From positions 1-55,401 of the forward strand of contig JAJFVK010000010.1 of NCBI GenBank assembly GCA_021371795.1: a stretch of DNA of 55,401 nt, read 5' to 3'. How positions within the stretch are numbered: the stretch's first letter is position 1; every line of letters starts with the position of its first letter. The DNA comes from Planctomycetaceae bacterium. GTDB taxonomy: Bacteria > Planctomycetota > Phycisphaerae > Sedimentisphaerales > UBA12454. A program made the position numbers and the translations under genes. Below, piece by piece: positions 1 through 55,401 of this stretch. The notes under the pieces are model-generated. The model was not told the origin of the DNA, ran no database searches, and was given only the letters and a program-made list of their open reading frames with translations.

Positions 1-101
1 AGATATTTTATAATCGTCGGCGTCGTCATGCTTCGCTTGGGTATGTCAGCCCAGCGGAATATGAGGAAATAAGCGAAAAAGAACGGAAACAGGTAGCATA
101 A
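1..101 (+). CDS. IS3 transposase OrfB, C-terminal fragment (edge-truncated)
   Basis: Partial reading frame, first full codon at 3, ending with TAA at 99-101. It encodes the last 32 residues of the DDE integrase-type transposase, starting at IFYNRRRRHASLGY and ending ERKQVA. It is identical to the C-terminus of the complete copy at 54213-55088. The typical IS3 OrfB C-terminal motif YNxxRxHxxLGYxSPxEYE is visible. It is truncated only by the window edge, so there is no evidence that the gene itself is broken. Confidence 0.9.
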   Translation, partial: IFYNRRRRHASLGYVSPAEYEEISEKERKQVA

Positions 102-140
102 ATTCAATCACCGAGTGTCCGTCATTCGTTTAGCACCTCA
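1..140 (+). mobile_element. IS3-family element, right end (copy 1, cut by window edge)
   Basis: These 140 bases are identical, in inverted orientation, to 54174-54313. They hold the last codons of the transposase followed by the right terminal sequence. The shared sequence stops exactly after CACCTCA at 140. Read inward from outside, the end begins TGAGGTGCTAAACG, matching the usual TG...CA termini of IS3 elements. Beyond 140 the two copies have unrelated flanks, so the boundary is seen directly. The remainder of the element lies outside the window. Confidence 0.9.
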
Positions 141-723
141 CTGCGCGAAATTTGCGAATTTTCAAAAATTTTGATTTTTGAGAAGGATTTTGAGTGTTTT
201 TTTGCGTTTTGCCGAATACGTGCGCATTTTAAACAGTGTTTTTAATAAAAAACTGAAAAATGACAAAAAACGATAATCTGATATTTGGCAAACAGTTAGA
301 AGAAAAACTGCTTAAAACGTGCGCATTCTCATTTTACACAAAACCTGCTGTAAGTTCTTTATTTAGAGGTTTTATATCTGCCGAAAGTTGCGCAGTGTCA
401 ACGTTGGCGGCCGGTGGATGTGCGTGAACATTTCGCCTTTGGGCCAGTCCCTTTTTTGAGCAATCTTTGACGTATTTAATGATACATATTTTCGGACGCG
501 AAAAAAAAATAAAAAATATATCATATAAAATCGTCTGATTTTTTTCATCATTCACGCCTTTACCGGACTTTGGTGTTTTTATCGTCTCCTGCTTTATCAC
601 GGGTCAAAATAGTTCGTAATATTTTAATAGTACAAACACTGTTTCGTAAGTGTAGGCGAATTGGGGACTATCCCGGCGGCGGGAAGGTTCGCTGTGCACA
701 GAGCGGAATCGGAGGCTTAGGAA
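141..723. other. Gene-poor spacer after IS copy 1
   Basis: 583 bases without a convincing gene. The first 200 bases are AT-rich with recurring TGCG/GCGCA words, such as CGCGAAATTTGCG near 143-155. The same 13-mer occurs next to the other IS copy near 54036. A minus-strand frame at 334-600 has no recognisable domain and biased composition, so I do not call it. The last 100 bases before 724 are GC-richer and probably form the leader of the PEP-CTERM gene, with GGAGG at 711-715 as its ribosome binding site. Confidence 0.6.
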
Positions 724-1470
724 ATGAAAACAAAGATAACGGTGATTTTAACAGCTTTGCTCATTATGAGCGCACAATGTTCGGCAACAGAAATTGTCGG
801 TACAGTTACGGCCGGCTACACAGGTCTTGGCGCATCTGATACTATGACTATCTGGGGCGGCGGATTTAGCAATTACAGCACGCCGACAGGCGCAATTCTT
901 CTCAACAAAACAGCAGGCACCGGCGATGGCCAATATATAGATAACGGCACGGTCGGCGTTTTCTGCATAGACCTGTTTGAAACTGTTAAAAGCGGTTCGC
1001 TGGCATATAACGTTATAATGACAGAAGACGGGCCGGTGACATCGGCTTCTTATCTTAGCGGCGGAATGGGTGAAGTTAAAGCCGCTTATATAGCCGAGTT
1101 GTGGACGAAACATTATGACACGGCCTGGACATCGGGCAGTTATACAACTGGGCAAAAAGCCGCAGCAGAGGCTTTTCAGGCGGCTATTTGGGAAATAGTA
1201 TATGAAGATTTACCTTCTTCGCCGGTGTACTGGGATGTAGCAGTTGACAGCACCCTCGGAGACGGAGGCTTTAAGGCGACAAATCTTAATTCGACGCTCG
1301 CAAATAGCTGGCTGCATTCTCTTAATGGAACAGGCTCGGCAGTTGAACTAAGAGCGTTGACCTATAACGGTTCTCAAGATTTCATCACCGCGTTCAACAT
1401 ACCTGAACCTGCAACTGTGGCGTTAGTGTCTATGGGATTACTGTTTCTTGTGGGAAGAAAAAGAAACTAA
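724..1470 (+). CDS. PEP-CTERM surface protein with thioester-like Cys/Gln motifs
   Basis: 248-residue exported protein. Residues 1-22 form a signal peptide. The C-terminus has the sorting signal PEPATVAL (about 227), a hydrophobic helix and a basic RKRN tail. In exosortase systems this directs processing and surface attachment. The middle has VFCIDLFE (Cys81) and AFQAAIWEI (Gln152). This arrangement resembles the Cys and Gln regions of thioester (TQXA-type) adhesin domains, which form an internal Cys-Gln bond. The resemblance is by eye and is inference. GGAGG at 711-715 supports the start. The second PEP-CTERM gene follows 41 bases downstream. No exosortase is present in the window. Confidence 0.85.
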   Translation: MKTKITVILTALLIMSAQCSATEIVGTVTAGYTGLGASDTMTIWGGGFSNYSTPTGAILLNKTAGTGDGQYIDNGTVGVFCIDLFETVKSGSLAYNVIMTEDGPVTSASYLSGGMGEVKAAYIAELWTKHYDTAWTSGSYTTGQKAAAEAFQAAIWEIVYEDLPSSPVYWDVAVDSTLGDGGFKATNLNSTLANSWLHSLNGTGSAVELRALTYNGSQDFITAFNIPEPATVALVSMGLLFLVGRKRN

Positions 1471-1473
1471 ATA

Positions 1474-1488
1474 TCGTCGCAGCGACGA
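1474..1488. repeat. Short perfect inverted repeat between PEP-CTERM genes
   Basis: TCGTCGC-A-GCGACGA, seven-base arms around one base, lies in the 41-base gap between the two PEP-CTERM genes. With a one-base centre it is too tight for an RNA hairpin, so a protein-binding site is more likely than a terminator. There is no T-tract. Function unknown. Confidence 0.4.
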
Positions 1489-1511
1489 GGGAATAAATTT
1501 GGGAGTTCAAA

Positions 1512-2414
1512 ATGTTTGGGATTAAACAAAGTCTAACTGTATGTATTATAATCTGCGGCATCGTGTTGACGGCCAATGCGTGTACGGTAACGATGGAAGA
1601 GCTTGCAATATGGTCTGGCGGAAGCATCGGCACCGGCAGCGGTGTCGCAATCACAGGGCCAATCGCTTCGGCGAAGGGCATTAATCTCAACACGAGTTCA
1701 AGCGTCAACTCTGTTTACACGGCCGGCAGTATATGGCTCGGCAGCAAAGTAACCGTCAGCGGCGAAGCAATTGCCAACAAAGGCATTGATAAATCTAAAA
1801 CTGCCGTCATAACCGGATATTCAAACGGCAATGCCGGTTTTGAACTTCCAAAATTAGATTATCTGACACAAAACACAATCGGAACAACTTCTGTTTATGT
1901 TCCGTGGAAGGGCAGTACGATTCTCAAGCCGGGCGATTACTCGAGCTGGAGTTTGAGCAGTAATACGACAACTAATCTGTCGGCAGGCAGCTATAATTTG
2001 AGTAGTTTTTGGGTAGGCTCCGGCAGCGTTGTTAATGTCGATACCTCCGCGGGCGATGTAGTGCTTAATGTTGCCGGCGAATTCAGCGTCAGCAGCGGCG
2101 TAACGTTTGTTTCGTCCGGTTCGGGCACTTTGCGAGTTAACGTTTTTAAATCCGATGCGTGGTTCGACAGCAAATCCAAGCTGACGGGCATTGTCAGTGT
2201 GTACGGCGGGGGATTGACCACCGGTTCGTCTGTCGGCCTTATCGGCAGCGTTTACGCGACCGGCAACGTCTATCTGGGCAGCGACAGCACTGTTACATAT
2301 TCAGCTTTCAGCATACCTGAACCGACATCGCTGGTGATATTCGCCACGATGAGTATGTTCCTTGTCGTTAGAAACCAACGCCGGGGTGCCAAAGGTACAT
2401 CAACTGCGGCGTAG
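1512..2414 (+). CDS. PEP-CTERM protein with Gly/Ser-rich repetitive body
   Basis: 300 residues. The N-terminal signal peptide is about residues 1-23 (MFGIKQSLTVCIIICG...ANA). The body is rich in Gly, Ser, Thr and Val with spaced IWLGS / VYLGS / FWVGS units, suggesting a stacked beta structure such as a beta-helix. The sorting signal FSIPEPTSLVIF is followed by a hydrophobic helix and a longer than usual basic tail (RNQRRGAKGTSTAA). Probably exported and surface-attached with its upstream neighbour. Its last 47 bases overlap the end of the convergent sppA. I do not recognise a specific family beyond the sorting domain. Confidence 0.85.
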   Translation: MFGIKQSLTVCIIICGIVLTANACTVTMEELAIWSGGSIGTGSGVAITGPIASAKGINLNTSSSVNSVYTAGSIWLGSKVTVSGEAIANKGIDKSKTAVITGYSNGNAGFELPKLDYLTQNTIGTTSVYVPWKGSTILKPGDYSSWSLSSNTTTNLSAGSYNLSSFWVGSGSVVNVDTSAGDVVLNVAGEFSVSSGVTFVSSGSGTLRVNVFKSDAWFDSKSKLTGIVSVYGGGLTTGSSVGLIGSVYATGNVYLGSDSTVTYSAFSIPEPTSLVIFATMSMFLVVRNQRRGAKGTSTAA

Positions 2415-3384
2415 TAAGTTCGTAAAGTGTACTGCGGTTGAATTTGTGCAGCATTGAATTCGCTCCGAAAATGCTCTCGAACGAGAAGGGCTTTTCGTAC
2501 TCTACGACTTTAGCCTTGTCGAGATTTGCCAGCGATTTGGCAAGCTCTATGGCGTCGGGCAGATAGCCTATCTGGTCGATTAATTTATTGTCCAGCGCTT
2601 CGGTCGCGTTGTAGATACTTCCATCGGCAAGTGCTCTTACCTGCTCGGCGGTCAATTCATTCTTTCGCGATTCGGCGACTATACTTACAAACCTTTCATA
2701 AGTCGGCATAATCAATTTGCAATTGAGATACTCCAACTGCTCATCCGTTACCGGCTCAAAACTGGTCGGCCAGTCTTTGTGCGGGCCGGACTTGACGACG
2801 ACCGGCTTGATTCCCAGTTTCATTTCCAGCAGTTCCTGCAAAACGAAATGTCCCATTATGACACCGATTGAGCCTGTAATAGCGGTAGGCTCGGCGATGA
2901 TTTTATCGCACGCAGCGGAGGCATAGTACCCGCCTGACGCGGCGAGGGTGTCCATAAACGCGACGACCGGATTGCCGGTTTCCTTCCTATAGCAGTTAAT
3001 CTGATAATACAGTCTGTCGCTTGCGCTGACCGCGCCGCCGGGGCTGACGATGTGGAAGATTACTGCTTTGACCTTGCTGTCTTCTTTGGCGGTGTCAATC
3101 TGCTCTGCTATTTCCTTTGCCATTTCGTTCTGGATTATGCCTTCAATGTTGATAATGACGATTTTTGAGCAAGCAGGGCCTGATTGGATTACGTTTTCCT
3201 TGTAAACTCCCTTTTTTGATGTGCCTGCCAGTGAAATTGAGCCGACAACGATGAGCGAGACAAACAAAACAATGTTGGCCAAAATCGAGAATGCAAGAAT
3301 GATTCCGAAAAATATTTTCCAGCCTATCGATTTTTTGGGCACAGACGGCGGCGAGTTCAGATATGTATTTCCATTGATATCCAT
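2368..3384 (-). CDS. sppA: Signal peptide peptidase SppA (protease IV, short form)
   Basis: Membrane serine protease of family S49 that degrades cleaved signal peptides. It is 338 residues, the length of the single-domain (Bacillus-type) form. A transmembrane helix spans about residues 20-52, with the catalytic domain outside the cytoplasm. The nucleophile is Ser150 in AASGGYYAS. TGSIGVI follows, and the general-base lysine lies in KSGPHKD (Lys198 or Lys203). An AAAGGA ribosome site precedes the ATG. The stop codon lies inside the convergent PEP-CTERM gene. A role in clearing signal peptides from exported proteins is known for the family. Confidence 0.95.
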   Translation of the reverse strand: MDINGNTYLNSPPSVPKKSIGWKIFFGIILAFSILANIVLFVSLIVVGSISLAGTSKKGVYKENVIQSGPACSKIVIINIEGIIQNEMAKEIAEQIDTAKEDSKVKAVIFHIVSPGGAVSASDRLYYQINCYRKETGNPVVAFMDTLAASGGYYASAACDKIIAEPTAITGSIGVIMGHFVLQELLEMKLGIKPVVVKSGPHKDWPTSFEPVTDEQLEYLNCKLIMPTYERFVSIVAESRKNELTAEQVRALADGSIYNATEALDNKLIDQIGYLPDAIELAKSLANLDKAKVVEYEKPFSFESIFGANSMLHKFNRSTLYELTTPQLMYLWHPGVGF

Positions 3385-3479
3385 TATTATATCCTTTCAG
3401 TACCAAATTGTCCCTATTTTAAGTGTTTAGCGCCTGTTGTCAAAACAATATCAAATGGCAAATTGTGATATTTTTCTCT

Positions 3480-3507
3480 TTGCCGACAAAGGCGATAGTG
3501 TTAGAAT
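3480..3507 (+). promoter_or_regulatory. Possible sigma70 promoter inside the N-terminal extension of the CorA-like gene
   Basis: TTGCCG at 3480-3485, a 16-base spacer and TAGAAT at 3502-3507. It would start transcription near 3515, just upstream of the ATG at 3539. It argues for the shorter start of the CorA-like gene. Matches are good but unproven. Confidence 0.35.
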
Positions 3508-3538
3508 TGCCAAGTTAATAAAAACCGGAGTTCAGAGT

Positions 3539-4453
3539 ATGCTTAGAACATTACAGATAGTTGACAACAAACTGGTCGAAAGCAGCGACAGTAATTCGCA
3601 GATTTGTGTCTATGTGGCGCCGGATGACGCGGAACGGAAATATCTTGTCGAAACGCTGAAGATTGACGAGCATACGCTTAGTTCATCTCTTGACCCTGAC
3701 GAGCCAAGCCGATTGGAGTTCGAGCCTGAACATATAGCGATGATTTTCAAGCGTCCCAAACACTATGCACCGCACGATGAGTTTTTGTTTAAGATACTTT
3801 CTGTCGGTGTGTTTATTTTTAACGATAAAATTATCATCGTTCTTGCTGACGATATTCCGCTGTTTGACGGCAAGGTATTTAATAAAGTAACTTCGCTGCC
3901 GGAGATTTCGCTGAAGTTAATCTTCAGGGCAATTCTGCACTTCGTCGAGCATCTTCGCGGCATCAACAGAATTTCCAACGAACTTGAGCAGCAGGTAAAC
4001 GTATCAATGGAAAACAAATATCTGCTGAATATGTTTACGCTGGAGAAAAGTCTTGTTTACTATCTCAACGCGATTCACTCCAATTCCGTTCTTATCAGTA
4101 AACTGAAAACATACAGTCCTAAAATCGGATTCACACAGGATAATATGGAATTCCTCGACGATATTTCAATTGAAAATAATCAAAGTCTTGCGCAGACGGA
4201 AATATTCTCGCAGGTTCTTTCGAGTATGATGGACGCAAGGGCTTCTATTATCAGTAACAACCTTAATATTCGTATTAAAGCGCTGACGATTCTGACTATC
4301 GCGATTATGCTGCCGACGTTTGTTGTGAGTTTGTTTTCAATGAATGTTCGGATACCACTTTCAGAACATCATTACGCATTTTGGATAATAGCTTTTCTGG
4401 CGTTTCTGTCCTCGGCGGTGCTGGCTATGTTTTGGTGGCGGAAAAAATGGTAG
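3539..4453 (+). CDS. CorA-like divalent cation transporter family protein
   Basis: 304 residues from the ATG at 3539. Two transmembrane helices lie at the extreme C-terminus, separated by FSMNVRIPL, and the protein ends WWRKKW. This is the CorA/2-TM-GxN layout: a large cytoplasmic domain with a long helix, then TM1, the GMN-type loop and TM2. The usual GMN is SMN here, which may change ion selectivity or transport. The frame is open upstream to a TTG at 3437, adding 34 residues. I prefer 3539 because CCGGAG sits about 8 bases upstream and a promoter-like pair ends near 3507. It heads a co-directional run to the M48 protease. Confidence 0.8.
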   Translation: MLRTLQIVDNKLVESSDSNSQICVYVAPDDAERKYLVETLKIDEHTLSSSLDPDEPSRLEFEPEHIAMIFKRPKHYAPHDEFLFKILSVGVFIFNDKIIIVLADDIPLFDGKVFNKVTSLPEISLKLIFRAILHFVEHLRGINRISNELEQQVNVSMENKYLLNMFTLEKSLVYYLNAIHSNSVLISKLKTYSPKIGFTQDNMEFLDDISIENNQSLAQTEIFSQVLSSMMDARASIISNNLNIRIKALTILTIAIMLPTFVVSLFSMNVRIPLSEHHYAFWIIAFLAFLSSAVLAMFWWRKKW

Positions 4454-4461
4454 GAGAATAA

Positions 4462-4848
4462 ATGGATTGTCCTGTCTGTAAAAATCCGATGATTGTGCTT
4501 GAACTCGACCGCGTTGAAATCGACCACTGCGTCCAATGCGGCGGCATCTGGTTAGACAGCGGGGAACTTGAGCAGTTGTTTGAGGATGAAAAACAGGCCG
4601 AATCGCTAATCAATTCCTTCAAGACAAGAGAGGGCGTTAAGGAAAATCTGCGGCCTTGTCCGATTTGCGGCAAAAATATGGAAAAAGCCGCCGCGTCGAG
4701 TTCTATTATTATCGACCGATGCACCAAACATCATGGGATTTGGTTCGACAATAATGAATTAAAAACTATCCTGACGAATAACTTCTTCGGGCAGGAAAAC
4801 AAAGTTATGCAATTACTTTCAGGAATGTTTTCAAAAAGAAAGGGATAA
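4462..4848 (+). CDS. Zinc-ribbon (zf-TFIIB type) protein with two Zn modules
   Basis: 128 residues with two copies of a small zinc ribbon. The first is CPVC...CVQCGGIWLDSGEL (residues 3-36) and the second CPIC...CTKHHGIWFDNNEL (about 67-98). The pattern CPxC-x(n)-CxxCxGxWxDxxEL defines the bacterial zf-TFIIB family, whose function is mostly unknown. In the second module the fourth ligand is His rather than Cys. It starts 9 bases after the CorA-like gene with AGGAGA upstream, and the epimerase follows 4 bases after its stop. The spacing suggests one transcript. Confidence 0.85.
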   Translation: MDCPVCKNPMIVLELDRVEIDHCVQCGGIWLDSGELEQLFEDEKQAESLINSFKTREGVKENLRPCPICGKNMEKAAASSSIIIDRCTKHHGIWFDNNELKTILTNNFFGQENKVMQLLSGMFSKRKG

Positions 4849-4851
4849 TAA

Positions 4852-5898
4852 ATGACAGTTGAAAAAGGAATTTTCGGCAATATCGATAAAAACAAATCTG
4901 TCGAATATTTTGTTCTGAAAAATAAGTCCGGAATGGAAGCGAAAGTGATTACGCTGGGCGCAACGCTTGTTTCGCTGACGGCGGCGGATAAAAACGGTAA
5001 ATTCGCGGATGTCGTTCTTGGCTATGACGATGCGGCAAGCTATATGGATAATTCCTGCTACTTCGGTTGTACGGTCGGCAGAATCGCCAACAGAATTAAA
5101 GACGCCAAATTCAAACTTGACGGCAGAGAATATAAACTTACGGTAAACAGCGGCAAAAACCAACTGCATGGCGGAATCGTCGGCTTCGGCAGGGTCTTAT
5201 GGAAAGCCGAGCCGTTCGCCGAAGGTAACGGCGGACAGGGCGTTTTGTTCAAATACTCAAGTCCGGACGGCGAAGAAGGGTATCCGGGCAATCTCGACGT
5301 TAAAGTAACTTATACGCTGACTGACGATAACGAACTAAAAATAGAATACGTTGCTGTTACAGATAAAACGACCGTTGTAAATCTTACGAATCATTCCTAT
5401 TTCAATCTGGCAGGGCATAACAGCGGGCGTGATATCCTTTCACATCAATTGCAGATTAATTCCGATACTATTACCGAATCAGACAGCGATTTAATCGCTA
5501 CCGGCAAACTGGCGAAGGTCGAAAATACCGCTTACGACTTCAGAAAGCCAAAAGCTCTCGGTGCTGATATCAAAAAATTAGATAACGGTTACGATATTAA
5601 TTATGTTCTAATCAAAAAATCGCTTGCGGAACTTTCTTTCACGGCGAAAGCTGTCGAGCCAAACAGCGGCAGAGTTATGGAAATTTATACGACAGAGCCT
5701 GGTGTTCAGTTGTATACCGGAAATTTCCTTGATGGAATCAAAGGCAAAGGCGGTGCTGTTTATAATAAGCAAACGGCGTTCTGTCTTGAGACGCAGCATT
5801 ATGCGGATTCGCCGAACAAGCCGGAATTTCCATCGGTTGTTCTTCGGCCGGGCGAAACTTACAGACACTTAACGGTTCATAAATTTTCTGTTCAATAA
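4852..5898 (+). CDS. galM: Aldose 1-epimerase (galactose mutarotase)
   Basis: 348 residues, normal length for GalM. It interconverts alpha and beta anomers of galactose and other aldoses in the Leloir pathway. Expected active-site residues are present: His106 (NQLHGG), His181 in NLTNHSYFNLAG as general acid, and Glu313 in FCLETQHYADSPN as general base. The GYPGNL loop and the C-terminal RPGETYRHLT motif are also typical. No signal peptide, so it is probably cytoplasmic. It follows the zinc-ribbon gene by 4 bases and precedes lemA by 15. No other galactose genes are nearby, so its substrate in this organism is open. Confidence 0.93.
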   Translation: MTVEKGIFGNIDKNKSVEYFVLKNKSGMEAKVITLGATLVSLTAADKNGKFADVVLGYDDAASYMDNSCYFGCTVGRIANRIKDAKFKLDGREYKLTVNSGKNQLHGGIVGFGRVLWKAEPFAEGNGGQGVLFKYSSPDGEEGYPGNLDVKVTYTLTDDNELKIEYVAVTDKTTVVNLTNHSYFNLAGHNSGRDILSHQLQINSDTITESDSDLIATGKLAKVENTAYDFRKPKALGADIKKLDNGYDINYVLIKKSLAELSFTAKAVEPNSGRVMEIYTTEPGVQLYTGNFLDGIKGKGGAVYNKQTAFCLETQHYADSPNKPEFPSVVLRPGETYRHLTVHKFSVQ

Positions 5899-5913
5899 AC
5901 GAAAGGGGTATTT

Positions 5914-6471
5914 ATGGGAATTGGAGTTTTAATATTAATTGCGGTTGTCGTTGTGGTGATATTCTTTGTCATCGGAGCGTATAACAGTCTCGTTCAGCTT
6001 CGCAACAGAGTTGCTAACGCTTGGGCGCAAATCGATGTTCAGCTCAAACGCAGGCACGACCTGATTCCGAATCTTGTCGAAACCGCCAAAGGCTATATGC
6101 AGCACGAACGCGGAACTCTCGAAGCTGTAACTAACGCACGCAGCCAGGCGATGGGAGCCAAAAGCGTAGGCGATATGGCCAAAGCCGAAGGTGTGCTCGG
6201 ACAGGCTTTGAGCAAGTTCCTGCTGACGGTCGAAGCGTATCCGGATTTGAAGGCAAATCAGAATTTTCTCGCTTTGCAGGAAGAACTTTCCAGCACTGAA
6301 AACAAAATCGCTTTCTCCCGGCAGGCTTATAACGACCAGGTTCTGTTCTATAATAATAAGATTCAGATGTTCCCATCCAATATTATCGCGGGAATGTTTA
6401 ATTTTGCTCAAAAAGAATTTTTCCAAATTGAAAATCCGGAAGAAAAAGCAGTACCAAAAGTCAGTTTCTAA
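5914..6471 (+). CDS. LemA family membrane protein
   Basis: 185 residues. One N-terminal transmembrane helix (about residues 2-22) is followed by the helical LemA domain. The LemA hallmark is clear from about 27 to 60: RNRVANAWAQIDVQLKRRHDLIPNLVETAKGY. FSRQAYNDQVLFYNNKIQMFPSNIIA also matches. Function is not established for the family. LemA genes often neighbour HtpX-type M48 peptidases, as here, where the peptidase begins 161 bases downstream. A role with the protease in envelope quality control is inference. RBS GAAAGGGG precedes the ATG. Confidence 0.93.
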   Translation: MGIGVLILIAVVVVVIFFVIGAYNSLVQLRNRVANAWAQIDVQLKRRHDLIPNLVETAKGYMQHERGTLEAVTNARSQAMGAKSVGDMAKAEGVLGQALSKFLLTVEAYPDLKANQNFLALQEELSSTENKIAFSRQAYNDQVLFYNNKIQMFPSNIIAGMFNFAQKEFFQIENPEEKAVPKVSF

Positions 6472-6522
6472 TTTTTAATTCTTAATGCTTTAATGGAACT
6501 CCTAATAATTCTGGAAATTGAG

Positions 6523-6571
6523 ATTGCTTCGTCGTTCTGCTTCGCCAAAGCTATGCAGAACTTCTCGCAAT
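6523..6571. repeat. Imperfect hairpin repeat between lemA and the M48 protease gene
   Basis: Outer arms ATTGC (6523-6527) and GCAAT (6567-6571), inner arms GTTCTGC (6534-6540) and GCAGAAC (6555-6561), around TTCGCC-rich DNA. This composition resembles the short palindromic repeats that recur in many environmental bacterial genomes. Just upstream, the word CTCCTAATAATTCT is echoed by CCTCTAATAATTC near 7848. No T-tract, so a terminator is unlikely. Confidence 0.5.
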
Positions 6572-6632
6572 GACATTGTTAAAGATTGTTTTAATATTAC
6601 TTTTTACTTTTAACTTATCACTTTAAACTTTT

Positions 6633-7835
6633 ATGTGGGAACAGATACAGGCAAATAAAAGAAATTCGCTGCTGCTGATAGTTTTGATGGCAGTTGTGCT
6701 CGGCGGTCTTGGCTGGCTAATTGGTATGTCGGTTTCGCCTGCGCCTTATTCTGGCGCGTTCGGGCTTGGCATCGCTCTTTGCGTTTGGATGATTCTGGCG
6801 ATGGTCAGCTTCTCCAGCGGCGACGCGATATTTCTGGCCGCCAGCAAAGCAGTGCCGGTAACAAAAGACGTGCATCCGCAGCTATTCAACGTTGTCGAAG
6901 AAATGGCAATCTCCGCACAGCTTCCTATGCCGAAGGTTTACATCATTAACGACCCCGCTCCGAATGCCTTTGCAACAGGCCGAAATCCGCAAAACGCATC
7001 GCTGGCTGTTACGGCAGGTTTACTCGGCAGGCTCAATCGCGACGAATTGCAGGGCGTCGTCGGGCACGAAATGAGTCATATTCTCAATCGCGATATTCTT
7101 TTCGTGACTGTCGCGGGCGTTATGCTCGGTGCGATAACGATAATTTCCGAAGTTTTTCTGCGAAGTATGTTTTACAGTTCGCTGGGCTCCAGCAGATACT
7201 CATCTCGCGGCAGAGGCAAAGGCGACGGCGGGCAGGCGATAATGATGATTATCGCGTTGGTCGCAGCAATTCTTGCTCCGATTATGGCGACGCTTTTATA
7301 TTTTGCTCTTTCACGAAGACGTGAATATTTGGCAGATGCGAGTGCGGCAAGATTGACACGCTATCCGGAAGGGCTTGCAAGTGCTCTTGAGAAAATTTCG
7401 CAAAATACCGTTCCGCTTGCTTCTGCCAATAAAGTAACCGCTCCGATGTATATCGTAAATCCTTTGCAGCAGGCGGGTATGAAACTTTCAGATTTGACCA
7501 GTACGCATCCGCCGATTTCAGAGCGTGTAAAAATTTTGCGGGGAATGTCGGGCGCATCTTTTGCGGATTATTCAGACGCATTTAAAAAAACAACGAGACA
7601 TTCGACTCCTATACCGTCGTCGTCTTTGAAGCAGGAAACTGTTGAGATTCGGCCGGCATCAGAGCAGGGGCCGGTATCGGCCAAAGGGCAGCACAGGAAT
7701 ATTGGCGATATAATGTTCAAGACTTCTGGATTTAAGTTCGTAAATTGCAACTGCGGATTAAGAATGAAAATTCCGCCGAATTTCAAAGCTGACACTGTGC
7801 AGTGTCCAAGATGCGGAACGACACATACGATTTAA
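6633..7835 (+). CDS. M48-family membrane metalloprotease, HtpX-like, with C-terminal zinc ribbon
   Basis: 400 residues. Two N-terminal membrane helices (about 14-34 and 42-64) precede the peptidase domain. The zinc motif is HEMSH (145-149) in GVVGHEMSHILNRD. Two further helices follow around 155-175 and 200-225, with the third-ligand region RREYLADASAARLT. This is the HtpX layout, a membrane protease for damaged membrane proteins. About 100 extra C-terminal residues end in a Cys-rich module (CNCG...CPRCGTTH). That resembles a rubredoxin-like zinc ribbon and is not part of E. coli HtpX. The ATG at 6633 follows an AT-rich stretch with no clear RBS. Pairing with lemA is typical. Confidence 0.92.
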   Translation: MWEQIQANKRNSLLLIVLMAVVLGGLGWLIGMSVSPAPYSGAFGLGIALCVWMILAMVSFSSGDAIFLAASKAVPVTKDVHPQLFNVVEEMAISAQLPMPKVYIINDPAPNAFATGRNPQNASLAVTAGLLGRLNRDELQGVVGHEMSHILNRDILFVTVAGVMLGAITIISEVFLRSMFYSSLGSSRYSSRGRGKGDGGQAIMMIIALVAAILAPIMATLLYFALSRRREYLADASAARLTRYPEGLASALEKISQNTVPLASANKVTAPMYIVNPLQQAGMKLSDLTSTHPPISERVKILRGMSGASFADYSDAFKKTTRHSTPIPSSSLKQETVEIRPASEQGPVSAKGQHRNIGDIMFKTSGFKFVNCNCGLRMKIPPNFKADTVQCPRCGTTHTI

Positions 7836-8046
7836 AATTTAAGGATACCTCTAATAATTCGTAAATCAGAGCCATGAGCGTTGAAGCGAAGCGTAAGCCC
7901 TCGTAGGGGGGGGATCCATAAGCGAAGTGGGGGGAGCGATTGGGTAGTAGTCGTTGCGTCATTGATAAGTACATCATTTAGGACAACGCGGTAATCTCAA
8001 CACTATGCTTCCAATATCACTTCACCATAAAAAAAGTTTTTTATAC

Positions 8047-8074
8047 TTGTATTTATACAATTTATTAATATACT
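8047..8074 (+). promoter_or_regulatory. Putative promoter with overlapping inverted repeat before nuclease-NTPase gene
   Basis: TTGTAT (8047-8052), a 16-base spacer and TATACT (8069-8074) form a plausible sigma70 promoter 41 bases before the ATG. The -35 box is one arm of a perfect inverted repeat, TTGTAT-TT-ATACAA (8047-8060), which could be an operator. Confidence 0.4.
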
Positions 8075-8114
8075 GTACTTGCCTTTTCAATACAATTTTG
8101 TGCGATGTATTTAG

Positions 8115-10625
8115 ATGTGTGAAATCCAAAAAAAAATAGAATCTTTTTTAGAATTGCAAAAATCAAAAAAGCCTTTTCATTCCGAAAATTGGACTGAGGC
8201 AGATACTAGATCGAAATTTATAGATACTCTTCTGATAAATTGTTTAGGGTGGTCAGAAGATAGTATTCGAAGAGAAGTTTCATCAAATGGATTGAGATTA
8301 GATTATCTTCTTTCTACAACTCGACCTGTAATTGTCGTTGAGGCAAAAAAGGCGGGAATTGAGTTTCCTATATTCCAAAATAAAAAAATACAAACTGTTA
8401 AATTAGATTCATATCAAAAAACAAATCCATCTCTAAAAGAACATATAAAACAAGTGGCACAGTATTGTTGGGACAGATCTGCTCCAATTGCGGTTCTTAC
8501 TAATGGTAAAACTTATATATTTTTTGTGGCAGTTAGAGGCGACGGAGTTCCATGGAACGAAGGTAAACTGATAATTATTCCCAATATTTTTGATGAAAGC
8601 ACTGATTTTGCGGATTTATACAATTTGTTATCAAAAGAAATTATTCTAACCGGTGGGTTATTATCACGTTTGCTTGTAGATGAAATTGCAATACGTCCCA
8701 AAAGTGTTTTAAGCACATATAATGACCCAAACATGACAATCCCAAGAAATCAATTGGGCTTGGCGTTAGAACCTCTATTGCTTCAGGTGTTTTCTGATGT
8801 AACAAAAGAAGATTCACCAGATGTTTTACAAAATTGCTACGTGTTACCAGGTGAAACACATCTTTATAAAGAGGAATTCGAAGCACTGCTTATAGATAGA
8901 CCGCCTAAATTTCCCGATACGGTGTTATCGCTTTGTTCTAAAAACAATTATGAAAAATTTCATGAATGTTTAAAAGATTATTTTTCCAGAAAAGACTGGG
9001 AACGAACGATATTTGTAATCGGCGGAGTTGGGGTTGGTAAAACAATGTTTTTAAGGAGATTTTTTGATTCACACATTAACAAAGACAATGTTTCTTCAAA
9101 AACAATAGCGTTCTATATCGATTTTAGGAAACCTGGGCTTGATCCTCAAAAAATAGAAAATTTTATCTATGAAAAATTATTTGATGCCATTATCGAACTA
9201 GATCAAAAACCAGTATCAGACGAAAATATTAAATTTGATTTTTCTTCTTATAATGGACTCCAACAGGTATTCTGGCCACAGATGAAATGGTTTTTAGGAG
9301 GCCCCGAAGGCCAATTGAAAGATATTGACCACAAGGAATATGAAAAAGCAAAGATAAATTTTCTGTCATCTCTCAGGGATAATAAAAAATTATTCGTAAA
9401 AGGCGCGTTCAGGGTTTTAAGAGAGAAGTACCATCAATATACTTGTGTTATCTTAGACAACGCAGACCAATGCAATGCTGATTATCAAAAAGCAATTTAC
9501 CTTTATTCTAGGACGTTAGAGTCCTATTTAAAGTGTTTGATTATTGTTGCATTAAGAGAGGAGTGGTATTGGCATTTTGGACAAGTTGGTGGCCCTCTAT
9601 CGGCATATCATGACACAGTCTACCATATTCCCGCCCCACGAGTCAGAAATGTTTTAGAAAAAAGGATTGATTATGCATTAGAATTGTTAGGGAAATATCA
9701 CATACCCAAAGCTTATGCTATTTTAGGTGAAAATTTAGAGTTAGAAGCCAAACACCTTATTAAATATCTCAGAATATTTAAAAGTGCTTTTATAAATAAC
9801 GATGACATAACTATTTTTTATGAATGTTTGAGCAATGGGAATGTTAGGCGAGGATTAGATGCCTTTTTGAATTTCTTACGTTCAGGGCATACACATGTCG
9901 ATGAATATTTGAAAGCTATAGTATCTGATGGTACATACGTTTTAAAATTTCATCAAGTATTTAAATCTATTAGCAGAGAAAGATACTTTTATTATTCTTC
10001 TAATCGTAGTATCATTCCAAATGTTTTCAGCCCAATAGATGGTGTTGATGGTTTGCAGTTGTCTTATTTTGTAAAAATTTATCTATTAAATTGTCTTGCT
10101 CAAGAATCTACGACCGATTCCCCACAGGGGCGCGGGTATGTGCCTATGACCCAAATAGATTATATCCTTGATAAATTAGGATTAACTCAAGATAATAGTA
10201 AGAAATTAATTACTAATCTTTTTGACAAAAGTTTAGTCGAGCCGGATGCGAAATTATCTTCAGATTTTGAGAGTTGGAAATATTTAAAAATCACAGCCTT
10301 TGGTCTATATGTAATTAAAAACATGACCCATAGATTCTCGTATCTTGAGGCAATCATGCTAGATACCCCAATAAAAAACATGGAAATCTTAACAAGAATA
10401 ACCGGGTTATATTTAGAAGGCGTAAAACCTTCATTACATCAAAGGCTTATATGTGTCCAAGACTTTTTGAAATATCTACAGAAAGAAGAAACTTTTGAAC
10501 AAATACGGATACAACAAGCTGGACTTGCGGGCAGATTTTCTGAATATATGCCAGTGCTGTGTACTCATATAAAGAACGAGATTGATGAACTAAAAGAAGA
10601 AATAAAACAAAATCCGTTTGTCTGA
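8115..10625 (+). CDS. PD-(D/E)XK nuclease-like domain fused to STAND/AAA-type P-loop NTPase; putative defence protein
   Basis: 836 residues, visibly AT-richer than its neighbours. Residues 20-140 resemble the type I restriction HsdR N-terminal fold. E28 is in WTEADTRSKFIDTLL, D63 in RLDYLL, and E76/K78 in VIVVEAKK, which together make a PD-(D/E)XK-like site. Residues 295-320 hold Walker A GGVGVGKT (303-310). Walker B is VILDNADQ (445-452), followed by a sensor-like IIVALREE (Arg481). The last 300 residues are helical with no motif I recognise. It is a single gene with no methylase or helicase beside it, so it is not a classical R-M system. N-terminal nuclease plus STAND-like NTPase is the architecture of Avs-type antiphage proteins. 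Defence function is inference. Confidence 0.75.
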   Translation: MCEIQKKIESFLELQKSKKPFHSENWTEADTRSKFIDTLLINCLGWSEDSIRREVSSNGLRLDYLLSTTRPVIVVEAKKAGIEFPIFQNKKIQTVKLDSYQKTNPSLKEHIKQVAQYCWDRSAPIAVLTNGKTYIFFVAVRGDGVPWNEGKLIIIPNIFDESTDFADLYNLLSKEIILTGGLLSRLLVDEIAIRPKSVLSTYNDPNMTIPRNQLGLALEPLLLQVFSDVTKEDSPDVLQNCYVLPGETHLYKEEFEALLIDRPPKFPDTVLSLCSKNNYEKFHECLKDYFSRKDWERTIFVIGGVGVGKTMFLRRFFDSHINKDNVSSKTIAFYIDFRKPGLDPQKIENFIYEKLFDAIIELDQKPVSDENIKFDFSSYNGLQQVFWPQMKWFLGGPEGQLKDIDHKEYEKAKINFLSSLRDNKKLFVKGAFRVLREKYHQYTCVILDNADQCNADYQKAIYLYSRTLESYLKCLIIVALREEWYWHFGQVGGPLSAYHDTVYHIPAPRVRNVLEKRIDYALELLGKYHIPKAYAILGENLELEAKHLIKYLRIFKSAFINNDDITIFYECLSNGNVRRGLDAFLNFLRSGHTHVDEYLKAIVSDGTYVLKFHQVFKSISRERYFYYSSNRSIIPNVFSPIDGVDGLQLSYFVKIYLLNCLAQESTTDSPQGRGYVPMTQIDYILDKLGLTQDNSKKLITNLFDKSLVEPDAKLSSDFESWKYLKITAFGLYVIKNMTHRFSYLEAIMLDTPIKNMEILTRITGLYLEGVKPSLHQRLICVQDFLKYLQKEETFEQIRIQQAGLAGRFSEYMPVLCTHIKNEIDELKEEIKQNPFV

Positions 10626-11334
10626 TAGTATTTATATTTTAATCTACTTAATATTTTTTTACCAAAACGTAAATAATCAGTTTCTTGCTCCTCAAAATTT
10701 ATTAGAAAATTTAAGGTGTCCGGTACATTTTTTGTCCGCCCCTGGCGGACAAGTCTTCAACCTTCTATCCGAGTTTCCGCCAGGCATTTACCCTGTGGCT
10801 AACAAATAAATCTTCGTGATACTTCTTTTCTTTGTGGTAAAAATTCGTGTCGATTCGTGGTTTCAATTTTTAAAACAAAAATCTCTGTGGCTTGGCGGTG
10901 AACGTAAAAAATCTGCATTATCTGCGAAATCAGCGATCAAATGAGGTCTTGAATTGTAACGTCTTTCCGTAAAATGTGTTAGTGATTGTGTTTAAAAAAT
11001 GCGCAAGCGGCATTTTCAGCTTTCCGTTATTTTGGTGTTTTTATTTGTTTTTAGTCAATTTTATATGCGATTGACTTTTATTTTGTTGATAACAGGCTGA
11101 AATAAAAATAGTTTTTTCACGAACTTGCGCGAAACAATCTGAACTTGCGCGGAATATGCACCAAATTCTTGCGCACAAATTACAAATCGGAGCTTTTTTA
11201 AGATTTTTGGTTTAATTTCGCGCAATTCAGACTTTTTGATAGCGTTTTTTGAGATGAAAAACGTGTCCACAATTCTGGAAAACGGCTGTAATTACGCCAT
11301 AGCGAAGTCGAATTATTGCAAATATTAAATTGTA
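10626..11334. other. Gene-poor repeat-rich spacer
   Basis: 709 bases with no supportable gene; short frames here lack domains. Content, left to right: an AT-rich tail, a 9-base-arm hairpin at 10732-10752, and a mosaic of words found elsewhere in the window (ATTCGTGGTTT near 10852, CTCTGTGG near 10884). From 10990 to 11230 there is an AT-rich tract with many GCGCAA/TTGCGC words, including GAACTTGCGCG twice exactly 20 bases apart (11121 and 11141). No terminator-like T-run follows the NTPase gene. Confidence 0.6.
10732..10752. repeat. Perfect hairpin TTGTCCGCC-CCT-GGCGGACAA
   Basis: Nine-base perfect arms around a three-base loop, preceded by a T-run and not followed by one. It therefore does not read as a terminator on the plus strand, and on the minus strand the stem runs into A residues. 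Probably a REP-like repeat unit. Confidence 0.5.
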
Positions 11335-11976
11335 TTACCTCATAACCCAATTCATTGCTTTATAAACCAGCGATGTGTTGCTGCGGAAATTCGGGTCGCC
11401 GCTGATTGAATAATCCAACTGCAAAGTCTTTCTTAAATAAATCTTTTCAGGATTGCCGTTCGGGTCTTTTTGTGTCGGATGCTCTATCACGACCGTTTCA
11501 TTGCTCAAGCCTGCGATGTACAGCGAAATGTTTTTTGCCTTCACATCGAAATCAGGCCAGATAATCACGAGGTCTTTTGTGTTGTCTTCGCCCTGAAGGA
11601 TTCTGTTTTCGGCAGTCTCAAGCGATGCAAGGAACGGGAATTTCTTTTTGTGTCTTGCTTTAATTTTGTCAAACACAACGTTTCTTGTATCTCTGTATGC
11701 CGGAATTATCTGGAACGTGTCGGTAACAAGCTCATTGGTCGGATAGAACGGCACATCGATGTTCGTATTGTTTGTCATCGTTAGAATCACATACCAGAAC
11801 CTTTGCGGTTTTCTTTCGCCGGGGATTTTTACGGTAATCTGCTGCGGCTGATTGTAAACGACGTTCAGCGTCCACTGGTTTGCGCCGGGTACGATTGCCG
11901 GTGCAGGTGCGCAAAAGCCGGTTAATGATGTGAAAAGTATGATTGCCGCTATGCTGAAAAATAATTTATGTTTCAT
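11335..11976 (-). CDS. Hypothetical secreted protein
   Basis: 213 residues starting with a clear signal peptide (MKHKLFFSIAAIILFTSLTGFCA, cleaved near residue 23). The mature part begins with Ala/Pro-rich residues. It continues with a beta-rich region containing FWYVILTMTNNTNIDVPFYP, which looks like an immunoglobulin-like or transglutaminase-adjacent fold, but I cannot assign a family. No lipobox, transmembrane helix or catalytic motif is visible. It stands alone, 49 bases downstream of the TIGR02757 gene on the same strand. AAGGC upstream is a weak ribosome site. Export to the periplasm is the only firm prediction. Confidence 0.75.
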   Translation of the reverse strand: MKHKLFFSIAAIILFTSLTGFCAPAPAIVPGANQWTLNVVYNQPQQITVKIPGERKPQRFWYVILTMTNNTNIDVPFYPTNELVTDTFQIIPAYRDTRNVVFDKIKARHKKKFPFLASLETAENRILQGEDNTKDLVIIWPDFDVKAKNISLYIAGLSNETVVIEHPTQKDPNGNPEKIYLRKTLQLDYSISGDPNFRSNTSLVYKAMNWVMR

Positions 11977-12024
11977 TTTATTGCCTTTAGATAATCAACA
12001 AAACTCTATTTTAGCCTAAATAGC

Positions 12025-12858
12025 CTATTTTTTCAATGCTTTTCTATGACAAAATCCGGCCAATTCGCATTTTGGACAGTAATTGTTCTGTTTGCCCGTG
12101 CAATTTTCAAGGATTCCGATTCTGCACAGTGCAAAATCGTATTTTACGGGGTCGTCAGGTGAGATTTCAGCGAATTTTCCGGTTATTTCAATCGCGGTCT
12201 TGAGATTGTACGTCTTTTTATTGTGCAGACCAACGATTTTGCTCAAACGACCCATGTGGACATCGACGGGTACGACTAATTTGGATTTATCGATTTTTTT
12301 CCACAGGCCTACGTCAACTTCATCACTTCTGACCATCCAGCGGAGGAAAAGGAATAATCTTTTGCACGTTCCGCCATTGGCAGGGTCGGAAAGCAGGAAT
12401 TTTAACCCCCGGCTCTTGTCTGTGCAGTTCAATGTGCTGATGAATTTGGCCGCGGCTGGGACGATATTAACATCCGATTGGCGGTATCCGTCTAAAAACA
12501 AGCCTTCGAGGCTGCCGAAGCGATTTATGACCCTTTTCAGGTTTTCAAGAAGTATTACAATATCGTTGCTGGTATTAAACCGATATTTGAGCGGAGCGAA
12601 CAGTTTTTTGTCTTTTGCGGAAAAATTTTTGATAAATTCAGCAGGACTATTGCCCATTTTCCCCAACAGATTTGTCAGGAATTTTGCAATCTGCTCGACC
12701 GCACCATACGCGAACATCGCTGCCAAAAAGCCCGCAATCTCCATATCCGATTTGCTTTTGTATCGATAGATGAACTGCAGGGGGTCGGGCGGGATAAATT
12801 GCCTGTGATTGTACTTTTCGTACAGGCCTTCGAGTAGAGTTTTAAGTTCCGGAGTCAT
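12025..12858 (-). CDS. TIGR02757 (DUF2400) family protein
   Basis: 277 residues. The N-terminus with PPDPLQFIYRYKSKSDMEIAGFLAAMFAYGAVEQI, the middle RGLKFLLSDPANGGTCKRLFLFLRWMVRSDEVDVGLWK, and LVVPVDVHMGRLSKIVGL match the TIGR02757 family. That family has a helix-hairpin-helix DNA-glycosylase-like fold. Four cysteines at the C-terminus (CTGKQNNYCPKCELAGFC) resemble the Fe-S loop of endonuclease III relatives. Function is not established; a DNA-repair-related role is suggested only by the fold. It is divergent from the amidohydrolase-like gene at 12950 and has no signal peptide. Confidence 0.85.
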   Translation of the reverse strand: MTPELKTLLEGLYEKYNHRQFIPPDPLQFIYRYKSKSDMEIAGFLAAMFAYGAVEQIAKFLTNLLGKMGNSPAEFIKNFSAKDKKLFAPLKYRFNTSNDIVILLENLKRVINRFGSLEGLFLDGYRQSDVNIVPAAAKFISTLNCTDKSRGLKFLLSDPANGGTCKRLFLFLRWMVRSDEVDVGLWKKIDKSKLVVPVDVHMGRLSKIVGLHNKKTYNLKTAIEITGKFAEISPDDPVKYDFALCRIGILENCTGKQNNYCPKCELAGFCHRKALKK

Positions 12859-12910
12859 AATTTAGATAACATATACCAAAAGGCATACCCTGAATACAAG
12901 TTTATTGTTC

Positions 12911-12939
12911 TTGACAGGTCGGTTTTGCCGAAATAGTAT
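12911..12939 (+). promoter_or_regulatory. Strong sigma70-type promoter of amidohydrolase/transporter operon
   Basis: TTGACA (12911-12916), a 17-base spacer and TAGTAT (12934-12939). The start point would fall near 12946, only about 4 bases before the ATG at 12950. The transcript would therefore be nearly leaderless, and no ribosome site is available. Confidence 0.65.
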
Positions 12940-12949
12940 TACTCAAACT

Positions 12950-13735
12950 ATGATAATAGATTGCCATACACATTTAAGTTGTATAAGCGGGCAGATAAGC
13001 CCTGAAGACCATTTTGCCAGTTCCGGGCAGGCTGACGGGTGTTTTGTGCTTGCCAGTCCTGAAGAATCAAACAAGGGCGCTAATAAAGTCGTCAGCGATT
13101 ATATTCTGCGGCATACAGATAAAATGTATGGTTTCGCAGTCGTTAATCCTGTAACCGACGACATCAGCAAAAAATACTGGTCGGCCATGAAGAGCGAAAT
13201 GGGATTCAAAGGCACGGTGCTTTATTGCAGCGGGCAGGGATTTCATCCGGCACATAGTTTGGCGATGCAGTTTTATGAAGTCGCAGAGGAATTGAAATTG
13301 CCGGTGTTCTTTCATAATGCTCCGCCATATCACGAAGATGCGGTGCTTGAATACGCTCGGCCTTCGCAGCTCGATGAAATCGCACGCAATTTTAAAGACC
13401 TTAATATTATAATCGGCTCAATGGGGCAGCCGTTTACGAGTGAAACGATGTGTATGCTCGGCAAACACGAAAATGTTTTCGGCGATTTGACAATCAATCC
13501 GCAGAAAGTCTGGGGAGTTTATAATCTGGTTCTTGCTGCCAATGAAGCGGATGTTTTGGGGAAATTAATCTTCGGCAGCGGACTGCCGTTTGGTAAGCCG
13601 CAAAGCTGCATTGAAACGCTGCTTGGATTTAATAAACTTCTTGCCGATACAAATCTTCCGACGGTGCCGCGTGAAAAGATTCGCGAAATAATCGAACGCG
13701 ATGTTCTTGCACTTTTCGGCTTCGGCAGCAAATAG
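12950..13735 (+). CDS. Amidohydrolase-2-like TIM-barrel protein with degenerate metal site
   Basis: 261 residues from the ATG at 12950. An upstream in-frame TTG at 12905 is rejected because it lies ahead of the promoter. The DCHTHL motif gives the first metal ligands His6 and His8. VFFHNAPPY supplies a third histidine (His122). The usual fourth ligand in the IxxHxGxP region is Ser157 here (IIIGSMGQPF). The catalytic Asp of the FGSDxP motif is Gly211 (FGSGLPF). Family members hydrolyse or decarboxylate small molecules. This one may have lost activity or use another metal arrangement. The NSS transporter follows by 11 bases, so a shared substrate is plausible. Confidence 0.8.
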   Translation: MIIDCHTHLSCISGQISPEDHFASSGQADGCFVLASPEESNKGANKVVSDYILRHTDKMYGFAVVNPVTDDISKKYWSAMKSEMGFKGTVLYCSGQGFHPAHSLAMQFYEVAEELKLPVFFHNAPPYHEDAVLEYARPSQLDEIARNFKDLNIIIGSMGQPFTSETMCMLGKHENVFGDLTINPQKVWGVYNLVLAANEADVLGKLIFGSGLPFGKPQSCIETLLGFNKLLADTNLPTVPREKIREIIERDVLALFGFGSK

Positions 13736-13745
13736 GACTCTTCGA

Positions 13746-15308
13746 ATGGGCAAGGAACGCTGGTCGAGCAAACTCGGAATAATTCTTGCGGTGGCCGGCA
13801 GTGCAATCGGCCTTGGCAATTTTCTCCGCTTTCCAGTTCAGGCCGCGAACAACGGCGGCGGGGCGTTTATGATTCCATATTTCGTCGCGTTGCTGCTGGT
13901 TGGACTGCCTTTGATGTGGATTGAGTGGACTATCGGCAGGTTCGGCGGCGGTTTCGGACACAGCACTGCGCCGGGAATTTTTCACACACTCTGGAACAAA
14001 AATAAATTCATCAAATATTTCGGCGTCATCGGCATCTTTGGACCAATTATAATTTTTGTTTACTATATTTATATTGAGTCCTGGCTGCTCGGATACAGCG
14101 TTTTTGCTATTATCGGTAAATATAACTCCTGCACAAATTCGGAGGCAATGGCTTTGTTTTTGCAGGCTTATCAGGGGCTTGTAAAGAACGAACATTTTTC
14201 GAGTATTGCCCCGGCATATTTATTTTTCATTGTAACTTTCGCACTTAACGTTGGCATTATATGTCTTGGCATCAGTAAGGGCATCGAAAAAGTTTGTGAA
14301 TTTGCGCTGCCGGTGCTGTTTGTTTTCGCGATTATTCTTCTTGTAAGAGTTTTGACGCTCGGTACGCCTGACGCTTCAAAGCCTGAAAATAATGTAATTA
14401 ACGGGCTTGGGTTTATGTGGAATCCGGACTGGTCTGCGCTCAAAAGCGCGAAGGTCTGGGTCGCGGCGACGGGACAAATTTTTTATACGCTAAGCGTCGG
14501 CATCGGCGTGATTATAACTTACGCCAGTTATCTTAAAAAGCAGGACGATGTCGCGCTGTCGGGTTTAGGCGCTGCGGCGACAAACGAATTTGCGGAAGTT
14601 ATTTTCGGCGGCAGTATCGTAATTACCGCGGCGTTCGTTTTCTTCGGCGCATCGGGTGCGAAAGAAATCGCAGCCAGCGGAGCGTTCAATCTTGGCTTTA
14701 TAACGATGCCGCTTGTGTTGCAGAAAGTAGCGTTCGGAAATATCTTCGGCTTTATGTGGTTTATGCTTTTGTTTATCGCGGGTATCACTTCTTCGATTTC
14801 GCTTGCGCAGCCGGCGGTTGCGTTTCTCGAAGACGAATTTAATTTTACAAAGAAAAAGGCCAGCGGTGTTTTCGCAATCGTAACTTTTGTTTTGTGTCAG
14901 CCGGTGATTTTCTTTTTGGGCAGGGGTGTGCTCGACGAACTTGATTTCTGGAGCGTGAGCGTTTGTCTGATTGTGTTCGCGACGGTCGAGGCGATTCTTT
15001 TCGCGTGGGTGTTCGGAATGGAAAAGGCGTGGACGGAACTGCACGTCGGGTCGGATATAAGAATTCCGCGAATCTACCGTTTCATTATTAAATATGTTAC
15101 GCCGATGTTTCTGCTGGGAATGCTGGGGTTCTGGTTCTGGCAGGATTGGCGAGGCATTATCTTAATGAAAAATGTTCCGGCGGAAAATAAGCCTTATATT
15201 CTGGCGACGCGAATAGGACTGCTGGTTTTCTTCATGGTGCTTGTTTATCTGGTGTTCCACTCGTGGAGCAAACGACAGAAGAATGGGATGGTGAACGATG
15301 CGAATTGA
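13746..15308 (+). CDS. Sodium-dependent transporter, NSS (SNF) family
   Basis: 520 residues from the ATG at 13746, with 11-12 hydrophobic helices. Helix 1 carries WSSKLGIILAVAGSAIGLGNFLRFP, the Na+/substrate-binding signature of LeuT-fold neurotransmitter:sodium symporters. The Trp often found before RFP is Leu. The family imports amino acids or similar solutes with Na+ across the inner membrane. The frame is open upstream to 13701 but would overlap the previous gene, and the family begins at MGKERWSSK. AGGA overlaps the preceding stop region. It is followed by a 35-residue overlapping gene that looks like its small subunit. Substrate unknown. Confidence 0.92.
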   Translation: MGKERWSSKLGIILAVAGSAIGLGNFLRFPVQAANNGGGAFMIPYFVALLLVGLPLMWIEWTIGRFGGGFGHSTAPGIFHTLWNKNKFIKYFGVIGIFGPIIIFVYYIYIESWLLGYSVFAIIGKYNSCTNSEAMALFLQAYQGLVKNEHFSSIAPAYLFFIVTFALNVGIICLGISKGIEKVCEFALPVLFVFAIILLVRVLTLGTPDASKPENNVINGLGFMWNPDWSALKSAKVWVAATGQIFYTLSVGIGVIITYASYLKKQDDVALSGLGAAATNEFAEVIFGGSIVITAAFVFFGASGAKEIAASGAFNLGFITMPLVLQKVAFGNIFGFMWFMLLFIAGITSSISLAQPAVAFLEDEFNFTKKKASGVFAIVTFVLCQPVIFFLGRGVLDELDFWSVSVCLIVFATVEAILFAWVFGMEKAWTELHVGSDIRIPRIYRFIIKYVTPMFLLGMLGFWFWQDWRGIILMKNVPAENKPYILATRIGLLVFFMVLVYLVFHSWSKRQKNGMVNDAN

Positions 15309-15405
15309 TGGCTGGATATTTATGATTGCAAGCTGGCTGATTATTATCGGCTTGTTTGCGTTTACGCTGACAAAAATTCTGCGGGATAAAAACAAGGGCG
15401 CATAA
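15298..15405 (+). CDS. MetS-like NSS transporter small subunit, 35 residues
   Basis: The ATG at 15298 overlaps the last 11 bases of the transporter gene in another frame, suggesting translational coupling. The product is a single-helix peptide: MRIDGWIFMIASW start, about 20 hydrophobic residues, and a basic end KILRDKNKGA. Some NSS transporters (MetP of Corynebacterium and relatives) need a tiny one-helix partner, MetS, encoded directly downstream. Position, size and topology match, but sequence alone is too short for certainty. A strong terminator begins 2 bases after its stop, closing the operon with this gene included. Confidence 0.65.
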   Translation: MRIDGWIFMIASWLIIIGLFAFTLTKILRDKNKGA

Positions 15406-15406
15406 A

Positions 15407-15436
15407 AAAACCGGCGAAAGATTCCGCCGGTTTTGT
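15407..15436 (+). terminator. Rho-independent terminator of transporter operon
   Basis: AAAACCGGCG and CGCCGGTTTT arms (15407-15416 and 15425-15434) around an 8-base loop, ending in a short T-run. It lies directly after the small-subunit stop. The A/T ends make it symmetrical, so it may also end transcription from the minus strand, where mazG-like ends at 15470. Confidence 0.85.
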
Positions 15437-15469
15437 CGTTACTATCAACTATCAACCAATAACTAACAA

Positions 15470-15742
15470 CTATTTAAAGCCTTTCGGCTGATTTATCTTA
15501 TACTTCTCAAGGCAGGCCTTTTCAAGGTCAACGCCGTTGATATTCGCCAGCGTACAAAGCCATGCAACAATGTCGGCGAACTCTTCTTCCCTTTCTTTAA
15601 GCGTTGTCTTTTCGTCGGCAAGGGCAGTAGCCAACTCGCCAACCTCTTCGACAAACCACATAAAGGTCTTAGGAGTACCACGTTCACTATCTCGCTGCTG
15701 GTATCTGTCAGCTATTAGCTGTTGAAAAGCCCTGATATCCAT
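15470..15742 (-). CDS. MazG-like nucleotide pyrophosphohydrolase
   Basis: 90 residues, a single all-alpha NTP-PPase domain. Metal-binding motif EExxE (Glu32, Glu33, Glu36) is in WFVEEVGELATAL, and ExxD (Glu54, Asp57) in EEEFADIVAWL. The family hydrolyses (d)NTPs to monophosphates and cleans up abnormal nucleotides, and some members act on phosphoribosyl-ATP-like substrates. It is half the length of E. coli MazG, as for the compact MazG-like/dCTPase group. The Rrf2 gene ends 19 bases upstream on the same strand, so the two may share a transcript. No other regulatory sign. Confidence 0.88.
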   Translation of the reverse strand: MDIRAFQQLIADRYQQRDSERGTPKTFMWFVEEVGELATALADEKTTLKEREEEFADIVAWLCTLANINGVDLEKACLEKYKINQPKGFK

Positions 15743-15761
15743 TCGTTGCTAACAGGCAAAC

Positions 15762-16160
15762 TTACTCGGCCAATACTTCGCCAAGTTTTGCAGCGCTGAA
15801 GATCTCTCTGACTTTTTCAGTAGCGTTTCTGCAAACCTTTTCCATCTTAAGGCTGAACGGCTCATTGTTTGTCTGCTCTGCTAATTGCAGATGACTGAAC
15901 AACGGTCCATCGACAGCTTCGATGATTTCCAGCAAAGTGATGTTTTCAGCCGGTCTTGCGAGGAAGAAACCGCCGCGAGGACCTCTCTTGCTGCGAAGGA
16001 CGTTTGCCCTAACCAGCTGCTGAAGAATTTTCAAAAGATATTCCAGCGGTATGTTATACTGCTTCGAAATCCTTGATGCCAATACAGCGCCTTCCTTGTA
16101 ATATTGTGCAATATAACCTACTGCTACCAATGCGTAACCTGTTGACCTGCTAATCTTCAT
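15762..16160 (-). CDS. Rrf2 family transcriptional regulator
   Basis: 132 residues from the ATG at 16160, chosen because GGAGG lies 8 bases before it (16169-16173). The frame extends five codons further. The winged helix covers residues 1-80: MKISRSTGYALVAVGYIAQYY, recognition helix IPLEYLLKILQQLV, wing RSKRGPRGGFFLARP. IscR and NsrR relatives carry three cysteines in the C-terminal half. Only Cys110 is present here, so a canonical Fe-S cluster is not expected. Sensing may be by another ligand or protein contact, as in CymR. It may regulate itself through the inverted repeat at 16210-16231, and possibly the downstream mazG-like gene. Confidence 0.92.
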   Translation of the reverse strand: MKISRSTGYALVAVGYIAQYYKEGAVLASRISKQYNIPLEYLLKILQQLVRANVLRSKRGPRGGFFLARPAENITLLEIIEAVDGPLFSHLQLAEQTNNEPFSLKMEKVCRNATEKVREIFSAAKLGEVLAE

Positions 16161-16209
16161 TTTTTTTGCCTCCAAAAAAAGAGATTTGTATATTTATTAA
16201 CTTTATGAG

Positions 16210-16231
16210 ACCTAAAAAGACATATTTAGGT
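16210..16231. promoter_or_regulatory. Inverted repeat ACCTAAA-N8-TTTAGGT upstream of Rrf2 gene
   Basis: Perfect seven-base arms (16210-16216 and 16225-16231), 50 bases upstream of the Rrf2 start. The spacing between CC and GG (20 bases overall) is longer than the IscR type 2 site. A dyad of this size suits a dimeric winged-helix regulator, and autoregulation is likely but untested. Confidence 0.5.
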
Positions 16232-16595
16232 ATCTTTACTATAATACTATAATTATAGAGTGAAAGTTCAAAGTTTCCCTGGATATTTTTTAAGTCCTTA
16301 TTTGACAAGTAGTTGCGAATATATGAAAAAGCCGTATAAGACTGCTGAAAACCCAATAAAACAAGGAAACCAATAAAAACGGTAAATAAACCGGCTTTCT
16401 TGTACCAAAAAAGTTTAATCCTTTCAAGAGTTTTTTTTGAAGAAATATAAATATTCTGATACCACAGGCATTTTTTAATATCGCTTTGAACGGTTTGCAA
16501 ATCATTATGCCAGCTTCGCTAAGCCGCGAATCAAGACCGCAGTTATTTAAGGCCGTTTGTATAACCTCAAAATTTGGGAAACCGGCTGTCTTTGC

Positions 16596-16624
16596 TTGAC
16601 TTTTGAATGTTTTTTGCCTACGAT
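16596..16624 (+). promoter_or_regulatory. Sigma70-type promoter of STAS/anti-sigma group
   Basis: TTGACT (16596-16601), a 17-base spacer and TACGAT (16619-16624), with start point near 16631. GGAG at 16645-16648 then sits 11 bases before the ATG at 16660. Together they define the start of the STAS gene. Confidence 0.6.
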
Positions 16625-16659
16625 TAGTTAACTGACATTTTTTTGGAGTAACAAGTGTT

Positions 16660-17013
16660 ATGGAAGATGTAAAACCTCGCATAAGTATTTACTACGCACA
16701 GGACGCGACTGTTATTACCATCACCGATGAGAAAATCCTCGAAGATGAAGACGTCAAGGCGCTTGAGGAATCAATAATACCGCTGGTCGATGGGCCTGTA
16801 ACGCTTATAATCGACTTCAGCAATGTTCGCTTCCTTTCCAGTGCAGTGCTCGGTCTTTTAATCCGAGTAAGCAAAAAAGCGACAGAGCAAAAAGGCAAAT
16901 TGCGACTCTGCGGCATCGGCGCACGCATTTTTGAAATCTTCAAAATAACCAGACTCGATGAAATATTCGATATCTACGAAGACGCGAAAAAAGCGATGAG
17001 CAGTCTGAAATAA
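16660..17013 (+). CDS. STAS-domain anti-sigma factor antagonist
   Basis: 117 residues, one STAS domain of the SpoIIAA/RsbV type. The core VTLIIDFSNVRFLSSAVLGLLIRV holds the conserved phosphorylatable serine (Ser60 or Ser61). In partner switching the unphosphorylated antagonist binds an anti-sigma kinase and frees a sigma factor or other target. The HATPase-type kinase expected as partner begins 23 bases downstream. No PP2C phosphatase or alternative sigma factor is in the window, so the regulated target lies elsewhere. Its own promoter and RBS are visible just upstream. Confidence 0.92.
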   Translation: MEDVKPRISIYYAQDATVITITDEKILEDEDVKALEESIIPLVDGPVTLIIDFSNVRFLSSAVLGLLIRVSKKATEQKGKLRLCGIGARIFEIFKITRLDEIFDIYEDAKKAMSSLK

Positions 17014-17036
17014 TCGTCCAGCCTCAACGGCTGATA

Positions 17037-17516
17037 ATGACATCTTTTGTTTTTGTCGATAACCATATATCTATGTCATTAAAAACCAGTAGTCATGAAA
17101 AAATCGTTCTAAAAGGCATAATGTCAGAGCTTCGCCGGACATGCTCCCAAATCCTCTGCAGTGCCAAACAGCTTGGTTATTCGGACGATGATACTTTCGC
17201 TGTTCATCTGTCGCTGGAAGAAGCGGTCGTTAATGCCGTTAAACACGGCAACAGAGCCGATTGCAGTAAGAACGTTACAATAGAGTATGACATTACGCCT
17301 GAAAAAATCCGTATTACCGTTACGGACGAGGGCGGGGGCTTTGAACCCGGCGATGTCGCCGACCCAAGAGCCGGCGAAAATATATACAAGACAGGGGGAA
17401 GGGGTGTATTACTGATAAAGTCCTATATGGATTCGATTGAATACAACCAAAGCGGCAATTCCATCACTATGACGAAAATAAACGGCAAACTTCCAAAACA
17501 AGGGGAAATAAGGTAA
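17037..17516 (+). CDS. Anti-sigma regulatory factor, RsbW-like serine kinase (HATPase)
   Basis: 159 residues, a single GHKL ATPase domain. The N-box is LSLEEAVVNAVKHG (about 59-71), the G1 box DEGGGF (97-102) and the G2 box TGGRGVLLI (119-127). RsbW/SpoIIAB-type proteins phosphorylate their STAS partner and sequester a sigma factor. The gene immediately follows a STAS gene, the usual pairing. A second ATG at residue 13 (MSLKTSS) is an alternative start, since no strong RBS precedes either. The amidase lipoprotein begins 61 bases downstream, possibly as a co-transcribed output. Confidence 0.9.
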   Translation: MTSFVFVDNHISMSLKTSSHEKIVLKGIMSELRRTCSQILCSAKQLGYSDDDTFAVHLSLEEAVVNAVKHGNRADCSKNVTIEYDITPEKIRITVTDEGGGFEPGDVADPRAGENIYKTGGRGVLLIKSYMDSIEYNQSGNSITMTKINGKLPKQGEIR

Positions 17517-17577
17517 AGCGATTTGTGGGTTGTGCCGATGTCAGCTTATAACAATTTTTTTCAGGTGGAGCACTTTA

Positions 17578-18294
17578 GTGTTTAAAAAAATATTGATATT
17601 CATAGTGGCGGCCTATGTGCCGACGATAACGGTAATGTTTGCAGGCTGTGCGGAAGAAGATTCCTATACCCCGCAAATCACCGGTTCTGTTCCTACATTG
17701 AGACACGATTATTCAAGTTATAGAAGGTCTTACAGCACATACAAACCTTCAACCACGACAAAAACTTACAGCAGTCCTTACAAGGTGGAAAGCGGCAAGA
17801 GCGATAAATCAACAGCGTCTTCGCCCTGGGCACCACCTTCCAATGTAGAGAGAAGCTGGAAAGCAATAGTCATTCATCACTCGGCGACAGACACAGGTAA
17901 TGTCGCGTCAATAGATGACTATCATCGCAATAACAACGGCTGGGATGGAATTGGATATGATTTCATTATCGGTAACGGCTCGGGCTGCGGCAACGGTGAA
18001 GTTGATTCGACTTTCCGCTGGACAGGGCAGAAGACCGGCGCTCACTGCAAAACAGATTCATCCAACTGGGCAAACGAAAAAGCTATCGGAATTTGTCTGA
18101 TTGGCAACTTCAATAAAACAAGACCGTCAAGCAGTCAAATGTCTTCACTTTTAAAACTCGTGCGATTCCTCGCAAAACGATATGATGTGCCGGCAAGCCG
18201 AATTTATGGCCATAATACTACGCCGGGCCATAGCACAAAAACAGAGTGTCCGGGCAAAAACTTCTCGATGAGCTACTTAAAAGCAAATCTGTAA
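17578..18294 (+). CDS. N-acetylmuramoyl-L-alanine amidase lipoprotein (amidase_2/PGRP fold)
   Basis: 238 residues. The GTG start at 17578 is chosen because AGGTGGAG lies 7 bases before it and it yields a proper lipoprotein signal (FKKILIFIV...VMFAGC, lipidated Cys24). A Ser/Thr/Tyr-rich linker (about 30-90) leads to the amidase domain. Zinc ligands are visible: His in AIVIHHSATDTG (about 100), then the His and Cys of GHSTKTECPG (about 218 and 224). IGYDFIIGNG and AIGICLIGNF match the fold. It should cleave peptidoglycan stem peptides at the inner face of the outer membrane. It follows the partner-switch genes and is closed by a terminator. Confidence 0.92.
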   Translation: MFKKILIFIVAAYVPTITVMFAGCAEEDSYTPQITGSVPTLRHDYSSYRRSYSTYKPSTTTKTYSSPYKVESGKSDKSTASSPWAPPSNVERSWKAIVIHHSATDTGNVASIDDYHRNNNGWDGIGYDFIIGNGSGCGNGEVDSTFRWTGQKTGAHCKTDSSNWANEKAIGICLIGNFNKTRPSSSQMSSLLKLVRFLAKRYDVPASRIYGHNTTPGHSTKTECPGKNFSMSYLKANL

Positions 18295-18323
18295 TAAAAT
18301 ATTTCTATACGACCTTGTGAAAG

Positions 18324-18350
18324 GGGCGACTTAAAAAATCGCCCTTTTTT
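18324..18350 (+). terminator. Rho-independent terminator after amidase gene
   Basis: GGGCGA (18324-18329) and TCGCCC (18339-18344) arms around a nine-base loop, followed by six T residues. It lies 30 bases after the amidase stop and fits intrinsic termination. Confidence 0.85.
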
Positions 18351-18434
18351 ATTATGTCATTTCCAAATATAAAGCATTGACTTGCGTTGTTTTTTGACTT
18401 AAAAGGTAACGGTTATTTATTTTTTAAGGGAAAA

Positions 18435-19475
18435 ATGATGAAAGCCAAATCGTTATTTTGCATCTCAATTCTGTTCGCAATCCTGTCAATCAATGTTTCC
18501 ACATATTCTGCCGCAGAACCAGGCGAAATAAAAATTCAGGCAGTCGATAGTCCCAACGATTTTCACTTTGCAATAATGGGCGACAGGAATGGCGGAGAAG
18601 AAAAAAGTGTGTTCGCACAGGTAATAAATAAAGTAAATCTAATGTGTCCGGCCTTTGTTGTCAGCGTCGGCGATAATATTCAGGGTTACAACGAGGACCC
18701 CAATAAAATATATAAAATGTGGGATGAATACGATTCGCTTATCAAAAAGCTCAACGTGCCTTTCTTAAAAGTTGCCGGCAATCACGATATAACAAACGAT
18801 ATGGCTGCTGAAATTTATCAGAAACGTTTCGGCCGCGCATACTATTACTCAATTTATAAAAATGTTCTGTTCCTGTTCCTTAATACCGATGACCCGTCTG
18901 CGAAAATGGACCCGCAGATTTCAAAAGAACTGAACGAAGAAAAACAGCAGTTAAAAGAAATGGGCAAGACGCAGGGGATTACGCCGCAGGGTCTGATGAA
19001 ACTGCAGCAGTATAAAGACAAGCATCGCAACTTGAGCGGTGCGAAAATATCAGACGCTCAATTCGATTTCTTTAACAAAGTATTGGCCGACAATAACAAT
19101 GTCCGCTGGACGTTTGTGGCAATGCACAAGCCTGTGTGGAAGCAGACCCAGCCGCCGGCGAACTGGGTCAAGCTCGAAGGCATCCTGAAGAAAAGACAGC
19201 ATACTGTTATCGCGGGACACGAGCATATCAACTCGTATTATCGGCGGAACAACTCGGACTACATTGTGATGAGTACTTCAGGTGCAGGCCGGCCGCCAAA
19301 ATCGCTGCCCGGCGTTTATCATCATATACTGTGGGTAACGATGAGCGGCGAAGAGCCGAGTATCGCAAATTTAATGGCTGACGGCATTTTAGAAAAATCC
19401 GATATCAAGCCGTTGACAGACGTTAATAGTATGGATGTTAAAAAAATGATAGAAGAATACGAGGGCGGCAAGTAA
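18435..19475 (+). CDS. Secreted calcineurin-like metallophosphoesterase
   Basis: 346 residues from the ATG at 18435. AAGGGA sits just upstream, and an extension to 18387 would sit in the promoter region. Signal peptide about residues 1-27 (MMKAKSLFCISILFAIL...YSA). Metal motifs in order: MGDRNGG (the usual DxH has Asn in place of His), VSVGDNI, KVAGNHD, VAMHKPVW, VIAGHEHINSY. This is the two-metal phosphoesterase set with one altered first motif, as seen in several secreted subfamilies. Substrate unknown; a periplasmic phosphomonoesterase or nucleotidase is possible. A weak promoter-like TTGACT lies at 18377. It is convergent with the deaminase gene. Confidence 0.88.
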   Translation: MMKAKSLFCISILFAILSINVSTYSAAEPGEIKIQAVDSPNDFHFAIMGDRNGGEEKSVFAQVINKVNLMCPAFVVSVGDNIQGYNEDPNKIYKMWDEYDSLIKKLNVPFLKVAGNHDITNDMAAEIYQKRFGRAYYYSIYKNVLFLFLNTDDPSAKMDPQISKELNEEKQQLKEMGKTQGITPQGLMKLQQYKDKHRNLSGAKISDAQFDFFNKVLADNNNVRWTFVAMHKPVWKQTQPPANWVKLEGILKKRQHTVIAGHEHINSYYRRNNSDYIVMSTSGAGRPPKSLPGVYHHILWVTMSGEEPSIANLMADGILEKSDIKPLTDVNSMDVKKMIEEYEGGK

Positions 19476-19492
19476 AAATCAAAATTGCTGAT

Positions 19493-19508
19493 TCGGCCTA
19501 ATGGCCGA
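19493..19508. terminator. Hairpin between convergent phosphoesterase and deaminase genes
   Basis: TCGGCC-TAAT-GGCCGA, six-base perfect arms in the 60-base convergent gap. There is only a weak T/A run on either side, so it may be a bidirectional terminator or merely a short repeat. A related GGCC-TGTC-GGCC hairpin lies near 22581. Confidence 0.4.
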
Positions 19509-19535
19509 GGAAATTTAATGAAATAATGTTTGCAG

Positions 19536-20111
19536 TTATTTTCCTGGATTGTAAATTTTACCGCCGAGTGTGGAATACGTTTTCAGAACTGCGGCGGCCT
19601 GGTTGCGCAGGACATCACATTGGACGGCGATGCTTCGCTTTTGAAGCTCCTCAATCCAGTTCTTTAATTTTGGCCCTTCATCGAAACCAATACTTCTGGC
19701 GTCATGGTCGCTCGCGCCGCAAATTAGAGAACTAATTCCTGACCATGGTATCGCACCATAACACATAGCGCACGGTTCGGTTGACGCGACGAGTTCATAT
19801 TTTAATTTTCCGCCGTTGCTTAAATCGAAACGATTTAATATTTTTTGAGCCAGTACCAGTGCGACCATTTCAGCGTGTAAAATCGAACAATTCGCCGATT
19901 CAACAAGATTAACGCCGGGGGCGATGAGTGTGCCTTTGTCATCGAAAACGGCAGCGGCAAACGGGCCGCCGGTTTTCTCTTTTATGTTCCGCTCGGATAG
20001 TTCAATTACAAGTTTCATTCTGTCTTTCATATTCGGCAGGATGATTTTTTCACCGGCGAAATAATTCATAAGCCAGGACGGAAGCGAAATGTTGAAGTTA
20101 GGAATAAACAT
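19536..20111 (-). CDS. Nucleoside/guanine deaminase family protein (CDA fold)
   Basis: 191 residues. Zinc and catalytic motifs of the cytidine-deaminase superfamily are intact: HAE (79-81) with Glu81 as proton shuttle, and PCAMC (Cys114, Cys117). GGPFAAAVFDDKGTLIAPGVN is characteristic of the guanine deaminase/TadA-like group. The size and the C-terminal extension favour a free-base or nucleoside deaminase over tRNA-editing TadA, but substrate cannot be told from sequence. About 27 residues precede the usual family start (MKDRMKL), so a start at residue 28 is possible. The aminotransferase gene ends 5 bases upstream on the same strand, suggesting co-transcription. Confidence 0.9.
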   Translation of the reverse strand: MFIPNFNISLPSWLMNYFAGEKIILPNMKDRMKLVIELSERNIKEKTGGPFAAAVFDDKGTLIAPGVNLVESANCSILHAEMVALVLAQKILNRFDLSNGGKLKYELVASTEPCAMCYGAIPWSGISSLICGASDHDARSIGFDEGPKLKNWIEELQKRSIAVQCDVLRNQAAAVLKTYSTLGGKIYNPGK

Positions 20112-20116
20112 TTTTA

Positions 20117-21310
20117 TTATTTTGAAACGTATTTTTTTATGTTTCTAAACGCCTGACGGAGACGGTTTTCGTTCTCGACAAGCGCAATTCTTACGTAACC
20201 TTCGCCATGTTCACCGAAAGCACGGCCGGGCGACATTACGACATTAGCGTTTTCAAGAAGGTCATTCGCGAAATCAATAGAGCCTTTGCCTTTTAAATGT
20301 TCTTCAGCAATTTTTGCCCATACGAACATCGAGGCTCTCGGTTTTTCAACCTGCCAGCCGAGCCGATTCAGGCAATCGCAAACAACATCTCTTCGGAACG
20401 CATATTTTTTATTTTGCTCGACGACATCGTTTTCACAGTTTCGCATCGCGATAATTCCGGCGATTTGTGCAGCCTGGAAAATGCCGTAATCGTAATATCC
20501 CTTTATCGTTGCCAATGCTTCAATCATTGTCGGATTGCCAACGGCAAAACCCATACGCCAGCCGGCCATATTGAACGCCTTGCTCATCGTAGAAAATTCC
20601 ACGCCGACGTCTTTTGAGCCCTTGACGGAAAGGAAACTCGGTGCCTTATAACCATCAAAGCAAGTATCGCCGTAAGCGAAATCGTGAATGACGGCGATGT
20701 GCAATTTTTTGGCGATGTCCACAACATTTTCGAAATAGCTCAAATCATCGACAGTCATAGCTGTCGGATTGTGCGGGAAATTCAGAATCATCATCTTCGG
20801 ACGCGGATAAAGTTTTTCACAAACGTCTTTGATGTTTTTCAGAGAATCAGTCGTATTGCCAAGCGGAACGGTAACAACGTTTGCGCCGGCAAGCGCGACG
20901 GCGTAAATGTGAATCGGGAATGCAGGGTCGCAGACAATGGCGGTGTCGCCGGGGCCGAGCATCGCAAGGCACAAATGACTGAAGCCTTCCTTGCTGCCGA
21001 TGCAGGCGAGCACTTCCTTGTTCGGGTCGAGTTCGACGCCGTAATTTTTGGCGTACTTGACCGCGACTTCTTTTCTTAAATTATAAATGCCGCGACTGAC
21101 AGAGTATCGATGGTTACGCGGGTCCTGTGCGGCTTCGCAAAGTTTATCAACGATAACCTTCGGCGTAGGGTCGGACGGATTGCCCATTCCCAAATCTATA
21201 ACATCTATCTGCTGCTGTCTCTTTGCCAGCTTGAGCGCGTTAAGTCTGCCGAATAAATAAGGCGGCAGTCTTTTAATTCTTTCTGCCGGTTCAATCTTGA
21301 AGTTTGTCAT
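20117..21310 (-). CDS. Class I/II aminotransferase, AlaC/LL-DAP aminotransferase-like
   Basis: 397 residues, typical fold-type I length. The PLP lysine is Lys244 in STMSKAFNMAGWRMGF. Cofactor-binding NFPHNPTA and HDFAYGDTCFDG precede it, and GYVRIALVENENRLRQAFRNI closes the protein. The start IDLGMGNPSDPTP is typical of AlaC-like glutamate-pyruvate transaminases and of LL-diaminopimelate aminotransferases. Both transfer amino groups between glutamate and a keto acid. Alanine synthesis is the likelier role, with lysine biosynthesis an alternative. It sits immediately upstream of the deaminase gene on the same strand. Confidence 0.9.
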   Translation of the reverse strand: MTNFKIEPAERIKRLPPYLFGRLNALKLAKRQQQIDVIDLGMGNPSDPTPKVIVDKLCEAAQDPRNHRYSVSRGIYNLRKEVAVKYAKNYGVELDPNKEVLACIGSKEGFSHLCLAMLGPGDTAIVCDPAFPIHIYAVALAGANVVTVPLGNTTDSLKNIKDVCEKLYPRPKMMILNFPHNPTAMTVDDLSYFENVVDIAKKLHIAVIHDFAYGDTCFDGYKAPSFLSVKGSKDVGVEFSTMSKAFNMAGWRMGFAVGNPTMIEALATIKGYYDYGIFQAAQIAGIIAMRNCENDVVEQNKKYAFRRDVVCDCLNRLGWQVEKPRASMFVWAKIAEEHLKGKGSIDFANDLLENANVVMSPGRAFGEHGEGYVRIALVENENRLRQAFRNIKKYVSK

Positions 21311-21352
21311 TATATTATTGTCCTAATGCCACAGAGTATTAACTATTACTTT

Positions 21353-21429
21353 AGCCACAGAACTCACAGAGAACACAGAGATTTATTTTTGTATATATTT
21401 TTTCTCTGTGAACTGTGTCTTCTGCGGCT
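21353..21429. repeat. Long imperfect hairpin repeat between lptG-like and aminotransferase genes
   Basis: AGCCACAGAA (21353-21362) pairs with TTCTGCGGCT (21420-21429) with one mismatch. The inner sequences CACAGAGAACACAGAGA and TCTCTGTGAACTGTG also pair, so the element folds into one hairpin nearly 80 bases long. Its CACAGAG wording recurs near 10880. It may act as a transcript end or a mobile hairpin remnant. Confidence 0.5.
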
Positions 21430-21431
21430 TA

Positions 21432-22538
21432 TTATGTTTTCATCGAATCGAGTTCAATGAATGCTATCGGAACGAAAATAAAGATGGGCAGCCAAGCCCA
21501 TAATTCAGGCATAACCCTGCCTGCGATGGTAATGTCCGCAGCGAAAACTTTACTTATAAAAGTAAGTATGTAACAAAGCGATGTCAATCCAAAACTTACA
21601 AATACCGCGGACTTGAGTCCCTTGGGGTCTCTGCATACCAACAGAGGCAGTGAAATCATAAGCATAATGAAGTTTATTATCGGGTCTGTCAACCGGAAAT
21701 TTTTCTGCGCGTAAAGTCTTGGCATATCCTTGGGATTCTGTTTGGCAAGCCGCATCAAATCATACGAGCTTAATAAATCCATGTGCGTCGATTGCCGGCG
21801 GACTGGAATGTCTTTTGGAACCAAATCGCTGGGGCAGGATTGTATCGGCTGATTAGATTTGTCCGACGGTTTGTCCGATATTGTCAGCAGCATTCCGTTT
21901 TTCAGAATCCATTCTTTCGCTTTCTCGTTATAACTCGCCGAATCAGCTTTTATAATTCCCGTAACATCCCAGAGCAGCGTGCCCTTTTCTTTTTGCTTTC
22001 GCGTAATAATTGTGGGATTAAGGATTGTTTCTTCGGTGACATTATACTGCGGTGAACAGAATAAATTGCCATGACTGTCGTTAAGGAACCACATATCATA
22101 ATACAACTCTTTGGTGGATGAGTCGTGCGAACGGACGAGTTTGTCGGCCATTGGAGGAATCAAAAATTCCTCGTCAATAATGTGCAATCCTGTAAAGCAC
22201 AGAGATAACAGCAGAATAGGAGCGATGACTCGCTTGAGACTTACGCCGGAGGCCATAATCGCGGTAAGCTCGTTGTGCTTTGTCATTTTGCCCAGCGAAA
22301 ATACCGAGGCCACGACCGTAATCATTCCTGCGAAATCACGAAAATACAAAAAGCTGTTCCTGCCGTAATATACCGCGATATTACCCAAAACCTGCGCAGT
22401 TGAAATTTCCGCGTTTTCTGTGAACTCGTCAACGTTGACAAAAAGGTCTATCATTATGCGGAGCCCCATCAGCACACAAAAGGAAATTAAATATCCTGTG
22501 AGAAAGTTCTTCGCGACATATTTATCAAGTATCTTCAT
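21432..22538 (-). CDS. LptF/LptG-family permease (LPS export, YjgP/YjgQ), shorter paralogue
   Basis: 368 residues, normal LptG/LptF length. It has three N-terminal membrane helices (about 15-35, 60-85, 100-118), a periplasmic beta-jellyroll-like region (about 125-265), and three C-terminal helices (about 285-365). The N-terminal MKILDKYVAKNFLTGYLISF is typical of the family. With LptF and the LptB ATPase it extracts lipopolysaccharide from the inner membrane. It lies 71 bases downstream of the longer paralogue on the same strand, the usual tandem arrangement. LptB is about 10 kb away at 32215. By order this is probably LptG. Confidence 0.9.
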   Translation of the reverse strand: MKILDKYVAKNFLTGYLISFCVLMGLRIMIDLFVNVDEFTENAEISTAQVLGNIAVYYGRNSFLYFRDFAGMITVVASVFSLGKMTKHNELTAIMASGVSLKRVIAPILLLSLCFTGLHIIDEEFLIPPMADKLVRSHDSSTKELYYDMWFLNDSHGNLFCSPQYNVTEETILNPTIITRKQKEKGTLLWDVTGIIKADSASYNEKAKEWILKNGMLLTISDKPSDKSNQPIQSCPSDLVPKDIPVRRQSTHMDLLSSYDLMRLAKQNPKDMPRLYAQKNFRLTDPIINFIMLMISLPLLVCRDPKGLKSAVFVSFGLTSLCYILTFISKVFAADITIAGRVMPELWAWLPIFIFVPIAFIELDSMKT

Positions 22539-22609
22539 TAACTAAAATCAAATATCAAAATGTAAAAATCAAAATTAAGGCAAGGCCTGTCGGCCTGACT
22601 ATTTTATAT

Positions 22610-24199
22610 TTAGCTCTTTAGTAATTTCCTGTAAAGCATAAGGGATATAATTGTCAGCAGCGCCAGGCCTGACCACATAAGTATAATACCCATATCGGCG
22701 CCGGCGGTCGAGTGCTGATTTTTTGTAATGTTTTTGCCCATCATAATAAAGATAAGCAGCGCGGCCGCGGGAATCGAACTGATGCCGAAAGCGGTGAGCA
22801 AATGGCCGCCGCGGAAACGAATGCCAAGCTCTGTGCCGATGAGAATCAGCGTTATGCAGCCGATGCCGAAGACAAGACGCGAATGAATTTCGGCCTTTAT
22901 TTCAAGAAAGGTTACACTGGTCTTGCGGTTCATTTCCTTGATTAAGGCATCAAGTTTCGGCGAAGGCTTATCAAGAAATTTATGTTCGTTTGCCGTTGCC
23001 ATTACATCTTCGCCGAGTTTTGCGGCAATTGCATCCGGCAGAGAAAGGTTTTTTGCAGAATAACGCGGCTTGATAAATTCCACGCCGCGATCAATCCATA
23101 CGGCATTCGGGAAAATGAGAAGTATTTTTTTGCTGGGTCGCGTTTCAGTTTCGCTGGAAAGCTGAAGCACAATTTTTTCGCCGTGGAAATTCTTTTCCAG
23201 CTCGTCGGTGCTTTTGTTGTATTCGTAAAGCTCCGCTTTGCCGAGCAGTTCTATTGTTCCGTTCTTCTGGTTCAATACGCTTTGTTCCGCTTTGAAACGG
23301 ATAACGACATTGTCGCTGCTCAACTGGTATGTCTGGCCTGCTTCCAGAGCGGAGTTTATTTCATTGTTCAGCAGTTCGATAGTCAACTGCTCATAAGCAT
23401 TATATGCGCATTCTGCGATTGGCGGATATGTAATCGGCGAAAGCTTAATAGCGTTTATCTGCTCGATTTTTCTGAACTTGACGTCATCTGATAAAAGATT
23501 GCCGAATTCTCCGAGTATCGAGACCGCCTTAAAAAAAACTCCACCGAGCGAATCGACCTGATAAGCATTCTTAGCAAATATTTTTACTTCGTTCTTTTTC
23601 GGAGTGCTTTCAAAATTAACCGTTGCGGCTTCAGCGGTGATGAGTTTCTTCTCTCTTTTAGGGTTGTCATCAACGATGATTACGCCCAGCAGTGCGGAAT
23701 TTTTTAAATCGGCTGCGTCAGCGTAAATTCGGAATCTTCCGCCGGGCATACTGTAATACCCCTGACGTTGAATATTTCGGAAAAGAATTTGTTTTATGTC
23801 GGCCTTAACCGCGGCTTCAGCACGCTGGACATATGCAGGCACAACGTGAAAACTTAATAACAGATTCGCGATGGAAATTATAATCGCCAGAATAATCGCA
23901 GGATAAAAAAGCATTGAAGGACTGATACCGCTTGACCTGCAAGCGTCAAATTCATTGTCGGCTGCGAATCTGCCGTAAACAAGAGTTGTCGCAAACAGGG
24001 CGGCAACCGGCAAAACGAACGTCATCGTTACAGGCAAAAAATAACAAAGCAAATCAAAGACTTGCCTTGGGCCGACGCCATATTCCTGAATCGGGCGCAG
24101 AATACTGCCCAGACTCATCATTACACCAAGAGCGAGTGATGTAAGAATGAAAATCTTAAATAATTCACGAAAAATATATCTATGAAGGATAAAAACCAT
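22610..24199 (-). CDS. LptF/LptG-family permease, longer paralogue
   Basis: 529 residues, longer than E. coli LptF (about 370). The difference lies in the periplasmic segment between the membrane triplets, which here runs from about 125 to 425. N-terminal helices include FILHRYIFRELFKIFILTSLALGVMM, and the C-terminal ones span about 435-525. Like its partner it should form the LptFG channel in the inner membrane. The enlarged periplasmic region may replace or contact LptC, which is not seen here; that is inference. It is divergent from the deacetylase gene and probably first in a two-gene transcript with 21432-22538. Confidence 0.88.
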   Translation of the reverse strand: MVFILHRYIFRELFKIFILTSLALGVMMSLGSILRPIQEYGVGPRQVFDLLCYFLPVTMTFVLPVAALFATTLVYGRFAADNEFDACRSSGISPSMLFYPAIILAIIISIANLLLSFHVVPAYVQRAEAAVKADIKQILFRNIQRQGYYSMPGGRFRIYADAADLKNSALLGVIIVDDNPKREKKLITAEAATVNFESTPKKNEVKIFAKNAYQVDSLGGVFFKAVSILGEFGNLLSDDVKFRKIEQINAIKLSPITYPPIAECAYNAYEQLTIELLNNEINSALEAGQTYQLSSDNVVIRFKAEQSVLNQKNGTIELLGKAELYEYNKSTDELEKNFHGEKIVLQLSSETETRPSKKILLIFPNAVWIDRGVEFIKPRYSAKNLSLPDAIAAKLGEDVMATANEHKFLDKPSPKLDALIKEMNRKTSVTFLEIKAEIHSRLVFGIGCITLILIGTELGIRFRGGHLLTAFGISSIPAAALLIFIMMGKNITKNQHSTAGADMGIILMWSGLALLTIISLMLYRKLLKS

Positions 24200-24352
24200 A
24201 TTACTTCCGGTACATTTTCGCCAAACTGGCTACTTTTGCAACAAAAAACATAAATTTCAATTTAGATAAAAACAGACACTTAAAGGATTGATGGCAACCA
24301 AAGCCTTTCTTTTTGATTGACCAGCGGTGATTTTGTGCGTAAACTTTCCGCA

Positions 24353-25201
24353 ATGACCAGGAAAATGATTATAAATGCAGATGATTTCGGGCTTTGCGAA
24401 GGTGTTAATAAGGCAATCTTCGAGGCTCATAGTTATGGTGTGCTCACAAGTACGACTATTATGGCTGGTATGCCGGGCTTTGATGAGGCGGTCGAAATGT
24501 CTAAAATGCTGCCGGGGCTTGGCGTTGGCGTGCATTTGAATGTAGTAGAGGGAACGCCGGTATCGCAGGATGCAAGGGTTAAGATTCTGACAGGCGATGA
24601 CGGGAAATTTAAATACAGCCCCAGTAAACTGGTGGTGAAAGCGTTTTTCGAAAAAAAGATTCTTGAAGCGATTGAAGTTGAACTGTCCGCGCAAATCGAA
24701 AAAGTAATCAAAAGCGGAATCAAACCAACACATTTAGATTCGCACAAACATTTTCACTGCTTTGCGCAGGTGTATAAAATTGTCTGCCGACTGGCGGAAA
24801 AATATAACATTATCGCGATTCGCTGGCCGTGGGAGCCTGCGACGGTTTGCAGTCATTATTGGCCGCAGACGACGTCGAAAGACAAGTTTCGCGCGTTTCT
24901 GGTTCGCAATATGGCGAATCATTGCCGGAATGTCGATTCAAGATTTATCAAAACGGATATTTTTTTTGGGCTTGCTCATACGGGCAGAATCGATAATAAT
25001 TTCTGGTCTGAACTTGCGGCAGTAGAATATGCAGGCACAGCGGAAGTAATGACTCATCCGGGTTATCCGGAAGGGCTGGTAAATACGCGGTTAGTTAAAG
25101 AGCGTCAGGTTGAGCTGCGATGGCTCTGCGGAGCGACAAGGCAACTGCTGAAAGACGCGAATATTGAACTTGTAAATTTTGGAAATATAGACGGAAAATA
25201 A
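24353..25201 (+). CDS. ChbG/HpnK (YdjC)-family carbohydrate deacetylase
   Basis: 282 residues from the ATG at 24353; the next in-frame ATG, 12 bases on, is an alternative. Signature elements: IINADDFGLCEGVNKAI with the metal-binding DD pair, VGVHLNVVEG, THLDSHKHFHCFAQV with the metal histidines, and EVMTHPGYP. Family members remove acetyl groups from N-acetylglucosamine-type sugars. HpnK is tied to hopanoid side-chain building and ChbG to chitobiose. It overlaps in operon fashion with a GT2 glycosyltransferase (start 2 bases downstream). Together they suggest synthesis or modification of a lipid-linked amino sugar. No hopanoid genes are nearby. Confidence 0.9.
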   Translation: MTRKMIINADDFGLCEGVNKAIFEAHSYGVLTSTTIMAGMPGFDEAVEMSKMLPGLGVGVHLNVVEGTPVSQDARVKILTGDDGKFKYSPSKLVVKAFFEKKILEAIEVELSAQIEKVIKSGIKPTHLDSHKHFHCFAQVYKIVCRLAEKYNIIAIRWPWEPATVCSHYWPQTTSKDKFRAFLVRNMANHCRNVDSRFIKTDIFFGLAHTGRIDNNFWSELAAVEYAGTAEVMTHPGYPEGLVNTRLVKERQVELRWLCGATRQLLKDANIELVNFGNIDGK

Positions 25202-25202
25202 A

Positions 25203-26174
25203 ATGTCTGGAATGAAAATTATATATTCGATTGTAGTGCCGCTGTTCAACGAACAGGCGGTTGTCGAAGAACTTCACGCGCGGCTGACGAAGGTAATGCA
25301 TCAGACGCGGGAAAGTTACGAGCTTGTGCTTGTCGATGACGGCAGCAGTGACGGTACTCTTGCGAAACTAAAAGAAATCGCGGGCAAAGATGGAAATGTT
25401 GTCGTTGTCGAGTTGCGGCGCAATTTTGGGCAAACGCCTGCGCTTGCGGCGGGGTTCGATTTCGCACGCGGCGAGGTCATTATCAGTATGGACGGCGACC
25501 TGCAGCATCTGCCGGAAGAGATACCGAATTTTATCGAGCAAATAAACGCAGGCTATGATGTCGTCAGCGGATGGCGCGAGAAAAGAATCGATAATCTTGT
25601 GATGCGGAAGATTCCCAGTAAGGCGGCGAACTGGCTGGCGGCGAAAATCAGCGGCGTTAATATTCACGATTTCGGCACAACGTTTAAAGCCTATCGGCGA
25701 CAGATTGTGCAGGATTTGAAACTCTACGGCGAAATGCACAGATTTATACCTGCTCTGGTTTCATCGAGCGGTGCGAGAATAATTGAAATACCGATTAAAA
25801 ATGTTGAACGGCCGGCGGGTAAAAGCAACTACGGCATATCACGAACGTTTCGTGTCGCGTTCGACCTGATTACGCTGCGGTTTATCCTCGGATATATAAC
25901 CAAGCCGCTGCACTTTTTCGGTAAAGGCGCGTTTTATTGTGTTACGACGGCGTTTTTGATTTTTGCTTATGTTCTGTTCGATAAATTTTATTATGGCGTG
26001 CCGATAAAAGTTGCGCACGAACCGATAGCGGCGGCGGGAATTATGCTGATGCTGGTCGGTATGATTTTTGTTTCAACAGGATTGCTCGGCGAAATGATAA
26101 GCAGAGTTTATTTCGAGGCGACGAGCAGAAAAATTTACGCTGTAAGAGAAGTTTACGGCAAAAAAGGATTATAA
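25203..26174 (+). CDS. GT2 glycosyltransferase, polyprenyl-phosphate type (GtrB/ArnC/DPM-like)
   Basis: 323 residues. The catalytic GT-A domain shows SIVVPLFNE, VLVDDGSSDGT and SMDGDLQH (the DxD-type site). RRNFGQTPALAAGFDFARG and RPAGKSNYG are motifs of dolichol/undecaprenyl-phosphate glycosyltransferases. Two C-terminal membrane helices (about 238-262 and 272-298) anchor it, as in GtrB and ArnC. It should move a sugar from a nucleotide donor to polyprenyl phosphate at the cytoplasmic face. It starts 2 bases after the deacetylase and ends 4 bases before the phosphatase-like gene. The deacetylase plus GT2 pair parallels ArnC/ArnD logic, but the product is unknown. Confidence 0.92.
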   Translation: MSGMKIIYSIVVPLFNEQAVVEELHARLTKVMHQTRESYELVLVDDGSSDGTLAKLKEIAGKDGNVVVVELRRNFGQTPALAAGFDFARGEVIISMDGDLQHLPEEIPNFIEQINAGYDVVSGWREKRIDNLVMRKIPSKAANWLAAKISGVNIHDFGTTFKAYRRQIVQDLKLYGEMHRFIPALVSSSGARIIEIPIKNVERPAGKSNYGISRTFRVAFDLITLRFILGYITKPLHFFGKGAFYCVTTAFLIFAYVLFDKFYYGVPIKVAHEPIAAAGIMLMLVGMIFVSTGLLGEMISRVYFEATSRKIYAVREVYGKKGL

Positions 26175-26177
26175 AAA

Positions 26178-26732
26178 ATGAAAAAGAAAAACCCGATATT
26201 TTTCTGGTTATGGATAGCAGTAATTGTTTTTGCGATTACAGGTTTAGTAAAACATTTTCATATAAAGAATTTCAATGTTATTGACAATGGTATTCTCTAT
26301 ACCAGCGGTCAGCCGCGAGGGATGGATTATACCAGACTTCTGTATAAGTATCATATTGCGACGTTTGTCAATTTGCGGATTGTTGGCGAACACCGTGAAG
26401 ATAATTGGCATAGCGAAGAAGTGGAATGGATGAAAAGCAACGGGGTGAAATATTTCGAGATGCCTGTTTATAAAAAAATATCCGTTGACGAAATCCCTGA
26501 TAATGAAGCCTGTCGCGAATTTCTGGATATAATGAGCGACAAGACCAACAGGCCGGTACTTTTACACGACAGCACGGGAAGAAACAGGGTTTCATACTTC
26601 GCGGCTGTCTGGATGCTCAAATCCGGAAACTTTAGCCTTGAAGAGACAATAAATAAAGTCGAAAAACTTCAAAAAGAACCGCTGGACGAAAAAGAACTGG
26701 CGTTTTTGAAATCAATAGCCAATAGGCAGTAG
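26178..26732 (+). CDS. Membrane-anchored dual-specificity phosphatase fold with Asp in place of catalytic Cys
   Basis: 184 residues. One N-terminal membrane helix (about 7-25) is followed by a DSP/tyrosine-phosphatase-like domain (NGILYTSGQPRGMDYTRLL... typical of the group). The P-loop that should read HCxxGxxR is HDSTGRNR (130-137): Asp131 replaces the nucleophilic cysteine, while Gly134 and Arg137 remain. Such a change normally abolishes cysteine-phosphatase chemistry, so this may be a pseudophosphatase that binds phosphate. The codon is plainly GAC. It is third in the deacetylase-GT2 operon, pointing to lipid-linked phosphate or sugar as ligand. Convergent rsmE ends 7 bases downstream. 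Confidence 0.82.
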   Translation: MKKKNPIFFWLWIAVIVFAITGLVKHFHIKNFNVIDNGILYTSGQPRGMDYTRLLYKYHIATFVNLRIVGEHREDNWHSEEVEWMKSNGVKYFEMPVYKKISVDEIPDNEACREFLDIMSDKTNRPVLLHDSTGRNRVSYFAAVWMLKSGNFSLEETINKVEKLQKEPLDEKELAFLKSIANRQ

Positions 26733-26738
26733 AGATGT

Positions 26739-27455
26739 TTATTTGCTTCTTTTGATTGCTAATATAGAAGCGGCGGCAATCGCGGCGGTTTCGATTCGTA
26801 AAACCGTATTTGTTAGACTTACCGGTTGAGCGTTAAAACTTTTCAGCATTTTTTCTTCGTCATCCGTCAGGCCGCCTTCAGGGCCGATGAACGCAACGCA
26901 ATCATTTTCACCCGCATCAAAATTCATAATCGATATCGAGCCTTGCGATAGAGAACCAAAAATAAACTTTGCGTTCGGATAATCCTTTTTCAGTTTTTCA
27001 ATTGTCTGCGGAAGAATTGCCGGCTCATCAATCGTCGGCAGAAATAATCTGCGGCACTGCTTGGACGATTCTATCGCTATCATATTGAGCCGTTTTGGCT
27101 GAATTGTCTGCTTCACCGTTCTATCGTATAAAGTCGGTATAATCGCATCAACGCCTAATTCTGTGCATTTGGCGACAAGTAAATCAAAGCGTTCGCCTTT
27201 GGCTATGCTCGGCGCGATGATGATTCTGCGATTGTCTGGTTTTGGAAAAGTCTGTGTGTCTAAAAGAATAACGCCGGCCTGATGTTTTTCGATTTTATTG
27301 ATAAGAGCTTTGGCAAGTGTGCCTTTGCCGTTAAATAATTCAACGGCGGCACCGTTTTGAAGTCTTAAAACTTTTGTCAGATGATGAAACTGCGAGTCTG
27401 TTAAGACAGTGTTTTTGTTTATTTCCGGACAGAAAAATCTAAGCGTTCGACTCAT
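26739..27455 (-). CDS. rsmE: 16S rRNA m3U1498 methyltransferase RsmE
   Basis: 238 residues, full-length SPOUT-class methyltransferase. The N-terminal PUA-like part includes DSQFHHLTKVLRLQNG. The SAM knot at the C-terminus shows FIGPEGGLTDDEEKML and LTNTVLRIETAAIAAASIL, which are diagnostic for RsmE. It methylates N3 of U1498 in 16S rRNA of the 30S subunit. It is convergent with the phosphatase-like gene (6 bases apart) and lies just downstream of parA on the same strand (7-base gap), so it is likely part of the nusB-parA-rsmE transcript. Confidence 0.95.
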   Translation of the reverse strand: MSRTLRFFCPEINKNTVLTDSQFHHLTKVLRLQNGAAVELFNGKGTLAKALINKIEKHQAGVILLDTQTFPKPDNRRIIIAPSIAKGERFDLLVAKCTELGVDAIIPTLYDRTVKQTIQPKRLNMIAIESSKQCRRLFLPTIDEPAILPQTIEKLKKDYPNAKFIFGSLSQGSISIMNFDAGENDCVAFIGPEGGLTDDEEKMLKSFNAQPVSLTNTVLRIETAAIAAASILAIKRSK

Positions 27456-27462
27456 TCTGCAC

Positions 27463-28395
27463 CTATGCGCCAGTTATCTCGTCCGGCTGGAACTGCTGCT
27501 GCTGCTGAACAGGCGATGGCGGTATAGGCTGGATTTGTATCGGCGGCTGAATCTGCTGCAACGGTGTCGGCTGGTAACTATGCGGCTGAACTGCCTGCTG
27601 TTTGGGCAATGAACCTCTTAACATAAATTCAGCGATTTGCTGATAATCTTTCGAGCCGTTACATTCCGGTTCGTATTCGAAAACCGTTTTGCCATAGCTC
27701 GGCGCTTCGGCAAGTTTGATATTTCTCCGCACAAAAACGGGAATGACTTCCGCTTTGCTCCAGGGGCAATCGGTGCCTCTGGCGTTTTCGAAAAATTTGT
27801 CGATATCGTTTTTTACTTCTTCAGAGAGCGAGACTCTTTGGTCGAACATACAGAATAAAACGCCGCTGACTTTCAGTTGCGGATTGATTCGTTTGCTGAC
27901 AAGCGAAACGGTTTGCAGAAGTTTGCCAAGTCCCTGTAATGCGAGGAAATGCGGCTGCAAGGGGATAATGACTTCATCGCAGGCGGCAAGCGCATTGAGC
28001 GTTAGCAAACTTAGCGACGGCGGGCAATCGATAATCATAAAATCGAAATTGTGCTGCGATTTTGAAACAGCCTCACGGAAAATAATCTCACGGCCTACGA
28101 CGCTGATTAATTCGCTTTCCGCGCCGACAAGATTAATATTAGCTCCGAGCAAGAAAAGATTCGGCCTGACTTCGATTAGAGACTGGTCGAAATCCGCTGA
28201 ATTTGTCAATACTTCATATACGCCCGATTGGACGCTGTCCGGCTCGACGCCAAGATGGATAGTTAAATGTGCCTGCGGGTCGAAATCGGCGACGACGACT
28301 TTTGCGCCGCTTTGCGCCAGCGCGGCGGCAACATTGACCACCGATGTGGTTTTGCCTACCCCGCCTTTTTGATTGAGCATTGCTATTTTTCGCAT
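27463..28395 (-). CDS. ParA/Soj-family ATPase with Pro/Gln-rich C-terminal tail
   Basis: 310 residues. The deviant Walker A KGGVGKTTSVVN (about 10-21), the Walker A' region VVVADFDPQAHLT, and Walker B-like MIIDCPPSLSLLTLNAL identify a chromosome or cargo partition ATPase. The last 50 residues form a low-complexity Pro/Gln tail (PPIQIQPIPP..QQQQQF) absent from classical Soj and probably disordered. No parB is adjacent. ParA proteins also position cell-surface or motility complexes, so the cargo is open. Its start overlaps the end of nusB by 13 bases, indicating coupling. Confidence 0.9.
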   Translation of the reverse strand: MRKIAMLNQKGGVGKTTSVVNVAAALAQSGAKVVVADFDPQAHLTIHLGVEPDSVQSGVYEVLTNSADFDQSLIEVRPNLFLLGANINLVGAESELISVVGREIIFREAVSKSQHNFDFMIIDCPPSLSLLTLNALAACDEVIIPLQPHFLALQGLGKLLQTVSLVSKRINPQLKVSGVLFCMFDQRVSLSEEVKNDIDKFFENARGTDCPWSKAEVIPVFVRRNIKLAEAPSYGKTVFEYEPECNGSKDYQQIAEFMLRGSLPKQQAVQPHSYQPTPLQQIQPPIQIQPIPPSPVQQQQQFQPDEITGA

Positions 28396-28823
28396 TTGTT
28401 TTGTGATTCCGTTTTAATCTTTTTGAAAATCGCGTCCATAACACCATTGACAAATGCAGGTGAGGATTCGGCGCTGTATTTTTTCGCTAATTCTATCGCT
28501 TCGTTAATAACCACTTTTTCCGGAATATCCGGGCAATATTTTAACTGGTACGCTCCGAGACGCAGGATGCTTCTGTCAACCTGATTCAGTCTCGAAAGCT
28601 CCCATTTGACGGCCGCAACCGAGATAAGGGCATCGCATTCGGCCATCGATTGCCAAACGCCGGTCGACCATTTTTCAGCGAGTTTGCGGACTTCAGGGTC
28701 TTCGGCGTTTTCAGCGAAAAATCTGCCGAGTATTCCCATGGCTGATTCGCCCTGTACATCCATTTGGCAGATTGCCTGCATCGCAAGCTCTCTTGCCATC
28801 GTTCTTCTATCAGTTGATGCCAT
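28383..28823 (-). CDS. nusB: Transcription antitermination factor NusB
   Basis: 146 residues, normal length. N-terminal RTMARELAMQAICQMDV, central VDRSILRLGAYQLKYCPDIPEKVVINEAIELAKKYSAESSPAFVNGVMDAI are the standard NusB motifs. NusB with NusE binds boxA RNA in rRNA operons to suppress early termination. It lies 41 bases downstream of ribH on the same strand; ribH-nusB pairing is common in many bacteria. The parA gene overlaps its 3' end by 13 bases. Confidence 0.95.
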   Translation of the reverse strand: MASTDRRTMARELAMQAICQMDVQGESAMGILGRFFAENAEDPEVRKLAEKWSTGVWQSMAECDALISVAAVKWELSRLNQVDRSILRLGAYQLKYCPDIPEKVVINEAIELAKKYSAESSPAFVNGVMDAIFKKIKTESQNKCEK

Positions 28824-28864
28824 ATAAGTCCGTTATGCTTAATCTTTATTAAATTTTTACGCTA

Positions 28865-29329
28865 TCATATTTGACAGAGCACGCTAACCATTTCCATCGC
28901 ACTGGCGGCAGCACTTGCTCCCGCGTTGCCGGATTTAGTGCCGGCCCGTTCAATTGCCTGCTCGATGGTGTCGCAGGTCAGTACGCCGAAGATTGTCGGA
29001 ATACCGGTTTCGTAATTTATCTGGCCGACGCCGCGGCTTACCTGCTGGCAGACATAATCATAATGGCCTGTCTGGCCGCGAATTACTGCGCCAAGGCAAA
29101 TTACTGCGTTGTACTTTCCGCCGGCAGCGAGTTTCTTTGCGACTGGTGTTATCTCAATCGCGCCCGGAACCCAGACGACTGTAATCTGTTCGTCCTGTGC
29201 GCCGTGTCTTTGAAGCGAATCAATTGCACCGCCCAAAAGTTTGGATGTTATAAACTCGTTGAATCGGCTGACAACTATCGCATACTTTGCTGTGCCGGCA
29301 GCAAGCTGGCCTTGTATCTGTTTTATCAT
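28865..29329 (-). CDS. ribH: 6,7-dimethyl-8-ribityllumazine synthase
   Basis: 154 residues from the ATG at 29329, chosen because AAGGAG lies 6 bases upstream. The in-frame TTG at 29335 sits too close to it. Motifs: [60 protein letters not shown] (active-site His in GHYDYV), and [24 protein letters not shown]. It condenses the pyrimidinedione with dihydroxybutanone phosphate in the penultimate step of riboflavin synthesis. The other rib genes are not in this window. nusB follows on the same strand. Confidence 0.96.
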
Positions 29330-29710
29330 ATTCAACTCCTTATAATATATAGGGGTTAGGATACAGAATCTATTCCCTAAAGCAAAGCATTATAAGACCT
29401 AAATGCTATTTTTTCCAGAAAAAGCACGGTTAGAAGATTTAAAATTTAAGATTTAAGATTTAAAATTTTTATAAGTGTTTATCTTGCAGGTAGTTGTAGT
29501 GGTTTTGTTAGTAGTGTTTTTTAGCATTAAAAGGAGCATAATTATATATTAACCATCTTTATTTTTATGCCGATTTCAATCTGGATAATTTATTTTCAGG
29601 GATAGATACCCTTAAGGGTAAGAAACTTCCGCGATAAAAACCGTAATGTCCTATGTTAAAGAATGTTACCCGCGGATTATCGGAAATGTTAAATTGAGCC
29701 TGGTGTGATT
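29330..29710. other. Divergent spacer ribH / TPR gene
   Basis: About 380 bases without a gene. 29435-29470 is a degenerate GATTTAAAATTTAA word repeat. A perfect 14-base palindrome lies at 29607-29620. The rest is AT-rich and should include promoters for both divergent genes, but I see no pair good enough to call. Confidence 0.5.
29607..29620. promoter_or_regulatory. Perfect palindrome TACCCTTAAGGGTA
   Basis: Fourteen-base perfect palindrome about 90 bases before the TPR gene start. It is a candidate operator. No regulator in the window is clearly linked to it. Confidence 0.4.
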
Positions 29711-31075
29711 ATGAATTTTGACAGCGGATTTGAACAAAACGAAGAAGGCAACTCCTGGGATCAGGCAGAACAAAAGGCAATGCAGGCCTTCGAGCTTTAT
29801 GAAGACGGCAAGATGAACGAAGCTCTTACCGCTATGGATGAGGCTCTGGATATAAATCCCACTAATGACAGATGGCATTTCAATAAAGCGCTCACGCTCG
29901 ACGCGATGGAAAGATTCGAGGAAGCAATCGATGAATACAAATCCGCGCTGGCGTTGAATTCCGGCGATATCGAAATTCTTAATTGCCTTGCTGTTGATTT
30001 CACGCGAACCGGCCAATACGATATGGCTCTGGACGTTTTTAATCAGATTGAAAAAACAGACCCTGAATTTGAGCCGGGCTACTGCAATCGCATAATCACT
30101 TACACCGAGATGGGCAATTATGAAATGGCAGAGCAGATGTTCTATCTCGCCCAGCAGATAAACGATTCCTGTCCGCTTTGTTTTTACAATATCGGCAATT
30201 CATTTTTCATTCAGGGGAATTTCAAAAAAGCCGTCTGGTGCTGGCAGAGAACGGTTGCGATTGAGCCGAATCATCCGCAGATAAATTATCATATCGCGCA
30301 GGGATTATGGAATCTGGGACAAAAAGAACAGGCGAAAGAATATTTTCTTCTTGAGCTGCGAAAAAGCCCCGGCGATAGAGATGTGATTTTCGATTTTGGT
30401 TTGTTTCTTTTAAGCTGCGGCGATACGGCATCGGCAGCGGAAAAATTCCGCAGAATACTTGAGATATATCCGCAGAATGCGCCGGCGTTGTTTTATCTCG
30501 GCGAAATAGAATTGAACGCAGGCAGACAAAAAGAAGCGGTGGAATATTATCAGCAGGCTATGAAATACGATACAAATATGGCCGGGCCGAAATTCCGGCT
30601 CGCTCAAGTCGCGCACCAAACAGGCGACAAGGAGAAGGCATTTGCACTTTTGTCAGCCGAGCTTGAACTTGACGTTCACAGACCTGAAGTTTTGCACGCT
30701 ATGGGCGTAATGATGGACGAACTCGGTCAGGGCGATTACGCTACACATTGCTTTTTAAGAGTTTCAGAAATAGAACCTGTAAACGCGAAGAATTATTATA
30801 ATCTCGGCAAAGTACTGGCTGCTCGCGGAGAAATGGAAGATGCACAGCAATTCCTCGATTACGCACTTGAGCTTGAGCCGACGAATTATAAGCTTGTTAA
30901 AGACGTATTGCAGGTTTATTTAAATGTCGGCAAACCGCAAATCGTACTCGATACTATCGAGGCGCTTAGCGTCGGTGAAAATACATCGAAAGAAATGAAT
31001 CTGCTGAAAGCAAAGGCGTATTTGAAACGGTGGCTTAAAAAATTGGGAAATAAAAAAAGGCTGCCTTGTGGATGA
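29711..31075 (+). CDS. Tetratricopeptide-repeat protein
   Basis: 454 residues from the ATG at 29711; a GTG two codons earlier is possible. It is made almost wholly of TPR units of about 34 residues, from residue 15 to 430. Examples are ALTAMDEALDINPTNDRWHFNKALTLDAMERFEEAIDEYKSALALNSGD and FRRILEIYPQNAPALFYLGEIELNAGRQKEAVEYYQQAM, about eleven repeats in all. No signal peptide or membrane helix is seen, so it is probably a cytoplasmic scaffold for protein assembly. Partner unknown. It stands alone, facing the PPIase gene convergently. Confidence 0.9.
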   Translation: MNFDSGFEQNEEGNSWDQAEQKAMQAFELYEDGKMNEALTAMDEALDINPTNDRWHFNKALTLDAMERFEEAIDEYKSALALNSGDIEILNCLAVDFTRTGQYDMALDVFNQIEKTDPEFEPGYCNRIITYTEMGNYEMAEQMFYLAQQINDSCPLCFYNIGNSFFIQGNFKKAVWCWQRTVAIEPNHPQINYHIAQGLWNLGQKEQAKEYFLLELRKSPGDRDVIFDFGLFLLSCGDTASAAEKFRRILEIYPQNAPALFYLGEIELNAGRQKEAVEYYQQAMKYDTNMAGPKFRLAQVAHQTGDKEKAFALLSAELELDVHRPEVLHAMGVMMDELGQGDYATHCFLRVSEIEPVNAKNYYNLGKVLAARGEMEDAQQFLDYALELEPTNYKLVKDVLQVYLNVGKPQIVLDTIEALSVGENTSKEMNLLKAKAYLKRWLKKLGNKKRLPCG

Positions 31076-31108
31076 GCCCTTTTGGGGTTCGTTAAAGCAA
31101 CCTTTTAA
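31055..31108 (+). terminator. Possible terminator hairpin after TPR gene
   Basis: AAAAGGCTGC (31055-31064) pairs with GCAACCTTTT (31097-31106) with one mismatch around a large loop that itself contains CCC-TTTT-GGG. The stem starts inside the last codons of the gene. The T-run is only four bases, so efficiency is doubtful. Confidence 0.4.
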
Positions 31109-31181
31109 ATTGCACAACTATATGCTAACGCCGTTAAAAAATTCTGTCAACAGCTAAATGCCATTATTTTTCAGAATTTTT

Positions 31182-32087
31182 TTATTTTTCATCTGTTTTA
31201 GTTTCGCCGAATACGCCGTTCAGTTTGATTTTGTCTTTGGCGTCTTGGCGAAGTTTTTTTATCATATTTTCAACTGCGTTTTTCTTTTCCTGACCTTCAA
31301 GAGTCGATTTAATCTGGTCTTTTACCTTGTCGAATTCAATTACTTTCGCGGCTCGTTTGCCTTCGTGACGAATAACTTCATATTTTCCATCCTTATTTTT
31401 AATTGGGCCGATGATTTGGCCTTCAGTGCTGGTGCCAAACGCATCTAAAACTTCCTGTCCGTAACGCTGACGAACGGTTTCTTCTCTGAATTTGGCCGCT
31501 TTGCCGCCTTTTTTCGCGTCGCTTGCAATTGATAAAGTCTTTGCCAGTTCGTTAATCTCTTCGCCTTTATCAATTCTATCACGAACGGCCTGTGCCTGTT
31601 CCTGTGTTTCGGTTGTTATGTGCGAAAAACTCAAATAAGCCGGCTCTTTCAGACGCGGGTCGGTTTCCTTGTTCTCTTCGTAATATTTTTTTATCTTTTC
31701 ATCGCTGACATTAACATCTTTTTGAACCTGCTCGATATAAGCGGACGCGATTGCTTTTTTGAAAGCGATGTCGGCCATAAGTTTTGTTTTTGCGTCTTTA
31801 TCGACGGCTTTTTTCACCGCGTCTTCATAAATAATCTGTGTATTGATCCAGAAATCAGCGATGTTTTTAACGGTATCGAAATCGGCCTCTGGAGCGAAGA
31901 AGCGAACCTGTTTTAAAGTCAGATTTTGGTCGTTGAAAGTCGCTACGACATAGTTGGCATCCTTTGGAAGCTCTGGTTTTGCAGGCTGATTTGCTTCAGG
32001 AGCGGCAGCAGGCACTACGCAAAGGGCAGTTTGGGCTGCTAAAAGAATTGCGGACAACAGAAGTGATACAATTAGCGTTTTTTTCAT
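31182..32087 (-). CDS. Periplasmic parvulin-type peptidyl-prolyl isomerase (PpiC/SurA-like)
   Basis: 301 residues. A signal peptide (about 1-23, MKKTLIVSLLLSAILLAAQTALC) is followed by a Pro/Ala-rich linker. A helical chaperone region runs to about 150 (KKAIASAYIEQVQKDVNVSDEKIKKYYEENK). One parvulin domain spans about 155-245 (LSFSHITTETQEQAQAVRDRIDKGEE...FREETVRQRYGQEVLDAFGTSTEGQIIGPIKNKDGKYEVIR). Such proteins help fold outer-membrane and periplasmic proteins. Cys23 does not sit in a good lipobox. AAAGGATGG precedes the ATG. It is divergent from lptB. Confidence 0.92.
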   Translation of the reverse strand: MKKTLIVSLLLSAILLAAQTALCVVPAAAPEANQPAKPELPKDANYVVATFNDQNLTLKQVRFFAPEADFDTVKNIADFWINTQIIYEDAVKKAVDKDAKTKLMADIAFKKAIASAYIEQVQKDVNVSDEKIKKYYEENKETDPRLKEPAYLSFSHITTETQEQAQAVRDRIDKGEEINELAKTLSIASDAKKGGKAAKFREETVRQRYGQEVLDAFGTSTEGQIIGPIKNKDGKYEVIRHEGKRAAKVIEFDKVKDQIKSTLEGQEKKNAVENMIKKLRQDAKDKIKLNGVFGETKTDEK

Positions 32088-32214
32088 TTTTTTCCATCCT
32101 TTAAAATCAAAAACCTTTAAACTGGACTATTAGACGTCAAAAGGGTATATTAAAACGTTAAATTATAAATAGTCAACCCTTTATATATGAATTGGGTTGT
32201 GATATGGAGCAGAA

Positions 32215-32970
32215 ATGATTCTTCTTGAAACGAATAGTTTGATAAAGAAATATTCCGGCAGAACCGTTGTCAATCAGGTTTCGATAACGGTTGAGCAGCG
32301 GAGCATAATCGGATTGCTCGGCAGAAACGGAGCCGGCAAGACAACTACGTTCCGAATGTGTATGGGTATGATTATACCTAACGAAGGTTCGGTTGTTTTC
32401 GAGGGCACTGATGTAACGAATATGCCGATGTACAAACGCGCCCGGCTTGGGATGGGTTATCTTTCACAGGAGCCGAGCGTTTTTCAGCGGTTGAGCGTTC
32501 GCGATAATCTGCTTGCGATTCTTGAGACTATGACGCTGACAGCCACCGAGCGAAAACGCAGGGCGGAAGAACTTATTCACAGATTTTCGCTTGATGAAGT
32601 CGCCAATAGCCACGCAAGATTCCTCTCCGGCGGCGAACGCAGAAAACTTGAAATCGCACGCGCGATGGTAACAAATCCATCGCTGATTCTGCTCGATGAA
32701 CCTTTCAGCGGCGTTGACCCGATTGCGGTTGAAGAATTGCAGAGCGAAATTAAACGACTCGTCGCGTCAGGCGTTAGCATCCTTATTACAGACCATAATG
32801 TCGAACGAACTCTCGAAGTTTCCGACAAGGCGTATATTATCGACCATGGCAAAGTGATTGCCGAGGGCTGTCCGGCTGACATTGTAAAGAATGAACTTGT
32901 TCGTAAAAGCTATCTTGGTCATACGTTCAAGGGCGATGAATTTGATGATACAGGCGACAGGAGCGGTTAA
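32215..32970 (+). CDS. lptB: LPS export ABC transporter ATPase LptB
   Basis: 251 residues, a single ABC ATPase. Walker A GRNGAGKT (36-43), Q-loop YLSQEPSVFQRLSVRDNLLA, signature LSGGERRK, Walker B LILLDEPFSGVDP, and switch ITDHNVERTL. The Q-loop and GVDP variants are those of LptB. It powers LPS extraction with the LptF/LptG-type permeases encoded at 21.4-24.2 kb. GGAGCAG precedes the ATG. def starts 2 bases after the stop, so both are on one transcript. Confidence 0.95.
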   Translation: MILLETNSLIKKYSGRTVVNQVSITVEQRSIIGLLGRNGAGKTTTFRMCMGMIIPNEGSVVFEGTDVTNMPMYKRARLGMGYLSQEPSVFQRLSVRDNLLAILETMTLTATERKRRAEELIHRFSLDEVANSHARFLSGGERRKLEIARAMVTNPSLILLDEPFSGVDPIAVEELQSEIKRLVASGVSILITDHNVERTLEVSDKAYIIDHGKVIAEGCPADIVKNELVRKSYLGHTFKGDEFDDTGDRSG

Positions 32971-32972
32971 TA

Positions 32973-33500
32973 ATGGTTGACATTGATAAATGTAAAATAA
33001 CACGGTGGCCGACGCCGGTGCTTTTGGAAAAGACACAACTAATCGAAAAAGTCGATGATAATATCCGTGCGCTTGCCGAAAAGATGAAAGATATAATGGT
33101 AGAATTCAAAGGCGTTGGACTTGCCGGGCCGCAGGCGGGTGTGAATTTAAGAATTTTTGTCGCCTCCGAAGACGGCAAAATGGAAAATGCCAAAGTGTAT
33201 ATCAATCCTGTTATCGAACTGTCCGGTTCGCTGGTTGCCAAAGAAGAAGGCTGTCTGTCGCTGCCGGATGTCTGGGGGAATGTCAAACGGTATACGCAAT
33301 GTTCTCTTAAAGCTCTTGACGAGAACGGCAAAGAATTTTCAATCGAAGCCCAAGGTCAGCTTGCCAGAATTTTTCAGCACGAGTGCGACCATCTCGACGG
33401 CACGGTTATCGCCGACAGGTTCTCGACAGTTGCCAAAATCGCGGCGAAACGAAAACTCAAACATCTTCGTGAAGATTATGAACAGCAGAACGAAACGTAA
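32973..33500 (+). CDS. def: Peptide deformylase
   Basis: 175 residues. The three PDF motifs are intact: GVGLAGPQAG (48-56), EEGCLSLPD with metal ligand Cys94, and QHECDHLDG with ligands His136 and His140 and catalytic Glu137. It removes the formyl group from the initiator methionine of new proteins. It lies 2 bases after lptB, and fmt, which formylates the initiator tRNA, follows 160 bases downstream, a very common functional pairing. A repeat element separates them. Confidence 0.96.
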   Translation: MVDIDKCKITRWPTPVLLEKTQLIEKVDDNIRALAEKMKDIMVEFKGVGLAGPQAGVNLRIFVASEDGKMENAKVYINPVIELSGSLVAKEEGCLSLPDVWGNVKRYTQCSLKALDENGKEFSIEAQGQLARIFQHECDHLDGTVIADRFSTVAKIAAKRKLKHLREDYEQQNET

Positions 33501-33502
33501 TT

Positions 33503-33641
33503 AACCACGAATTGACACGAATAAACACAAAAATTAATTTTTTAATATACTAAAATAGAAATGAATGTACATATACTTATAAATGCAAACAATAGAGCAG
33601 AAAAAGTAGTTATTAGTGTTAATTAGTGTTTATTCGTGGTT
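33503..33641. repeat. Inverted-repeat-bounded element between def and fmt
   Basis: AACCACGAAT (33503-33512) and its complement ATTCGTGGTT (33632-33641) bound 139 bases of AT-rich DNA. Additional AAACAC/GTGTTT words lie just inside the arms. The same ATTCGTGGTTT wording recurs singly near 10852 and 51253, so this is a dispersed family. The size and terminal inverted repeats resemble a small MITE-like or hairpin element. Confidence 0.5.
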
Positions 33642-33660
33642 TTAATTTTTTTGGTAACAA

Positions 33661-34617
33661 ATGAAAATTGTTTATTGCGGTTGCGGAAGATTTGGAATTG
33701 ATTCGTTGAATGCCATTAAGGCGTCGAATCATCAGCTTTTGCACGTCATAACGCATCCGGAAAAACAGGCCGGCAGAGGCAAAAAACTCCGCGCAAACGA
33801 TGTTGAACAATGGGCTGCTCAAAATAATATTCCTTTCACCGCGATTGAAGATGCTAACTGCGAGCAGGGCGTTGAACTTCTGAAAAAACTTAATCCTGAT
33901 TTGCTTGTCGTCATCGCGTTCGGCCAGAAGATTTGTCCGGATGTTATTTCGATACCTGCCAAAGGCGCAATCAATGTCCATGGTTCACTGCTGCCAAAAT
34001 TCAGAGGCGCAGCGCCGATAAACTGGGCGATAATCAACGGCGAAACAGAAACAGGCGTAACGGTTATCACGCTTGCACAGAAAATGGACGCCGGCGAAAT
34101 GCTCGCGCAGGCAAAGCTGAAAATCAATGATGACGATTCAGCGGGTGTAATTCATGATAGACTCGCGGCAATCGCAGCGCCGATATTGATTGAGACCATA
34201 GATAAAATCGAAGCGGGCACGGCGGTTTATACAAAGCAGGACAACACAAAAGCAACGGCGGCACCGAAACTGAAAAAAACGGACGGCATTATTGATTTCA
34301 ATCTGCCGGCAAAAACGATACATAATAAAATCAGGGGATTATGGCCGTGGCCGGGTGCGAGTGCTGATTTTGTTTCCGCAAAGAACGGCAAAAGATTTAC
34401 CGTTACATTTGCCAAAACGGCGGTTGTCGATGAAACAACCACGCACGAGCAGGTTGGCGTAATTAATCCGCAGTTTAATATTGATTGCGGACAGGGGAGT
34501 TTGAAAATTATCGAGCTGAAACCACACGGCGGGAAACTGATGGACTTCAAATCATTTCTCAACGGCAGAGCAGGCCAAGCAGGCGATTATTTCGCGCAAG
34601 TAGAGGAAAATAAATAA
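33661..34617 (+). CDS. fmt: Methionyl-tRNA formyltransferase
   Basis: 318 residues, normal length. The catalytic domain shows NVHGSLLPKFRGAAPINWAIINGETETGVT with the Asn-His pair, and TLAQKMDAGEMLAQAK with the catalytic Asp. The C-terminal OB-like domain begins near 210 (KIRGLWPWPGA). It formylates Met-tRNAfMet with 10-formyl-tetrahydrofolate at the start of translation. Its stop shares one base with the start of rsmB, indicating translational coupling. Upstream is def, so initiator formylation and deformylation are encoded together. Confidence 0.96.
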   Translation: MKIVYCGCGRFGIDSLNAIKASNHQLLHVITHPEKQAGRGKKLRANDVEQWAAQNNIPFTAIEDANCEQGVELLKKLNPDLLVVIAFGQKICPDVISIPAKGAINVHGSLLPKFRGAAPINWAIINGETETGVTVITLAQKMDAGEMLAQAKLKINDDDSAGVIHDRLAAIAAPILIETIDKIEAGTAVYTKQDNTKATAAPKLKKTDGIIDFNLPAKTIHNKIRGLWPWPGASADFVSAKNGKRFTVTFAKTAVVDETTTHEQVGVINPQFNIDCGQGSLKIIELKPHGGKLMDFKSFLNGRAGQAGDYFAQVEENK

Positions 34618-35987
34618 TGGGCGATTCTCAAATTTCTGCCCGCAGAGCGGCGTGGGAAGTTTTAAATAAATTCGATGTCAAACAGCAAAACGCAAGTCTG
34701 CTTATCGACGAAATTTCCAGGAAAACCGATAACAGAGCGGCTTTGATGGATATTGCGCTGGGTGCGATAAGAAATTTAACATTTATAGATAAATTAATCG
34801 CAGTCTGCTCCGGCAGAGCATTAAAAAATATTCAGCCGAAGATTTTAAACTGTCTGCGCATCGCGGCTTATGAACTTATTTTTACCGAACAGGCACAATA
34901 CGCAATCGTGAATGAGGCGGTTGAGCTTACGAAAAAAGCGATATCGAAAAAATCTTCAGGCTTTACAAACGCGATTCTGCGGAAAATTGTTTCATCTATA
35001 AAAAATAAAAACGCGGAACTGGAAAAGTGCGATTCGAAAAAAACTTTGCCTATTAGCGAGAAAATCGGCTGTGAATTTAATATTGATATACTTGCGGATG
35101 AGAAAAAAGAACAGGCAGAATATTTAAGCGGGGCTTTTTCGCTGCCGAAATGGTTTATTGAGGAGATTATCGCACAATACGGCTATTCACAGGCAAAAAA
35201 TATTTGTTTTGCTTCAAACCGCAGGCCGACAGTTTACGCACGACCAAACATTCTCAAAACATCAGCGGAGGAATTGGTAAATATTTTAAAATCGCAGGAA
35301 GTTGATTGCGAATTGGTCGAACAGAATAAAATGATTAAATTGAACAAGTCCGGCAATATCGCACAGCTTGAAAGTTTCAAGGCCGGTCTTTTCACAATTC
35401 AGGATTTGACAGCATCTTATGTCGCAACAGTTTTGAATCCGCAGGCGGACTGGAAAGTTTTGGATATTTGCGCAGCGCCTGGAACGAAGACAACACATAT
35501 CGCCGAACTGATGGGCGATAAAGGCGTTATAGTCGCTACGGACAAAGACAGTTCGCGTTTGACAAAAATTGATGAAAATATTCGCAGACTTGGAATAACA
35601 TCTGTAAAAATATTGAGTTATGAAGAATTTTTGAAACAAGCGAATGAAAAAAGCGGCGCTGATGCGATTTTGCTCGATGTTCCGTGTTCGAATACAGGTG
35701 TTTTAGCTAAAAGACCTGAAGTAAGATACAGACTAAACAAAAAACATATTGCTGAAATAACAAAAACACAGATGGAACTTCTAAAGTTTGCGGCATCGCT
35801 TGTAAACAAAGGCGGGAAAGTCTGTTACAGTACGTGCAGTATTTTAAAAGAGGAAAACAGCGGCATTGTTAATGTGTTTGTAAGTGAAAATAAAGAGTTT
35901 GTAATTGAAAAGGAAAACCTGGTGCTGCCGAATGTGGGTAATTTTGGCTGCGATGGCGGATATTGTGCAATCATTTGTAAAAAATAG
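34617..35987 (+). CDS. rsmB: 16S rRNA m5C967 methyltransferase RsmB
   Basis: 456 residues. The N-terminal NusB-like RNA-binding domain (1-130: RRAAWEVLNKFDVKQQNASLLIDE...IVNEAVELTKKAISKKSSGFTNAILRKI) is followed by the SAM domain. The latter shows VLDICAAPGTKTTHIAELM, ATDKDSSRL, the DVPCSNTGVLAKRPEVRY loop with a catalytic-loop Cys, and CYSTCSILKEEN with the nucleophilic Cys. It methylates C967 of 16S rRNA. The one-base overlap with fmt (stop TAA / start ATG) is the classical fmt-rsmB arrangement. A DnaA-box-rich spacer follows. Confidence 0.95.
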   Translation: MGDSQISARRAAWEVLNKFDVKQQNASLLIDEISRKTDNRAALMDIALGAIRNLTFIDKLIAVCSGRALKNIQPKILNCLRIAAYELIFTEQAQYAIVNEAVELTKKAISKKSSGFTNAILRKIVSSIKNKNAELEKCDSKKTLPISEKIGCEFNIDILADEKKEQAEYLSGAFSLPKWFIEEIIAQYGYSQAKNICFASNRRPTVYARPNILKTSAEELVNILKSQEVDCELVEQNKMIKLNKSGNIAQLESFKAGLFTIQDLTASYVATVLNPQADWKVLDICAAPGTKTTHIAELMGDKGVIVATDKDSSRLTKIDENIRRLGITSVKILSYEEFLKQANEKSGADAILLDVPCSNTGVLAKRPEVRYRLNKKHIAEITKTQMELLKFAASLVNKGGKVCYSTCSILKEENSGIVNVFVSENKEFVIEKENLVLPNVGNFGCDGGYCAIICKK

Positions 35988-36037
35988 TTTATTAATACTG
36001 AAAAATAAGTTTTTCGCCTGTTTTTCTTCCACATTTT

Positions 36038-36154
36038 TTCCACAAAATTAAATTCGATATGTGCATAACCTGTTCACAATAAAAAATTATTTCGCGCAAC
36101 ACCTTATTAATTAAGTACTCGCTGAAAGTGGAAAAGATTTTCACAAGAACGGCA
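36038..36154. promoter_or_regulatory. DnaA-box cluster upstream of dnaA; candidate origin or autoregulatory region
   Basis: TGTGCATAA (36060-36068) is a perfect TTATNCACA box on the minus strand. TTTTCCACA (36046-36054) is one mismatch off. Weaker boxes follow at CTTCCACA (36037-36044), TGTTCACA (36071-36078) and TTTTCACA (36138-36145), in an AT-rich 259-base spacer just before dnaA. This fits either oriC or dnaA autoregulation. A GC-skew plot over the whole chromosome would be needed to decide. Confidence 0.55.
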
Positions 36155-36246
36155 TTGATTTAGCTGATAGGGGGGCTTATATTTCTACATACAATTTGAA
36201 TTTACTCGTTTGATTTTATTAAAACTTAATAAGAAAAAAATAAAAA

Positions 36247-37650
36247 ATGCAGAACATAATCACGGATGAGATAAGTGCAATCAATCAGTTTCTTGCTGAA
36301 AGGATAGGTCAGCAGAAACATCGCATCTGGTTTAAGAATGCGACCAGATTCACGATTGCCGACGATTATTTGAAGGTTGGTGTGCCCAATCCGTTCGTTG
36401 GCAGCTGGATTGAGAGCCATTTTTTATCTGATATTACCGCAGCGGTTGAAGCAGTGTGCGGTTCTGCCAAGAAGATAACGTTTAATATAGAGCCTGAATT
36501 GAGCGGCAATCAGCGAACAACGCAGCTCGACAGTCAGGCCGAGCTTGTTCAGCAGGCACAGAACAAAACTACTCGAAGCAGAATCAGCCCGCAGCAGACA
36601 GAGCGGCCGTTGAAGATGACGTTGGATTCGTTTGTTGTCGGACCGTCGAATCAACTGGCCTACAATGCGGCAATGAGTTTAGTATCTGAAGACGTAAGTC
36701 CGTTTAATCCGCTGTTTATTCACGGAGGATATGGACTTGGCAAGACTCACCTGATGCAAGGGATATGCAATATGATGAGCCGAACCAGGCCGACTGCCAA
36801 CTGGCTTTATGTTTCGGCGGAGGATTTTACCAATCAGTTTGTGCTGGCCTTGAAGACTCGAAAGCTGGAAGCTTTCAGGAGACGCTACCGGCAAACGGAA
36901 TTGTTGGCAATAGACGATATTCACTTCCTGGCCAGCAAGCCTTCTACGCAGGAAGAATTTCTGCATACATTTAATACGATTAATATGGCGGGCAAAAAAG
37001 TTGTGCTCGCTTCTGATGCCCATCCGAAAATGATTGGCCAGCTTTGCGAAAGTTTAGTCAACAGGTTCGTATCCGGTATGGTCGTCAAGATTGAGCCGCC
37101 GGATTTTAAAACCCGCTGCAAAATCATCACACAGAAAGCCGCCTCGATGAACAGGCAGCTCGACGAAAAAGTCGTTGCGTACATTGCCGAGAATGTTCGG
37201 GTTAATATCAGAGAGATTGAAGGCGCGATTCTTAAACTCATCGCGTATTCTTCGCTTTGCAATGAAAAGATTACGCTTGAAAACGCAAGGCAGGTTCTTG
37301 CCGAGCATATTTCACGGACAGACCCGATTGTTCATCTTTCCGATATCGAATCGGCGGTAACGTCATTTTTTGGTATCACACCCGCAGACATTCATTCGTC
37401 GAAGAAGGACAGAACCGTCAGTACCGCGCGTTCGTTCAGTATGTATCTGGCACGCAAACACACCGATATGTCTTTTCCGGAAATCGGCAGACTGATGGGC
37501 AACAAGAATCACGCAACGGTAATTTTGGCTTGCCGAAAAGTAGAGGATATGATAAAAAATAACTCACAGGTCAACTGGCAGAGTGTTGCCGGCAACAGAC
37601 TTGTCAAGGCGCACGATATAATGGCGCAGCTGGGCGAAACAATAGCATAA
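36247..37650 (+). CDS. dnaA: Chromosomal replication initiator DnaA
   Basis: 467 residues with the four-domain layout. Domain I is 1-80, a Gln-rich linker covers 85-120, and the AAA+ domain starts near 125. Walker A is GGYGLGKTH (160-168) and Walker B LLAIDDIHFL (219-228), where His stands in the common DDIQFL position. The C-terminal DNA-binding domain ends with RTVSTARSFSMYLAR and the DnaA signature MGNKNHATVILACRKV (about 417-432). There NKNHATV replaces the usual GRDHTTV. It initiates replication at oriC. Neighbours are not dnaN/recF/gyrB, as often in Planctomycetota. A DnaA-box cluster precedes it. Confidence 0.96.
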   Translation: MQNIITDEISAINQFLAERIGQQKHRIWFKNATRFTIADDYLKVGVPNPFVGSWIESHFLSDITAAVEAVCGSAKKITFNIEPELSGNQRTTQLDSQAELVQQAQNKTTRSRISPQQTERPLKMTLDSFVVGPSNQLAYNAAMSLVSEDVSPFNPLFIHGGYGLGKTHLMQGICNMMSRTRPTANWLYVSAEDFTNQFVLALKTRKLEAFRRRYRQTELLAIDDIHFLASKPSTQEEFLHTFNTINMAGKKVVLASDAHPKMIGQLCESLVNRFVSGMVVKIEPPDFKTRCKIITQKAASMNRQLDEKVVAYIAENVRVNIREIEGAILKLIAYSSLCNEKITLENARQVLAEHISRTDPIVHLSDIESAVTSFFGITPADIHSSKKDRTVSTARSFSMYLARKHTDMSFPEIGRLMGNKNHATVILACRKVEDMIKNNSQVNWQSVAGNRLVKAHDIMAQLGETIA

Positions 37651-37671
37651 AATATTTTTGGGAGAATACCG

Positions 37672-38835
37672 ATGAGTTTATTGCGCATAAATTGTCTAAC
37701 AGTCCTTATAATGTTTGTTTTCGGAGCCGTTGCGATGGGTGAAGAATTTAACGGTCTATATACAAATCTTGGCAATCTTTCATTTCTATCAGATGCTCAA
37801 AGCCGTTCTATCAGTCCTGAAAACTTCACCGGCGAAAAAGGCAGCGGTGCAGCTATTCCACAGGAAAAAGGAACTGCCGCTCATGCTTCAAGCGAACTTG
37901 GCACCGGCTGGAAAGTTAATCCGTATGTCGGGATTGAGCCGAATAATACTTTTGTTATGGCAGATATTAAAGGTTCTGGCGCGATTCAGCATATATGGAT
38001 GACGCCGACAGGGGACAATCATCTTAATATAATCCGCTTTTACTGGGACGGCGAAGAAAAACCTTCTATCGAATGTCCGGTCGGCGATTTCTTTGCGACT
38101 GGTTTGGGGCAGTATATGACGTTTTCATCATTACCGGTTTGCGTAAATCCCGGCAGCGGTTTTAATTGTTACTGGTCGATGCTGTTTCGCAAAAGCGCGA
38201 AAATTACGATGACAAACACCGGCCCAAAAAGAATGACTCTGTATTATCAGATTGATTACGCATTGGGCAAAGTATCTAAAGATGCAGCATATCTGCACGC
38301 ACAGTACCGCAAAATGGACGCTGTGCCATTCAAGGAAGTTTACACGATTGTTGACGGAGTAAAAGGCAAAGGCCAGTATGTCGGAACATATATGACGTGG
38401 GAAACCAAGAGAAACGGATGGTGGGGCGAGGGCGAAATAAAATTTTATTTCGACGGCGATAAGGATTTCCCGACAATCTGCGGAACAGGAACAGAGGATT
38501 ATTTCTGCGGCTCATATAATTTTGAAGGGCCGCGAGTCGATGACCCAACGAAAAAAGAATACAAAGTTTTCAATACGCCTTATGCCGGTGTGAATCAGAT
38601 TATTTATCCGGAAGGTAAATCTCTTGCCGATGGCGAAATCGCCGGTGTAAAATTTGGTATGTATCGCTGGCACATCACAGACCCGATTAGATTTGAAAAA
38701 GAATTGAAAGTTACGATTCAGGCATTGGGCTGGAAACAAAAAGGATTATACCAGGCGTTGGAAGATAAATTGTCGTCGGTTGCGTTCTGGTATCAGACTG
38801 AACCGCACAGCGTTTTTCCGGAATTGAAGCCGTAA
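37672..38835 (+). CDS. Secreted DUF2961 / GH172-family protein
   Basis: 387 residues. Signal peptide about 1-23 (MSLLRINCLTVLIMFVFGAVAMG). Typical GH172 motifs: GSGAIQHIWMT, CPVGDFFATG, FNCYWSMLFRKSAKITMTN, and CGTGTEDYFCGSYNFE with the acidic residues proposed for catalysis. Characterised GH172 members are alpha-D-fructofuranosidases or arabinofuranosidases; many planctomycete homologues are untested. It is exported, so it probably acts on external glycans. It begins 21 bases after dnaA but has a GGGAGA RBS of its own. A clear terminator follows. Functional link to dnaA is unlikely. Confidence 0.88.
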   Translation: MSLLRINCLTVLIMFVFGAVAMGEEFNGLYTNLGNLSFLSDAQSRSISPENFTGEKGSGAAIPQEKGTAAHASSELGTGWKVNPYVGIEPNNTFVMADIKGSGAIQHIWMTPTGDNHLNIIRFYWDGEEKPSIECPVGDFFATGLGQYMTFSSLPVCVNPGSGFNCYWSMLFRKSAKITMTNTGPKRMTLYYQIDYALGKVSKDAAYLHAQYRKMDAVPFKEVYTIVDGVKGKGQYVGTYMTWETKRNGWWGEGEIKFYFDGDKDFPTICGTGTEDYFCGSYNFEGPRVDDPTKKEYKVFNTPYAGVNQIIYPEGKSLADGEIAGVKFGMYRWHITDPIRFEKELKVTIQALGWKQKGLYQALEDKLSSVAFWYQTEPHSVFPELKP

Positions 38836-38866
38836 AAATTGGTTTGCAAAATAAATTTATGATAAA

Positions 38867-38908
38867 AATGGTTAGCTCGTTTGATTGCGGGCTAACCATT
38901 TTTTTTTA
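38867..38908 (+). terminator. Rho-independent terminator after GH172-like gene
   Basis: AATGGTTAGC (38867-38876) and GCTAACCATT (38891-38900), ten-base perfect arms, a 14-base loop and a run of about ten T residues. Clear intrinsic terminator for the plus strand. The convergent AAA gene ends just beyond at 38927. Confidence 0.9.
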
Positions 38909-38926
38909 TTTATGGCAGCCTCAAAG

Positions 38927-40090
38927 TTACCAGTTAAATCCGTTGAGTATGGGATTGCATATTTTGGTGTCTTTATACATCGTTTGTTTTTGACCATTGT
39001 ACCAGACCTGTGATTTTACCTTAAAACTGGACGAGATAGTATTTTTGAAATTTTCAATGCCCGATATGTATTCCGATTGAAAAGTTTGTCCTGATTTTAT
39101 TTCGATGGTGGTAAAACTCCTTGTATCCTGTATTAAAAGGTCAACCTCATTGCCTTTGGAATCTCTAAAAAAGTGCAGATTTGGCTGCTGTCCCTGATTA
39201 AGTATCTTTTTGACAACTTCAAGTATGAGCAGGTTTTCATATAGTGAGCCGCGGAGAGGGTCTCGCTCCACCTGATTTGCCTCTTTCAAACCGAGCAGCC
39301 ATGCGGCCAATCCGGCATCAACGAAATAAATCTTAGATGATTTTGTTACTCGTTTGCGGATATTTGCATAATAGGGCGGTAATTCAAAAAGAATGTATGA
39401 TGCTTTAAGAACGGATATCCAGTTCTTTATCGTTGTTGAGGACACTCCGACATCAGCGGCTAATGCGCTGTAATTTACAAGCTGTCCGATTCGGCCGGCC
39501 AATAATCGCAAAAATTCTTCAAAACGTGTAAGGTCTGTTAAGTTGATTAAACTGCGAATATCGCGTTCCACATAAGTTGAAACATAAGAGCTGAAAAATC
39601 TGCCCGGTCGTAAATTGTTCTCGTGCAGGCCGGGATAACAGCCTTTGATTATCCAGTCATAAGGTGAGGCAATTTTTGTTTTATATTGTTTTAATTCGTC
39701 AAAAGAAAGTGGATACAGTTCAAGGATTGCCGTTCTGCCCGCCAGAGACTGACTGATTATATTGTGTACCTGCGGCTGATGGCTTCCTGTTAAAATGAAA
39801 CGCCCCGGCTTTCGCTTTTCATCTATAATGCCCTGAAGATAGCTTAATAACTGTGGGACTTTCTGGATTTCGTCAAGAATCACACCTTTGTTAAAATTTG
39901 CCAGCAATCCTCTCGGGTCATCTTGTGCCTGCTGACGGGTATCAGGGTCTTCCAAAGAACAGTAACTATAGTCGGGGAAAGTCATTCTGGCTAATGTAGT
40001 CTTGCCGGACTGCCTTGGTCCCAGAATTGTTACTGCTGGATACTCTTTTGCGCAAACCAACAGTTCTTTTGTGATAGCTCTTGTAATCAT
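38927..40090 (-). CDS. AAA_14 / DUF4143 ATPase
   Basis: 387 residues. The N-terminal P-loop ATPase has Walker A GPRQSGKTTLAR (about 25-36) and Walker B GVILDEIQKVPQLL. LTGSHQPQVHNIISQSLAGRTAILELYPLSF is characteristic. The C-terminal DUF4143 half contains a restriction-fold-like segment GNEVDLLIQDTRSFTTIEIKSG, with the D...ExK spacing of a PD-(D/E)XK fold. The family is widespread and lineage-specific, of unknown function, and sometimes linked to selfish or defence traits. It stands alone and is convergent with the GH172-like gene, separated by a terminator. Confidence 0.92.
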   Translation of the reverse strand: MITRAITKELLVCAKEYPAVTILGPRQSGKTTLARMTFPDYSYCSLEDPDTRQQAQDDPRGLLANFNKGVILDEIQKVPQLLSYLQGIIDEKRKPGRFILTGSHQPQVHNIISQSLAGRTAILELYPLSFDELKQYKTKIASPYDWIIKGCYPGLHENNLRPGRFFSSYVSTYVERDIRSLINLTDLTRFEEFLRLLAGRIGQLVNYSALAADVGVSSTTIKNWISVLKASYILFELPPYYANIRKRVTKSSKIYFVDAGLAAWLLGLKEANQVERDPLRGSLYENLLILEVVKKILNQGQQPNLHFFRDSKGNEVDLLIQDTRSFTTIEIKSGQTFQSEYISGIENFKNTISSSFKVKSQVWYNGQKQTMYKDTKICNPILNGFNW

Positions 40091-40167
40091 ACAATATAGT
40101 ATAATAATAACCGTGCAAATTTCAAGTCCAACTTTAAAATTGCACCAATTACAAGATCAATAAAGTC

Positions 40168-41172
40168 TTATTTACTGTTTGGGTCTTGGTTTTTAGCCGC
40201 TTCTAATCTCGAATAAACCGAGTTCAAGCCCGGATATTCAGGGTCAACCGAGCGAATATCGTTTACTGTTTTTTCCGCTGCGGTGAGATTTCCAGCCTGT
40301 ATATAGCTGTTTGCTTCGACGAGTTTTTGCTCAAGACGTTTTCTCATTTTTACGAACTGACTTGCGGTATCTTTCGTTTTTTCCGGTTTGTTTGGTTCAA
40401 CCACAGGGCCGGGTTCTGCGGTCGAAACGATTTTTACAGGTGTCTTCACATAATTGCCGTCCACAGGCATATAGGTAGGTGTGATGGTGTTTAGGGAGCG
40501 TCCGCTGGCGTAATTATTAAACAGTAGAATACTCTTTTCAAAGTATGTCGATTCTGCGCTGGCGCGTCTTGCGGCAAAATACATACCGCTGCTCTTCGGT
40601 TCAATAGCATAGTATGTAAGTTCGCACGTTGCGCGAAGATTATCTTTCCAGCAAATAAAACTATCGTTTCTGCTGCGGTTTGTGCCGAGAACATCGACGA
40701 GTACATATAAAACAGCATCCGGATTTTTTGCGGCGAACATAATGCCGGAGTGGAGCAGTTTCATATTCAACGCTGACTCGAGATATTTTAAATCGCCGTC
40801 AGTGGCAAAAACTGTCGGCCTAAAGTCTGTTTGTGTTGAAATCGACCCTCTTGCGTCCCATCCTTTGCGGCTATATATATTATTGGTTGTGCCGTCAGTC
40901 TCGGTATTACTGTAGCCGGCTGAAATATTATCAAGCCCCGGCAGACTTAACTGACCGCCGCCGTTTTGTGCCATTGCGTCGATAACCACGTTAATTTTCA
41001 TTCCGGTCAGTTCGCTGACGTTCATATCCGCTATCGCTTGCCGAATGGATGATGCGACTACCCGCTGTTCTTCATCAAAACGTTTGCCGCCGCCGTGGCT
41101 GGGAATCCCGCGCCAAGTACTGCAACCTGCAAAAAACATAACGCATATTAATAAAATCGCGATTTTTTTCAT
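40168..41172 (-). CDS. Hypothetical lipoprotein with C-terminal helical repeat region
   Basis: 334 residues. The lipoprotein signal MKKIAILLICVMFFAGC places the lipidated Cys at 17. The N-terminal 200 residues form a mixed domain (AVLYVLVDVLGTNRSRNDSFICWKDNLRATCELTYYAIEP). A charged Pro/Lys linker (about 250-270) then leads to a helical, TPR-like end (LVEANSYIQAGNLTAAEKTVNDIRSVDPEYPGLNSVYSRLEAA). GAGGTAAT precedes the ATG. No family recognised. Location is probably the outer membrane's inner leaflet. It lies 41 bases downstream of the M20 peptidase gene on the same strand. Confidence 0.8.
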   Translation of the reverse strand: MKKIAILLICVMFFAGCSTWRGIPSHGGGKRFDEEQRVVASSIRQAIADMNVSELTGMKINVVIDAMAQNGGGQLSLPGLDNISAGYSNTETDGTTNNIYSRKGWDARGSISTQTDFRPTVFATDGDLKYLESALNMKLLHSGIMFAAKNPDAVLYVLVDVLGTNRSRNDSFICWKDNLRATCELTYYAIEPKSSGMYFAARRASAESTYFEKSILLFNNYASGRSLNTITPTYMPVDGNYVKTPVKIVSTAEPGPVVEPNKPEKTKDTASQFVKMRKRLEQKLVEANSYIQAGNLTAAEKTVNDIRSVDPEYPGLNSVYSRLEAAKNQDPNSK

Positions 41173-41212
41173 ATATTACCTCAAAACGATACAGACGAAT
41201 AAGCCCAACAAA

Positions 41213-42304
41213 TTATTGCAGCAGATTCGCAAAAATATTTTTATAATATTTGATTCCGTTTTCCATATCCTTAATTTTTATGTGTTCGTTTGGCTTGTGG
41301 CAAAGGCCGGGCAAACCGGGGCCGAAAACAACGATTGGTTTATTGTATATTGTCAAATAAGGCGCATCGGTGGTGAACGCCACAGCTTTTGCTTCAATGT
41401 TTAATGTGTGTTTTATTGCCTTTACGAACGGGCTTTTCTCATCGGTTTGCAGCGAACCGGCCTGTCGGATAATTTTAATCTCCGCGTTGAAGTTCGGATT
41501 CTTTTCCGCCAGTTTTGTGATAATTTTGTTTAAATCGGCGATTATGTTTTTAATCTGCTGGCCGGGTACTGTGCGTATATCGATTTGCGTCGAGCATAAA
41601 TCTGGAACGATATTCGACGCTGTTCCGCCTGCGATTTTGTTTACGCTTAACGACGCTTTGCCGAGCTGTTTATTAATGCCGGGGATTTTAAATTTTTCCA
41701 GTTTGTTAAGGAATTTTCTCATAGCGTCAATCGCGTTGATTCCCAACTGCGGCATTGAGCTGTGCGCGGGTTTGCCTTTTGTAATAATTTGCAGCCATAA
41801 TAAACCGCGATGCGCCACGACGAGTTCGAAGTCTGTCGGTTCGGGCACGATTATCCCGCACAGATTTCTGTCTTTGAATGTTTTTATGAATTTGACAATT
41901 CCGGCGCTGTCCGTTTCTTCACCGGCGGTCGCGGAGAAAATTATGTCGCCTTTCAATTTGATATTGGATTTGCAGGTTTCGACGATTGCCGCCGCTGCGC
42001 AGGCCAGGCCGCCTTTCATATCGCAGCTTCCTCTGCCGAAAATTTTCCCGCCGCGTTCGATAGGGTTGAACATTGCCGCGTTTTCAGCGGGCACAACGTC
42101 GAGATGACCGACAAAGAGCAGTCCCGGTCTTTCGCCTGTTGACTTCAGGCGGACGGTTACATTAGCGCGATTTTTGTCCCAGACATCGACTTGGGGTTTC
42201 AAGCCTGCCTTTTTGAAATAGTCAGCCAAAACTTTCGCGGTTTTTATTTCGCCAACATCCTGTGTGGATTTGGCACGAATCAGATTTTTTAGTAATTCTT
42301 TCAT
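41213..42304 (-). CDS. M20 family metallopeptidase (ArgE/DapE-like)
   Basis: 363 residues from the ATG at 42304, preferred over the TTG at 42313. The zinc site is complete: LLFVGHLDVVP (first His and the Asp two residues later), GRGSCDMKGGLAC (bridging Asp), SATAGEETDSAG (catalytic Glu-Glu), VPEPTDF and the C-terminal GPGLPGLCHKPNEHI (last His). The dimerisation lid domain lies between about 165 and 280. Family members deacylate acetylornithine or succinyl-diaminopimelate; which applies is not decided by sequence. Divergent from the DUF362 gene with only 37 bases between starts, so promoters overlap. Confidence 0.92.
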   Translation of the reverse strand: MKELLKNLIRAKSTQDVGEIKTAKVLADYFKKAGLKPQVDVWDKNRANVTVRLKSTGERPGLLFVGHLDVVPAENAAMFNPIERGGKIFGRGSCDMKGGLACAAAAIVETCKSNIKLKGDIIFSATAGEETDSAGIVKFIKTFKDRNLCGIIVPEPTDFELVVAHRGLLWLQIITKGKPAHSSMPQLGINAIDAMRKFLNKLEKFKIPGINKQLGKASLSVNKIAGGTASNIVPDLCSTQIDIRTVPGQQIKNIIADLNKIITKLAEKNPNFNAEIKIIRQAGSLQTDEKSPFVKAIKHTLNIEAKAVAFTTDAPYLTIYNKPIVVFGPGLPGLCHKPNEHIKIKDMENGIKYYKNIFANLLQ

Positions 42305-42341
42305 ATTGAACAAACTTTGAAGATTGTATAAAGTATTAGCT

Positions 42342-43283
42342 ATGAATCAAGCAAAAGTATCAATAATTAAATGCCCCGATTATGAAAGCCAGTCCGTGAG
42401 GACGACACTGTTGAAGCATTTTGAGCTGCACGGCGGACTGGAATCTCTGATAGGCAAAGGCGACAATGTCCTAATAAAACCCAATTTAATCGCGCCAAAA
42501 CCCAAAGAATGCGGCACGCAAACCGACCCTGCGGTGATTTATGAATTGGCTAAATTGCTTGTCGATTGTGGCGCAAAACCGTTTGTCGGCGATTCGCCGG
42601 CGTGGGCGGATGCCCGTACCTGCGCAAAGGCACTTGGACTGATTGAGCCTTTGGCAAAGCTTGGAGTCGAAGTCCGCCAGCTTGACGAGCCCGTAAAACG
42701 CAGACTGGAATTTTGCCAAACGCGAGTTGGTATCAGCAGGTATGCTCTTGAAGCGGACAAAATTATCAATCTTCCCAAGCTGAAAACCCATCAGCAGCTT
42801 GTCGCGACGATAGCTGTGAAAAATATGTTCGGCTGCGTCAGCGGAAAGGCCAAAGCCGTTTGGCACTATAAAAAAGGAGCGACTTTCGAGGATTTCTGTA
42901 CGATGCTGATTGGCATTTATAAATTATTGAATCCGGTGATAAATATAATTGACGCGGTTATTGCGATGGAAGGGCCGGGGCCGATAAGCGGCAATCCTGT
43001 GAGCTTGGGATGGATTGCGGCATCGAAAGACCCTATCGCGGCGGAAATAATTTGTAGTGATTTAATCGGAATTGACGCCGGTAAATTGCCGATAATAGAA
43101 ACAGCGAAAAACCTGCGTTTTGGCTGTTTTCAAAGGGCAAACATTGAGGTTGTTGGGCAAATACCGTCCGATAACGAGCGCAGGAAGCTGATAGAGGCTA
43201 AATTAGTGCCTTTGAGGTTTACGCCTTTGAGAATAATTAAGAGTATTATTCGACAGATTTTTATACTTGTAAAATCCAAATAA
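42342..43283 (+). CDS. DUF362 domain protein
   Basis: 313 residues from the ATG at 42342; an in-frame TTG six codons earlier is less likely. Motifs GDNVLIKPNLIAPKPKECGTQTDPAVIYELAKLLVDCGAKPFVGDSP and KIINLPKLKTHQQLVATIAVKNMFGCVSG define DUF362. Many DUF362 proteins carry a 2[4Fe-4S] ferredoxin module. None is seen here, although several cysteines are present (CGTQTDP, MFGCVSG). Function unknown for the family. PilZ protein follows 30 bases downstream on the same strand. Start lies very close to a TATAAA at 42327, so the transcript may have almost no leader. Confidence 0.88.
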   Translation: MNQAKVSIIKCPDYESQSVRTTLLKHFELHGGLESLIGKGDNVLIKPNLIAPKPKECGTQTDPAVIYELAKLLVDCGAKPFVGDSPAWADARTCAKALGLIEPLAKLGVEVRQLDEPVKRRLEFCQTRVGISRYALEADKIINLPKLKTHQQLVATIAVKNMFGCVSGKAKAVWHYKKGATFEDFCTMLIGIYKLLNPVINIIDAVIAMEGPGPISGNPVSLGWIAASKDPIAAEIICSDLIGIDAGKLPIIETAKNLRFGCFQRANIEVVGQIPSDNERRKLIEAKLVPLRFTPLRIIKSIIRQIFILVKSK

Positions 43284-43313
43284 TTTTATAGAATCACGAC
43301 AAAGGATATGGAT

Positions 43314-43787
43314 ATGAGTTGGTTTAACGACAAGCAGCAAGACAGAAGAAAACCGGCCAAAGAAGGTGAACCTGTTTCATTGCCTCCGGGTGTGACGCAA
43401 GACCGGAGAAAATCTCAACGGCGTGAATACTTCAGAGTTATATATCCTATCGATGCTTCGCCGGAAATCACAAATCTTAACGCAAAGGTGATTGATATAT
43501 CAATCAAGGCTGTAAGGTTTGAACTTAACATCACTGATGCGGAAAAGGCAAATCTGGCGGTCGGCAAAACAGTTGATATGCAATTGAAATTCCACAATGG
43601 CGAACAAAAGGACATCGCCGGTGTGATAGTAAGGCAACTTGAAGACCAGTTCGGCAAAAGGACATTTGTATGCTTATTTGTCAAAGAACTGTCTCCGCAA
43701 TTTGTAAACAAAGAACAGGCGTATCTTATAAAACATTTTCCGGATTTCTGTCAGAAGACGTTTTTGTTTAAGCCGCCGACTGAATAA
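43314..43787 (+). CDS. PilZ-domain protein (probable c-di-GMP effector)
   Basis: 157 residues from the second ATG at 43314, since AAAGGA (43301-43306) is correctly spaced for it rather than for 43308. Basic, disordered N-terminus (residues 1-35). The PilZ motif RxxxR is in DRRKSQRREYFRV. The second element, normally (D/N)xSxxG, reads DISIKA, so the glycine is replaced by alanine. Binding of c-di-GMP is therefore likely but might be weakened. It follows the DUF362 gene closely. No diguanylate cyclase is in the window. Confidence 0.85.
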   Translation: MSWFNDKQQDRRKPAKEGEPVSLPPGVTQDRRKSQRREYFRVIYPIDASPEITNLNAKVIDISIKAVRFELNITDAEKANLAVGKTVDMQLKFHNGEQKDIAGVIVRQLEDQFGKRTFVCLFVKELSPQFVNKEQAYLIKHFPDFCQKTFLFKPPTE

Positions 43788-43815
43788 TTTCTTCAAAGTT
43801 ACATACCAAACCATA

Positions 43816-44850
43816 ATGCAGGAGCAAATCAATATACTTGGCATAGAGACAAGCTGCGATGAAACAGCCGCGGCTGTAGTCCGCAACGGTTCACAGGTTC
43901 TTTCGAGCGTTATATCTTCTCAAATCGCACTGCACCAGAAATACGGCGGAGTTGTGCCAGAAATCGCGTCTCGCGCTCACATCGAAAAAATTTATCCCAT
44001 TGTCGAACAGGCGATTGAGCAGTCTGGCATTAGTAAAAACGAAATTAATGCTGTCGCTGTTGCAAATCAGCCGGGGCTTACCGTTGCGCTGATTGTCGGG
44101 CTGACCGCGGCTAAAACACTTGCGATGACCCTGGGAAAACCGCTGATTGCGATAAATCACGTTCACGCGCATTTGCAGTCTTCGATGATGGACGTGAAGG
44201 ATTTGCAGCTTCCGGCTGTTGCGATGGTAGTTTCCGGCGGACACTCGAGTTTGTACGAATGTGAAAATATTCTCGACCTTCACCTCCTCGGCTCTACGAT
44301 TGACGATGCGGCAGGTGAGGCGTTTGATAAAGTCGCGTCGATTTTGAATTTGTCTTATCCCGGTGGGCCGAGTATTGAAAAGGCTGCCAAAGACGGAAAT
44401 CCAAAGGCGATTCGTTTTCCGAGAACAATGCTTGCTAAAGATTCGCTCGATTTTTCTTTCAGCGGATTAAAAACTGCCGTGCTGTATCATTGCTGCGGAC
44501 AGGATATGAAAGGCCAAAGCAGGGTACCGCAAATGAGCCAACAGGAAATCGCCGATATTGCCGCTTCGTTTCAGACGGCTGTTATAGACGTTCTTGTGCG
44601 GAAAGCGGAAATGGCGGCCGATAAATTTTCCGCAAAGTCGATTCTGCTCGGTGGCGGCGTGGCGGCTAATACTCTGCTGCGAACGGAGCTTGAGAATATG
44701 GCAAATCGAACCGGCAGAAAATTATTGGTTGCTCCGAAAAAATATTGTACCGACAATGGCGTTATGATTGCATCACTTGCTTACCACAAATATAAAGCCA
44801 ATCTTTTCGCGGATATGTCGCTGGAAGCAAAAGCCGGCTGTGACGACTAA
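43816..44850 (+). CDS. tsaD: tRNA N6-threonylcarbamoyladenosine synthase subunit TsaD
   Basis: 344 residues, ASKHA fold. ILGIETSCDETAAAVV (phosphate-1 motif), HQKYGGVVPEIASRAHIEKI, INHVHAHLQSSMM with the two metal-binding histidines, MVVSGGHSSL, and LLGGGVAANTLLR are all present. With TsaB, TsaE and TsaC it makes t6A37 in ANN-decoding tRNAs. The partner genes are not in this window. The short gap from the pilZ gene (28 bases) suggests read-through. The HicA toxin gene is convergent, 5 bases beyond its stop. Confidence 0.96.
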   Translation: MQEQINILGIETSCDETAAAVVRNGSQVLSSVISSQIALHQKYGGVVPEIASRAHIEKIYPIVEQAIEQSGISKNEINAVAVANQPGLTVALIVGLTAAKTLAMTLGKPLIAINHVHAHLQSSMMDVKDLQLPAVAMVVSGGHSSLYECENILDLHLLGSTIDDAAGEAFDKVASILNLSYPGGPSIEKAAKDGNPKAIRFPRTMLAKDSLDFSFSGLKTAVLYHCCGQDMKGQSRVPQMSQQEIADIAASFQTAVIDVLVRKAEMAADKFSAKSILLGGGVAANTLLRTELENMANRTGRKLLVAPKKYCTDNGVMIASLAYHKYKANLFADMSLEAKAGCDD

Positions 44851-44855
44851 GGGTA

Positions 44856-45095
44856 CTAAAATAGTTTTTTGCTTAAGTCGTTTTTATTGATTTTGAAATG
44901 ACTTGCAATGTCGTTTAGAATGCTGTTCAGCGTGCCGATTTTAAGATTCTTATGTGCGGGGATTGTAATGTGATGCTGCCCGTTAAATTCGGTGGTGAGT
45001 CGTATATGGCTGCCGGTTTGTCTGGTTATTTCATACCCATATTTCTTGAGAAGCTTTGCAAATTCCAGCCTACTGATTTCCCGCGGAAGTTTCAT
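44856..45095 (-). CDS. hicA: HicA-type mRNA interferase toxin
   Basis: 79 residues, the compact dsRBD-like HicA (YcfA) fold. Catalytic histidine is His30 in RQTGSHIRLTT, with HHITIPAHKNLKIGTLNSILNDI the conserved second half. HicA toxins cleave mRNA and block growth until neutralised by HicB. The start overlaps the antitoxin stop (ATGA), so expression is coupled and antitoxin-first, the reverse of the common hicA-hicB order. Confidence 0.92.
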   Translation of the reverse strand: MKLPREISRLEFAKLLKKYGYEITRQTGSHIRLTTEFNGQHHITIPAHKNLKIGTLNSILNDIASHFKINKNDLSKKLF

Positions 45096-45418
45096 ATTGC
45101 CATTACTTCGTCTTTTACAAAGTGCAAGCGTATAATTTGAGGAATTTCTGATTTTTCAAAATGGCATTTTATCGCATCTTTGATATTTTTCTTTAACTCG
45201 TCTAATGTTTCGCCTTCTGTATAAATTGATGTTCCGAGCGCTTTTGCGACATACCCGCCCTCATCGGAATTTTCGATTACGAATATAAATTCTTTCATAG
45301 CGGCATTTCGGGAAAATTCAGTGGAAGCAGAGGATGTTTTTTTCTTTGCTTTTGCTGTTGCGCCGCTGCATCCGTCGGAAATGACAATTTTATTTTTCTT
45401 GTTTTTAGAAGTTTTCAT
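45092..45418 (-). CDS. hicB: HicB-type antitoxin with N-terminal extension
   Basis: 108 residues from the ATG at 45418; a TTG at 45427 is in frame, and MKEFIF at 45298 would be a shorter start. The HicB partial RNase-H fold begins at MKEFIFVIENSDEGGYVAKALGTSIYTEGETLDELKKNIKDAIKCHF. The first 40 residues are Lys/Ser/Thr-rich and look disordered. Classical HicB carries a C-terminal HTH or RHH for autoregulation; here the C-terminus ends soon after the core, so DNA binding is not obvious. Preceded by a near-perfect sigma70 promoter. Confidence 0.85.
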   Translation of the reverse strand: MKTSKNKKNKIVISDGCSGATAKAKKKTSSASTEFSRNAAMKEFIFVIENSDEGGYVAKALGTSIYTEGETLDELKKNIKDAIKCHFEKSEIPQIIRLHFVKDEVMAI

Positions 45419-45448
45419 AAGTATCAATCTCTGCTCAAAGTTTTATCC

Positions 45449-45476
45449 ATTATAAACTTTGCTGTTTCGTTGTCAA
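45449..45476 (-). promoter_or_regulatory. Consensus sigma70 promoter of hicBA
   Basis: On the minus strand, TTGACA (45476-45471), 16 bases, TATAAT (45454-45449). Both hexamers match the consensus exactly; the spacer is one base short of optimal. Start point near 45442, about 24 bases before the ATG. The -10 is followed by GG, as in the MNT-HEPN promoter at 46796. Confidence 0.8.
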
Positions 45477-45494
45477 CTCTTTTATAGCCGGACG

Positions 45495-46010
45495 TTACGT
45501 TGTTTTGATGGTTTTATACATAAACCTGATTGCGATTACTCCGCCGGTAATTGCGCAAATCAGGCCGAAAACACGTCTATAAGTGAATCCCATTGAGTGG
45601 ATATACTGAATCAGCCATATCAGTGGCCAACTCAATATACATAAGAGTAATAAACAGATTATGCCGCTGAAAATACACATCGTGATATATCCGGCTGAAT
45701 TTTTTGTATTACTAAACCACTTGATGGTCTTTATATATGATAGTGATGATAATGTCATAACTGAAAACCAAAACAGCCATTTGCCTGTTGTGGGCTGGTC
45801 AAGTGCAGTCCCTGCGTGGATTATATTGAATCTCTCCGAAAAAATACGTCCGCTGAATATATAGCCCGGCACAGTGCCGTTGAACACGGAAATAAAAGGT
45901 TCTTTTGCAACCAGCCAAACCAAAATCAGAATAGGAAGCATCAGAAGTGAAATTCCTACAAATCCCATTCGGTGATGATAACGTAATAAATATTGTTTGG
46001 CAATTTCCAT
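45495..46010 (-). CDS. Hypothetical four-helix membrane protein
   Basis: 171 residues from the ATG at 46010, chosen because GAGG lies 6 bases before it. Four hydrophobic helices (about 15-37, 73-92, 100-128 and 143-163 in this numbering) and charged ends. No family recognised. It sits between the HicAB and MNT-HEPN modules, all on the minus strand, and starts 37 bases after the HEPN stop, so it may be read from the MNT-HEPN promoter. Whether it belongs to that module (for instance as an effector) or is a passenger is unknown. Confidence 0.7.
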   Translation of the reverse strand: MEIAKQYLLRYHHRMGFVGISLLMLPILILVWLVAKEPFISVFNGTVPGYIFSGRIFSERFNIIHAGTALDQPTTGKWLFWFSVMTLSSLSYIKTIKWFSNTKNSAGYITMCIFSGIICLLLLCILSWPLIWLIQYIHSMGFTYRRVFGLICAITGGVIAIRFMYKTIKTT

Positions 46011-46046
46011 ATTGCACCTCATTATTACAGCTTTCTTCTGCGTAAC

Positions 46047-46460
46047 TCAAGCTTGCATATCTGCAAGTTTGCTGCCAAGATAGGAAGATAACTGCTCAAT
46101 GAAATTTTGTGCTTTGGCGATATAATCTGAAATCAGATTTTCTTCTGGTACGAGCATATCAACATAATCAAATTTTTGCCGATACTCGAAAACTGTGTTG
46201 AAAATTTTGCCGAATTCTTTTGGGAAAACGCCGGTCTTTATGAATTCCATATTAAAATATGCCTTAACTTGTCCGTGTTTGGAAAAGGCTTTTTCATTAA
46301 GAACCAGTATCGCCTGAACAGCATAGAACATAGAATAATAAATTCTATTCATCGCGGGAATGAGTAATTTATTTGCAAACAATAATTCTGCCGCTTTTAT
46401 GGATTCATTTGCACGTTCCAGTCGATATTTTATTAAAGTTTGTTTTTCTTCTTTGGTCAA
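46047..46460 (-). CDS. HEPN-domain protein (MNT-HEPN toxin side)
   Basis: 137 residues. TTG start overlapping the nucleotidyltransferase stop (TTGA), which supports this unusual start. The helical HEPN fold is recognisable: RLERANESIKAAELLFANK, MNRIYYSMFYAVQAILVLNEKAFSKHGQV, EYRQKFDYVD. HEPN RNases carry R-x(4-6)-H. Here Arg39 is followed by Tyr46 in RIYYSMFY where His usually stands, so RNase activity is doubtful. The partner enzyme can AMPylate HEPN tyrosines in the HepT/MntA type, and the local tyrosines fit that idea. Four-base overlap implies coupled expression. Confidence 0.87.
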   Translation of the reverse strand: MTKEEKQTLIKYRLERANESIKAAELLFANKLLIPAMNRIYYSMFYAVQAILVLNEKAFSKHGQVKAYFNMEFIKTGVFPKEFGKIFNTVFEYRQKFDYVDMLVPEENLISDYIAKAQNFIEQLSSYLGSKLADMQA

Positions 46461-46762
46461 ACTATTATACCTTCTCGCAGGATGTTCTGATAAATCGGAA
46501 TGTTATTGTTGAAGTTTTGCGGCAGAACGATAACGTCGATTACGCAGTCGTGCTCCAGTTCCAAATCATAAGCGATATTGAATAAATCTTCTTCAATTGT
46601 TCTGTTCACATCGGGCAGTCTTACCATCAAGTCTATATCGGATGTTTTCGAAGAATCGCCGCGAGCGCAGGAGCCGAACAATTTCATCTCGATTAAATTG
46701 TATTTTTGTTCAATGACTTTTTTGAACTGCTGTGTAATTGCAGATGTTTTTTCACTTGTCAT
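46457..46762 (-). CDS. Minimal nucleotidyltransferase (MNT, MntA-type antitoxin)
   Basis: 101 residues. The nucleotidyltransferase motif GSCARGDSSKTSDIDL (30-45) contains the GS and the two metal-binding aspartates (Asp42, Asp44). In HepT/MntA modules the MNT protein transfers AMP to the HEPN toxin's tyrosines to silence it. It is the first gene of the pair and has a perfect consensus promoter in the divergent spacer to nnrD. Small size and the following HEPN gene make the TA assignment firm, while the chemistry is inferred from family. Confidence 0.9.
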   Translation of the reverse strand: MTSEKTSAITQQFKKVIEQKYNLIEMKLFGSCARGDSSKTSDIDLMVRLPDVNRTIEEDLFNIAYDLELEHDCVIDVIVLPQNFNNNIPIYQNILREGIIV

Positions 46763-46795
46763 TTGCTACTTTATCTCCGAACAGAACGAGAAACC

Positions 46796-46824
46796 ATTAT
46801 AAATGTATCTGTTTTGCCTGTCAA
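46796..46824 (-). promoter_or_regulatory. Perfect sigma70 promoter of MNT-HEPN module
   Basis: On the minus strand, TTGACA (46824-46819), 17 bases, TATAAT (46801-46796), matching the sigma70 consensus at every position with optimal spacing. Start point near 46789, about 27 bases before the MNT start. This is the strongest promoter seen in the window. Confidence 0.85.
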
Positions 46825-46833
46825 TTCTTTTAT

Positions 46834-46867
46834 TGACCTTATACGGTGGTATTTGTTAGTATAAGGT
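46834..46867 (+). promoter_or_regulatory. nnrD promoter overlapped by perfect 9-base inverted repeat
   Basis: TTGACC (46834-46839), 18 bases, TAGTAT (46857-46862) with start point near 46868, only about 4 bases before the ATG at 46872. An inverted repeat ACCTTATAC (46836-46844) / GTATAAGGT (46859-46867) covers both boxes. The RNA would begin after it, so a protein-binding operator is likelier than an RNA hairpin. No regulator gene adjoins. Confidence 0.5.
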
Positions 46868-46871
46868 ATAT

Positions 46872-47744
46872 ATGAAAGAAATAAAGGCAATACCGCGATT
46901 GGAAAAACGTTTAACCGACGCCCACAAAGGCGATTTCGGCAAAGTCTGCATAATCGCCGGCAGCACTGGTTTTGGCGGTGCAGCGGCACTTGCGGGCAAA
47001 AGCGCACTTCGCAGCGGCTCCGGCCTTGTCAGAATCGCTGTGCCAAAAAGCGTTCTGCCGATAGTAGCTTCATTCGACCCTTGTTATACAACGATTTCGC
47101 TGGCGGAAGATTCATCCGGCAAAATTTCCGCAAAGGCAGCCGACGTAATTCTAAACGCAATCGAAGAAAACGACGTTGTCGCTTTCGGGCCGGGTATCGG
47201 TGTTTCAGGCGGAATCAAAAGCATTCTCGAAAATCTTCTTCGCATTGAAAACCTTCGTCTTGTGATAGATGCAGACGGTTTGAATAATATTGCGACGCTA
47301 AAAGGCTGGCAGAAAATTAATAAAGCAAACCTGATTCTTACGCCGCATCCGGGCGAGATGAAAAGGCTTTGGGATGGTTTGTTTAGGGCGGCTATGCCTG
47401 ACGACAGGCAAAAAATCGCAACTGAATTTGCGAAAGAAACCAATACGACAGTCGTTTTGAAAGGACACGAAACAGTTGTCGCTGATAATGAAAAAAAATA
47501 TGTAAACACAACGGGCAATTCGGGAATGGCAACCGCCGGCAGCGGCGATGTGCTGACGGGAATTATCACTTCGCTTTGCGGACAGCAGATGAATGATTTT
47601 GACGCTGCGGTATTTGGCGTTTACATTCACGGACTTGCGGGCGATTTGGCTGCGAAGGATAAGGGCTTTGTCAGCTTAATCGCGACTGATATTATTGACT
47701 ATTTACCCGCGGCTTTTTGCGCGGCATCCGGAGTTAAGCAATGA
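46872..47744 (+). CDS. nnrD: ADP-dependent NAD(P)H-hydrate dehydratase
   Basis: 290 residues, the dehydratase domain alone, without the NnrE epimerase half found in fused proteins. Signature: HKGDFGKVCIIAGSTGFGGAAALAGKSALRSGSGLVRIAVP, FGPGIGVS, LTPHPGEM and NSGMATAGSGDVLTGII. It repairs hydrated NAD(P)H at the expense of ADP. The epimerase must be elsewhere. The stop overlaps the aroF start (ATGA), so the two are coupled. A perfect inverted repeat lies over its promoter. Confidence 0.95.
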   Translation: MKEIKAIPRLEKRLTDAHKGDFGKVCIIAGSTGFGGAAALAGKSALRSGSGLVRIAVPKSVLPIVASFDPCYTTISLAEDSSGKISAKAADVILNAIEENDVVAFGPGIGVSGGIKSILENLLRIENLRLVIDADGLNNIATLKGWQKINKANLILTPHPGEMKRLWDGLFRAAMPDDRQKIATEFAKETNTTVVLKGHETVVADNEKKYVNTTGNSGMATAGSGDVLTGIITSLCGQQMNDFDAAVFGVYIHGLAGDLAAKDKGFVSLIATDIIDYLPAAFCAASGVKQ

Positions 47745-48760
47745 TTGTAATTATGAAAGAAGGCGCATCTGAAAAAGATGTTCGCCACGTAGTTAAACTT
47801 GTCAAAGAATATGGTTTGAAAGAACACGTTATCGTCGGCACGAACCGAACGGTAATTGCGTGTCTGGGTGATAAACGAAATGTCGATAAAGGCGCGATTG
47901 AAAACGCATCGAACGTCGAACGCATAGTTCCGATACTTGCGCCGTATAAAATCGCGTCGCGCGAAGTTAAAAAAGAAAACACGCAGATAAAAATCGGCGA
48001 AAAAGGTTTTCCGCTGGGTGGGAAAAAGGTCGGTGTAATTGCCGGCCCATGTTCGGTTGAAAATGAAAAGCAATTATTATACACTGCTGAAAAGGTCGCC
48101 GCTGCCGGCTGCATAGGTCTGCGGGCAGGGGCGTTCAAACCCAGAACGAGTCCTTATGCCTTTCAGGGGCTTGGCGTTGAAGGTTTGAAACTTTTGGCAA
48201 AGGCGAAAAAGAACACCGGTCTTGCGATTGTTACCGAAGTTGTCGCTGTTGAGCAGATTGAAGTTGTCGCTGAATATGTTGATGTGTTGCAGGTTGGAGC
48301 GAGAAATATGCAGCATTATCCGCTGCTCGAGGCACTCGGCAAAGTTAATAAGCCGGTACTGCTCAAACGCGGAATGAGCGCGCAGCTCGATGAATTTTTA
48401 CTTGCCGCCGAATATATTATTAACGCAGGCAATTCGCAGGTCATACTTTGCGAAAGAGGAATTAGAACATTCGAGGATTATGTCCGCAACACTCTTGCGC
48501 TGGCGATAGTGCCGGAGCTGAAAGCCAGAACGCATTTGCCTGTGGTTGTTGACCCATCGCACGGAACAGGCCATGCGCACATGATTCCGGCGATGAGTCG
48601 TGCAGCGATCGCCGCAGGGGCAGATGGCCTGCTGATTGAATGTCATCACGACCCTGAACACGCATTAAGCGATGGTGCGCAGTCGATTACGCCGGAAGTT
48701 CTCGCGCAGTTGATGACGCAGATTAAGGCAATCGCCAAAGCTATCGACCGCGACGCATAG
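47741..48760 (+). CDS. aroF: 3-deoxy-7-phosphoheptulonate (DAHP) synthase, AroF-I beta type
   Basis: 339 residues. An N-terminal ferredoxin-like/ACT-like domain (about 1-75, MIVIMKEGASEKDVRHVVKLVKEYG) precedes the TIM barrel with VIAGPCSVE, GLRAGAFKPRTSPYAFQG, PVLLKRGMSAQLDEFL and VVDPSHGTGH. This matches the Thermotoga-like type, where the N-terminal domain mediates feedback inhibition by Phe/Tyr. It condenses erythrose-4-phosphate and PEP, the first shikimate step. It overlaps nnrD by four bases. No other aro genes in the window. Confidence 0.95.
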   Translation: MIVIMKEGASEKDVRHVVKLVKEYGLKEHVIVGTNRTVIACLGDKRNVDKGAIENASNVERIVPILAPYKIASREVKKENTQIKIGEKGFPLGGKKVGVIAGPCSVENEKQLLYTAEKVAAAGCIGLRAGAFKPRTSPYAFQGLGVEGLKLLAKAKKNTGLAIVTEVVAVEQIEVVAEYVDVLQVGARNMQHYPLLEALGKVNKPVLLKRGMSAQLDEFLLAAEYIINAGNSQVILCERGIRTFEDYVRNTLALAIVPELKARTHLPVVVDPSHGTGHAHMIPAMSRAAIAAGADGLLIECHHDPEHALSDGAQSITPEVLAQLMTQIKAIAKAIDRDA

Positions 48761-48906
48761 GAATCCTGCATTTTAGGAAAAAACTTCTGTTATTATCGGA
48801 AAGAAAGTCTGTTTACGTCCGATAACTAAAGCACGTCAATTTCTCCAAACCCTCATTATTGCCGCAAAAACAAATAAATATCAGAAAAAGATATGAATTG
48901 TATGTT

Positions 48907-48921
48907 TGGCACTTTTTTTGC
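48907..48921 (+). promoter_or_regulatory. Sigma54 promoter of EF-hand protein gene
   Basis: TGGCAC (48907-48912), 5 bases, TTGC (48918-48921): a perfect -24/-12 sigma54 element, with T upstream (TTGGCAC) and T after (TTGCT). Start point would fall near 48933, 41 bases before the ATG. Upstream bases 48770-48890 could hold an activator site; none is obvious. Confidence 0.75.
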
Positions 48922-48973
48922 TCATTAGTTCACTACATTTATTTTTTTACGCACCGAAAGGGGGTGAACGATT

Positions 48974-49567
48974 ATGGACATTAGTGCAATTGGACAGAGT
49001 GTGCTATCAAGTATGTACCAGGCTAACAATAGCAAGAAGCCTGATGCGACAAGCATGGCAAATTCCCTCATGGAAAAACTTGATACCAACAGCGATGGCT
49101 CTCTGAATGCCGATGAAATCAGCAATGCAGAAGGTGATCTCGCCGAGAAAATCACAGGCGCAGATTCAGACGAAGACGGCAGTGTTTCATTGGAAGAGCT
49201 AATCGCGGACATCACGAAGTTTGAGGGAGGCATGAGGCCTAACATGCCGCCGCCACCGCCGTCAGAAGACGACGCCGAAGATATGGCAACCAATATCATC
49301 GATGAATTAGACACCAATAAAGACGGTGTTTTGAGCCTTGATGAGATTATGGCCGGCGGAGAGAAAGCCGAGAAAATTCTCGATGCTGACTCTAACGGGG
49401 ATGGTCAGGTGACCGAGGATGAACTCGTCGAGGACATCACAAAGATGCAGCAGCAGATGGAGACTGAAAATAAAATTAGCAGTCTCACAGATTTAGCGTT
49501 GAACACGTATGCATCAGCTACAAACATCCTCGAATCTGACGATTCCTTGCTTAGTTTAGCTGCTTAG
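48974..49567 (+). CDS. EF-hand calcium-binding protein
   Basis: 197 residues with four EF-hand loops of the form DxDxDG. They start at Asp37 (DTNSDGSLNADE), Asp64 (DSDEDGSVSLEE), Asp113 (DTNKDGVLSLDE) and Asp139 (DSNGDGQVTEDE), arranged as two pairs joined by a PPPPP linker. No signal peptide, though the N-terminus MDISAIGQSVLSSMYQAN is amphipathic and may serve non-classical export. Acidic overall. Probably a calcium sensor or buffer. Strong RBS (AAAGGGGGTG), a sigma54 promoter and a terminator make it a self-contained regulated unit. Confidence 0.92.
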   Translation: MDISAIGQSVLSSMYQANNSKKPDATSMANSLMEKLDTNSDGSLNADEISNAEGDLAEKITGADSDEDGSVSLEELIADITKFEGGMRPNMPPPPPSEDDAEDMATNIIDELDTNKDGVLSLDEIMAGGEKAEKILDADSNGDGQVTEDELVEDITKMQQQMETENKISSLTDLALNTYASATNILESDDSLLSLAA

Positions 49568-49587
49568 TGGTAATCTAAGCGGTAACG

Positions 49588-49630
49588 GTGGTCTTAGCGA
49601 GTTGCAGCTCCTAAGGCCACTTTTTATTTT
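49588..49630 (+). terminator. Rho-independent terminator after EF-hand gene
   Basis: GTGGTCTTAG (49588-49597) and CTAAGGCCAC (49611-49620), ten-base arms with one G-T pair, a 13-base loop and TTTTTATTTT. Clear intrinsic terminator. Confidence 0.88.
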
Positions 49631-49663
49631 CGTCATTATCAATAAATAGTTAAGTTTTTTATT

Positions 49664-50281
49664 TTAGAATGTTTTTGCGATGGATTGCGCGTCAGCTATG
49701 GCTTTATCTTGTGCCTTGTTGACGGTTTGTTCATCCTGAAGTGTCGGCTGGCAGATAATTGATTTTATGTCCGTAAAACCAATGAAGCCAAGAATGAAAT
49801 CGAGATATTTTTTCTGAAAGTCGATTGGCGAACTTTCATCGAAACTGCCTCCGCGGGCATAAATAACGCACATAGGCTTACCGCCTGCAAGTCCTTTATA
49901 AACGCCGTTCGCTGCGCTGAATGTATAGCCCGGCTGGAGTATGATATCGAGGTAGTGCTTGAGTTTATAAGGGATGCTGAAGTTCCACATCGGCGTTGAG
50001 ATTAGATATTTGTCAGCGGATTTGAATTGCGCAATGATTTTTTCAATCTGCGACCATTTTTTCACCTGTTCAGGAGTTTTTTCCTTGCCGTGTATGATTG
50101 CGTATTTAGATTCCGCTGCGAAATTGTCAAATTCAGGCAGCGGGATATCGAACAGATCGTTGACTATGATTTTATCTTCTGGGTTTGTCTGCTGATATGC
50201 AGTCAAAAATTCCCTTGCGATACTGTGCGAATGACTTCGTTGTTCTCTTGGCGACGCTTTTATGTAAAGAAGATTTTTCAT
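49664..50281 (-). CDS. azoR: FMN-dependent NADH-azoreductase
   Basis: 205 residues, flavodoxin-like fold of the AzoR/NQO group. Motifs: LLYIKASPREQRSHSHSIAREFL (FMN phosphate loop), STPMWNFSIPYKLKHYLDIILQPGYTF (isoalloxazine contacts) and VIYARGGSFDE. The family reduces quinones and azo compounds with NADH, protecting against oxidative and electrophile stress. Cytoplasmic. An HNH gene lies upstream on the same strand, separated by 31 bases of low-complexity sequence. It is convergent with the EF-hand gene. Confidence 0.93.
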   Translation of the reverse strand: MKNLLYIKASPREQRSHSHSIAREFLTAYQQTNPEDKIIVNDLFDIPLPEFDNFAAESKYAIIHGKEKTPEQVKKWSQIEKIIAQFKSADKYLISTPMWNFSIPYKLKHYLDIILQPGYTFSAANGVYKGLAGGKPMCVIYARGGSFDESSPIDFQKKYLDFILGFIGFTDIKSIICQPTLQDEQTVNKAQDKAIADAQSIAKTF

Positions 50282-50312
50282 ATATTTTGATTTTTGATAT
50301 TTGATATTTGAT

Positions 50313-50948
50313 TTACGTCAACTCAACAGACCAGTATGCGTGGTCGAGGAATTGTTTCCAGCTATGGTATCTTTCGTGCGAAAGGTGCAGATGCACAGTC
50401 GGATTGCGTTTTGGTTTTACCGGCAGTTTTGTAAGCTTCATATTGGCTTCTTTTGGTGTTCTGCCGCCTTTTTTAGCGTTGCATTTGGTGCAGGCGCAAA
50501 CGAGATTCTCCCAGTTTGCAGCTCCGCCGCAGCTTTTAGGTACAACATGGTCGAGAGACAATTCAGAGGTTGGGAATTTTTTACCGCAGTATTGACAGTG
50601 GTTGTTGTCGCGGGCAAAGATGTTGCGTCGATTAAACTTTACATCATTTCTCGGTAATCTGTCATAAAACAGCAGCCGGACGATTCTCGGCACCGCGATA
50701 TGGAAATTGACAGAGGTTATCCAGTCGTGTTGTGTGGGTTCAAAGGTGAGTTTCATCTGGCTGATATCGCGCCAGCTCTCAAAATCGTAGTTGTAATATT
50801 GACCTTGTTCATAGGAGATAACTTCAGCGAGGTCTCGGCACAGCATGCACAAGGCTCTTTTGACGTTTATGATGCGCAGCGGCATATAGTGTTTGTTCAG
50901 CACAAGCACACTGCACGTCAAACCAGATTGTGGTTCGAAAATAGACAT
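50313..50948 (-). CDS. HNH endonuclease family protein
   Basis: 211 residues from the ATG at 50948; a GTG at 50957 is also possible. The HNH core at about 115-160 reads CQYCGKKFPTSELSLDHVVPKSCGGAANWENLVCACTKCNAKKG: two CxxC zinc pairs, the DH, the central Asn and the final K motif. The N-terminal half (VLVLNKHYMPLRIINVKRALCML) is typical of the stand-alone bacterial HNH family near 200 residues, which is widespread and of unclear biological role. No phage or restriction genes adjoin, so a housekeeping nuclease is as likely as defence. Confidence 0.92.
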   Translation of the reverse strand: MSIFEPQSGLTCSVLVLNKHYMPLRIINVKRALCMLCRDLAEVISYEQGQYYNYDFESWRDISQMKLTFEPTQHDWITSVNFHIAVPRIVRLLFYDRLPRNDVKFNRRNIFARDNNHCQYCGKKFPTSELSLDHVVPKSCGGAANWENLVCACTKCNAKKGGRTPKEANMKLTKLPVKPKRNPTVHLHLSHERYHSWKQFLDHAYWSVELT

Positions 50949-51125
50949 TTTCCTCACACCTGTTACTTAACTATCACAAAAGGAGGACATTTTCAAGTTA
51001 AATTTTCGTAAATTCCGGATATACAAAGTAGGGGCGTAAATTCAAAATGGCATTTGCCAAACAGGTGTTTTTGGTTTATAAAATAGCATAAAGCAAAGGC
51101 GTTCGTAAATCCGTAGATTTGTAGG

Positions 51126-51141
51126 GTGGGCTTTAGCCCAC
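51126..51141. repeat. Hairpin GTGGGC-TTTA-GCCCAC
   Basis: Perfect six-base arms in the sequence context GTAGGGTGGGC, a short intergenic repeat type seen in many genomes. No T-tract follows, so it is not read as a terminator. Confidence 0.45.
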
Positions 51142-51299
51142 GCGGAAGTTTTGAGCATTGTGATTTTGGTAATTTGATATTGTTTAGGGTTTAGAAATTC
51201 GGATTTCGGATTTTAATATATAGTGTTTATTCGTGTCGGAGCGAATGGGTAGATTCGTGGTTTTTAAGTTACGCTAAGTTGTGTTTGGGAGTTTATGCA

Positions 51300-51392
51300 A
51301 TGTCTAAAGTATTAGCTTTCGTTTGCGTTGTTTTTTTTGCAATTCAAAATTCCGGCTGCTGCATCGCTGATGTTACTGATAGTCCATACTAA
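51300..51392 (+). CDS. Possible 30-residue lipoprotein-like peptide
   Basis: ATG at 51300 to TAA at 51390-51392. The peptide begins MSKVLAFVCVVFFAIQNSGCC, a good lipoprotein signal sequence with a cysteine pair about residues 20-21, and ends after only nine more residues. It could be a real mini-lipoprotein or the remnant start of a lost secreted gene before the LacI gene. No strong RBS (GGGAG at 51287 is 9 bases away). Low certainty. Confidence 0.3.
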   Translation: MSKVLAFVCVVFFAIQNSGCCIADVTDSPY

Positions 51393-51438
51393 CTAAACAG
51401 AATATAGCAGTTGATATTACATTAAAGGTGGGAAAAAA

Positions 51439-52494
51439 ATGGCATCTGGTGCAGCAAGTTTGAGGGATGTCGCGCAGGCGGCAAACGTGTCCGTTCCAAC
51501 GGCTTCGCGTATTCTTCGCAGGGTAGATATTGCGAGATTTTCTGAAGATACGTGCAGCAGGGTATGGGCAGCTGCGGAAAAACTCCGTTATCGTCCAAAT
51601 ATGCTGGTCAAAGGGCTTCAAACAGGCCTGACGCATACGATAGGTGCAATGGTTCCTCCTTTTGATTCTTACTGGTCGTCGGTTTTATACGGTATTCACG
51701 ACACGTTGATTTCAGTTGATTTCGTTCCGATTAATCTTTGGGTTCGCCACGGCGATAATTTTGCCAGCAGCGGGCCGGTGGATGATTTGGAACAGATTCA
51801 CAGGCTTATAGACAGGCGTATTGACGGCGTGATAATGTGGCCGCCGATAACGCCGGATTTTTACGAACACAATGAAGAGCTGGCGTCAAGAAATGTTCCT
51901 GTTGTTACAATCGACCATGAGCTTCCGGTAAAATATGGTGCGGATTCAGTTACGACAAATGAAGAGCATGGCGCTGAACTTGTGGCGAAACATTTATTGG
52001 ATTTGGGGCATCGTAACATAGCGCACTTTGGCGATATTGGTATTGATACGTACAGTTGGGCGCAACGACGCAGAAGATTTTTTGAAAAGCGAATTGATAC
52101 GGTACAGGGGGCTTCGTGTTTTGCTGTCGAGAAACCGAAGAACGCTGACGGCATTGAAATCGCGAAGAAAATATTGACAGCTAATCCGCGTCCGACAGCC
52201 GTTTATGCCGCCAGCGATACGCTTGCCCGATATGTATATCTTGCCGCGGCGGAACTTAAATTGAGAATTCCGGAACATTTGTCTGTTGTTGGGTTTGCCG
52301 ATTTGGATTTCGCGGCGTATATGATGCCGGCACTGACATCTGTAAAACAAAATGGGTATGAAATTGGTCGTAAAGCGGCCAAACTTTTAACCGACCGTAT
52401 CATGGGAAAATATACACAAAACGCTATTCAAAACATTGTGATGAATTGTGAACTGGTTATTCGCGGTTCCACTGCACCGGTTAAAGTTGTTTAG
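51439..52494 (+). CDS. LacI-family transcriptional regulator
   Basis: 351 residues. The N-terminal HTH SLRDVAQAANVSVPTASRILRRVD (about 7-30) is followed by a hinge helix and a periplasmic-binding-like sensor domain from about 65. There TIGAMVPPFDSYWSSVLYGIHDTL, ARNVPVV-like SRNVPVVTIDHELP and PTAVYAASDTLARYVYLAAAELKLRIPEHLSVVGFADLDFAAYMMPALTSVKQ are typical. It should bind sugars or nucleosides and repress nearby or distant operons. No sugar operon adjoins, so its target is elsewhere. The N-terminus is longer than usual by about 5 residues before the HTH. Confidence 0.93.
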   Translation: MASGAASLRDVAQAANVSVPTASRILRRVDIARFSEDTCSRVWAAAEKLRYRPNMLVKGLQTGLTHTIGAMVPPFDSYWSSVLYGIHDTLISVDFVPINLWVRHGDNFASSGPVDDLEQIHRLIDRRIDGVIMWPPITPDFYEHNEELASRNVPVVTIDHELPVKYGADSVTTNEEHGAELVAKHLLDLGHRNIAHFGDIGIDTYSWAQRRRRFFEKRIDTVQGASCFAVEKPKNADGIEIAKKILTANPRPTAVYAASDTLARYVYLAAAELKLRIPEHLSVVGFADLDFAAYMMPALTSVKQNGYEIGRKAAKLLTDRIMGKYTQNAIQNIVMNCELVIRGSTAPVKVV

Positions 52495-52632
52495 CCGTGG
52501 CCGGTATTTTAATCCTCGTAGGGGACGGCAACGCGTTATTTCTACCGGACATCCGCGAAAACGGATGGAAGTGGAGAAATCATTTAAAACAGAAAATTCC
52601 CAAATGAAATCTTCATTCTTCAATATTCAATC

Positions 52633-53787
52633 TTAAATCTTTCGTTGTACACTGTCGCCTCCGTATTTCTTCTTGATTTTGTCGAAGACTTGATCGACTT
52701 TTTTCTGCTTGTTGTCGGTTGGCTCCGAGAATAATAATTTTTGTCCGCTGCCTTCTGCTGTTAATCCGGAAACGCCGAAGCCTAAAAGCCGCAGTGCGCC
52801 GGCCGATTTACCGTGCCATTCTTCGAATACTTTTTTTGCTTCATCCCATAGCACTTTGCTGACATTGGTGGAATTGGCGAACGTATGACTTCTCGTTACG
52901 GTTTTGAAATTTCCATAACGCAGTTTGAGCGTAATGGTTTTGCCCTCGATGTTTTCTTCACGCAATCTGCCGGCAACTTCCTCGACCTGATTGAATAAAA
53001 CTTCGAGCAGGGCGGCTTTATCTGAAACATCTTTTGGAAACGTCTCTTCAGCCGACATTCCTTTTGTGTCTCTATCAGGTTCAACAGGCCTGTCGTCAAT
53101 TCCCTGCGTAAGCAGAAGCAAATCCTCGGCCTGATTGCCAAGTATTGATTGCAATGTTTTCAAAGACGTCTGTCGAAGTTGCTGAATGGTATTGATTCCG
53201 ATATTGTTAAGAGCCGCGGCGGTAACTTTCCCAACGCCCCAGATTTTCGAGATGTTCAGCGGGTCGAGAATCTGCTGCTTGTTTTCTTCGGTGATAATCA
53301 CAAAGCCGTCCGGCTTTTGCAAATCGCTGGCGAGCTTTGCGAGGAATTTATTCGGCGCGATGCCGACGGACGCTGTAAGGCCGATTTCGGTTTTGATTCT
53401 GTCTTTTATGGTGTGCCCGATTTTTTCAGCCGAGCCGAAAAGTGTGATAGAGCCGGTAACATCGAGAAATGCTTCATCGAGTGAAAGTTGTTCGACATCT
53501 GGCGTGAAGTCGTTGAAGATTTTGATTATTTGTTTTGATATTTCGCTGTACCGTTCCATTCTAACCGGCAGCAGAATAATATTTGGGCAAAGTTTAAGGG
53601 CTTGCGATGTTGGCAAGGCGGAGTGAACGCCGAATTTCCGTGCCTCGTAGGATGCCGCCGCGACAACGCCTCGCTGCTGAACTGTCCCGCCGACGATTAG
53701 AGGTTTGCCCTTTAGAGATGGATTGTCCATCTGCTCAACAGAGGCATAAAATGCATCCATATCGATATGAAGAATATATCTTGGCAT
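52633..53787 (-). CDS. dinB: DNA polymerase IV (DinB), Y-family
   Basis: 384 residues. The palm domain has ILHIDMDAFYASVEQ (catalytic Asp), and SLDEAFLDVTGSITLFGSAEKIGHTIKDRI with the acidic pair. KIWGVGKVTAAALNNIGI is the HhH and the little-finger domain ends the protein. The steric gate region FYASVE is normal. It performs error-prone translesion synthesis. There is no LexA box I can recognise upstream in 53788-53830. Its C-terminus (DKIKKKYGGDSVQRKI) lacks an obvious beta-clamp motif beyond QKLLF. Probably monocistronic. Confidence 0.95.
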   Translation of the reverse strand: MPRYILHIDMDAFYASVEQMDNPSLKGKPLIVGGTVQQRGVVAAASYEARKFGVHSALPTSQALKLCPNIILLPVRMERYSEISKQIIKIFNDFTPDVEQLSLDEAFLDVTGSITLFGSAEKIGHTIKDRIKTEIGLTASVGIAPNKFLAKLASDLQKPDGFVIITEENKQQILDPLNISKIWGVGKVTAAALNNIGINTIQQLRQTSLKTLQSILGNQAEDLLLLTQGIDDRPVEPDRDTKGMSAEETFPKDVSDKAALLEVLFNQVEEVAGRLREENIEGKTITLKLRYGNFKTVTRSHTFANSTNVSKVLWDEAKKVFEEWHGKSAGALRLLGFGVSGLTAEGSGQKLLFSEPTDNKQKKVDQVFDKIKKKYGGDSVQRKI

Positions 53788-54173
53788 AGAGGAATTATAG
53801 CGAATGAAATTATTGGTTAAAGGTTAAATTGTAGGGGCGGACCTGGGTGTCTGCCCAATTTCATTCTCGTGCAGCGCTCCGTACTAAATGCTATCATTTT
53901 TTGTTTTTTTCTGTGAATTTCTGTTGTTTTGCTGCGATTTACTATTATTTGCCTGCATTTAGTTGACTAAAATTACTTAAAACGCGGATTTCTTAAGTTT
54001 TTTCGTTTAAATTCACGCAAGTTGAGTATTTTTGAGTGAAAATACGCGAAATTTGCGTGTAAATATGCGCAATTCAATGGTTTTTTGCGTGTAATAATGC
54101 GTCGTAGCGTAGCGAAGACCCCCGATTTTTTAGGATTTTTCTACCTCAAAAGAAAAATCGGAGGGGGCAAGAA
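53788..54173. other. Spacer between dinB and IS copy 2
   Basis: 386 AT-rich bases without a gene. Includes a GGGCGGAC / GTCTGCCC hairpin at 53835-53856 (one mismatch), a tract of CGCGAAATTTGCG/GCGCAA-type words at 53990-54110 (the 13-mer near 54036 matches one near 143), and a CCGATTTTT / AAAAATCGG pair at 54122-54130 and 54153-54161 directly before the IS end at 54174. Confidence 0.6.
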
Positions 54174-54212
54174 TGAGGTGCTAAACGAATGACGGACACT
54201 CGGTGATTGAAT

Positions 54213-55088
54213 TTATGCTACCTGTTTCCGTTCTTTTTCGCTTATTTCCTCATATTCCGCTGGGCTGACATACCCAAGCGAAGCATGACGACGCCGACGA
54301 TTATAAAATATCTCCACGTATTTGAAAATATCTTTTTTCGCTTCCGCAAAATTAATATATTTCTTATCTCTGATCCACTCGGTTTTCAAACTCCCGAAAA
54401 AACTTTCCATACACGCATTATCCCAGCAATCGCCTTTGCGACTCATACTGCAAACTATTCCGTTACCTCGCAACATATCCTGAAAATCTTCACTGGCATA
54501 TTGAACGCCGCGATCACTGTGATGAATCAATCCTGATGCCGGTCTTCGCTGCCCAACCGCCATCCTTAATGCATCCATTACAAGCTTTGAATCTATCCGC
54601 TCACTCATCGACCAACCTATTATTCTGCGTGAGTATAAATCCATCACCGCAGCAAAATACAGCCAGCCTTGTTCTGTAGGAATATACGTTATATCAGCCG
54701 CCCATTTGGTATTTATCGCAGCAGCTTTAAAGTTTCGTTCAAGAAGATTATCTGCTATCGCCATGGTATGATTCGAATCTGTAGTATGTACGAACCTGCG
54801 TTTTACACATGAAAACAGGCCAATCCGACGCATTATACGACGAAGCGTCTCTTGACAGCATTTTATCTTTGTCGGCAAATCACTATATACTTTTCGATAG
54901 CCGTAAATCCTTTCACTTTCAAAATACGATTTCGCCGCGGCCTGCGAAATTGCTTCTCGCCTTTGCTGTGCTGTCGAAGGCTTATGTTTTAAATGACCGT
55001 AATAACCGCTGTCGCTTACATCCAGTACTTTGCACATTATGGCAGTTGGAAATTCGCTGTCGTGCTGTTTTATCCATTGGAATTTCAT
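54213..55088 (-). CDS. IS3 transposase OrfB (DDE integrase domain)
   Basis: 291 residues. An HTH_21-like region (about 38-95, STAQQRREAI...YGYRKVYSDLP) precedes the rve catalytic core: Asp132 (AADITYIP), Asp192 (HHSDRGVQY) and Glu228 (NACMESFFGSLKTE), with the D-35-E spacing. The reading frame is intact. The ATG (55088) overlaps the OrfA stop by four bases (ATGA) and is preceded by AAGGAG, so it can also be translated alone. Expressed as OrfAB fusion if the A7G site frameshifts; the -1 frame is open from there to this start. Confidence 0.95.
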   Translation of the reverse strand: MKFQWIKQHDSEFPTAIMCKVLDVSDSGYYGHLKHKPSTAQQRREAISQAAAKSYFESERIYGYRKVYSDLPTKIKCCQETLRRIMRRIGLFSCVKRRFVHTTDSNHTMAIADNLLERNFKAAAINTKWAADITYIPTEQGWLYFAAVMDLYSRRIIGWSMSERIDSKLVMDALRMAVGQRRPASGLIHHSDRGVQYASEDFQDMLRGNGIVCSMSRKGDCWDNACMESFFGSLKTEWIRDKKYINFAEAKKDIFKYVEIFYNRRRRHASLGYVSPAEYEEISEKERKQVA

Positions 55089-55372
55089 TGCGACTCCTTT
55101 GCAAAGTACGCCGCCGCTTTTTTTAAAATGTCGTTCTCCATCCTCAACCTGGCGTTTTCTTTGCGAAGCTGCTGAAGTTCATCTGCTGTAGGCTGGGTCT
55201 GATTTTCCGGCGGCAGATCATTTGAGAGCCTGAATTTATTGATCCAGTATCTGACTGACCATGCGGATACGCCGAGTTTTCTTCCTGCTTCGGTTAGAGA
55301 ATAGCCTTGTTCTGTGACGAGTTTTGCCGCCTGTAACTTGAAATCTTTACTGTAATGTTTGTACTGTGCCAT
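55085..55372 (-). CDS. IS3 OrfA (HTH DNA-binding subunit)
   Basis: 95 residues from the ATG at 55372, with AGGAG nine bases upstream; a GTG at 55381 gives three more residues. An HTH domain (YSKDFKLQAAKLVTEQGYSLTEAGRKLGVSAWSVRYWINKF) is followed by a leucine-zipper-like coiled coil (ELQQLRKENARLRMENDILKKAAAYFAKE), as in typical IS3 OrfA proteins. It binds the terminal repeats and, alone, represses transposition. The A7G run at 55118-55124 (plus-strand T7) sits in the DILKKA codons. Confidence 0.93.
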   Translation of the reverse strand: MAQYKHYSKDFKLQAAKLVTEQGYSLTEAGRKLGVSAWSVRYWINKFRLSNDLPPENQTQPTADELQQLRKENARLRMENDILKKAAAYFAKESQ

Positions 55373-55401
55373 GTTGGACACTCCTTTCTGGGGGTATTAT
55401 A

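What the first reader, a model, noticed from the sequence alone, without database searches (positions are those of the whole stretch)
8115..10625. Lone AT-rich nuclease-NTPase gene: candidate undescribed antiphage system
One 836-residue protein joins an HsdR-N/PD-(D/E)XK-like module (E28, D63, E76, K78) to a P-loop NTPase (GGVGVGKT, VILDNADQ, Arg481) and a C-terminal region with no motif I know. It differs in base composition from its surroundings, is bordered by repeat-rich spacers, and lacks modification or helicase partners. This matches the effector-NTPase-sensor logic of STAND defence proteins such as Avs, but the C-terminus does not look like a TPR sensor and the protein is shorter.
Basis: partly seen in the sequence, partly recalled or inferred. 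Interest (0 to 1): 0.75.

Follow-up and report, generated by a model that had tools for sequence, protein, structure and literature searches.

The report
Lone mobile nuclease-ATPase, likely phage defence
The gene encodes a single protein that joins a DNA-cutting domain to an ATP-driven ring-type motor; its relatives are scattered across bacteria and sit in prophage, plasmid and defence-gene neighbourhoods, so it is very probably an uncharacterised one-gene phage-defence system.

Summary
In detail: 8115-10625 (+) encodes an intact 836-aa protein, GC 0.33 against 0.44 around it. Residues 1-186 model as a PD-(D/E)XK domain closest to BpuSI and HsdR, with E28, D63, E76 and K78 conserved across 47 relatives. 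Residues 214-606 model as an ORC/Cdc6-type AAA+ ATPase, with Walker motifs, R517 and R578 (sensor-2-like) invariant and R481 variable. The rest is a winged helix plus a short helical tail. It is not an Avs-type STAND protein: there are no sensor repeats, and Cdc6, RdrA and BrxC fit better. The gene is a 3.5-kb insertion between htpX and a convergent ORF whose ends lie about 15 nt apart in four relatives. Relatives are sporadic (8 of 392 genomes of the phylum) yet span about ten phyla, and are AT-rich against their flanks in 52 of 54 loci. They have no conserved partner. They occupy the P2-prophage Q-A defence hotspot (two unrelated lineages) and the Rac prophage, and lie beside Tmn, SIR2-HerA and R-M genes. 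PADLOC 2023 has no model for it. Best reading: a mobile single-gene defence system in which ATP-dependent assembly on invading DNA licenses cutting. Defence is well supported by context; the mechanism is inferred and no activity was tested.

The parts
7836..11334 (.). Inserted segment between the convergent 3' ends of htpX (+) and the 213-aa ORF (-)
   Evidence: Collinear relatives G002, G009, G003 and G006 have the two gene ends within about 15 nt; G001 and G004 carry a different insert of about 1.2 kb
8115..10625 (+). Nuclease-AAA+-winged-helix gene, 836 aa
8115..8672 (+). PD-(D/E)XK nuclease domain, residues 1-186
   Evidence: AF2 model; BpuSI (3s1s) Z 11.3 over 146 residues, rmsd 3.6; weak HSDR_N_2/HSDR_N Pfam hits in 25 and 17 of 47 members
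8196..8198 (+). E28, nuclease active-site helix
   Evidence: E in all 44 rows with a residue there
8301..8303 (+). D63, metal-binding Asp
   Evidence: D in all 46 rows with a residue there
8340..8348 (+). E76-A77-K78, ExK catalytic motif
   Evidence: 47 of 47; also 12 of 12 in A1, whose members were found without any motif filter
8985..9629 (+). AAA+ core, residues 291-505
   Evidence: ORC/Cdc6 best folds; RdrA Z 12.1; BrxC Z 11.9
9021..9044 (+). Walker A, residues 303-310
   Evidence: G303, G306, G308, K309 in 47 of 47
9456..9467 (+). Walker B-like DNAD (448-451)
   Evidence: D448, N449, D451 in 47 of 47
9630..9932 (+). AAA+ lid, residues 506-606, with invariant R517 and R578 (GNVR/GDIR, sensor-2-like)
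   Evidence: R517 47/47, R578 46/46
10056..10295 (+). Winged-helix domain, residues 648-727
   Evidence: C-terminal model pLDDT 93; PolD/Rpa2 wH Z 7.7, archaeal MCM wH Z 7.3
10320..10622 (+). C-terminal helical tail, residues 736-836, the place left for a sensor; cold-shock domains are fused after it in two relatives
10928..11292 (.). Dispersed intergenic repeat (76% copies at C6:89060 and C3:149; 69% at C4:64105)
6633..7835 (+). htpX, left neighbour (housekeeping, not part of the system)
11335..11976 (-). 213-aa ORF, right neighbour (conserved in relatives, not part of the system)

Best explanation
It is a horizontally acquired, single-gene antiphage (anti-invader) restriction system. Shown or strongly supported: an intact PD-(D/E)XK DNase fold, an intact ORC/Cdc6-type AAA+ ATPase followed by a winged helix, mobility, and residence in defence hotspots. 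Inferred: the AAA+-winged-helix part binds invader DNA or a replication intermediate and assembles on it in an ATP-dependent way. Assembly brings the N-terminal nucleases together and licenses cutting, of the invader and perhaps of any DNA nearby. Because no methyltransferase travels with it, host DNA must be spared by the trigger (structure, modification or replication state of the invading DNA) and not by a self mark, so it would act like a type IV enzyme with motor and nuclease in one chain.
For: Catalytic quartet, Walker motifs, R517 and R578 invariant across highly diverged relatives, and the nuclease is the most conserved domain. AF2 pLDDT 83, with ORC/Cdc6 Z up to 13.5, RdrA Z 12.1, BrxC Z 11.9 and nuclease/BpuSI Z 11.3; winged helix. 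Two separate C-terminal cold-shock-domain fusions point to nucleic-acid binding at that end. No conserved neighbour family. P2 Q-A hotspot in several prophages with two lineages only 20% identical, the locus reported to hold anti-phage genes (PMC9122126). Rac prophage in the three inspected of the 8 (of 5426) E. coli genomes that carry it. Neighbours Tmn, SIR2-HerA, PDC-S06 and R-M. AT-richness in 52 of 54 loci. Insertion into a site that is tight in four relatives. Patchy distribution, 8 of 392, and a gene tree that mixes families and phyla.
Against: No activity of any member has been measured. The AAA+ arginine finger expected at strand 5 is not clearly conserved (aligned 489: K/R in 33 of 47, G here), so ring assembly is uncertain. 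In this genome itself the gene sits among housekeeping genes, with no other defence gene beside it. The distant control genes in the same loci also hit some defence models, so local enrichment is not sharply quantified. ORC-like folds also serve transposition and replication.
Confidence: 0.62

Rival explanations
1. A STAND/NLR-like abortive-infection switch: the NTPase is held off in a monomer, the C-terminal tail binds a phage protein, the protein oligomerises and the nuclease destroys all DNA in the cell.
For: Nuclease-NTPase-C-terminal order; Apaf-1, CED-4 and NRC2 appear among Foldseek hits; NACHT and nSTAND5 weak Pfam hits in some members; no clear arginine finger; no self-marking partner.
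Against: No repeat superstructure: about 100 helical residues after the winged helix. ORC/Cdc6, RdrA and BrxC lead the structural matches. Invariant sensor-2-like R578. Cold-shock fusions suggest a nucleic-acid rather than a protein ligand.
Confidence: 0.2
2. A modification-dependent (type IV) restriction enzyme that specifically cuts modified phage DNA, like McrBC but with motor and nuclease in one chain.
For: AAA+ plus PD-(D/E)XK with no methyltransferase partner; one public record already names a relative 'Predicted type IV restriction endonuclease'.
Against: No recognisable modified-base reader (SRA, ASCH, EVE or similar) among the listed Pfam hits of the members scanned.
Confidence: 0.1
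3. Not a defence gene but a function of mobile elements themselves (maintenance, transposition targeting, or replication control), the ORC-like ATPase resembling TnsC/TniB.
For: TnsC among structural hits; integrases, recombinases and transposases near several plasmid copies.
Against: Present in unrelated element types (P2, Rac, plasmids, chromosomes) as swappable cargo; sits opposite in strand to the neighbouring phage genes in Rac; intact nuclease active site throughout.
Confidence: 0.08

Closest known systems
BREX BrxC and the DUF499 ATPases (ORC/Cdc6-clade AAA+ with wHTH; PMC12839542)
   Same: ORC/Cdc6-type AAA+ core followed by a winged helix, in defence loci; structural match Z 11.9 over 363 residues
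   Different: BrxC is 1200-1300 aa with coiled coils and works with PglX, PglZ, BrxA and BrxB; here a nuclease is fused N-terminally and no partners exist
RADAR RdrA (PMC9994260)
   Same: AAA+ of the Cdc6 type with Walker A/B and a sensor-2 Arg; similar size; Z 12.1 over 304 residues
   Different: RdrA has no nuclease, has a large helical C-terminus and acts with the deaminase RdrB
BpuSI_N or Mrr nuclease-STAND proteins of the P4-satellite hotspot, and Avs (PMC9122126)
   Same: N-terminal nuclease (BpuSI-like) fused to a signalling NTPase, phage-satellite cargo
   Different: Those have C-terminal repeats; this family has a winged helix and a short tail and an ORC-like ATPase
REase fusions with CR-ATPases and the ORC/Cdc6 effectors of conflict systems (PMC12839542, PMC10853773)
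   Same: PD-(D/E)XK nuclease plus ORC/Cdc6 clade NTPase in mobile neighbourhoods
   Different: CR-type effectors and their prokaryotic relatives carry the REase C-terminally; HerA-linked versions have an inactive REase inserted between ATPase and wHTH; here an apparently active HsdR/BpuSI-like REase is N-terminal
Type I restriction subunit HsdR / type IIG BpuSI
   Same: N-terminal nuclease fold and E-D-ExK site
   Different: No SF2 helicase motor, no methyltransferase or specificity domain
PICI 'HsdR-like' defence protein (recalled from memory, Fillol-Salom et al. 2022; paper not held)
   Same: Possibly the same kind of single nuclease-ATPase cargo
   Different: Not comparable here; a lead only

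Membership tests
PD-(D/E)XK nuclease, HsdR_N/BpuSI_N type | Restriction-endonuclease-like fold | tested here: met
   AF2 model residues 9-186 on BpuSI Z 11.3, 146 aligned, rmsd 3.6; HsdR fragment 3h1t also listed
PD-(D/E)XK nuclease, HsdR_N/BpuSI_N type | Catalytic E..D..ExK residues | tested here: met
   E28, D63, E76, K78 invariant in 47 rows where present, and in 12 of 12 of a set not chosen by motif
PD-(D/E)XK nuclease, HsdR_N/BpuSI_N type | DNA cleavage activity | not testable with these tools
   Needs purified protein
ORC/Cdc6-clade AAA+ ATPase | AAA+ core with helical lid and following winged helix | tested here: met
   Best Foldseek and VIA hits are Cdc6/ORC, Z up to 13.5; winged helix
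ORC/Cdc6-clade AAA+ ATPase | Walker A, Walker B, sensor-2 Arg | tested here: met
   Invariant GxxGxGK, DNxD, R578 in GDIR/GNVR; the sensor-2 role of R578 is assigned from its position
[quoted passage not shown]
   No invariant basic residue there; aligned 489 is K/R in 33 of 47, G in this protein
STAND NTPase / Avs | C-terminal superstructure-forming repeats (TPR etc.) | tested here: not met
   C-terminus is a winged helix plus about 100 helical residues in a pLDDT 93 model
STAND NTPase / Avs | STAND-clade NTPase domain | tested here: inconclusive
   Weak nSTAND/NACHT hits below cut-offs; Apaf-1 and CED-4 hits appear among ORC hits
STAND NTPase / Avs | Match to PADLOC models of Avs proteins | tested here: not met
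   PADLOC hits on members are weak and lie on the P-loop region (mad8, mad3) or the nuclease domain; no Avs model is among those listed
Type I restriction (HsdR) | SF2 translocase domain and HsdM/HsdS partners | tested here: not met
   No helicase domain; no conserved partner gene
BREX (BrxC) / RADAR (RdrA) | Partner genes PglZ/PglX or RdrB | tested here: not met
   No partner-like recurrent neighbour family; the window flanks are HtpX, LemA-like and DUF2400
Type IV modification-dependent restriction (McrBC-like) | Restriction of modified DNA | not testable with these tools
   Needs phage assays
CR-ATPase / ORC-REase conflict effectors | ORC/Cdc6 NTPase fused to an REase | tested here: inconclusive
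   Both domains are present, but REase N-terminal here versus C-terminal in the description (PMC10853773); no sequences of that family were compared

The most novel reading that the evidence does not exclude
A widespread one-protein immune system of a mechanistic kind not yet tested: an ORC/Cdc6-like initiator turned DNA sensor, which loads onto invader or replication-intermediate DNA through its winged helix and tail and, on ATP-dependent assembly, switches on a built-in HsdR-type nuclease, sparing host DNA without any modification partner.
Probability: 0.35. Interest if true: 0.72.

Novelty: new variant of a known kind. Interest (0 to 1): 0.55.

Why it matters
Known defence ATPases of the ORC/Cdc6 type (BrxC, RdrA, SspC) work with partner proteins, which makes their sensing step hard to dissect. 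A compact single-chain version with its own nuclease would show directly how such a motor recognises invader DNA and licenses cutting without a self-marking methyltransferase. The family occurs in about ten phyla, on plasmids and in E. coli prophages, so it is easy to test in laboratory strains and may matter for which phages and plasmids these hosts accept.

Tried and rejected
Searches of PDB sequences, phage genomes (annotated collection) and a single-protein scan of viral contigs gave no match. NCBIfam gave only sub-threshold, scattered hits (HinfI, ZapE), treated as chance. PADLOC 'mad8' hits in 30 members were examined and rejected as a family link because the best-scoring stretches cover little more than the P-loop region. 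Alignments of relatives were too diverse for a genome scan, and a 4-sequence alignment was used; one scan pattern contains the EAKK motif, so the invariance of E76-K78 in those loci is partly built in, which is why the unfiltered set is also quoted. The idea that the dispersed right-hand repeat marks a mobile element with a transposase was checked: the nearest left-hand genes at two other copies are a beta-helix protein and MltA, not transposases. The control for defence-gene enrichment (genes at least 6 kb away) still held defence models (66 families in 120 genes against 161 in 120 and 147 in 92 near genes); these are family counts, not systems, so no significance is claimed. Literature searches did not find an experimental description of the family; supplementary tables could not be read. 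The C-terminal helical tail gave no match distinct from common winged-helix regulators.

Full report
OBSERVATION. The ORF at 8115-10625 (+) is present as described: 836 aa, ATG start, one stop. Its GC is 0.333; the rest of the window is 0.440. It is the only copy in its 2.85-Mb genome. Pfam, NCBIfam and PADLOC give only sub-threshold hits, mainly AAA_22, NACHT and HSDR_N_2, and no PDB sequence matches.

IT IS A REAL, CONSERVED FAMILY. tblastn finds relatives covering mostly 87-97% of the protein at 22-27% identity on plasmids of Klebsiella, Pantoea, Shewanella, Paracoccus, Rhizobium and others. A scan of one genome per species returned 62 loci, among them Pseudomonadota, Bacteroidota, Acidobacteriota, Planctomycetota, Cyanobacteriota, Actinomycetota, Bacillota, Thermodesulfobacteriota, Omnitrophota, Melainabacteria and a bin labelled archaeal. 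The closest relative (58-59%) is in a Phycisphaerae bin, L019, open for 580 residues only.

ACTIVE SITES. In 47 aligned relatives E76, A77, K78, G303, G306, G308, K309, D448, N449, D451 and R517 are invariant; E28, D63 and R578 are invariant wherever the position is present. Because some loci were found with a pattern that contains EAKK, the independent check is the first alignment of 12 (plasmid and phylum-search members, not motif-selected), where E28, D63, E76, K78, the Walker residues, R517 and R578 are also invariant. R481 varies. The nuclease is the most conserved domain: mean pairwise identity 34%, against 22-27% elsewhere. This is what selection on both a nuclease and an ATPase would leave.

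STRUCTURE. AlphaFold2 with the 47-row alignment gives mean pLDDT 83 and pTM 0.71. Against solved structures the middle part matches ORC/Cdc6 proteins best (Foldseek E 2.9e-6 to Cdc6; Z 13.5 to a Drosophila ORC-Cdc6 chain, 252 residues, rmsd 3.9), then RADAR RdrA (Z 12.1) and BREX BrxC (Z 11.9, 363 residues). The N-terminus matches the type IIG enzyme BpuSI (Z 11.3, 146 residues, rmsd 3.6) and an HsdR fragment. A separate model of residues 596-836 (pLDDT 93) shows a winged helix like those of Rpa2/PolD and archaeal MCM (Z 7.7 and 7.3) and a short helical tail. Z below 8 for so common a fold shows shape only.

WHAT THE C-TERMINUS MAY DO. There is no repeat sensor. In two relatives, L009 (Phaeobacter plasmid, two copies) and L059 (Rhizobiales), cold-shock nucleic-acid-binding domains are fused after the tail. 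This points to nucleic-acid binding at that end, by inference.

MOBILITY. Four relatives (G002, G009, G003, G006) have the block epimerase-LemA-HtpX-ORF-DUF2400 collinear, with the convergent ends of htpX and the 213-aa ORF about 15 nt apart. The window has 3.5 kb there, and two other relatives (G001, G004) have a different insert of about 1.2 kb. No same-genus genome searched has a full-length copy. In the phylum 8 of 392 genomes have one. In 52 of 54 loci the gene is more AT-rich than its surroundings, by 12 points on average (Wilcoxon p = 2e-10). The gene tree mixes families and phyla, for example Enterobacter with Pseudomonas, Jannaschia with Rhizobium, and Phycisphaerae with Desulfosarcina, although paralogy and binning are not excluded.

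DEFENCE CONTEXT. Six IMG/VR contigs carry the gene beside the P2 portal gene Q, and in four of them (L106, L108, L109, L114) the replication gene A lies on the other side. Rousset et al. describe exactly the gpA-gpQ interval as a hotspot for anti-phage genes, where P2 has old and tin (PMC9122126). Two lineages only 20% identical occupy it (L106-type and L108-type), so it has been filled independently. In E. coli 8 of 5426 genomes carry a full-length relative; the three inspected are in the Rac prophage, on the strand opposite to the neighbouring phage genes. A Klebsiella plasmid with phage-type genes also has one. Elsewhere neighbours include Tmn (7.6e-78), HerA with SIR2 among the near genes (1e-267 and 2.3e-162), PDC-S06, PD-Lambda-1, type I methyltransferase, AriA, RT-type genes, and a methyltransferase-REase pair. 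No neighbour family is conserved; the largest shared clusters occur in 11 and 10 loci at very varied distances, and in the annotated plasmids members of the second are recombinases. The distant-gene control also holds defence models, though fewer families.

MECHANISM. Shown: domain folds (predicted), conserved active sites, no obligate partner, mobility, hotspot residence. Inferred from ORC/Cdc6, BrxC and RdrA biology: ATP-dependent assembly, probably on DNA, that activates the nuclease. Host DNA would be spared by the nature of the trigger, since no methyltransferase travels with the gene. Ring formation is uncertain, because no clear strand-5 arginine finger is conserved.

COMPARISON. It works like a stand-alone restriction factor or a sensor-NTPase-effector protein, but it is not a member of Avs/STAND (no repeats), HsdR (no helicase, no partners), BREX or RADAR (no partners). 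Fusions of PD-(D/E)XK nucleases with ORC/Cdc6-type 'CR-ATPases' have been mentioned in comparative surveys (PMC12839542, PMC10853773), and BpuSI_N-STAND-repeat proteins in P4 satellites (PMC9122126). The domain theme is therefore known, while this N-terminal HsdR/BpuSI-type nuclease with a winged-helix C-terminus has no PADLOC 2023 model and no experimental description that I could find. I rate it a new variant of a known kind.

Noticed in passing
window 10928-11292; G000 C6:89060-89426, C4:64105-64548, C3:149-435: Intergenic dispersed repeat of about 365 nt with three other copies (69-76% identity) in the genome; nature unknown, no transposase in the nearest ORFs checked at two copies.
   Followed up: partly
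window 7836-7910: The left spacer holds short stretches (24-73 nt) matched at nine other places of the genome, like a dispersed small intergenic repeat.
   Followed up: partly
L096 2640-3932 and L097 2450-3600: At the same htpX-ORF junction two other relatives carry a different segment of about 1.2 kb, so the junction looks like a recurrent insertion point.
   Followed up: partly
L009 7977-10895; L059 9581-12817: Family members with C-terminal cold-shock domain fusions (two copies in L009), in a Phaeobacter plasmid and a Rhizobiales chromosome.
   Followed up: partly
L015, L067, L069, L072, L112, L019, L013 with L018: Several family copies are broken (frame breaks, or an N-terminal piece about 1.5 kb apart), as expected for an accessory gene that is lost when not selected.
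   Followed up: no
L056, L060-L063: An enterobacterial subgroup of roughly 970-1040 aa (L056 and L063 scanned) matches the KAP NTPase model above its cut-off (4e-9, 5e-7) and has a longer C-terminus with no Pfam domain.
   Followed up: no
L028, L033, L035-L038, L044: A subclade has T in place of R481 and groups Anabaena, Nocardioides and Rhizobiales/Methylobacterium; the functional meaning of the sensor-1 change is unknown.
   Followed up: no
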